Below are positions 1 through 24,402 of a stretch of 24,402 nt of DNA, in pieces. The notes under the pieces were generated by a model. The model saw only the letters and a program-made list of their open reading frames with translations, made no database searches and was not told the DNA's origin. A program made the translations under genes and the position numbers. Source of the stretch: a virus; the IMG/VR virus record IMGVR_UViG_3300024229_000033, positions 1-24,402 of that record, one strand, 5' to 3'. Positions within the stretch are counted from its first letter, which is position 1. Every line of letters starts with the position of its first letter.

Positions 1-712
1 GACCCCATTGCGCTGCACTAGTGACCTTTGGGCTATGACCCGTGTTGTACGCACCCATACCTCTAAGAACCACTTGCTTTGCTGCACCCATTCCAATCTT
101 TTTGTCAGGGTACTTTTCATTATATTTGTCTACCTTAGTCTTTATAGACTTAAGAATTTTTGCAGATAGCTTTCCACCTTTTCCAACACCTTTAGGATTC
201 TTCTCAGGAGTGTCGCTCTTAGGTGCTTTAGGTGATTTTTTAACACTACCATCTTTTCCTTGGGTAGCATAACAATCGCAGTAGCCTTGTTTACAATCTT
301 CTCTTTTGCCGTTCTTCTTCGGGCATTTAGCCTTGACCTTACGATTACCGTATGGGAGTTCAGCCACATCGACACTTGCTTTAACTGTTCCTTCTCGGAT
401 TGACTTAGCTTTTCTAATCGCCCAATTAACACCCGAAGTTCCTCCCCACCCAAGCCAAGCAACATAACCTCTATCTTTCCAAGGCGTACTCTTATACTTA
501 GGGTCAATCGCAGCATTTTTTCTGTGACGATTAAACGCAGCCATACGAGCAATAGTTTCATAGGATAGTTTTCTTTTTGATGCTAATTGGTTTGCACGAG
601 TCCACCCTATAGAAGTCATTCCCTTGACCTCTTTGCCGTATTTCTTTTTCCACGCTAATACTTTCTTAGCGTTGTTCGTAGCGGATTGTGGGTAGTCGTT
701 GTATGTAGCCAT
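1..712 (-). CDS. Phage protein with two common phage modules (partial, 3' end outside window)
   Basis: The reading frame opens with ATG at 712 and stays open to the window edge (237 codons seen). Residues 12-100 carry a pattern known from many phage head/portal-cluster proteins: NAKKVLAWKKKYG, then WTRANQLA, LSYETIARMAAFNRHRKN and YVAWLGWGGTSGVNWAIRKA. The visible C-terminal part, KQVVLRGMGAYNTGHSPKVT followed by AAQWG, resembles the end of DUF5824-type phage proteins. Between them lies a Lys-rich stretch with four cysteines (C130, C140, C145, C147), a possible metal site. It is the last minus-strand gene visible, 15 bp after the large tail gene. The module type suggests that capsid/portal genes follow beyond the left edge. 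The precise role is unknown. An overlapping 139-codon frame on the same strand is a shadow of this gene. Confidence 0.75.
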   Translation of the reverse strand, partial: MATYNDYPQSATNNAKKVLAWKKKYGKEVKGMTSIGWTRANQLASKRKLSYETIARMAAFNRHRKNAAIDPKYKSTPWKDRGYVAWLGWGGTSGVNWAIRKAKSIREGTVKASVDVAELPYGNRKVKAKCPKKNGKREDCKQGYCDCYATQGKDGSVKKSPKAPKSDTPEKNPKGVGKGGKLSAKILKSIKTKVDKYNEKYPDKKIGMGAAKQVVLRGMGAYNTGHSPKVTSAAQWG

Positions 713-727
713 CGAATTAATTTACAA

Positions 728-3409
728 TTATTTCAGTATGCCTTTTACATTCAGATAAGCATTGTCCTCATATACTTCTCCCTCAACGCTTTTTATAACT
801 ATGGTATCAGCTACCATCCTAGAAGCTGTAAACTCCTTGAACAAGAAATCTAAATCTCCAAGATTTGTTGTAGGTACTACCATACTAAACTCAATACTAG
901 GGCTATCGCTGTATGTTATCTTTTCGTCATCAACATAGAAGTCGTAGTAGTCAGTAGTAGTGCCACTAGTATCTTCTGCTAACAAATCCCAATTTGCTGT
1001 GTTCTTGTTAAATAGCCTACCGTTGAATACGTGTTGGACACCCAATGTGTATATTCTTTGAGTAGAAGTAACTAAAGAAAGCCTTTGCCAATTAGTCATA
1101 CATATAGGCTTCTTAATCCTAGTTTCGAAAAGAGGCTTATCAACATATGCGAATTTCAAGCCGATGTCTTGATGCTTTGTAAATAAGTTTTTTGTAAAAG
1201 CAATTTCTTTTGTGCTTACGCCACCTGAGTTTACATTTTCATTTACTTGATTTCCCAATAGACTACCTGCTAAAGACCTGTAAAAAACACCACTCTTGAA
1301 GTTAATTATCAAGTCAGATATTCCTTCAGGATTTATCTCTTGAGTAGTTGAACCTATAACCCTGCCTTCGTTAGACTCATCATCATAAAAATGATTGAAG
1401 TTTTTGTTGTTTAGTGTTATGTTTTTAAACTTATCACCACCAATAGAAACCTTAAAGGATTTTAAATCGTCAATGTATTGATTTATATTTTCTGTACCTT
1501 CTCTAACATATTTTATTGGGTCAATCCTTAATATGTTTACACCACCATCATTCTCATAAAATATACCACAGTTAAATCTTTTACAGATAGCTAATAATAT
1601 ATCATAAGGTTTTGTGGTTGCTGTGTTTTCTACTGAGCTTTTTACATTGTAAACATCGTCATCAAAATAAAGATTGTAATCTTGATTAGCTTTAAATGTT
1701 ATATTAAGATTATCGTGGTCATCCGAGCCTGTAATAGTTTTTCGTAGCTCACCTTCTTCTGCGTTTGCAGTAACTACTGTATCACCATAAGAAGTATGTT
1801 GGTCGTGTATAGATACATTTGTTATTCTTGTTACTTTTAATACGCCACTTACAGGCTCTAAGTAATAGTTAGTGCTGTATCTACTCTCCCCATTAATCAA
1901 CAGCTCTTCGCCACTAGGTATGTACACGGTAATTTCATCAGACCATTGTAGAGCATCAGTATAACCTGTCTGAAGGTCGTTTTGACTTGACGGGTCTAGT
2001 ATAACAAAACGGTCTTTGTCTGAGTTTGTAAAAAAGTGATGCCCTTGATTTTGGTTTGTGTTTGTTTTTTCACTATCACCCTGTATAGCTGTAGCATCAG
2101 AAGCGTTAAGCTCTATAGGGTCGCCATTGACATCTTCTAGTCTTATCTTCTTTACAGGAAAACCATTCTCATAAACACCCAAGAACATATTAAACTTCAT
2201 AGTAGATGAAGCAGGGTTTATGCTTTGAACCATCTTATCGTCTTGGATTAATGGTATATCCAAGGTTAAATCATTTATAGTAGCATTAAGACTACCACTA
2301 TCAAAAGTTATAGCAGAATTAAAAGACATATGTGGTGCGAAAAACCCTTGCTCACCTGCCCTCATTCCGAATTGTGCTACAGGATAGTAGTATCTTCTTA
2401 TATGTCTACCGTAAACAGAATTTTCCGCAGCAGTAGCTTCACTAACTGTATTATAGTTTCCGTGACTTTCAGAACCTCCGAAGTAATTTGTAACCATTTG
2501 TTTACTTGCAGTAGGGTCATCTCTTTTGAAATCATAGAACATATCTTCATTTGTCCCTGCACAGAAAGGCATCTGATTTATTTCAAACTCCCTAGTGTTA
2601 GTGGTTTGTTTAGCCTCTAACTTTGCAGGAAGCACCATATGAAGTTTTTCCGCTTGGAAGTCAGCAATAGCCTCCGTCTTATTTAGACCAAATAAAGAGC
2701 TGTCTACCCTAGTCTCAAATCCTGAATCAGTTATATACCTACCCAAGTATTCCAAGAATAACTTTACACTAAAAACAGGAACAAATCCTGTCCTATCCAT
2801 TCCTACGCCATATTCAGTAAACTGTCTAGCACCGTAGCCAAATGTATCTAAGTCCCCACAGAAATCTATATAAGGGAAAATAATAGGTCTAGTGTACGAA
2901 GGGTTAGTGTTTAGTGTTCCTCCCTCACCACCACTAGCTACAGTTGTTTTAAATGTAGTAAAGGTGTGGTCGGCATTGTAGTATGTTTTGTAACTAGCAT
3001 TAGTAGCATTGTATAGCGTAGATAAAGATATATCTTTTAGGTCGTTGATATATTTGCTTATGAAGTCTACTAAAGTTACATCTATATAAGACTCATCGCT
3101 ATTATATTCTATAGCTGTTACGTTTAGCATACCTTGTATAACCGTATTTGAAGTACCAAAAGCAGTTATCTTAAAGTAGTAATCATCTTTAGGAAAATCG
3201 TCTTTATCCGAGGTTATAGGTGTGTATCCAAATGTAGTTCTATTGCCACTTGTTAAAGGAATTTTTAAAGTTGTAAAAAAAGGTAACTTTATAGAACCTA
3301 CATCTAGGTTGTCATAAAAGTCAACATTGTATTCAAGCTCTGAATCAGGAAACAAATCTACAGTAGTAAAAGTAGAATTGTCTGCACTTATTTCTAGTTT
3401 AAAATTCAT
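728..3409 (-). CDS. Putative distal tail / baseplate-type structural protein (893 aa)
   Basis: A long acidic, beta-rich protein with many aromatic, Thr, Ser and Asn residues, no membrane segments and no signal peptide. The N-terminal 100 residues (FKLEISADNSTFTTVDL, then LPFFTTLKIPLTSGNRTTFG) look like a tail-tip or hub beta-domain. Residues 100-130 contain YIDVTLVDFISKYINDLKD, reminiscent of baseplate-hub proteins. I recognise no enzyme motif. It is the second gene downstream of the tape measure gene, the position normally held by distal-tail (Dit), tail-associated lysin or baseplate hub genes in siphoviruses, and only 1 bp separates it from the preceding gene. The structural role is inferred from position and composition, not from a specific motif. 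It could also be a host-recognition protein. Confidence 0.7.
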   Translation of the reverse strand: MNFKLEISADNSTFTTVDLFPDSELEYNVDFYDNLDVGSIKLPFFTTLKIPLTSGNRTTFGYTPITSDKDDFPKDDYYFKITAFGTSNTVIQGMLNVTAIEYNSDESYIDVTLVDFISKYINDLKDISLSTLYNATNASYKTYYNADHTFTTFKTTVASGGEGGTLNTNPSYTRPIIFPYIDFCGDLDTFGYGARQFTEYGVGMDRTGFVPVFSVKLFLEYLGRYITDSGFETRVDSSLFGLNKTEAIADFQAEKLHMVLPAKLEAKQTTNTREFEINQMPFCAGTNEDMFYDFKRDDPTASKQMVTNYFGGSESHGNYNTVSEATAAENSVYGRHIRRYYYPVAQFGMRAGEQGFFAPHMSFNSAITFDSGSLNATINDLTLDIPLIQDDKMVQSINPASSTMKFNMFLGVYENGFPVKKIRLEDVNGDPIELNASDATAIQGDSEKTNTNQNQGHHFFTNSDKDRFVILDPSSQNDLQTGYTDALQWSDEITVYIPSGEELLINGESRYSTNYYLEPVSGVLKVTRITNVSIHDQHTSYGDTVVTANAEEGELRKTITGSDDHDNLNITFKANQDYNLYFDDDVYNVKSSVENTATTKPYDILLAICKRFNCGIFYENDGGVNILRIDPIKYVREGTENINQYIDDLKSFKVSIGGDKFKNITLNNKNFNHFYDDESNEGRVIGSTTQEINPEGISDLIINFKSGVFYRSLAGSLLGNQVNENVNSGGVSTKEIAFTKNLFTKHQDIGLKFAYVDKPLFETRIKKPICMTNWQRLSLVTSTQRIYTLGVQHVFNGRLFNKNTANWDLLAEDTSGTTTDYYDFYVDDEKITYSDSPSIEFSMVVPTTNLGDLDFLFKEFTASRMVADTIVIKSVEGEVYEDNAYLNVKGILK

Positions 3410-3410
3410 A

Positions 3411-3971
3411 CTATCGTTTTGCGATATTAAATGCTAATGAAGACTTGAATTTATTATTGAAAAAATCAAACTCATCATCTTGGAAAGCTACCCTGTAAGC
3501 AACTTCTTTACAAGTATCTATGAATATCAACCTATCTGCTAATAATAAACTTCTTACCGACTTGTTTGTAGTGTCAGTAAAAAATTCTCTTCTCTTAACA
3601 GATACTGCTAATCTATAGTCTATTGATGTATTGTACACCTCGTAGGTTTCTGAGAACACCGCTTTGTTTACGGCTGCCAACATTCTGTACGAAGTAACAT
3701 CATCGTATATAACATCTCCTATCTCCCAATAAAGACCTGTGGTAGTGCTTACACTTGATGGTACATTTTCATACACCTCATCGTCAAACTGAAAAGTTCT
3801 AGCCGTCTCATCGGTGCAATAAGCATACACACCCACGGTATCGCTTACAGGTATATAAATAACATCACCTTCGTCAAATGAACCACTACCCAATGTTATA
3901 ACACCGTTGGAAACAGTACCTGAAAAAGATTGGTTTATAGCAGGGTTATATAAAAATTTATAATCACTCAT
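3411..3971 (-). CDS. Hypothetical tail-region protein (186 aa)
   Basis: Not recognised. The protein is acidic and beta-rich: residues 1-100 contain repeated short Gly/Val/Tyr strands (SNGVITLGSGSFDEGDVIYI, VGVYAYCTDETARTFQFDDE). The C-terminal third is more basic and helical, ending FNIAKR. The start codon overlaps the stop of the tape measure gene (TAATG arrangement), implying translational coupling. The next gene, the 893-residue tail protein, begins 1 bp later. Its place directly after the tape measure gene fits a distal-tail or tail-tip component, which is inference from synteny. Confidence 0.65.
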   Translation of the reverse strand: MSDYKFLYNPAINQSFSGTVSNGVITLGSGSFDEGDVIYIPVSDTVGVYAYCTDETARTFQFDDEVYENVPSSVSTTTGLYWEIGDVIYDDVTSYRMLAAVNKAVFSETYEVYNTSIDYRLAVSVKRREFFTDTTNKSVRSLLLADRLIFIDTCKEVAYRVAFQDDEFDFFNNKFKSSLAFNIAKR

Positions 3972-6900
3972 TATATTCTATCGTTTCTATCTCTTAATCT
4001 ACGCTCTGTATCGTTGCTTCTAAGGTCTTTGCTAGATACAAAGGCTCTCATAGGCTTACTTGTCTGTATAGCGGTAGAGACTGTAGCCTCAGCAATAGCT
4101 TTTAGGTAATCTACACTTTCGTTAGCTTGTGCTGTAACTAAACCTCCGTTAGCAAACATATGCTTACCCGACATAGGTCTTGTCTTGTAAGAGTCGTTTA
4201 TTTTTTCTAACAGACCCTTGTGCATAGCGGTAGCTCGTTTATTTACAACAAACTCACCACCTTCCATTTCGTAACCTCCTTGACCCTGAACACTAAACGG
4301 CACACCACCCTCAGAGTGGCTTGGTCCATTGACTATACCCCCTTTAGCAAACCGCTTAGGGACAAACTGCTTACTATTGATAGCTGCTATTTCAGCTCCA
4401 AACGATGCCACAGCTAATGCTGCAGATATTTTTGCTTTCAATGCTGTAGTTATAGGTTCACCTGCTTCACCTCTCTTAAACATATTAGGAATAATAGATG
4501 CTAAAGCAACGGCTAAATCTGTAGTAGCATCTGTTCTTTCTTGTTTTTTCTGAGATTCAAATATCTTTTTGTTTATAGCGTTTTCCTTGGCTAACTGCGC
4601 TCTCTGTAATTCAATTTGCTTTGTTTTAAACTGAGACTCTGTAATTAACTGATTATCTAACTGAGACTTTAAAATGTCGCTTTCTATGTCTGCATTTCTT
4701 TTTACAGATTCCAATCTAGCTTTTTCTTGATTCTCATAATTCTCTTGCCTTACTTCAGAGAAGTTATCTATAGCATCTGCAGTTTTTGTAAGAGCATCAA
4801 TGATAACATCCTCAAAGCTAAACAAATCTTTATTCTTTTTTATGAAGTTTATAGTTTCTAGTAGACTCTTTGTTGTTAAGTCCATTGTTCTTTTTGCAGC
4901 CTTTGGAAGACCTACGGAAACTTCTTCTGCAGCACCTTGAAACACTTTCTTTAAACCCCTTACAAAATCAGAGTTTTCTCCATATAATTTTTCTGCCTCT
5001 GAAATAATATCTTCTGCATTTCCAAACAATGCTGTAAGCAAGTCTACCTGTAGCAAGAATTGCTCATCAGATATTCCCTCTACTAAATCTTCTTTAATTA
5101 GTTTCTCCTGCTCTTTTATAGCTTCTATAGCGTCTTTTAATTCATCTTTTAATCTTTTTTGTTCTTCTTTTGTTCTTGTTTCTTTATTCTTTGCAATAGC
5201 GGCTTCACTATTTTCTAGGTTTCTAACTGATGCTAAAAGCTCCTCAAATAAAGCAATCCTTTTTTCAAGAACAGTAATTTCCTCAATACTTAATCCTCTT
5301 TGATTCTCTCTTGTGCTTTGCAATCTAGTTAGTTCTGATTCAAGACCTTTAGTCACTCTTAGACTTTCTTCATCAGTCATCACACCTTCTTTGGCTGTAG
5401 CTACTAATTTTTGAGTCATTTCAACAGCAGCTCCATATTGCTCATTTGTTGCTAACTCTAGTATTCTTTGCTCTCTTAAAACTTTGGCTCTTTCGACACT
5501 CATTTTTATGAGTTCATCCAAGAATCTACCTGCATCTTTCATTGAGCCGTTTGACTTGGTTTGCAAAAATTCACTTAGCCTGAGCTGAGGGTTTAATTTC
5601 TTTTGAGCTTTAAATTGTTTTTCAACTATTTTTAATTGCATTGAAGTTAAATCGCCTCCTTCTCTAAGTATTTGGAATAATGCCTCAGAACCTGCTTCTT
5701 GCTCTTTTTGCGTGGTATTAAACTGTATCAAAGATGTAGTCAAATCATCGAAAGACTTTTCACCTTGTTCTGATGCGTTAGACAAAAACTTAAAAGCCCT
5801 TGCCTGACCTGCAATCCTAGGGTCTAGTCTTTCAATAAGTTCTATAAAAAATTCAGTTTGTGTAATGTAATTACCAATACTAATAGATGCTTTATTATAT
5901 GCTGAAGACAACAAGTCTATCTGACCCTGAGTAGAAGACATCTGAACTGCATTTGCTCTTAGCAACCTTGTACTATCGTTAACCTCTCCGTTCAAGTCGT
6001 CAAACTCATCAATAGTGTCTGCAAGGATAACAGCAGCACCTGCACCTCTTTGACCAAATATTTCAAAAGCCTCAGCCGCATCTAAATTGTTTTTAGCTAA
6101 CTGTTCTACAAAGTCTCTAAAAGGTATTCCTTCTTTAGCTGCTTCACTAAGAACTCTCCTAAGACCTGTACCTGCCCTAGATGCTTTCAAACCGTTATTA
6201 GTAAGCAACCCTAAGAAAGTAGCTGTTTCATCGAAGGTTAATCCTACCTGACTTGCTAATGGACCAACATACTGTAACGCTGTACCTAGGTCTGTTAGTG
6301 TTAAGGCACTCTCGTTTACAGCACCTACTATTACGTTTGAAAATCTACTAGCTTCTGCGGCGGTTTGGTTGAATTGGTTCAGAGCCTTCTTTAGAGCTTC
6401 GGCAACTCCCCCAGGCTCTTCACCTAGTGCCTGAGCTAAGAGAGCCACAGGTTTTGTTAACTGACCAATTTCTTCTGCGCTAGAACCTAACTTACCTAAT
6501 TGTTTTTGAAGTTCTGCAATCTGTATGGCTGTGAAAGAAGTAGTACCTGCTACATCAAACACAACATTTTCTAAAGATGCTAACTCTTCCTTTGTTAATG
6601 CTGCAACAGCTCTAAGTTCAGCCATTGCCTTTTCAAAAGCTATAGCTCTTTTTGCTGACTTTACAAATAGCTCATTAAGTAAAGCTGTAGCACCTTGTAT
6701 GAGTTTATAGGCAATACCTAATCTACCAAGTGTTTTTATAGTTTTTCCTAAGCTTCCAAGAAACCCTGTGTTAGATTTAGTAGATTTTTGTGTGGCTGCT
6801 GAATATCTTTTTTGAGCATTAGAGGCTTGGTCAATTAACTTTCTATGTCTTGGAAGTCTATCTTCTAATTTCCCTTGACTTTGAGCTAATTTTTTTGAAG

Positions 6901-7060
6901 CATCAGCAGCTTGTTGTTCTAGTCTATTTTTTTCTTTAAGTCTCTTATTGTAAGCATCAGTACCTTTGTCAAGCTGACTTAACTGCTTTTGTACAGCCTG
7001 TAGTCTGTCAATATACTTGTTTAGAATCTCTATGTTTTTTCTGTTCTCAGATAGTGCCAT
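3971..7060 (-). CDS. Phage tail tape measure protein (TP901 family type)
   Basis: 1029 residues. It sets tail length and is packed in the tail lumen. Residues 1-95 are a Lys/Gln-rich coiled coil. Residues 142-320 carry the typical tape-measure core: FEKAMAELRAVAALTKEEL, then VVFDVAGTTSFTAIQIAELQ, ALTLTDLGTALQYVG, and TFLGLLTNNGLKASRAGTGL. A long charged helical region follows (about 420-860). Near the C-terminus (about 905-945) is a Gly-rich motif found in many tape measure proteins, FAKGGIVNGPSHSEGG then YEMEGGEFVVNKRAT. There is a hydrophobic stretch near residues 108-130. The start codon shares a base with the stop of the upstream gene. The length would correspond to a tail of roughly 150 nm at 1.5 angstrom per residue (inference). 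Confidence 0.95.
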   Translation of the reverse strand: MALSENRKNIEILNKYIDRLQAVQKQLSQLDKGTDAYNKRLKEKNRLEQQAADASKKLAQSQGKLEDRLPRHRKLIDQASNAQKRYSAATQKSTKSNTGFLGSLGKTIKTLGRLGIAYKLIQGATALLNELFVKSAKRAIAFEKAMAELRAVAALTKEELASLENVVFDVAGTTSFTAIQIAELQKQLGKLGSSAEEIGQLTKPVALLAQALGEEPGGVAEALKKALNQFNQTAAEASRFSNVIVGAVNESALTLTDLGTALQYVGPLASQVGLTFDETATFLGLLTNNGLKASRAGTGLRRVLSEAAKEGIPFRDFVEQLAKNNLDAAEAFEIFGQRGAGAAVILADTIDEFDDLNGEVNDSTRLLRANAVQMSSTQGQIDLLSSAYNKASISIGNYITQTEFFIELIERLDPRIAGQARAFKFLSNASEQGEKSFDDLTTSLIQFNTTQKEQEAGSEALFQILREGGDLTSMQLKIVEKQFKAQKKLNPQLRLSEFLQTKSNGSMKDAGRFLDELIKMSVERAKVLREQRILELATNEQYGAAVEMTQKLVATAKEGVMTDEESLRVTKGLESELTRLQSTRENQRGLSIEEITVLEKRIALFEELLASVRNLENSEAAIAKNKETRTKEEQKRLKDELKDAIEAIKEQEKLIKEDLVEGISDEQFLLQVDLLTALFGNAEDIISEAEKLYGENSDFVRGLKKVFQGAAEEVSVGLPKAAKRTMDLTTKSLLETINFIKKNKDLFSFEDVIIDALTKTADAIDNFSEVRQENYENQEKARLESVKRNADIESDILKSQLDNQLITESQFKTKQIELQRAQLAKENAINKKIFESQKKQERTDATTDLAVALASIIPNMFKRGEAGEPITTALKAKISAALAVASFGAEIAAINSKQFVPKRFAKGGIVNGPSHSEGGVPFSVQGQGGYEMEGGEFVVNKRATAMHKGLLEKINDSYKTRPMSGKHMFANGGLVTAQANESVDYLKAIAEATVSTAIQTSKPMRAFVSSKDLRSNDTERRLRDRNDRI

Positions 7061-7710
7061 TATCTACTGAATAATTTTGTAAAGCGAACCATTGTTTGTT
7101 CCATAAACAAGTTGGTCAGCCTATCGTTAATGTTTTGTTGAGCCTTAGCTAGTGTAGCTTCAACGCCTCTGTTCTTGTAATAAAAGGGATTATCAAAATC
7201 ATATCTCTTTCTTAAACCCTTTCTTTGTATAGACCTCTTAATAACAAATGCCAACTTACTTACCTCATGGTCTTTTGACTTGTCTAAAGCCTTTCCACCG
7301 ATTTTAAAGTTAGCCTTACTATTAATAATCCATCCTTTTAATCTGCTGAAACCTTCCTCGCTTACATTCCATCCACCTGAAGGAGAACGCTTAGTAAGCC
7401 TGAAGTATTTTTCAGCCACACCGAATTGTATGTTTGTTCTTATTGTTATACTGCTAGGTATGCCTTGAGACATATTATATACCCTTACAGACACAGCCTT
7501 TTTTCCGTCTTCACGAGCTAAGAACAAATCATCTCTCCTAGGTGTCAAAGAGCCTGACTCATTAGGGTTGGATAGTCCTCCTGAAACGACTAGACCGTTG
7601 CCCTTTATCTTGCCTACTATTGCATTTATAATACCTGCTTTCCTAAACTGCTTGGCTATTTCTGCAACGGCAATGAGCCTGATTCTATTTTGATACTGCT
7701 TCCTAGTCAT
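7060..7710 (-). CDS. Hypothetical tail/connector-region protein (216 aa)
   Basis: Basic protein without a recognised motif. It contains a beta-rich middle (AVSVRVYNMSQGIPSSITIR) and a helical C-terminus (QQNINDRLTNLFMEQTMVRF) like those of tail-completion and minor tail proteins. It overlaps the upstream gene by 8 bp and its stop touches the tape measure start, so it belongs to the same transcription and translation unit. A tail completion or head-tail joining role is suggested only by its place just before the tape measure gene. Confidence 0.65.
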   Translation of the reverse strand: MTRKQYQNRIRLIAVAEIAKQFRKAGIINAIVGKIKGNGLVVSGGLSNPNESGSLTPRRDDLFLAREDGKKAVSVRVYNMSQGIPSSITIRTNIQFGVAEKYFRLTKRSPSGGWNVSEEGFSRLKGWIINSKANFKIGGKALDKSKDHEVSKLAFVIKRSIQRKGLRKRYDFDNPFYYKNRGVEATLAKAQQNINDRLTNLFMEQTMVRFTKLFSR

Positions 7711-8140
7711 CTATTTCTAGAATGTCAGGTTTTCTAGACAAGGTAACAGTAAAGTCGCACACAGCTCCTGATATGTTGTAGTCTTCTGCCTCGATACTTG
7801 AAAGCTCCACATCTTGAAATTCTACTATGTAGTCTTGCTGTGCCAAGTAATCTTGTAACTGACCCATAACGAATAGGTTTTCTTCTATGGATAACATATA
7901 AGATTGGTCGTTACGAGAAACACATTTATCAAGAACCGCCACAGAAAATTCTATTGAGTACACAGGATTGTTGTCTTCTCTAGATATGTTTGCTATCTGT
8001 GGAGTGATGATTAGTTGCTTGTAATCAAACTCCCTGTTAGCTATATCTGATTCTCCCTGTGCTACAAAGAACCCTTTCACCATATTGTGATTATCTGCGA
8101 AAGACTTAACCTTAGTATATAGTTCTGTGAGATTGTTCAT
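7703..8140 (-). CDS. Hypothetical small tail-region protein (145 aa)
   Basis: Acidic protein with a helical N-terminus (NNLTELYTKVKSFADNHNMV) followed by alternating beta strands (YSIEFSVAVLDKCVS, ISGAVCDFTVTLSRKP). Size and fold pattern resemble tail terminator or connector proteins, but no diagnostic motif is visible. It lies 17 bp after the upstream gene and overlaps the next one by 8 bp. Confidence 0.6.
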   Translation of the reverse strand: MNNLTELYTKVKSFADNHNMVKGFFVAQGESDIANREFDYKQLIITPQIANISREDNNPVYSIEFSVAVLDKCVSRNDQSYMLSIEENLFVMGQLQDYLAQQDYIVEFQDVELSSIEAEDYNISGAVCDFTVTLSRKPDILEIDD

Positions 8141-8157
8141 CTTATTCTTTTGTTAAT

Positions 8158-8871
8158 TTACAAGTTACGCATAGCTTGAGCCTGTCTTTGTTCTGCAGCT
8201 TCTATCTTACTTTTCTGTGCCAAGAAACTCATCTCAGGCAGTACGGTAGGCATAGGTAACATATATATCTCGTTGTACTTGGTGATGTCCTCATTGCCTA
8301 GTTTCCTGACTATGCTGTACCAATACCATTGTTGGTTAAACAACATCTGAGAGTTTTTATTTTCTACATCTTCCTCATCTGCATCCTCATCATCTTCAGA
8401 TGGCTCATAAAACACTCCTGCAAAATCTTCAAACAAGGTCTTGTTTCTGTTTTCTATAAACTCATTTAACAAAGAGTAAACTTCCCTCACATCTGAATCT
8501 AGTATATACTCTTGATTTTGCTTCTCATCTTCTATGCTTTCATTGTCAAATGTTTCGTGATGTAGCGGACGTACAATTAGTTTGCATATCTCAAGGTCTA
8601 TTAAGTGGTCAGGTAGTTTAGTCTTGCCTGTGATTATCTGTTCTAACATTATGAATTGTCCCAATACCAAGTCTTCTACCCTTCTATACACCTTTCTTTC
8701 TGAACAAATAGAATCAGGATTCTTCATCTTTTCATTCAAAGGGTACGTCTCTATAGAGTCTTTTATAAATTGTAATTTTTCTAACGGTTTCAATGTATCT
8801 GCATAATCAATAGGCTTACCACCTTTATTGATTGTATTCATAACATCAATGTGCTGTCTAAGTGTAATCAT
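8158..8871 (-). CDS. Hypothetical protein, possible tail assembly chaperone (237 aa)
   Basis: The start codon overlaps the TerL stop by 4 bp (ATGA), so translation is likely coupled. The protein is mostly helical and very acidic, with a low-complexity run EPSEDDEDADEEDVEN near residues 150-168. The C-terminal part is the most conserved-looking: FNQQWYWYSIVRKLGNEDI then YNEIYMLPMPTVLPEMSFLA and a helical Gln/Ala/Arg end. Such Trp-rich helical segments occur in phage tail assembly chaperones, which usually sit a little upstream of the tape measure gene as this one does. The function is inference. Confidence 0.6.
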   Translation of the reverse strand: MITLRQHIDVMNTINKGGKPIDYADTLKPLEKLQFIKDSIETYPLNEKMKNPDSICSERKVYRRVEDLVLGQFIMLEQIITGKTKLPDHLIDLEICKLIVRPLHHETFDNESIEDEKQNQEYILDSDVREVYSLLNEFIENRNKTLFEDFAGVFYEPSEDDEDADEEDVENKNSQMLFNQQWYWYSIVRKLGNEDITKYNEIYMLPMPTVLPEMSFLAQKSKIEAAEQRQAQAMRNL

Positions 8872-10118
8872 AAAAACATTGTTACTCCACCGTCCTGCTC
8901 TTCTTTAGCACAGTAGGCAGTAATTGCTAGACTCATAACCATATCATCGTGCTTACCATCCGTGTTGCTAAACTGAAGGTTTCCTGTGATTGGGTTACGC
9001 TTACTCTTAAAATCGTAAAGCTCCTTTATCAATTCTTCATTGTTTGGAATTTTGATGTTACCATCCTCAAACTGCTTGATGAGATTTCTGATAATCTCAG
9101 GCTTTGTTTTCGCTGAGGTAATAAAAGGAATCATCTTGTATAATCTCTCATCGTCTGTAAGGTCGTCAAACAACAGGTCGTTGTTATTGACCTCAAAGTA
9201 ACAGGCTGATAGCTTATCATCGTGCTTGAGGTAAAAGCTTTTTATCCTTTCTTTAAACTCCTCATAGTCCATACCCTCTTCCTTATAGTTGAACCTGTGT
9301 ATGTCTATGATTTCATTGTGTTCGTTCATTGCAGTCATTACGGTATAATCCTGAGCGACACCAATATCCATACCGATATAAACTCTCTCGTAAGGGGTGT
9401 TTAGTTGCGGTACTACCGACTCTTCGATATTACTGAATAGTGCATTAGCACTTACAGGTTTGCATAAATACTCTTGGTCGAACTGTGCCTTGGTCATACT
9501 TTTCTTTACCCCTGCTACCGTTCTCTCCACATCCCTATCATCAAGGTCTAGGTAAGTCTTCTTGATAGACTTAATCTCTTCCCAATTTGATTTACTCTGT
9601 CCGTCCTTGTATCTATCGAAGTACCAATTAGGACCGTTGAACGTACTTGACATAACTACCCTACCTTTTGTCCTAGTAACCATAGGAAGGAGTACCTCGT
9701 TGATAAAGTCTAGCTTCATATATGCCGCCTCATCCAAGTATATAAAGTCGAGGGTCGCCCCACGAAGATTATCCCCTGAGTCAGCAGAGCGAAACTTAAT
9801 AAAAGAACCGTTATAAAGATATATTTCGTTATGCTTCCTGTCATACCTCTTGATTATTTTATCCCAAACCTCTTGGTGGTTTGAGAACATAGCCTCTATA
9901 TCCTTCATCACCTTATTGGCTTGGTCTTGGATAGGAGACACCCAAAACATCCTGTGCTTTGGATTATTCAATGCCCTCATCAAAATATCATTCTGCATAA
10001 AGAAAGTCTTTCCTGTTTGCCTTCCTGCAACGATACAACTGATAAATGGCTTGTCTTCGTGTACGAGCCGATGAAAGTCCTTTTGCGGCTCAGTAGGATT
10101 GTATAGCTTAATCTGCAT
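8868..10118 (-). CDS. terL: Terminase large subunit (ATPase-nuclease of DNA packaging)
   Basis: 416 residues with both expected domains. ATPase: Walker A AGRQTGKT at 31-38, Walker B FIYLDE at 125-130 (catalytic E130), coupling motif SST at 157-159. RNase H-like nuclease: MDIGVAQDYT with D251, YFEV with E309, and GKHDDMVMS with D391/D392, giving the usual acidic triad. It translocates genomic DNA into the prohead and cuts it. The start lies directly after the small terminase gene. Length is normal for the family. The packaging strategy (cos, pac or other) cannot be told by eye. Confidence 0.96.
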   Translation of the reverse strand: MQIKLYNPTEPQKDFHRLVHEDKPFISCIVAGRQTGKTFFMQNDILMRALNNPKHRMFWVSPIQDQANKVMKDIEAMFSNHQEVWDKIIKRYDRKHNEIYLYNGSFIKFRSADSGDNLRGATLDFIYLDEAAYMKLDFINEVLLPMVTRTKGRVVMSSTFNGPNWYFDRYKDGQSKSNWEEIKSIKKTYLDLDDRDVERTVAGVKKSMTKAQFDQEYLCKPVSANALFSNIEESVVPQLNTPYERVYIGMDIGVAQDYTVMTAMNEHNEIIDIHRFNYKEEGMDYEEFKERIKSFYLKHDDKLSACYFEVNNNDLLFDDLTDDERLYKMIPFITSAKTKPEIIRNLIKQFEDGNIKIPNNEELIKELYDFKSKRNPITGNLQFSNTDGKHDDMVMSLAITAYCAKEEQDGGVTMFL

Positions 10119-10565
10119 CTATATATCTATATACCCCTGTTCCTCGTCAGGTTGTTTAGTGAGGTCAATGGTTGCTGTAATATCCAACTTGGTCTGCTCC
10201 ACTTTCATTGGAGCTTTGTAACCTTGCATATCATTGATAATCTTAATGGCATCCATAGCCACTTTCATATCTCCATTGGCTAGTGCCGTATCACGAATAG
10301 CAATTAGCTTGGTCAGGTTAGTCCCCTTAGCAGCTTCTATGCTCTTAGCCTCAGAGTCTACCAACTTTAATACCTCACGATGGAACGCAGTTCCCTCCGT
10401 TCTCCTGTCTCGGTAGTAGTTTGTGTAACCTAAATCTTTAGCAATCTTGTTACCACTCTCTATACCCTTTTCATATACACCTTCGAGAAAGGCTTTCTGA
10501 AGCCCTGTAAGACCACTTCCCCTCCCTTTGGTTATATTCCCTTTCTTATCTTTTTTAAGTGCCAT
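10119..10565 (-). CDS. terS: Terminase small subunit
   Basis: 148 residues, directly abutting TerL. A basic N-terminus is followed by a helix-turn-helix-like stretch (about 18-50: LTGLQKAFLEGVYEKG, then NKIAKDLGYTNYYRDRR), a helical oligomerisation region (60-112) and a tail with GYKAPMKVEQTKLDITATID, a C-terminal pattern typical of small terminases that contact TerL. It recognises the phage DNA and loads TerL. The call rests on the order of elements and on the TerL neighbour. Confidence 0.85.
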   Translation of the reverse strand: MALKKDKKGNITKGRGSGLTGLQKAFLEGVYEKGIESGNKIAKDLGYTNYYRDRRTEGTAFHREVLKLVDSEAKSIEAAKGTNLTKLIAIRDTALANGDMKVAMDAIKIINDMQGYKAPMKVEQTKLDITATIDLTKQPDEEQGYIDI

Positions 10566-10574
10566 AGAACGCTC

Positions 10575-10892
10575 CTATTTAAGTTTATAGATTGGCTTGT
10601 TATGAAGACCTAGCTTTCCTGTAAACTCTATCTCATTATAACTAGGTGCAGACCCATCATAATGATACCAACTAATCACATTCTTCAGAACCCTTTGTAT
10701 GCAACTGCCACAAGATTTTTCAGGATTTTCTATCTTACGCATATACTTACTCTTGCCAACCATACTGTTATGAAACTTAAACATCTCAGCCTTCAATTGC
10801 TTGTTAGGCATATTGGTCTGTGCTAAAGCTATGATTAACTCCTTCTGATTCATCTTTTTAAGGTAATATACAATATTGAATGTTAGCTTCAT
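10575..10892 (-). CDS. Hypothetical CxxC protein (105 aa)
   Basis: First gene of the minus-strand unit, 9 bp ahead of the small terminase. Residues 14-55 are helical and basic. A CGSCIQRVLKNV motif (C61, C64) is followed by an aromatic stretch, so a half zinc site or redox pair is possible, but only two cysteines are present. Function not recognised. The start is uncertain: ATG at 10892 gives a hydrophobic first 12 residues, while the internal Met14 would give a more ordinary N-terminus (MNQKELIIALAQT). The gene begins at the edge of the AT-rich hairpin cluster, which presumably holds its promoter. Confidence 0.6.
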   Translation of the reverse strand: MKLTFNIVYYLKKMNQKELIIALAQTNMPNKQLKAEMFKFHNSMVGKSKYMRKIENPEKSCGSCIQRVLKNVISWYHYDGSAPSYNEIEFTGKLGLHNKPIYKLK

Positions 10893-10909
10893 TCATTTAC
10901 TATAGTATA

Positions 10910-10999
10910 TTATAATACTAATAAGTATTATAATCTCTCTAATAAAGAGAGATTATTATAATAATAGTAATAGAGTAAAGTAATACTATTATTATAATA
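10910..10999. promoter_or_regulatory. AT-rich cluster of three hairpins, two mutually exclusive
   Basis: Perfect inverted repeats read directly. Arm 10910-10919 (TTATAATACT) pairs with 10924-10933 around loop AATA. Arm 10930-10940 (ATAATCTCTCT) pairs with 10946-10956 around a 5-nt loop. Arm 10954-10969 pairs over 16 bp with 10984-10999 around a 14-nt loop. The first and second share bases 10930-10933 and the second and third share 10954-10956, so they cannot all form at once. The cluster sits just upstream of the minus-strand packaging/tail unit and probably contains its promoter or operator. No TAnnTTTG motif was found on the minus strand here. Confidence 0.55.
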
Positions 11000-11066
11000 T
11001 TATATATTTACAATATTTTTTCCAAATGGATATTTTCCCATTCATTTAAAACCATTCCCCCCGCTC

Positions 11067-11090
11067 CGAGAGACTAGCTTAACCCTCTCG
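11067..11090. repeat. Short inverted repeat CGAGAG/CTCTCG
   Basis: Arms 11067-11072 and 11085-11090 are perfectly complementary with a 12-nt loop, in a G+C-richer island within AT-rich non-coding DNA. No T-run follows on either side, so this is not a clear terminator. Its role is unknown. Confidence 0.35.
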
Positions 11091-11110
11091 CTGTGTTTTG
11101 TCGGTCAATC

Positions 11111-11179
11111 CTTGCTAATATTCTTAGCATTCTAATATTTTTAGCAATTTTGCGCCTTGCTAATATTTTTAGTATTCTG
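11111..11179. repeat. Three direct repeats of the TAATATTYTTAGYATT type
   Basis: Copies start near 11111 (CTTGCTAATATTCTTAGCAT), 11132 (CTAATATTTTTAGCAATTTT) and 11156 (CTTGCTAATATTTTTAGTAT). The first and third agree over about 22 of 24 positions and the middle one is shorter. They may be protein-binding sites in the control region. No gene overlaps them. Confidence 0.5.
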
Positions 11180-11342
11180 TTTTTATTAGCAGAGTGCGAG
11201 ACCCCATACAAAAAAATTATAACAATACCAACAAATTAACCTGACTATTTGGCAGTCTTCTGAGACGCATTTTAAAGCGTTTTAAGGGACTTTTACCCCT
11301 CTGTGGTATGTACCCCTCACCTACCTTGAGATATGATATAGT

Positions 11343-11822
11343 GGTATTTTATACCTAGTGAAAAAAGGTTAAGTACCTCATTATCAATGAGTTAGCAAAT
11401 ACAGCTATTTTTGATTGACTAGTATTTTATACCTAGCCATTAGGTATTTATACCTATGACAAAGTTAAGTGCCTGATACTCAGCTACTTAGCTATTTTTA
11501 CCTTGTTTAGAATCATTCTAAATTACAAGGGGTTACCCTGTTTTATGGATTATTAGTTGTTATAACATCTAATACGATTGAGATAGTTGTTATAACAAAT
11601 AACAGGATTGAGATAGTTGTTATAACATATATCTAGCCAATACAGGGCACAAAGCTAACTGCCTGATAATCAAGTAGTTAGCCTTATATACATATTATAT
11701 AAAAAAAAGTGCTAACTGCCTGATACTCAGATAGTTACAATTATTTTGATTTTTTTTTACCTGTAACTCATTGATACTCAGACAGTTACAAATTAATTTT
11801 CAAATTGAGTATTTTATACTAA
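11343..11822. repeat. Four GTATTTTATACC-type palindromic sites
   Basis: Sites at 11343-11358, 11421-11436, 11441-11456 and 11807-11822 share GTATTT(T)ATAC followed in three cases by CTA. The copy at 11441-11456 is a perfect TAGGTAT-TT-ATACCTA dyad. The middle two are separated by 4 bp. Such two-fold symmetric sites are typical of dimeric repressor operators, which is inference. They are interleaved with the 29-bp palindrome array. Confidence 0.55.
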
Positions 11823-11901
11823 TTGACTTTGTAAGTCCCTGATACTCAGATAGTTAGCTCATTCTATTTTGCCGTAAGTCCCTGATACTCAGGTAGTTAG
11901 A
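11368..11901. repeat. Array of seven 29-bp imperfect palindromes (iteron- or operator-like)
   Basis: Copies at 11368-11396, 11464-11492, 11654-11682, 11711-11739, 11762-11790, 11830-11858 and 11873-11901. The centre is CTGATACTCAG (CTGA-TAC-TCAG), flanked by TAACT or TAAGT on the left and AGTTA on the right, so each copy is an imperfect dyad. All copies have the same orientation judged by the asymmetric flanks. Start-to-start distances are irregular (96, 190, 57, 51, 68 and 43 bp), denser towards the right. The first copy is the most diverged (CTCATTATCAATGAG). Plausible roles are iterons of a replication origin, an operator array, or repeated hairpins in a transcript. No gene overlaps it. 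Confidence 0.85.
11555..11627. repeat. Three TGTTATAACA iterons with exact 30-bp period
   Basis: The 13-bp sequence AGTTGTTATAACA occurs at 11555-11567, 11585-11597 and 11615-11627, exactly 30 bp apart. It contains the perfect palindrome TGTTATAACA. The intervening bases end in GATTGAGAT in both complete units. Thirty bp is close to three helical turns, placing the sites on one DNA face, as expected for cooperative protein binding at an origin or operator. They lie inside the gap between the second and third 29-bp palindromes. Confidence 0.75.
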
Positions 11902-11909
11902 CCGATTTG

Positions 11910-12390
11910 CACAGTCCAAAAAGCCGCCGCATATTTGTACCAACGAAAACGGATAACGAAAAACAGACACAGCAGGGAGGGCGACCCGAAGACATAGCAA
12001 ACGCCACTACAGCGACAAGCCCCGAAAGGCTAGAGGCGGGACAAACCCAATTCGAGAGCGAAAGCGAAGCAGTCGAAGTAGCAACAAAGCCCCAATCATA
12101 TGTAAAACGGGGGGCGGCAGTTGGAGCACTTGACGTGCTTAGGGATAGCCCTAAGCAATGAGCCTGACCAACGAAAGCCCCCCAAAGTAACTGCGATATC
12201 GGGCTTATCTGAAACCCTGCGAGGGCGGAAATTGGTAGGCTATCCGACCAACGAAAGCGGCAAGGGGGGCAAGTGTTGCGAAATGTAGAGAGCACCGCCA
12301 CAGGGGGGCGGCTAATACCCTGTTATCCTGTTAACTAGCTAGGAGACCTAAGAAGGGCAAGTGCGGAGCGAGGCCGCCCCTAGCATCTAA
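11910..12390 (+). ncRNA. Candidate large structured non-coding RNA (class not recognised)
   Basis: A block visibly richer in G+C than all its surroundings, with A-rich loops when read on the plus strand. Complementary arms seen directly: AGCCGCC 11922-11928 with GGCGGCT 12307-12313 (a possible closing stem); CGCC near 12002 with GGCG near 12035, enclosing AGCC-CCGAAA-GGCT; TTCGA with TCGAA near 12050-12077, enclosing GCGAAAGC; GCCCC near 12089 with GGGGGC near 12108; a perfect 9-bp stem 12136-12144/12149-12157 with loop ATAG; AGCCTgACC near 12161 with GGTAGGCT near 12233; GCCCCCC near 12177 with GGGGGGC near 12264; CCCT-GCG-AGGG near 12214; and GCTAGG near 12337 with CCTAGC near 12379, enclosing GCGG/CCGC. 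The motif GACCAACGAAAGC occurs twice, about 80 nt apart. Open frames on both strands here look non-protein-like. Exact ends are uncertain. Confidence 0.55.
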
Positions 12391-12406
12391 TTTTAATAAC
12401 TATACT

Positions 12407-12547
12407 ATGAATCCTTTTGACGAACTATTCAAAATTGAATACCAATTAAAAACCCTTTGCCCGTTTGACAATCACAACGAAATAATGAGGTTAAACGAAA
12501 TCAAGGCAAAAACTCAGGAACAAATAAACAAACTTTTTGAACTTTAA
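12407..12547 (+). CDS. Hypothetical small protein (46 aa)
   Basis: ATG at 12407 and TAA at 12547 give MNPFDELFKIEYQLKTL followed by a charged helical C-terminus ending KTQEQINKLFEL. It is the first plus-strand gene after the non-coding locus, and the next gene follows after 12 bp across the shared AAAAACTAGAAA leader. Its composition is like that of the neighbouring small genes. No function recognised. Confidence 0.55.
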   Translation: MNPFDELFKIEYQLKTLCPFDNHNEIMRLNEIKAKTQEQINKLFEL

Positions 12548-12562
12548 AAACTAGAAATTATG
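12546..12562 (+). promoter_or_regulatory. Shared translation leader AAAAACTAGAAA, copy 1
   Basis: AAAAACTAGAAATTATG ends in the start codon of the 76-aa gene. The same 12-mer precedes three further starts at the same distance (2 nt before ATG). There is no Shine-Dalgarno sequence, consistent with initiation at A-rich, unstructured leaders in Bacteroidota. Confidence 0.6.
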
Positions 12563-12790
12563 GAAATTACACAGCACAGAAACGGAACGGTAACCTTGAA
12601 AAATATAAACTTTGATAAACTTTCAACCCTTATAGACGGCTATCACCACAGAATTTGCAGTATGCTAGATTACGCTAACAAAAACACGGATAGCGACGCC
12701 ATTTGGTCTTGGGCTATGAATGAGGTTGAAAATATGCAAAAAGACAGAGACCAATTAATGAAAGTACAAGAAAAACTAACTTACAAATAA
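12560..12790 (+). CDS. Hypothetical small protein (76 aa)
   Basis: Mostly helical, polar protein (MEITQHRNGTVTLKNINFDK, then IDGYHHRICSMLDYANKN). No recognised motif. The ATG directly follows the leader AAAAACTAGAAATT that is repeated before other genes of this unit, which supports this start. It is followed by a G6C/GC6 hairpin. Confidence 0.65.
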   Translation: MEITQHRNGTVTLKNINFDKLSTLIDGYHHRICSMLDYANKNTDSDAIWSWAMNEVENMQKDRDQLMKVQEKLTYK

Positions 12791-12795
12791 CAACA

Positions 12796-12814
12796 GGGGG
12801 GCGCAAAGCCCCCC
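12796..12814 (+). other. G6C hairpin between small genes, copy 1
   Basis: GGGGGGC (12796-12802) pairs with GCCCCCC (12808-12814) around loop GCAAA. It looks like a terminator stem but has no T-run after it: ATAAACTAAAAACTAG follows. It may therefore act in mRNA processing, stability or partial attenuation. The same element recurs at 13137-13155. Confidence 0.65.
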
Positions 12815-12821
12815 ATAAACT

Positions 12822-12838
12822 AAAAACTAGAAATTATG
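12822..12838 (+). promoter_or_regulatory. Shared translation leader AAAAACTAGAAA, copy 2
   Basis: Identical to copy 1 over all 17 bases including the ATG of the 95-aa gene, and placed 7 bp after the G6C hairpin. Confidence 0.6.
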
Positions 12839-13123
12839 AATACTCACGAATTACCAAATTACAGACAATTCAAAGTAACTTTTTTAGGACCTACAAACCA
12901 TAGAGGCGCACGGGTTAAAATTACTGAGCCAAAAAGATTTGTAGACGGAAAAACAGTCTCAGTTACTTTGTCCTATGATTACGCAATAGGCGATATTCAA
13001 CAACAAGCGATAAACCACTTAGACGGCTTAGGCTTTAAATTAATGGCTAGATGCTCAGAAACAAATTCTTACACAATACTTTGTAATAATTGGGGCTTGG
13101 ACTTTATAGAACTGACAGCATAA
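12836..13123 (+). CDS. Hypothetical protein (95 aa)
   Basis: Alpha/beta small protein with a beta-rich N-terminal half (YRQFKVTFLGPTNHRGARVK) and a helix containing AIGDIQQQAINHLDGLGFKL, then a C-terminal strand. No recognised family. It has the leader AAAAACTAGAAA at its start and a G6C hairpin on each side, so it looks like one cassette of a repeated layout. Confidence 0.65.
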   Translation: MNTHELPNYRQFKVTFLGPTNHRGARVKITEPKRFVDGKTVSVTLSYDYAIGDIQQQAINHLDGLGFKLMARCSETNSYTILCNNWGLDFIELTA

Positions 13124-13136
13124 CAAATAATAACAG

Positions 13137-13155
13137 GGGGGGCGCAAAGCCCCCC
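13137..13155 (+). other. G6C hairpin between small genes, copy 2
   Basis: GGGGGGC (13137-13143) pairs with GCCCCCC (13149-13155), loop GCAAA. Again no T-run follows. The flanks (AACAG before, AATAACTAAAAACTAG after) match copy 1, so hairpin plus leader behave as one repeated intergenic unit. Confidence 0.65.
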
Positions 13156-13162
13156 AATAACT

Positions 13163-13179
13163 AAAAACTAGAAATAATG
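13163..13179 (+). promoter_or_regulatory. Shared translation leader AAAAACTAGAAA, copy 3
   Basis: AAAAACTAGAAATAATG, one base different from copies 1 and 2, ending in the ATG of the metzincin-like gene. Confidence 0.6.
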
Positions 13180-13587
13180 AGTATCAAGAAATACAAAAAC
13201 CAAACAATCAAGGGCGCAAAATTACGCAGAATGAATGATGAAACATACACGCTACGCAGAAAAGCGATTGAAATAATATACGAACTCAAGGCAGAACTCA
13301 GGTCGATTGACAAAACCCTGCCTAGAGTTGAAGTGCGAATTGTAGACACTGAGCCAAGTGTAACAGCCTGTGCATACGCTTATTTAGGGCAGAATATAGT
13401 TCATATAGCCACGAAGTGGGCTAAACACGGAACGGCGGCGGAATTTTATCATATAGTTCTACACGAAATTGTACACGCTGTAACAGGATTCAGGCACGAC
13501 AAAAACTGCTACCTTATGCACCCGAACCTACCTACAAACCCAAAACCTGAAAAATCATTAGAGGCTTTTATCAAATACTTCAACTAA
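13177..13587 (+). CDS. Metzincin-like putative zinc metalloprotease (136 aa)
   Basis: The C-terminal half contains LHEIVHAVTGFRHDKNCYLM: H96, E97, H100 form HExxH, H107 is a likely third zinc ligand followed by D108, and M114 in YLMHP resembles the Met-turn. Metzincins read HExxHxxGxxH; here there is one extra residue (HExxHxxxGxxH). Residues 26-58 form a helix and strand, as in minimal zincin folds. The product would bind zinc and could cleave peptides, or could be an inactive relative. It lacks a signal peptide, so a cytoplasmic host or phage target is likely. It shares the leader of its neighbours. A distant SprT- or archaemetzincin-type relation is possible. Confidence 0.7.
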   Translation: MSIKKYKNQTIKGAKLRRMNDETYTLRRKAIEIIYELKAELRSIDKTLPRVEVRIVDTEPSVTACAYAYLGQNIVHIATKWAKHGTAAEFYHIVLHEIVHAVTGFRHDKNCYLMHPNLPTNPKPEKSLEAFIKYFN

Positions 13588-13602
13588 AAACTAGAAACAA
13601 TG
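13586..13602 (+). promoter_or_regulatory. Shared translation leader AAAAACTAGAAA, copy 4
   Basis: AAAAACTAGAAACAATG overlaps the stop of the metzincin-like gene and ends in the ATG of the next small membrane gene. Confidence 0.55.
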
Positions 13603-13749
13603 AAAACAGAAAATAAAATACTTTTGGCAATATCGAGCGCAACCGCTATCTTTGGAGCTGCAGGATTGGCAGCAACCAATGAAACGAGCTACGCAATAAT
13701 AATATTAATGAGCCTTGTAGGGGCTTTAGTATCAACCTTAGAAGAATAG
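13600..13749 (+). CDS. Small membrane protein (49 aa)
   Basis: ATG at 13600 and TAG at 13749. After a short basic head (MKTENK) come two hydrophobic segments, ILLAISSATAIFGAAGLAA and YAIIILMSLVGALVS, separated by a polar turn (TNETS), ending LEE. This predicts a two-helix membrane hairpin. Function unknown: it is small enough for a holin-like protein, but no lysis genes are next to it and it lies among early-type genes. The start is supported by the fourth AAAAACTAGAAA leader. Confidence 0.6.
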   Translation: MKTENKILLAISSATAIFGAAGLAATNETSYAIIILMSLVGALVSTLEE

Positions 13750-13754
13750 AAAAC

Positions 13755-14015
13755 ATGAACAAATTACAGCTAATAATGATAATGCACGACCTAGAGGCGA
13801 GTATTAAACACAATATGAGATTATCAAACCCTAGAGACCTCAACCGACTAAAGCGAGAATATAAGGAGATGCTAGGGCTACCAAGAAATACTAAGAATGT
13901 AGAGCTTTATGTAGCACTTTGGGACTGTGCAATACTACCTAACAAGGGCGCATTTACAGAGTCCTTTGTGAACCATTGCGAGAAATTTATAAAAGAAAAT
14001 TACGTTAAACTATGA
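13755..14015 (+). CDS. Hypothetical protein (86 aa)
   Basis: Helical, basic small protein (IMIMHDLEASIKHNMRLSN, LNRLKREYKEMLGLPR). No recognised family. It starts 5 bp after the membrane-protein gene and its end overlaps the next start by 4 bp (ATGA). Confidence 0.6.
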   Translation: MNKLQLIMIMHDLEASIKHNMRLSNPRDLNRLKREYKEMLGLPRNTKNVELYVALWDCAILPNKGAFTESFVNHCEKFIKENYVKL

Positions 14016-14653
14016 AACGCTCAACGAGAAAACTAAGCAGGACGATAGTAAGAAATAACCTGTATTCATTCCTAAACGCAGCGACCTTTGAAGAAATTCA
14101 GGCAGGTCTGAAATGGTACAAGGAAGCACAGGACTTTGTGTACGAGCAATACCACGAGTTCAAACATTCTTTTCGTCTCATTGACAAAATAGAGAACTTG
14201 ACACCGTACAAGGTTGCAGGGATACTAAGTGCAACGAGTCCTAACAACCGTTGGGAGCAAAATAAAAAGGATACGATAACGGTACTCAAAGCCATTGCCG
14301 CAGGGCTACCGCCTGAGTCCGTAAAGATATGCACCTATAACGCAAATAAAGTCAAGGCTTTTGAAATTGGCAAGGGCAATATAGAACTAACTGCTAAGAG
14401 TCCTAAAACTCACAGCTTCGCTATGAATATAGGGCTAATGAGTCCCGACCATATAACCATAGACAAGTGGCACTTAAGAGCCTGTGCAACGAAGGCACAC
14501 GAGGGAATACAGGAATGTATGGAAAGCTGTACGGCTACTGAATACAGAAGGCTTGAAGCTATAACCGCAGAGGTTGCCCACGAAGCAGGATACAAAGGCT
14601 ACGAAGCTCAGGCAATTATATGGATAGTAATAAAAAGAATTTGGAACAGGTAA
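14012..14653 (+). CDS. Putative HhH/DNA-glycosylase-like phage protein (213 aa)
   Basis: Conserved-looking blocks are ILSATSPNNRWEQNK (71-85), KSPKTHSFAMNI (129-140) and HITIDKWHLRAC (147-158, with D151). This order (a site for N-rich loop, a Lys-containing SF segment, then a VT-x-D-x-W segment) is seen in a family of phage proteins that resembles the helix-hairpin-helix glycosylase fold, annotated as a domain of unknown function. A DNA-binding or base-processing role is therefore possible but not shown. The start overlaps the upstream stop by 4 bp. Nothing looks truncated. Confidence 0.6.
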   Translation: MKRSTRKLSRTIVRNNLYSFLNAATFEEIQAGLKWYKEAQDFVYEQYHEFKHSFRLIDKIENLTPYKVAGILSATSPNNRWEQNKKDTITVLKAIAAGLPPESVKICTYNANKVKAFEIGKGNIELTAKSPKTHSFAMNIGLMSPDHITIDKWHLRACATKAHEGIQECMESCTATEYRRLEAITAEVAHEAGYKGYEAQAIIWIVIKRIWNR

Positions 14654-14663
14654 ATAAATAGAT

Positions 14664-14936
14664 ATGGAAAATTACGGAACTGAATGGTTCGATATGGACT
14701 ACGGAACAGGCTCGGAAACCTTCGAGGTTGAATTTGAATACAACGCTTGGGAGGACTGCTACGATTCGCAGGACTCAAGGAGTAACTTTTGGGATTGGGA
14801 GTACAATGTAACAAGACTGTACTACCTAACCGAACACGGAGACGAAGTAGAGATTGACTTAGATACCCTCACGCTAAAACAAGAGGGGTGTATTAACGAT
14901 GCCGTAGTAGGCGAAATAGAAAGAAAAGTATTATGA
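14664..14936 (+). CDS. Hypothetical acidic aromatic protein (90 aa)
   Basis: Very acidic and rich in Tyr and Trp (TEWFDMDYGTGSETFEVEFE, AWEDCYDSQDSRSNFWDWEY), with a beta-rich second half. The strong negative charge could mimic DNA or bind a basic host protein, as small early phage proteins often do; this is inference. Overlaps the next gene by 4 bp. Confidence 0.6.
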   Translation: MENYGTEWFDMDYGTGSETFEVEFEYNAWEDCYDSQDSRSNFWDWEYNVTRLYYLTEHGDEVEIDLDTLTLKQEGCINDAVVGEIERKVL

Positions 14937-15097
14937 TGAACAACTGCAAATACCCAACGGAGACAGAACAGCAATTTATGATGGACTTGGTTATAAACGA
15001 GTTCTATTGTAGAAGACAAGAAATGGACAATTACAATGTACAAGAACTAGCGTACCGCCAAGCTATAAGTGATGGTGCAATGCGCTTAAAAGTATAG
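14933..15097 (+). CDS. Hypothetical small protein (54 aa)
   Basis: Starts in the ATGATG overlapping the preceding stop and ends with TAG at 15097. Sequence begins MMNNCKYPTETEQQFMMDLV and ends with a helix (LAYRQAISDGAMRLKV). No recognised motif. Tight spacing on both sides supports that it is a real gene. Confidence 0.5.
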   Translation: MMNNCKYPTETEQQFMMDLVINEFYCRRQEMDNYNVQELAYRQAISDGAMRLKV

Positions 15098-15100
15098 GAT

Positions 15101-15271
15101 ATGTATAGATATATTTTTTACACACAAGAAAGCGTTGATGGTGCGAGGAAAGTACACGCTATCAAACATTGCAAAAGACCAAGAGCAACAAAGGTCTATA
15201 AGTATATGGAGTATCTATTCCATAGTGGAAAGGTTGCTGTATTTGGATATAGTATAGAAAGTAATATATGA
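15101..15271 (+). CDS. Hypothetical small basic protein (56 aa)
   Basis: ATG at 15101, TGA at 15271. Basic and aromatic: MYRYIFYTQESVDGARKVHA, then KHCKRPRATKVYKYMEYLF. Possibly a small nucleic-acid-binding protein, judged only by charge. Overlaps the next start by 4 bp. Confidence 0.5.
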   Translation: MYRYIFYTQESVDGARKVHAIKHCKRPRATKVYKYMEYLFHSGKVAVFGYSIESNI

Positions 15272-15546
15272 TGAGAGCTAAAATATATACCCCCGAAGGT
15301 GAGCTATACTACGAATGTTATAGCACCTATGAGGCAGAAGATATTATAGAAGACCTTGATAAAGGATACTACTATAAAGAGGTGCATACCTGCAAAGGGT
15401 GCAGCTCAGAAGAACCTGAGCCAAGATATGATGCTTATGGATATTCCACAGGTGATTGGTGCAGCAAGTGTTACGATAGCAGTAAGTATCCATATAGAAA
15501 AGACAGATACTACGACTACCTTAACGCAGGTGAATACTTAGAATAA
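15268..15546 (+). CDS. Small zinc-ribbon-like protein (92 aa)
   Basis: Two CxxC knuckles, CKGC (C42, C45) and CSKC (C65, C68), are 20 residues apart, a spacing compatible with one four-cysteine zinc site. The rest is acidic and rich in Tyr (DLDKGYYYKE, KYPYRKDRYYDYLNAGEY). Such proteins bind nucleic acid or protein partners. The specific role is unknown. The start overlaps the upstream gene (ATGATGA). Confidence 0.6.
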   Translation: MMRAKIYTPEGELYYECYSTYEAEDIIEDLDKGYYYKEVHTCKGCSSEEPEPRYDAYGYSTGDWCSKCYDSSKYPYRKDRYYDYLNAGEYLE

Positions 15547-15568
15547 TAACAAATAAAAACAATAGAAA

Positions 15569-15985
15569 ATGAAAAAGCAAAGACAAACAATTAAGCAGCT
15601 AATCATTAAGTGGTTAGGAATTGACACTCAGTTGCAAATGTTAGAGAAGCAACTTGACACATTAGAACGCCACACCTCAGAGCAAATCAGCGACTTCGAA
15701 TACAAGCTAGAAGACAAGGCAGATACTTACCAAGTGGATAACCTAGAGTCTGATGTATCGGATTGCGTATCGGAATGGAGAGTAGAGGAGATGATTGATA
15801 GAGAGATTGATGAGATTGAAGTTCCTACACGAGAAGATATTCAGGAGATGATTACAGAGGAGCAACACGAGATGGTTTTGGATGTGGTAAAAAATAACCT
15901 AGACGAAATTCAGCAAAAAGAATTTGATTATGATTTGGTAGTCTCGCAGGTAGTTAGTATTATTGTAGAGAAATTAAACAAGTAG
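15569..15985 (+). CDS. Coiled-coil protein (138 aa)
   Basis: After a basic head (MKKQRQTIKQLIIKWLG) residues 20-60 have heptad-like leucines (LQMLEKQLDTLERHTSEQIS), and the remainder is strongly acidic and helical. No enzymatic motif. It may be an adaptor or inhibitor; function unknown. Preceded by a short A-rich gap. Confidence 0.6.
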   Translation: MKKQRQTIKQLIIKWLGIDTQLQMLEKQLDTLERHTSEQISDFEYKLEDKADTYQVDNLESDVSDCVSEWRVEEMIDREIDEIEVPTREDIQEMITEEQHEMVLDVVKNNLDEIQQKEFDYDLVVSQVVSIIVEKLNK

Positions 15986-15986
15986 C

Positions 15987-16148
15987 ATGAAAGACAAGAA
16001 CAAAATTGCCGAGTGGTATGCAGAAGAGGTGATGCAACACAGCAGTACACCTTACGATGAGATAGAATGGTTAGTAATGAACTTAAACGATGATGCTATG
16101 AATACCATAGCGGATTATTACCAAGAAAGTAACAACGAAAACAAGTAG
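15987..16148 (+). CDS. Hypothetical small acidic protein (53 aa)
   Basis: ATG at 15987, 1 bp after the previous stop, and TAG at 16148. Helical and acidic (MKDKNKIAEWYAEEVMQHSS, YDEIEWLVMNLNDDAMNTIA). No recognised family. Confidence 0.5.
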   Translation: MKDKNKIAEWYAEEVMQHSSTPYDEIEWLVMNLNDDAMNTIADYYQESNNENK

Positions 16149-16152
16149 AATT

Positions 16153-16425
16153 ATGAGCAAGGAATTATCAAGAGTATTCAATTCAGGCAGGTTCGTTTCA
16201 GGGACTTACCTAAAAAAGAATGGAGAGGTTACAACCTTTCACGGACGTGCAGGGGTACACAAATATACAAAGGGAGGCAAGTCCTACCTGAACCCTAGCA
16301 ACTTCCTTATATGGGACTTGAGGCGCAAACGCTATATGGCTATTGTACCTCAGAATATACTGAGCTTCAAAGGAGACGGTATAAATGTAGAGGACGACAT
16401 TTGGTTCAACCAATTATTCATCTAA
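16153..16425 (+). CDS. Small SH3-barrel-like protein (90 aa)
   Basis: A compact beta-rich protein: RVFNSGRFVSGTYLKKNGEV, GRAGVHKYTKGGKS, FLIWDLRRKRYMAIVPQNIL, SFKGDG. It resembles a family of short Bacteroidota and phage proteins described as SH3 beta-barrel-like, with the same GR-x-GVxK and WD-x3-RxY-x-AIVP features (from memory, not searched). Probably binds nucleic acid or protein. Conserved-looking throughout and complete. Confidence 0.6.
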   Translation: MSKELSRVFNSGRFVSGTYLKKNGEVTTFHGRAGVHKYTKGGKSYLNPSNFLIWDLRRKRYMAIVPQNILSFKGDGINVEDDIWFNQLFI

Positions 16426-16435
16426 ACAAAAACCT

Positions 16436-16582
16436 ATGAAACAATCAGAACTTATTCAGGCAGTCCGCATAGTTGCGGATGCCTCGAACCTAGCGTGTAC
16501 CATACTAGGAAAGGACAGCGTAACAACACAAGAACTAACTTGGTTGACTGACAAACTATCTAAACAATTAGACAATGAGTAA
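16436..16582 (+). CDS. Hypothetical small protein (48 aa)
   Basis: ATG at 16436, TAA at 16582. Helical sequence MKQSELIQAVRIVADASNLA followed by CTILGKDSVTTQELTWLTDK. No recognised motif. It overlaps the next gene by 8 bp in a different frame. Confidence 0.5.
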   Translation: MKQSELIQAVRIVADASNLACTILGKDSVTTQELTWLTDKLSKQLDNE

Positions 16583-16718
16583 ACTTATCTATACAGTAGA
16601 ATGGGAAGGAGATAATACCACCTACAAACAGGACTTCGAAACTATCGAAGATGCACGAATTGCGTTAGCTGTACACCACAGAAAAAACGCACATTTAAAA
16701 ATCAAAAAAGAAGAATAA
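16575..16718 (+). CDS. Hypothetical small protein (47 aa)
   Basis: ATG at 16575 inside the preceding gene, TAA at 16718, 1 bp before the next ATG. Predicted beta-beta-alpha-beta pattern: KLIYTVEWEGDNTTYKQDFE, then IEDARIALAVHHRKN and LKIKKEE. No recognised family. Confidence 0.5.
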   Translation: MSKLIYTVEWEGDNTTYKQDFETIEDARIALAVHHRKNAHLKIKKEE

Positions 16719-16719
16719 T

Positions 16720-17031
16720 ATGGCAGACTTATCTGACAGACTGATGTATGCAGCAGACCTTGACTTGCTGTACGATGCACTCAACCTACTGACGGAAGCG
16801 TACAATGAAGGAGAGTTGGACAACCCACAAAGGGCTGTCCGAATCGTACAAAAGTTTGAGAGATTTGCATCAATTCACGAGGTCAGAACCAACGACCTCG
16901 TAACTCTCAAAGAGAAAGTAGAGAAAGCAAGGACTGAGTATCGCAGCCTCAAGCTAAGATACGATGGACTTGAGCAAAGGCTGAAACAGAAGGACACTTT
17001 ATTGCAACAGGTTATTGACAGTAAGTTGTGA
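16720..17031 (+). CDS. Coiled-coil protein (103 aa)
   Basis: The N-terminal half is helical (LSDRLMYAADLDLLYDALNL), and residues 58-100 form a clear coiled coil (LVTLKEKVEKARTEYRSLKL, LEQRLKQKDTLLQQV). It is the last gene of the small-gene cluster, ending at the hairpin-bearing gap. Function unknown. Confidence 0.6.
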   Translation: MADLSDRLMYAADLDLLYDALNLLTEAYNEGELDNPQRAVRIVQKFERFASIHEVRTNDLVTLKEKVEKARTEYRSLKLRYDGLEQRLKQKDTLLQQVIDSKL

Positions 17032-17104
17032 ATAATAGTATAATAAAAGAGTATCCCTTTAAGGGATACTCTTATAATAATAGTATATAAGTAATAGTAT
17101 AATA
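17032..17104 (+). promoter_or_regulatory. AT-rich gap with a strong hairpin, probable promoter/terminator region
   Basis: The hairpin AAGAGTATCCC-TTTAA-GGGATACTCTT is a perfect 11-bp stem with a 5-nt loop near 17048-17074. It is flanked on both sides by AATAATAGTATA-type repeats (AATAATAGTATAATAA before, ATAATAATAGTATA and GTAATAGTATAATAATG after). ATAATAATAGTA also occurs in the hairpin cluster near 10957. No T-run follows the stem, so a regulatory or attenuating role is at least as likely as termination. No TAnnTTTG was seen. Confidence 0.5.
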
Positions 17105-17800
17105 ATGCACAAAATAACAGAAGACAGATTCAAAGATTGGTTTCCTAAGAACAACCGATTCTTACACTACTGCGCTAAATACTACGGCTTTTCGTTTCAC
17201 AACGAAGCCGTTGTAGAGGAAGCGTCATTCCAAGCTATGCTCAATGTCAAAAGACTAATGGACAGAGACGAGGAATTTGAAACAGAACAAAAGCTAATGG
17301 GTACTGTAATGTGGTGTTTTAGGTTTGGTATATTATCATCTTACGACATCATCAAAAGACGGAACAGGTTGGATTGTAAAAACGAATCTGAAGTTACCTA
17401 CGGAGTTGGTAATGATGATGATTACAGCCTATATGAGGCAGCCTGTATCTATCACGACAAGCCCTACTCCAATGTAGGTGAGTTGATAAATGATGCAATG
17501 CTTGAAGACCTGAACCTAGAAGAGAGGGAGATTATCAAGCAACACTTCTATCAGGGAGAAACTTTAGTTGACATAAAGAAATCACTAGACCTAACTCCAA
17601 AGCAATTTAGAAATTCATACAACAGAGCTTTAGCGAAGTTGAAACTAAAACTAAAAGAGAATGACGAGAAATCCAATATCAAGAAACAGCGTACTGAATC
17701 TATGTTCAGAGTACGAAAAAGTAACAGGGTGGAGTCCCCTGTCAAAGACACGCAAAAGGACAGTAACTATTCCAAGGCAATGTCTTTTCTACATCCTTAG
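17105..17800 (+). CDS. Sigma-70-like RNA polymerase sigma factor (phage)
   Basis: 231 residues. Residues 33-85 match a sigma region 2 pattern in outline (NEAVVEEASFQAMLNVKRL, then a helix and DIIKRRNRLD). Residues 135-182 resemble region 4: LNLEEREIIKQHFYQGETLV, then the helix-turn-helix DIKKSLDLTPKQFRNSYNRA and a basic helix. It would direct RNA polymerase to phage promoters, such as ones not matching the host TAnnTTTG signal. The last 45 or so residues, after the region-4 helix, are polar and low in structure, and are encoded in DNA that also codes in another frame for the next protein. It starts just after the AT-rich hairpin gap. Confidence 0.65.
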   Translation: MHKITEDRFKDWFPKNNRFLHYCAKYYGFSFHNEAVVEEASFQAMLNVKRLMDRDEEFETEQKLMGTVMWCFRFGILSSYDIIKRRNRLDCKNESEVTYGVGNDDDYSLYEAACIYHDKPYSNVGELINDAMLEDLNLEEREIIKQHFYQGETLVDIKKSLDLTPKQFRNSYNRALAKLKLKLKENDEKSNIKKQRTESMFRVRKSNRVESPVKDTQKDSNYSKAMSFLHP

Positions 17801-18101
17801 AAAGAAGTGTGGCATGAGCTATTCTTCGATAGGACAGATATTCAGTTGCAATCACGCAACGGTGATACACGGTTCTAGAGTTACAGAGAACTCAATCCAC
17901 ATAAAAGACTCGGACACCTTGAGTGTAATATCAATATGGATTGACATTCTAGAAAATATAATGCCTAACAATATGCAGGTAATGTTCAGTACACAGGATA
18001 GAATCTATTCTGCACTTGAATCCACCTTGCTAAACAACCAAAGTAAGATTGCAGTCTTACAAGATATTTTAAAAAAGTACGAAGAAACTACCCTTGTTTA
18101 G
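17661..18101 (+). CDS. DnaA domain IV-like DNA-binding protein (146 aa)
   Basis: Residues 16-75 match the C-terminal DNA-binding domain of DnaA: EYEKVTGWSPLSKTRKRTVT, then IPRQCLFYILRKKCGMSYSS, IGQIFSCNHATVIHG. Compare the DnaA signature, which has PRQ, then IG..F...DHTTV.HA. No AAA+ domain is present, so this is a stand-alone DNA reader and not an initiator ATPase. The remaining residues are helical and may oligomerise. The domain needs residues upstream of Met52, so the ATG at 17661 is preferred although it overlaps the sigma-like gene by 140 bp in another frame. It may bind the repeat arrays at 11.3-11.9 kb or act as a replication or expression regulator (inference). Confidence 0.7.
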   Translation: MTRNPISRNSVLNLCSEYEKVTGWSPLSKTRKRTVTIPRQCLFYILRKKCGMSYSSIGQIFSCNHATVIHGSRVTENSIHIKDSDTLSVISIWIDILENIMPNNMQVMFSTQDRIYSALESTLLNNQSKIAVLQDILKKYEETTLV

Positions 18102-18120
18102 TTATAGTGTAGTATATTTG
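18094..18120 (+). promoter_or_regulatory. Bacteroidota-type promoter (TTG / TAnnTTTG)
   Basis: The -7 element TATATTTG (18113-18120) matches TAnnTTTG exactly, with TTG at 18094-18096, 16 bp upstream, as the -33 element; the spacing is slightly short. It lies in the only gap (52 bp) before the ERF gene, whose ATG is at 18153. It probably drives the recombination unit with host sigma, hence early expression. Part of it overlaps the end of the preceding gene. Confidence 0.55.
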
Positions 18121-18152
18121 TTCTGAAAGTAGTAACCAATTTAAATTTTCAT

Positions 18153-18698
18153 ATGAGTAACTTAACGAAATCCCTAATCAAAGTTCAGTCGGAATTGAAA
18201 GCACCGAAGGGACAACGCAACAAGTTCGGTAATTACAACTACCGTTCTGCAGAAGACATACTAGAGGCTGTCAAGCCTCTTCTAGCTAAGAACAATCTAG
18301 CTATGCAGGTGTCGGATACCGTAAACGAAGTGGCAGGTATCCCCTACATTGAGTCAATGGTAATAGTATCAGATGGTACAGACCAATTAGTAGTAACTGC
18401 ACAAGCAGGTGTTGACCCTAACCGTAAGGGTATGGACATAGCACAATGCTTTGGAGCGAGTTCATCTTACTCTCGTAAGTATGCGCTCAATGGTATGTTC
18501 TTGATTGACGATACTAAAGACCCTGATGCAACAAACACACACGGCAAAAACAATGCAGCCCCTTCAAAGCTGAAGCTAACTAGCGATGTAAAAGCTAAGA
18601 TGCTTGAGGCTGTGAAGAATGGTCAGGCTGACAAGGTAGAGTCCGCACTAAACAAGTACGATATTACTGCTGCTGTTCGTAAACAAATCCTAGGATAA
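18153..18698 (+). CDS. erf: ERF-family single-strand annealing recombinase
   Basis: 181 residues. It promotes annealing of complementary single strands in phage recombination and concatemer formation. Diagnostic blocks: KAPKGQRNKFGNYNYRSAED near 16-35, KPLLAKNNLAM near 41-51, and MDIAQCFGASSSYSRKYALN (94-113) followed by GMFLIDDTKDPDA. The C-terminal part (135-181) is a variable Lys-rich helical tail. It lies behind a host-type promoter and is followed by a small protein and an exonuclease, the usual annealase-exonuclease pairing. Confidence 0.9.
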   Translation: MSNLTKSLIKVQSELKAPKGQRNKFGNYNYRSAEDILEAVKPLLAKNNLAMQVSDTVNEVAGIPYIESMVIVSDGTDQLVVTAQAGVDPNRKGMDIAQCFGASSSYSRKYALNGMFLIDDTKDPDATNTHGKNNAAPSKLKLTSDVKAKMLEAVKNGQADKVESALNKYDITAAVRKQILG

Positions 18699-18991
18699 TG
18701 TCTTGGGAGGAAGGAATGAATGAGATGAAGATGGAGGAAACACCTATGGTGTTTCTCTCTTCACTTCTAGGTCAGATGGACATTGACAAGGATACTAAAA
18801 TTAAGATAGCTGAGAACATATTGATTGCAGGAGATTATGAATTAGACTTCCTGTATTCATTCACGGTACACCTAGCCGACCTGTTAGCAGACATTGAGAA
18901 GATTGGTGAGGGAGCAGAGCAACCTCTTGAGTTTAATGTATCTGAACTACTAGAACGAACACTCCAACTAATGGGAGTTCAAGACATATGA
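18698..18991 (+). CDS. Hypothetical acidic protein (97 aa)
   Basis: Acidic helical protein (MSWEEGMNEMKMEETPMVFL, then KIKIAENILIAGDYELDFL). No recognised motif. It shares one base with the ERF stop and overlaps the exonuclease start by 4 bp, so the three are translated together and it may be a partner of one of them. Confidence 0.6.
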   Translation: MSWEEGMNEMKMEETPMVFLSSLLGQMDIDKDTKIKIAENILIAGDYELDFLYSFTVHLADLLADIEKIGEGAEQPLEFNVSELLERTLQLMGVQDI

Positions 18992-19746
18992 GTGTAATTG
19001 AAAAGTTTAATGACGATGAGGCTTACTTTGCGGACAAGGAATACCTGTCCAATAGTATGCTCAAATTACTAAGGCAGTCGCCTACAAAGTTTCACCTACT
19101 AAGGAAAGGTAAGTGGTCTTATCCTAGCGCATCGTATTTCGATATTGGGACAGCACTACACGCACTCTTCTTGGAAGGTAAACAAGTAGCACTACCTTGG
19201 GAAGGAAGACGAGGCACAAACGATTACAAAGCCTTTGCTGCTGAGAATCCTGATAAGCTGATACTTCCTGAAAAGGATTACAAACTCGTAATGGGTATGT
19301 ATGACAAGCTCACTAAACTTAGCGAGGTTGATGAACTTATGGGTATCGACTTCAAGCCTGAAGTTCCTGCTGTGATGGAACACATAACGGATTCAGGCAA
19401 CTTAATTAAACTCAAAGGTAAGGCTGATGCCGTAGTATTTGACGGTGTTGAGACTTATCTAGTAGACCTAAAGACCTCAGCGAAATCGCTAGAGGATTGG
19501 AAGAAGGGAGCTAGGTGGATGATGTACAATCAACAAGCCTACCTTTACAAAACACTATTTGGAGTAGACAGTTTCTACTTCCTAGTAGTTGAGAAAGAGT
19601 TCCCTTATGAGGTAGGAATCTTTAAAGCAAGTGATGAGTTCCTTGCAAGTGGTGAATATGAATTTAATAAATCTATAGAACTGTATGAGAGAACATTCCT
19701 CAATGGAGTCTTCAATCCTTTTTCAGCAAGGATTGGAGAACTATAA
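18988..19746 (+). CDS. PD-(D/E)XK exonuclease (RecE/Cas4-like, phage recombination)
   Basis: 252 residues with the order expected for RecE/DUF3799-type phage nucleases: an N-terminal YLSNSMLKLLRQSPTKFHLL, a DIGTALHALFLEG segment with H58, then E125 in KPEVPAV, KGKADAVV with D147, LVDLKTS with D160 and K162, and NQQAYLYK with Q182/Q183 and Y186. It would resect double-stranded DNA to give the single strands used by the ERF protein. No iron-sulphur cysteines are visible. Overlaps its neighbours at both ends. Confidence 0.85.
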   Translation: MSVIEKFNDDEAYFADKEYLSNSMLKLLRQSPTKFHLLRKGKWSYPSASYFDIGTALHALFLEGKQVALPWEGRRGTNDYKAFAAENPDKLILPEKDYKLVMGMYDKLTKLSEVDELMGIDFKPEVPAVMEHITDSGNLIKLKGKADAVVFDGVETYLVDLKTSAKSLEDWKKGARWMMYNQQAYLYKTLFGVDSFYFLVVEKEFPYEVGIFKASDEFLASGEYEFNKSIELYERTFLNGVFNPFSARIGEL

Positions 19747-20131
19747 GAACTTAGGAGATGTAGTCCTGCTGTCCTCAGCGAGTGCTTGTAATGTAAGCGT
19801 AGTGGACATCATCTCTAAAAGTAAATCAAAAGAGATAGCTATGGCTAGAGCCATTGCCTGTTTCTTGCTGAATGAACTCGGTTTTGGTACGAGAGAAATA
19901 TCTAGGTTAACTAGTACAGACCCCAAAGGTGTGTACACCTACATTCACTCGCACGACAACCGTATGGCTGACCAAAGGTTCAAGAGGGCTTATGGCAAAG
20001 CTAAGAAATACTCAGAGGACTATTACTCTTCTGATGCTTCGCTGCACGATGAGGTGGCGAAGGTGAAAGCAAGGTACATAGAATTGGAATCTAAGTACGA
20101 ACATATTAAAGAACTATTAACTAGTAACTAA
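19703..20131 (+). CDS. Second DnaA domain IV-like protein (about 142 aa)
   Basis: Residues (numbered from an alternative ATG at 19685) 33-95 follow the DnaA domain IV plan: ACNVSVVDIISKSKSKEIAM, ARAIACFLLNELGFGTREIS, RLTSTDPKGVYTYIHSH. The match is weaker than in the protein at 17661: DPKGVYT stands where DnaA has DHTTVLH. After it comes a basic helix and a coiled coil (DEVAKVKARYIELESKYEHI). The ATG at 19703 is preferred because it shortens the overlap with the exonuclease gene to 44 bp; the ATG at 19685 is also possible. It could bind DNA at replication or recombination sites. Confidence 0.6.
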   Translation: MESSILFQQGLENYKNLGDVVLLSSASACNVSVVDIISKSKSKEIAMARAIACFLLNELGFGTREISRLTSTDPKGVYTYIHSHDNRMADQRFKRAYGKAKKYSEDYYSSDASLHDEVAKVKARYIELESKYEHIKELLTSN

Positions 20132-20144
20132 AACAAAAAAAGTT

Positions 20145-20390
20145 ATGGCAAACGACAAAGTATTCGTTGGTAAAACAAATGTAGTAACCACCAAGTTTGG
20201 TGAAATCGTGAAGGTAGCCTTTGGTCCACAGGACTTTGAGGTTCTTATGAACGCTAAGAATGAGAAAGGTTGGGTAAACCTTGAGATGAAAGACAAGCGT
20301 GATGGAGGTAAATACTTCCAACTCCAAGGTGAGTACACGGGAAAGCCGAAGGCACAAGCTGTAAATGATGGCGATGATATGCCGTTCTAA
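20145..20390 (+). CDS. Small protein with SSB-like acidic C-terminal tip (81 aa)
   Basis: Beta-rich body (KVFVGKTNVVTTKFGEIVKV, then GWVNLEMKDKRDGGKYFQLQ) ending GDDMPF, close to the DDDIPF tip with which bacterial SSB proteins recruit partners. At 81 residues it is shorter than a usual SSB (about 110 for the OB fold alone), so it is either a minimal single-strand binding protein or a small protein that uses an SSB-type tip. Its position after ERF and exonuclease fits a recombination role. The terminator follows directly. Confidence 0.6.
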   Translation: MANDKVFVGKTNVVTTKFGEIVKVAFGPQDFEVLMNAKNEKGWVNLEMKDKRDGGKYFQLQGEYTGKPKAQAVNDGDDMPF

Positions 20391-20404
20391 CTATATGCAA
20401 GTAG

Positions 20405-20437
20405 ATATAAAAAGGGGGCTACGCCCCCTTTTTATAT
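20405..20437 (+). terminator. Intrinsic terminator after the recombination unit
   Basis: ATATAAAAAGGGGGC (20405-20419) pairs over 15 bp with 20423-20437 around loop TAC, with a run of five T in the 3' arm. The symmetric A and T runs make it a bidirectional-looking rho-independent terminator. It ends the unit begun at the promoter near 18113. Confidence 0.85.
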
Positions 20438-20456
20438 GCTTTAAAACCAAAGAGAG

Positions 20457-20537
20457 ATGAGTGAGGATTTTGAAGTACACGGATGCGCATTAATACTGTT
20501 TGTCTATCATATATTCAATAAAGTGATAGACAAATAA
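20457..20537 (+). CDS. Very small putative peptide (26 aa)
   Basis: ATG at 20457 to TAA at 20537 gives MSEDFEVHGCALILFVYHIF and NKVIDK, a short peptide with a hydrophobic centre. The start is preceded by AAAGAGAG, as is the ATG of the next gene at 20550. The reading frame contains an 11-bp inverted repeat (20499-20509 with 20524-20534), so this may instead be a non-coding regulatory hairpin. Weakly supported. Confidence 0.3.
   Translation: MSEDFEVHGCALILFVYHIFNKVIDK
20499..20534 (+). promoter_or_regulatory. 11-bp inverted repeat / hairpin
   Basis: TTTGTCTATCA (20499-20509) is perfectly complementary to TGATAGACAAA (20524-20534), loop 14 nt. It lies 16 bp before the next start codon at 20550. 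It could be an operator or an mRNA hairpin controlling that gene. No T-run follows. Confidence 0.5.
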
Positions 20538-20549
20538 AACAAAAGAGAG

Positions 20550-20735
20550 ATGATTAGAAAGTATAAACACATAAGAGAAGTTCAGAAGTATTTAGATATG
20601 CTGATGATAGACCAAGTGAATCTCACCATACAAGCTAGTAGATTTGGTTGGACAGAAGAACTACAGAATCAATTAACCAACAGCGCACTATTGATTCGTA
20701 AGTACCAAAGAAGATTGCGCTTAATCAGAATGTAA
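20550..20735 (+). CDS. Hypothetical small basic helical protein (61 aa)
   Basis: Highly helical and basic (IRKYKHIREVQKYLDMLMID, ending RKYQRRLRLIRM). Possibly nucleic-acid binding by charge; no family recognised. The start follows the AAAAGAGAG leader. The stop overlaps the next ATG by 1 base. Confidence 0.55.
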   Translation: MIRKYKHIREVQKYLDMLMIDQVNLTIQASRFGWTEELQNQLTNSALLIRKYQRRLRLIRM

Positions 20736-20884
20736 TGGGTAGACTTAGCGAAGCAGTAGCTCTTGTTAATATGACAAGCGATGAGAGAAAGAAATATGCT
20801 TATGGTCAAAACAAGCTGATATATTTTAGCCACCTAAACATTGACGATGAGTTCCTTAAAAAATACAAACCACCTAGAAAATGA
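20735..20884 (+). CDS. Hypothetical small protein (49 aa)
   Basis: ATG at 20735 (TAATG overlap), TGA at 20884. Begins MGRLSEAVALVNMTSDERKK and ends KKYKPPRK. No recognised motif. Tight coupling with both neighbours supports that it is a gene. Confidence 0.5.
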   Translation: MGRLSEAVALVNMTSDERKKYAYGQNKLIYFSHLNIDDEFLKKYKPPRK

Positions 20885-21021
20885 AGTTCATTCCTCACGA
20901 AGATAATTGGGAGCGTGAATACTTTGACAATCTAAAGTCTGAACGCAAGAAGAAAAAAGCTAAGAAACTAAAACAGATAGATAAATGGAACAAGAGCAAC
21001 AGCCCCAAGAAGGGCAAATGA
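20881..21021 (+). CDS. Hypothetical small Lys-rich protein (46 aa)
   Basis: ATG at 20881 overlaps the previous stop by 4 bp; TGA at 21021. The second half is a run of lysines (SERKKKKAKKLKQIDKW). Possibly binds nucleic acid. Unknown. Confidence 0.45.
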   Translation: MKFIPHEDNWEREYFDNLKSERKKKKAKKLKQIDKWNKSNSPKKGK

Positions 21022-21263
21022 TATACCATTACTATGCTAAGATAGGTTGGAAGAAAAAGCGTGGTAACGGATATATTAACAGCTACAAGAAAGTAGAATT
21101 TGTATCTAGAGCTGAGAGCCTAGAACAGATGAATAGTAGTGCGGAGTTTATTATGCAGATAATGCACAGCAACGGACTAACAGGCTCTAAGATACACGAC
21201 TTTAGAGTTATGGAAATAATAAAACAAGAAGAGATAAGCGAATCATTTTACTATAAAAAATAA
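20985..21263 (+). CDS. Hypothetical protein (92 aa, or 81 aa from an internal start)
   Basis: Alpha/beta protein: MIYHYYAKIGWKKKRGNGYI, then YKKVEFVSRAESLEQMNS and a C-terminal acidic helix. No recognised family. Two starts are possible: ATG at 20985 (a Gln-rich extra head overlapping the preceding gene by 37 bp) or Met12 at 21018, which overlaps the preceding stop by 4 bp (ATGA) as most genes here do. The second is equally plausible. Confidence 0.55.
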   Translation: MEQEQQPQEGQMIYHYYAKIGWKKKRGNGYINSYKKVEFVSRAESLEQMNSSAEFIMQIMHSNGLTGSKIHDFRVMEIIKQEEISESFYYKK

Positions 21264-21268
21264 TCAGA

Positions 21269-22198
21269 ATGAGAGATATGATTTATACTGCCAACGAGCT
21301 TAGAGACTCGTTAGGCACATTAAGGAGAGAGGGAGTAAAGAAAGGAGCTTGGACAGGATTTGAGTCCTTGTTCGATAAGTATTCAGTTAAGGAAGGCTCA
21401 ACAACTTATATCTATGCAGGAGCGCACCAAGGTAAGTCGCAGTTTGGATTTGAGCTTATGATGAACCTTGCACAATACAGCGGTTGGAAGTGGGCAGTCT
21501 ACTCCCCCGAAACAGGTTCTCCCACAGAGGTTTTTGCAGAGCTACTATGGGTGTATCTGCGTAAGCCGTTCCTGATAAACACAAAAATTACAGCTACTGA
21601 CGAAGAGACAGAAAGAGCTATAGAGTTTATAAATCAACACTTCTTTTTAATTGACTCAGGTCTTCGTGATTTATCCATAGAAGGATTCTACACAGCAGTT
21701 GAAAAGGTTGAAGAAGATTATGATATAAAAATAAATGGTTGCTTCGTAGACCCTTTTACAGAAATCAAGACAGATGTTTCTCAGGGAGTTCGTGATGATA
21801 TAGCCATTGGTCAGATTCTTACAAAGGTGCGTAAGCACTCTTCAGATAAAGGATACCACACAATCGTAACAGTACACACTAAACACCAACAAGCTAAATA
21901 CAAGAACGGTGTACCCTATGTAGACAAGCCCACTATGAACGACATAGCAGGAGGTATGCAATGGTCTCGTAAAGGTATGATGGTTATTAATGTATGGCGA
22001 TGCCCCTTTGGATTGGAAGATGCTAACGGTGTGCCATACGAGCCTAACCAAGTAGAGATTACTGTGGTCAAAGCCAAGCCTAAAATTGTAGGTAAGCTAG
22101 GAAGTGTTACATTATTTTATGACAAACTATCAAACAGATATTATGAAATCGACAGTAAAGGAAAGAAAAGATTCGCATATCAACAGTCTGATTCTTGA
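21269..22198 (+). CDS. DnaB/Twinkle-type replicative helicase core
   Basis: 309 residues: a RecA-fold ATPase without the N-terminal primase or DnaB head domain. Walker A-like YAGAHQGKSQFGFEL has G51-x3-G55-K56-S57, one residue shorter than GxxxxGKS. Walker B-like INGCFVDPFTEI contains D161-P162. A sensor-like segment HTIVTVHTKHQQ has H203, and IAGGMQWSRKGMMVINVWR resembles the late helicase motif with its final Arg. It would unwind phage DNA at the fork or load at a primed origin. No primase is visible in the window. The next gene overlaps its end. Confidence 0.75.
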   Translation: MRDMIYTANELRDSLGTLRREGVKKGAWTGFESLFDKYSVKEGSTTYIYAGAHQGKSQFGFELMMNLAQYSGWKWAVYSPETGSPTEVFAELLWVYLRKPFLINTKITATDEETERAIEFINQHFFLIDSGLRDLSIEGFYTAVEKVEEDYDIKINGCFVDPFTEIKTDVSQGVRDDIAIGQILTKVRKHSSDKGYHTIVTVHTKHQQAKYKNGVPYVDKPTMNDIAGGMQWSRKGMMVINVWRCPFGLEDANGVPYEPNQVEITVVKAKPKIVGKLGSVTLFYDKLSNRYYEIDSKGKKRFAYQQSDS

Positions 22199-22457
22199 GC
22201 GTAAAACAGCCTTTGCCAACTTGGTGATGGCTTACCTCAAGTTTAATGTGAGCGATGCCCTAAACATAGTAGTTGAAAAAGACGGCAACATATCTATCAA
22301 TGGGAACTATTATAAGCTCGATGTGTCAGACTACACAGGATGCACAGAAAATTACATATTCTACAATCCTTCTTCAGGTAGATTATTGATTCAGAAGAAT
22401 GATGTTAAAAAAATTTATAAACTAGACGTTAACTTATATGACGAGTCAGTAAATTAG
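22143..22457 (+). CDS. Hypothetical protein (about 104 aa)
   Basis: Starts inside the end of the helicase gene. ATG codons at 22104, 22119 and 22143 are in frame, and the last gives the shortest overlap (56 bp) and an ordinary basic head (MKSTVKERKDSHINSL). The body is helix then beta (FANLVMAYLKFNVSDALNIV, GNISINGNYYKLDVSDYTGC, ENYIFYNPSSGRLLIQKNDV). No recognised family. Coupled translation with the helicase suggests a related role. Confidence 0.55.
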   Translation: MKSTVKERKDSHINSLILERKTAFANLVMAYLKFNVSDALNIVVEKDGNISINGNYYKLDVSDYTGCTENYIFYNPSSGRLLIQKNDVKKIYKLDVNLYDESVN

Positions 22458-22461
22458 TATT

Positions 22462-22725
22462 ATGGATACAAGAGATTTAATACTTGAGGAATCGGAAGCA
22501 GCTAGAAATTTGCTTCTTCTGAAGAACGATGCTTATGGTGATTCAGCACTAAACCCTGCAAACATATTTTCGCAGGGCAATGCGGTTGACAGCCTATGCG
22601 CTAGGATTGATGATAAGCTAATGCGTATTAAGATGCGTGGCATCACGGATGAAACAGAAGATACGGTGCAAGACCTTATTGGATACTTGATATTGCTGAA
22701 GGTCGCACTAAGAATCAACAGATGA
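22462..22725 (+). CDS. Small protein of the KNxxYGDS type, possibly nucleotide-metabolism related (87 aa)
   Basis: Contains LLLLKNDAYGDSALNPANIF, CARIDDKLMRIK and EDTVQDLIGYLILLKVALR. The K-N-x-x-Y-G-D-S, R-I-D-D-K and E-D-x3-D-L-I-G-Y order is seen in short phage proteins related to DUF1599 (nucleotide-modification-associated domain) or MazG-like helical folds; this is from memory and uncertain. It may act in nucleotide supply or modification. Overlaps the next gene by 4 bp. Confidence 0.5.
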   Translation: MDTRDLILEESEAARNLLLLKNDAYGDSALNPANIFSQGNAVDSLCARIDDKLMRIKMRGITDETEDTVQDLIGYLILLKVALRINR

Positions 22726-23255
22726 GTTTAGAAAAATATCTTTCAGATTCTATAAAGCTAAACAAAGACAGGGTGCAACACTCTGTCGATATGGGCAAAA
22801 GTGCTGAGGCTCTTTTCAAGAAACTTACCAATTCCAAGAAGACAGATGTTGAGCTTGACAAAAAGCACGTTGACTTCTTTTGGGAAGGTAAACTTGTAGA
22901 TGTCAAGGGGCTGAAGCCCTGCCACAAGCAAGGGTACTTGCTTATAGAATTTGTAGGTGGATACGGTACTAGAGGTTGGTGTTCTAAGCAATCTAAAGCA
23001 GAATATATAGCCTTTATGTTTCCTGATAAATTCTATGTCTTTGACAAAGATGTACTCAGGGAGAAAACTATTAGCCTTTGCCCCAAGTATGAGGGCGAGG
23101 AATCTGTACTGCGTAAAAATAAAACCCCTATAGAAAAGGGTTTATACAAATGGCTAGGTCGTTGGAGCAGGAAAGATGTGTTTACCTACATCAAGTTTGA
23201 AGATGTAAAAGATATTATATATGACACCATTGACATACCTGCAGATAGAACTTAA
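22722..23255 (+). CDS. Putative PD-(D/E)XK-type nuclease (177 aa)
   Basis: Candidate catalytic residues in order: E29 in GKSAEALF, D51 in KHVDFFWEGK, then D60 and K62 in LVDVKGLK, and E76 in LLIEFVGGYG. A segment RGWCSKQSKAEYIAF follows, resembling phage endonucleases that carry a GW-x(n)-AdyIAF pattern after the nuclease core. It may cut DNA junctions or recombination intermediates. It overlaps the RusA-type gene by 35 bp, so two nuclease genes are adjacent. The fold assignment is moderately sure and the substrate is unknown. Confidence 0.55.
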   Translation: MSLEKYLSDSIKLNKDRVQHSVDMGKSAEALFKKLTNSKKTDVELDKKHVDFFWEGKLVDVKGLKPCHKQGYLLIEFVGGYGTRGWCSKQSKAEYIAFMFPDKFYVFDKDVLREKTISLCPKYEGEESVLRKNKTPIEKGLYKWLGRWSRKDVFTYIKFEDVKDIIYDTIDIPADRT

Positions 23256-23631
23256 CTTACCCAAGCCTCCCTCGCTAAACCAATACTATGCAGGGAAGCA
23301 TTGGGCGATACGAAAAAAACACAAAGATGATTACAGCAAAATCTGTAAAGAAGAGCTTGAGAAAGGTGATGCGTTCACTATGGACAGCTACGAAATTCAT
23401 ATTACTTACAATTCTCGCCACGATGTCGATAACATTATTCTTGTTTCGAAATTCCTATCGGATACTCTCGTTGCTATGGGTTCGGTCAAAGACGATGGTA
23501 ATAAATACTACAAAAGACTTAATATCAAAATTGACAAAGACCTTCCCAAGGATTGCTTTTTGGTCAAAATAAGATGTTACGGATACAAATTAAAAGAAGA
23601 TGGAAACGAACAGGAACTATCAGAATTGTAA
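23221..23631 (+). CDS. rusA: RusA-family Holliday junction resolvase
   Basis: 136 residues, normal for RusA. LPKPPSLNQYYAGKHWAIRK at the N-terminus, then YNSRHDVDNIILVSKFLSDT with D68 and D70, D81, and SVKDDGNKYYKRLNI with D91 and D92: the acidic cluster used by RusA for metal-dependent cleavage of four-way junctions. It would resolve recombination and replication intermediates before packaging. The start overlaps the preceding nuclease gene and its end overlaps the following gene by 32 bp. Confidence 0.88.
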   Translation: MTPLTYLQIELNLPKPPSLNQYYAGKHWAIRKKHKDDYSKICKEELEKGDAFTMDSYEIHITYNSRHDVDNIILVSKFLSDTLVAMGSVKDDGNKYYKRLNIKIDKDLPKDCFLVKIRCYGYKLKEDGNEQELSEL

Positions 23632-23809
23632 ATTAATTAGAAATAGAGTTGACTTATATCTTTACGAAATGTCTAAACTGTTTACAAAAATAGGTATTGA
23701 TTCTACTGAAGAAGAAATACAAGAAGCCTACAGGAGAGAAAACGAATACATAGATTGTATTGCTAAACTAGACCCTGAAAAGGCAAAAAATCTTAGGTCA
23801 AGTTACTGA
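23600..23809 (+). CDS. Hypothetical small helical protein (69 aa)
   Basis: Helical, charged protein (IRNRVDLYLYEMSKLFTKIG, then STEEEIQEAYRRENEYIDCI). No recognised motif. It starts within the RusA gene in another frame and shares one base with the next gene. Confidence 0.5.
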   Translation: METNRNYQNCKLIRNRVDLYLYEMSKLFTKIGIDSTEEEIQEAYRRENEYIDCIAKLDPEKAKNLRSSY

Positions 23810-24027
23810 TGTTGTTTAATAATTCATACGAAGAAATAACTAATAGTGAAGCGAATATCCTTATTGATATATACGAAGCAATCGAATATATGGTCAGGCA
23901 CAATCAATCCGTCACATTGGTTGGATTGGGACATATCCTCGACATTAAGCCGTCAGAATTATCAGATTATCTACCACAGATAATAACAATACTTACTAAG
24001 ATTGAAGAAAAAAACTCGATACAATAA
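23809..24027 (+). CDS. Small protein with possible helix-turn-helix (72 aa)
   Basis: Residues 17-70 (LIDIYEAIEYMVRHNQSVTL, GLGHILDIKPSELSDYLPQI, then a helix) have the look of a small helix-turn-helix or winged-helix domain, with LGHILDIKPSELSDYL as the turn and recognition helix. This is a judgement by eye. It might regulate transcription with the sigma-like protein encoded next. Overlaps that gene by 26 bp. Confidence 0.5.
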   Translation: MLFNNSYEEITNSEANILIDIYEAIEYMVRHNQSVTLVGLGHILDIKPSELSDYLPQIITILTKIEEKNSIQ

Positions 24028-24402
24028 AGAACTAGTAGAACACGAGGCTCATTTATCTGTTGAGCAGGATGCTATAACTAACGAGTTAGGTAAGTTTATA
24101 TACCAAAGGTGTATAGAAATATCAGGCTCTGCGTTCTTTACCAACGGAGATGACGAGCTTAAACAAGCTTTAATTGACGAGGCTGTTATGCGTGTTTGTG
24201 AAAAGTTTCTTCATTACTATAAAGAAGGTGGCTCTGCAGCCAACCTGATAATAACAATGATATACTCTACGATGACCAACAAGATTGTAGGTCTAAAGTG
24301 GAAAGATAAATATGGTCAAAGAATTAAAGGAAAGGTCGTGTGTATAGAAAACGGAGAAAAGTTTACACGGCTAGTTAAATATGTAAAGGACGATAACATA
24401 AG
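24002..24402 (+). CDS. Sigma-factor-like protein (partial, 3' end outside window)
   Basis: An open frame from TTG at 24002 to the window edge (133 codons). No ATG lies between the upstream stop at 23984 and the conserved part, so TTG is the likely start. It reads LKKKTRYNKELVEHEAHLSV, then ELGKFIYQRCIEISGSAFFT, ELKQALIDEAVMRVCEKFLH, GGSAANLIITMIYSTMTNKI and LKWKDKYGQR. The order of helices (acidic EAV helix, aromatic linker, N-x-I-x-T-x-I helix, basic end) resembles sigma region 2 of phage late sigma factors such as the T4 gp55 type. The assignment is tentative. Confidence 0.5.
   Translation, partial: MKKKTRYNKELVEHEAHLSVEQDAITNELGKFIYQRCIEISGSAFFTNGDDELKQALIDEAVMRVCEKFLHYYKEGGSAANLIITMIYSTMTNKIVGLKWKDKYGQRIKGKVVCIENGEKFTRLVKYVKDDNI

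Follow-up and report, generated by a model that had tools for sequence, protein, structure and literature searches.

The block at positions 11910–12390 of the phage record analysed here is very probably a structured leader RNA whose end module resembles the DUF2693-FD RNA. The position of this leader, its non-coding nature, its plus-strand covariation and its homology are shown below. The material is an IMG/VR virus record of 24,402 bases (uncultured phage), which is referred to as the window over its whole length.

Genomic context of the leader

The block is located between a leftward structural operon and a rightward early operon, and it heads the latter. The leftward operon includes, on the minus strand, the genes for the terminase large subunit (8868–10118) and the tape measure (3971–7060). 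The rightward operon on the plus strand extends to approximately 24 kb and contains sigma-like, Erf, exonuclease and helicase genes at 17–22 kb. An intrinsic-terminator-like hairpin with a U run lies inside it at 20410–20433 (plus strand). The first early ORF, encoding 46 aa on the plus strand (12407–12547), begins 19 nt past the 3′ module of the leader. Two identical hairpins, GGGGGGCGCAAAGCCCCCC, at 12796–12814 and 13137–13155 precede the ORFs at 12836 and 13177, respectively. The DUF2693 RNA model (RF02956) gave 25 bits at 13093–13168, outside the block, and did not reach its gathering score of 81.3 bits.

A preliminary description of the window had noted that the block is richer in G+C than the rest and has no credible protein frame, and both statements hold. 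Its G+C content is 54.3%, compared with 38.0% for the whole window; of all 480-nt stretches (mean 0.379, sd 0.036), the one starting at 11901 is the richest. For the reading frames of the block, Pfam gave no match and tblastn against the fetched loci no relative. Complementary 7-mer arms occur 15 times in the block, against 5.3 ± 3.2 in shuffles. The global folding energy is not below that of shuffles (z −0.99), and 18 of 100 shuffles are equally low. The A-rich unpaired parts, which had been taken as a sign of structure, are an effect of composition (A content of unpaired bases 0.52, against 0.545 in shuffles). Since neither folding energy nor A-richness is informative, the case for structure from the single sequence is weak and comparison was required. 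A BLASTN search with the block among 50,697 phage records gave no match, and scanning the window against Rfam with relaxed thresholds yielded chance matches only.

A candidate early promoter of the Bacteroidota type, TTTG-N20-CATATTTG, was found by pattern matching at 11906–11937 on the plus strand. The pattern TTTG-N18-22-[TC]ANNTTTG has only two matches in the 24-kb window, this one among them. It corresponds to the Bacteroidota promoter consensus TTTG/TANNTTTG (−33/−7 pattern) (PMC6847099, PMC9723704). The −7 box has its final G at position −5 (PMC6847099), and the transcript of the window would accordingly start near 11942, at most approximately 465 nt from the first ORF. With this start, the arm 11922–11928, which lies in the promoter spacer, would be absent from the transcript. 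The long-range stem described between 11922–11928 and 12307–12313 thus has exactly complementary arms, but its first arm would not be transcribed. A further promoter with the full Bacteroidota consensus, TTTG-N20-TATCTTTG, is present at 13623–13654 within the early operon.

Upstream of the candidate early promoter, six 25-bp imperfect palindromes, TAA[CG]TnnCTGAnnnTCAGnnA[CG]TTA (no strand assigned), are located between 11466 and 11899, starting at 11466, 11656, 11713, 11764, 11832 and 11875. This pattern occurs nowhere else in the window and is also present in several relatives found through TerL, the sister phages L016 and L024 having seven and six copies, respectively. Of the copies in these two phages, two lie within the transcribed leader. 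The array probably represents operators or other binding sites of a phage regulator.

Conserved modules of the leader and their relatives

The 3′ module occupies positions 12336–12388 on the plus strand. Its outer helix (12338–12343/12379–12384) encloses two hairpins and is followed by CUA. The first hairpin, CCU-AAGA-AGG (12347–12356), is followed by the linker GCAA. The second, GCGG-AGCGAGG-CCGC (12363–12377), carries the conserved loop AGCGA and is separated from the outer 3′ strand by a single unpaired C. Three loci among the TerL relatives are similar to the window at 12338–12396. The Rfam model RF02926 (DUF2693-FD RNA) matches the sister phages L026 and L033 with 38.3–38.4 bits (E ~1e-5), six bits under its gathering score of 44.5 bits. 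A search of the short stretch in the window gave no match to this model at E-values as high as 10, and the gathering score was not reached. Fold patterns added further phages, including Bacteroides prophages and L146. A loose-pattern scan for the 3′ domain was also tried, and its matches were coincidences in coding sequence. The covariance model R1 was built from the DUF2693-FD RNA relatives, with the window left out. R1 finds the window at 12336–12388 with 47 bits (E=4.6e-11).

In a MAFFT alignment of ten sequences, made independently of structure, 95.6% of cells are paired, 12 of 14 pairs show double changes, and the covariation score was reached by no shuffle. The model-based alignment of 14 phage sequences, which is fitted to the structure, has 97.3% of cells paired and double changes in 13 of 14 pairs, and its covariation score was reached by none of 500 shuffles. 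The modules include G-U pairs and are in sense orientation relative to the early genes. The nested 3′ domain proposed at 12337–12384 in the preliminary description is therefore real, being supported by the R1 match and by covariation.

The module shares with the DUF2693-FD RNA the three-helix plan, with an outer helix around two hairpins, and the setting in a phage early operon. The conserved GA...GGCAA and AGCGAGA of RF02926 correspond to GGGCAA and AGCGAGG in the window, with one loop base changed. The window copy differs in a one-base bulge in the last hairpin, in a first hairpin of 3 bp and in being missed by the Rfam model. Since it falls under the gathering score, it is classed as a diverged relative of RF02926 and not as a curated member.

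The leaders of the window, L024, L016, L044, L067, L033, L026 and L146 end in such a module, that of L016 being weak and that of L044 recognised by eye only. In phages other than those of Bacteroides, 14 module copies have the next start codon 1–35 nt downstream (mostly 14–35 nt); the stop codon ahead of the module frequently lies just 4–10 nt upstream. Intergenic copies within the operon lie 17–35 nt ahead of a start codon in L024, L044 and L067, and L044 and L067 hold several copies. In L024, the leader is followed by a module copy (20 bits), a 115-aa ORF, a second module copy and an ORF which, from comparison of the translations, is related to the first early ORF of the window. In the window, the leader directly adjoins its single 3′ module, and the L024-related ORF follows. 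An L024-like layout could turn into that of the window if the ORF flanked by two module copies were lost.

Among 395 Bacteroidota genomes, R1 matches were found in the centre genome only, and of 151 genomes from the Bacteroides family the broader model R3 has matches in 4. From these counts, the element appears to travel on mobile elements rather than to be a host gene. A weak DUF2693-FD-like match is present on the minus strand of the window at 11121–11069, ahead of the leftward operon, with GGAUUGACC, CAA and AGCGAGA. A pair of the nutL/nutR type through this site was considered but is not claimed: its E-value went from 0.001 with R1 to 0.32 with R3, and its helix mismatches are not repaired in the relative L003. 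The match may be the remnant of a second site or due to chance.

The 5′ module is located at 11980–12061 on the plus strand. It consists of a stem GGCG/CGCC with a loop ending in CAUAGCA, a hairpin GCC-CCGAAA-GGC, the purine linker AGAGG, a hairpin GGG/CCC and CAAUUC. The leaders of L024, L016 and L044 have the same succession: a hairpin with a loop ending in CAUAGCA is followed by AAGC and a CGAAA hairpin, and a purine linker then leads to a further small hairpin and CAAUUC. The model R2 was made from these three leaders, with the window left out. Its top match in the window is 11980–12061, with 22.8 bits and E=0.002 (E=4.3e-5 within the block), these E-values being approximate within a factor of ~5. 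In 0.8 Mb of other loci, R2 matches up to E=3 only its three source sequences. Six of ten pairs are changed on both sides, in an alignment of four sequences fitted to the model. The nhmmer search with the sequence of the 5′ module alone was not significant for the window (E 2.4), and the structure-aware model was needed. The 5′ module is an additional motif outside Rfam.

The perfect 9-bp hairpin with an AUAG loop at 12136–12157 (plus strand) and the two copies of the 13-mer GACCAACGAAAGC, at 12166–12178 and 12246–12258 (plus strand), are present as first described. No homologue of the hairpin was found, and a perfect hairpin of at least 9 bp arises in 2% of shuffles. CCAAC of the first 13-mer copy may pair with an adjacent upstream GUUGG, and CCAA of the second with an adjacent upstream UUGG. 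A scan with GACCAACGAAAGC and its flanks gave 26 loci, of which none resembles the block region over a longer stretch. For the middle 270 nt no homologue was detected, and searches based on TerL and on the early genes gave no close relative spanning it. The middle of the leader is fast-evolving.

The large structured RNA proposed in the preliminary description thus stands for the plus-strand modules, which are backed by covariation (13 of 14 pairs in the 3′ module, 6 of 10 in the 5′ module) and by two models from which the window had been left out. No evidence was obtained that all 470 nt form one fold, and the block is better understood as the leader of the early mRNA. It is new in its 5′ module, but its 3′ module is related to an Rfam family, which became visible only through the sister phages, the window itself giving chance matches.

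Several sister phages carry other RNA structures. In L008, L009, L031, L043, L045 and L069, a different structured leader is found at the same locus, 1.6–1.9 kb upstream of TerL. This second leader type has hairpins UCGC/GCGA, CGCC/GGCG and GUGGUGACCAC, followed by AACGGAC and a long closing stem, and its stems covary by eye. It gave no gathering-level Rfam match in L043, L045 and L069 and none at E<1 in L031. L007 contains three pistol ribozymes above the Rfam cut-off at 7175–7241, 6682–6744 and 6290–6355 (minus strand). Twin hairpins with a common apical part (CGAGUUUACGCACUCG or UGAGUUUCCGCGCUCG) and a 3-nt bulge occur in L146 (2200–2270) and L033 (8140–8080, minus strand). Their lower stems differ yet are complementary, and they resemble paired protein-binding sites. 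The 38.8-kb relative IMGVR_UViG_3300046167_000577 (L019/L108) has a leader of just ~290 nt (L108 915–1215). Its ends overlap by ~340 nt, and the contig is therefore probably complete, being either circular or terminally redundant.

Association of the 3′ module with boxA

In Bacteroides prophages, GTTCTTTGAMA or GCTCTTTGACA is found 7–9 nt (approximately 8 nt) after the last position of the model. A boxA follows the module in seven loci (L140, L141, L142, L157, L149, L166 and L189), of which L149 and L166 are identical in sequence at this place. Its versions are GTTCTTTGACAT, GCTCTTTGACAA or GTTCTTTGAAAT. L188 has a weaker ACCTTTGACTT at this place, and L147 has no boxA there. Most of the Bacteroidota 16S rRNA leaders fetched contain AGTTCTTTGAAA, AGTTCTTTGACA or close variants. 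The boxA after the module of the Bacteroides prophages is the same as that of the 16S leaders of the same host group. In these prophages, the next ORF is usually 230–420 nt past the module. Together with NusB and S10, boxA forms the core of rRNA antitermination (PMC4807359, PMC10250234).

BoxA-like sites are also present in the leaders of L146 (AGTTCTTTGAAA), L026 (AGTACTTTGACA) and L033 (CGTTATTTGACT), approximately 290–315 nt upstream of the module. The site of L146 qualifies as a boxA, and those of L026 and L033 nearly do so. The sequence GTTTCTTTGAC in L024 and L007 was first taken as a −7 box; it may be a boxA, a promoter or both. The block of the window contains no boxA, its best match differing at 4 of 12 positions.

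In the Bacteroides phage BS-TP2, the module is located after the DUF2693 gene and one more gene, at the start of a rightward operon, and adjoins a Peptidase_S24-type repressor gene. This is the place of nutR and putR in lambdoid phages.

Possible function of the leader

We tentatively propose, by analogy, that the leader acts in cis in transcription antitermination, like the nut, put and rrn leaders. This reading is favoured because of the position of the leader, the boxA link of the module and the long operon with its internal terminator. The rightward early mRNA starting near 11942 would contain the 5′ module, the middle, the 3′ module and then the first ORF. On emerging from RNA polymerase, the leader would act on the transcribing complex and modify elongation, either directly, as HK022 put does, or through Nus factors, as nut and the rRNA leaders do. 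Transcription would thereby pass the terminators of the 12-kb early operon. Since the window itself has no boxA, we infer this mechanism from its relatives.

The module copies just before start codons make a role in translation or processing a close rival. The 3′ module would then be an intercistronic or 5′-UTR element, serving as a binding site or cleavage signal by which the next gene is controlled in its translation, stability or processing; the remaining leader would protect the 5′ end of the early mRNA. This is quite conceivable, though we hold it with less than even confidence. The 14 copies outside Bacteroides are near the next start codon and often near the preceding stop, several copies per operon stand ahead of different genes, and the intergenic copies of L024, L044 and L067 fit such a role as well as antitermination, or better. 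The simple hairpins at 12796–12814 and 13137–13155 of the window are at equivalent places. However, the Bacteroides prophages have a boxA next to the module and their ORF far downstream, and a gene-specific switch is difficult to reconcile with a loop that is strictly conserved ahead of unrelated genes. The antitermination and intercistronic roles could also be combined.

The block had been compared with GOLLD and ROOL, and a large trans-acting ornate RNA of this kind would be an early-promoter transcript that folds as one body. The block is indeed phage-borne, GC-rich and non-coding, with its own promoter and many arms, and structured leaders of the second type occur at the same locus in sister phages. 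A ROOL example has 659 nt and GOLLD often exceeds 800 nt, both often near tRNA islands (PMC12286853), whereas the block has at most 450 nt, neither tRNA nor tRNA island in the window and no Rfam covariance-model match. Its folding energy is unremarkable, its modules are found apart and at variable spacing in relatives, the stem proposed to close it extends into the promoter, and the RNA enters an ORF 19 nt on. The resemblance found no support in these comparisons, and we consider such an RNA very unlikely. Just as hard to sustain, and in our view most improbable, is a DNA element, with palindromes and GC-rich block forming an origin, packaging or operator region in which most RNA folding is incidental. 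Six palindromes adjoin the block, and the divergent-operon junction lies beside the terminase genes; however, the palindromes are outside the block, and the modules covary as RNA, contain G-U pairs and are oriented in the same direction as the early genes.

Returning to the antitermination reading, one parallel is HK022 put, a short two-hairpin RNA after an early promoter (PMC9378689), with putR ~270 nt past the start site (PMC9378689). In the window, two hairpins lie downstream of a candidate early promoter from which their transcription is predicted. No match to put in sequence or fold was shown, and the hairpins of the window are enclosed by an outer helix. Compared with the boxA/boxB elements of nut and rRNA leaders (PMC10250234, PMC4807359), the Bacteroides relatives couple the fold with a boxA identical to that of the host, whereas the window has no recognisable boxA. 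In contrast to the Bacteroides copies, the window module is the 3′ end of a 450-nt leader and is not placed ahead of a boxA. Bacteroidota phages might even share a widespread antitermination system in which DUF2693-FD-like RNAs serve as the recognition element, either on their own, as put does, or combined with boxA and a leader that evolves fast; the window would then be a boxA-less version acting directly on RNA polymerase. We regard this broader generalisation, drawn by analogy, as doubtful.

None of the papers found that name DUF2693 has a title on the DUF2693-FD RNA, and the functional link between this fold and antitermination is new, as far as the searches show. The analysis widens the range of an Rfam family without functional characterisation, which now includes marine phages besides Bacteroides prophages. 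It places the DUF2693-FD-like fold at the end of early leaders that are long and structured, and ties the fold to boxA. An orphan RNA family thereby gains a directly testable function, and a first candidate is obtained for the control of transcription elongation by Bacteroidota phages.
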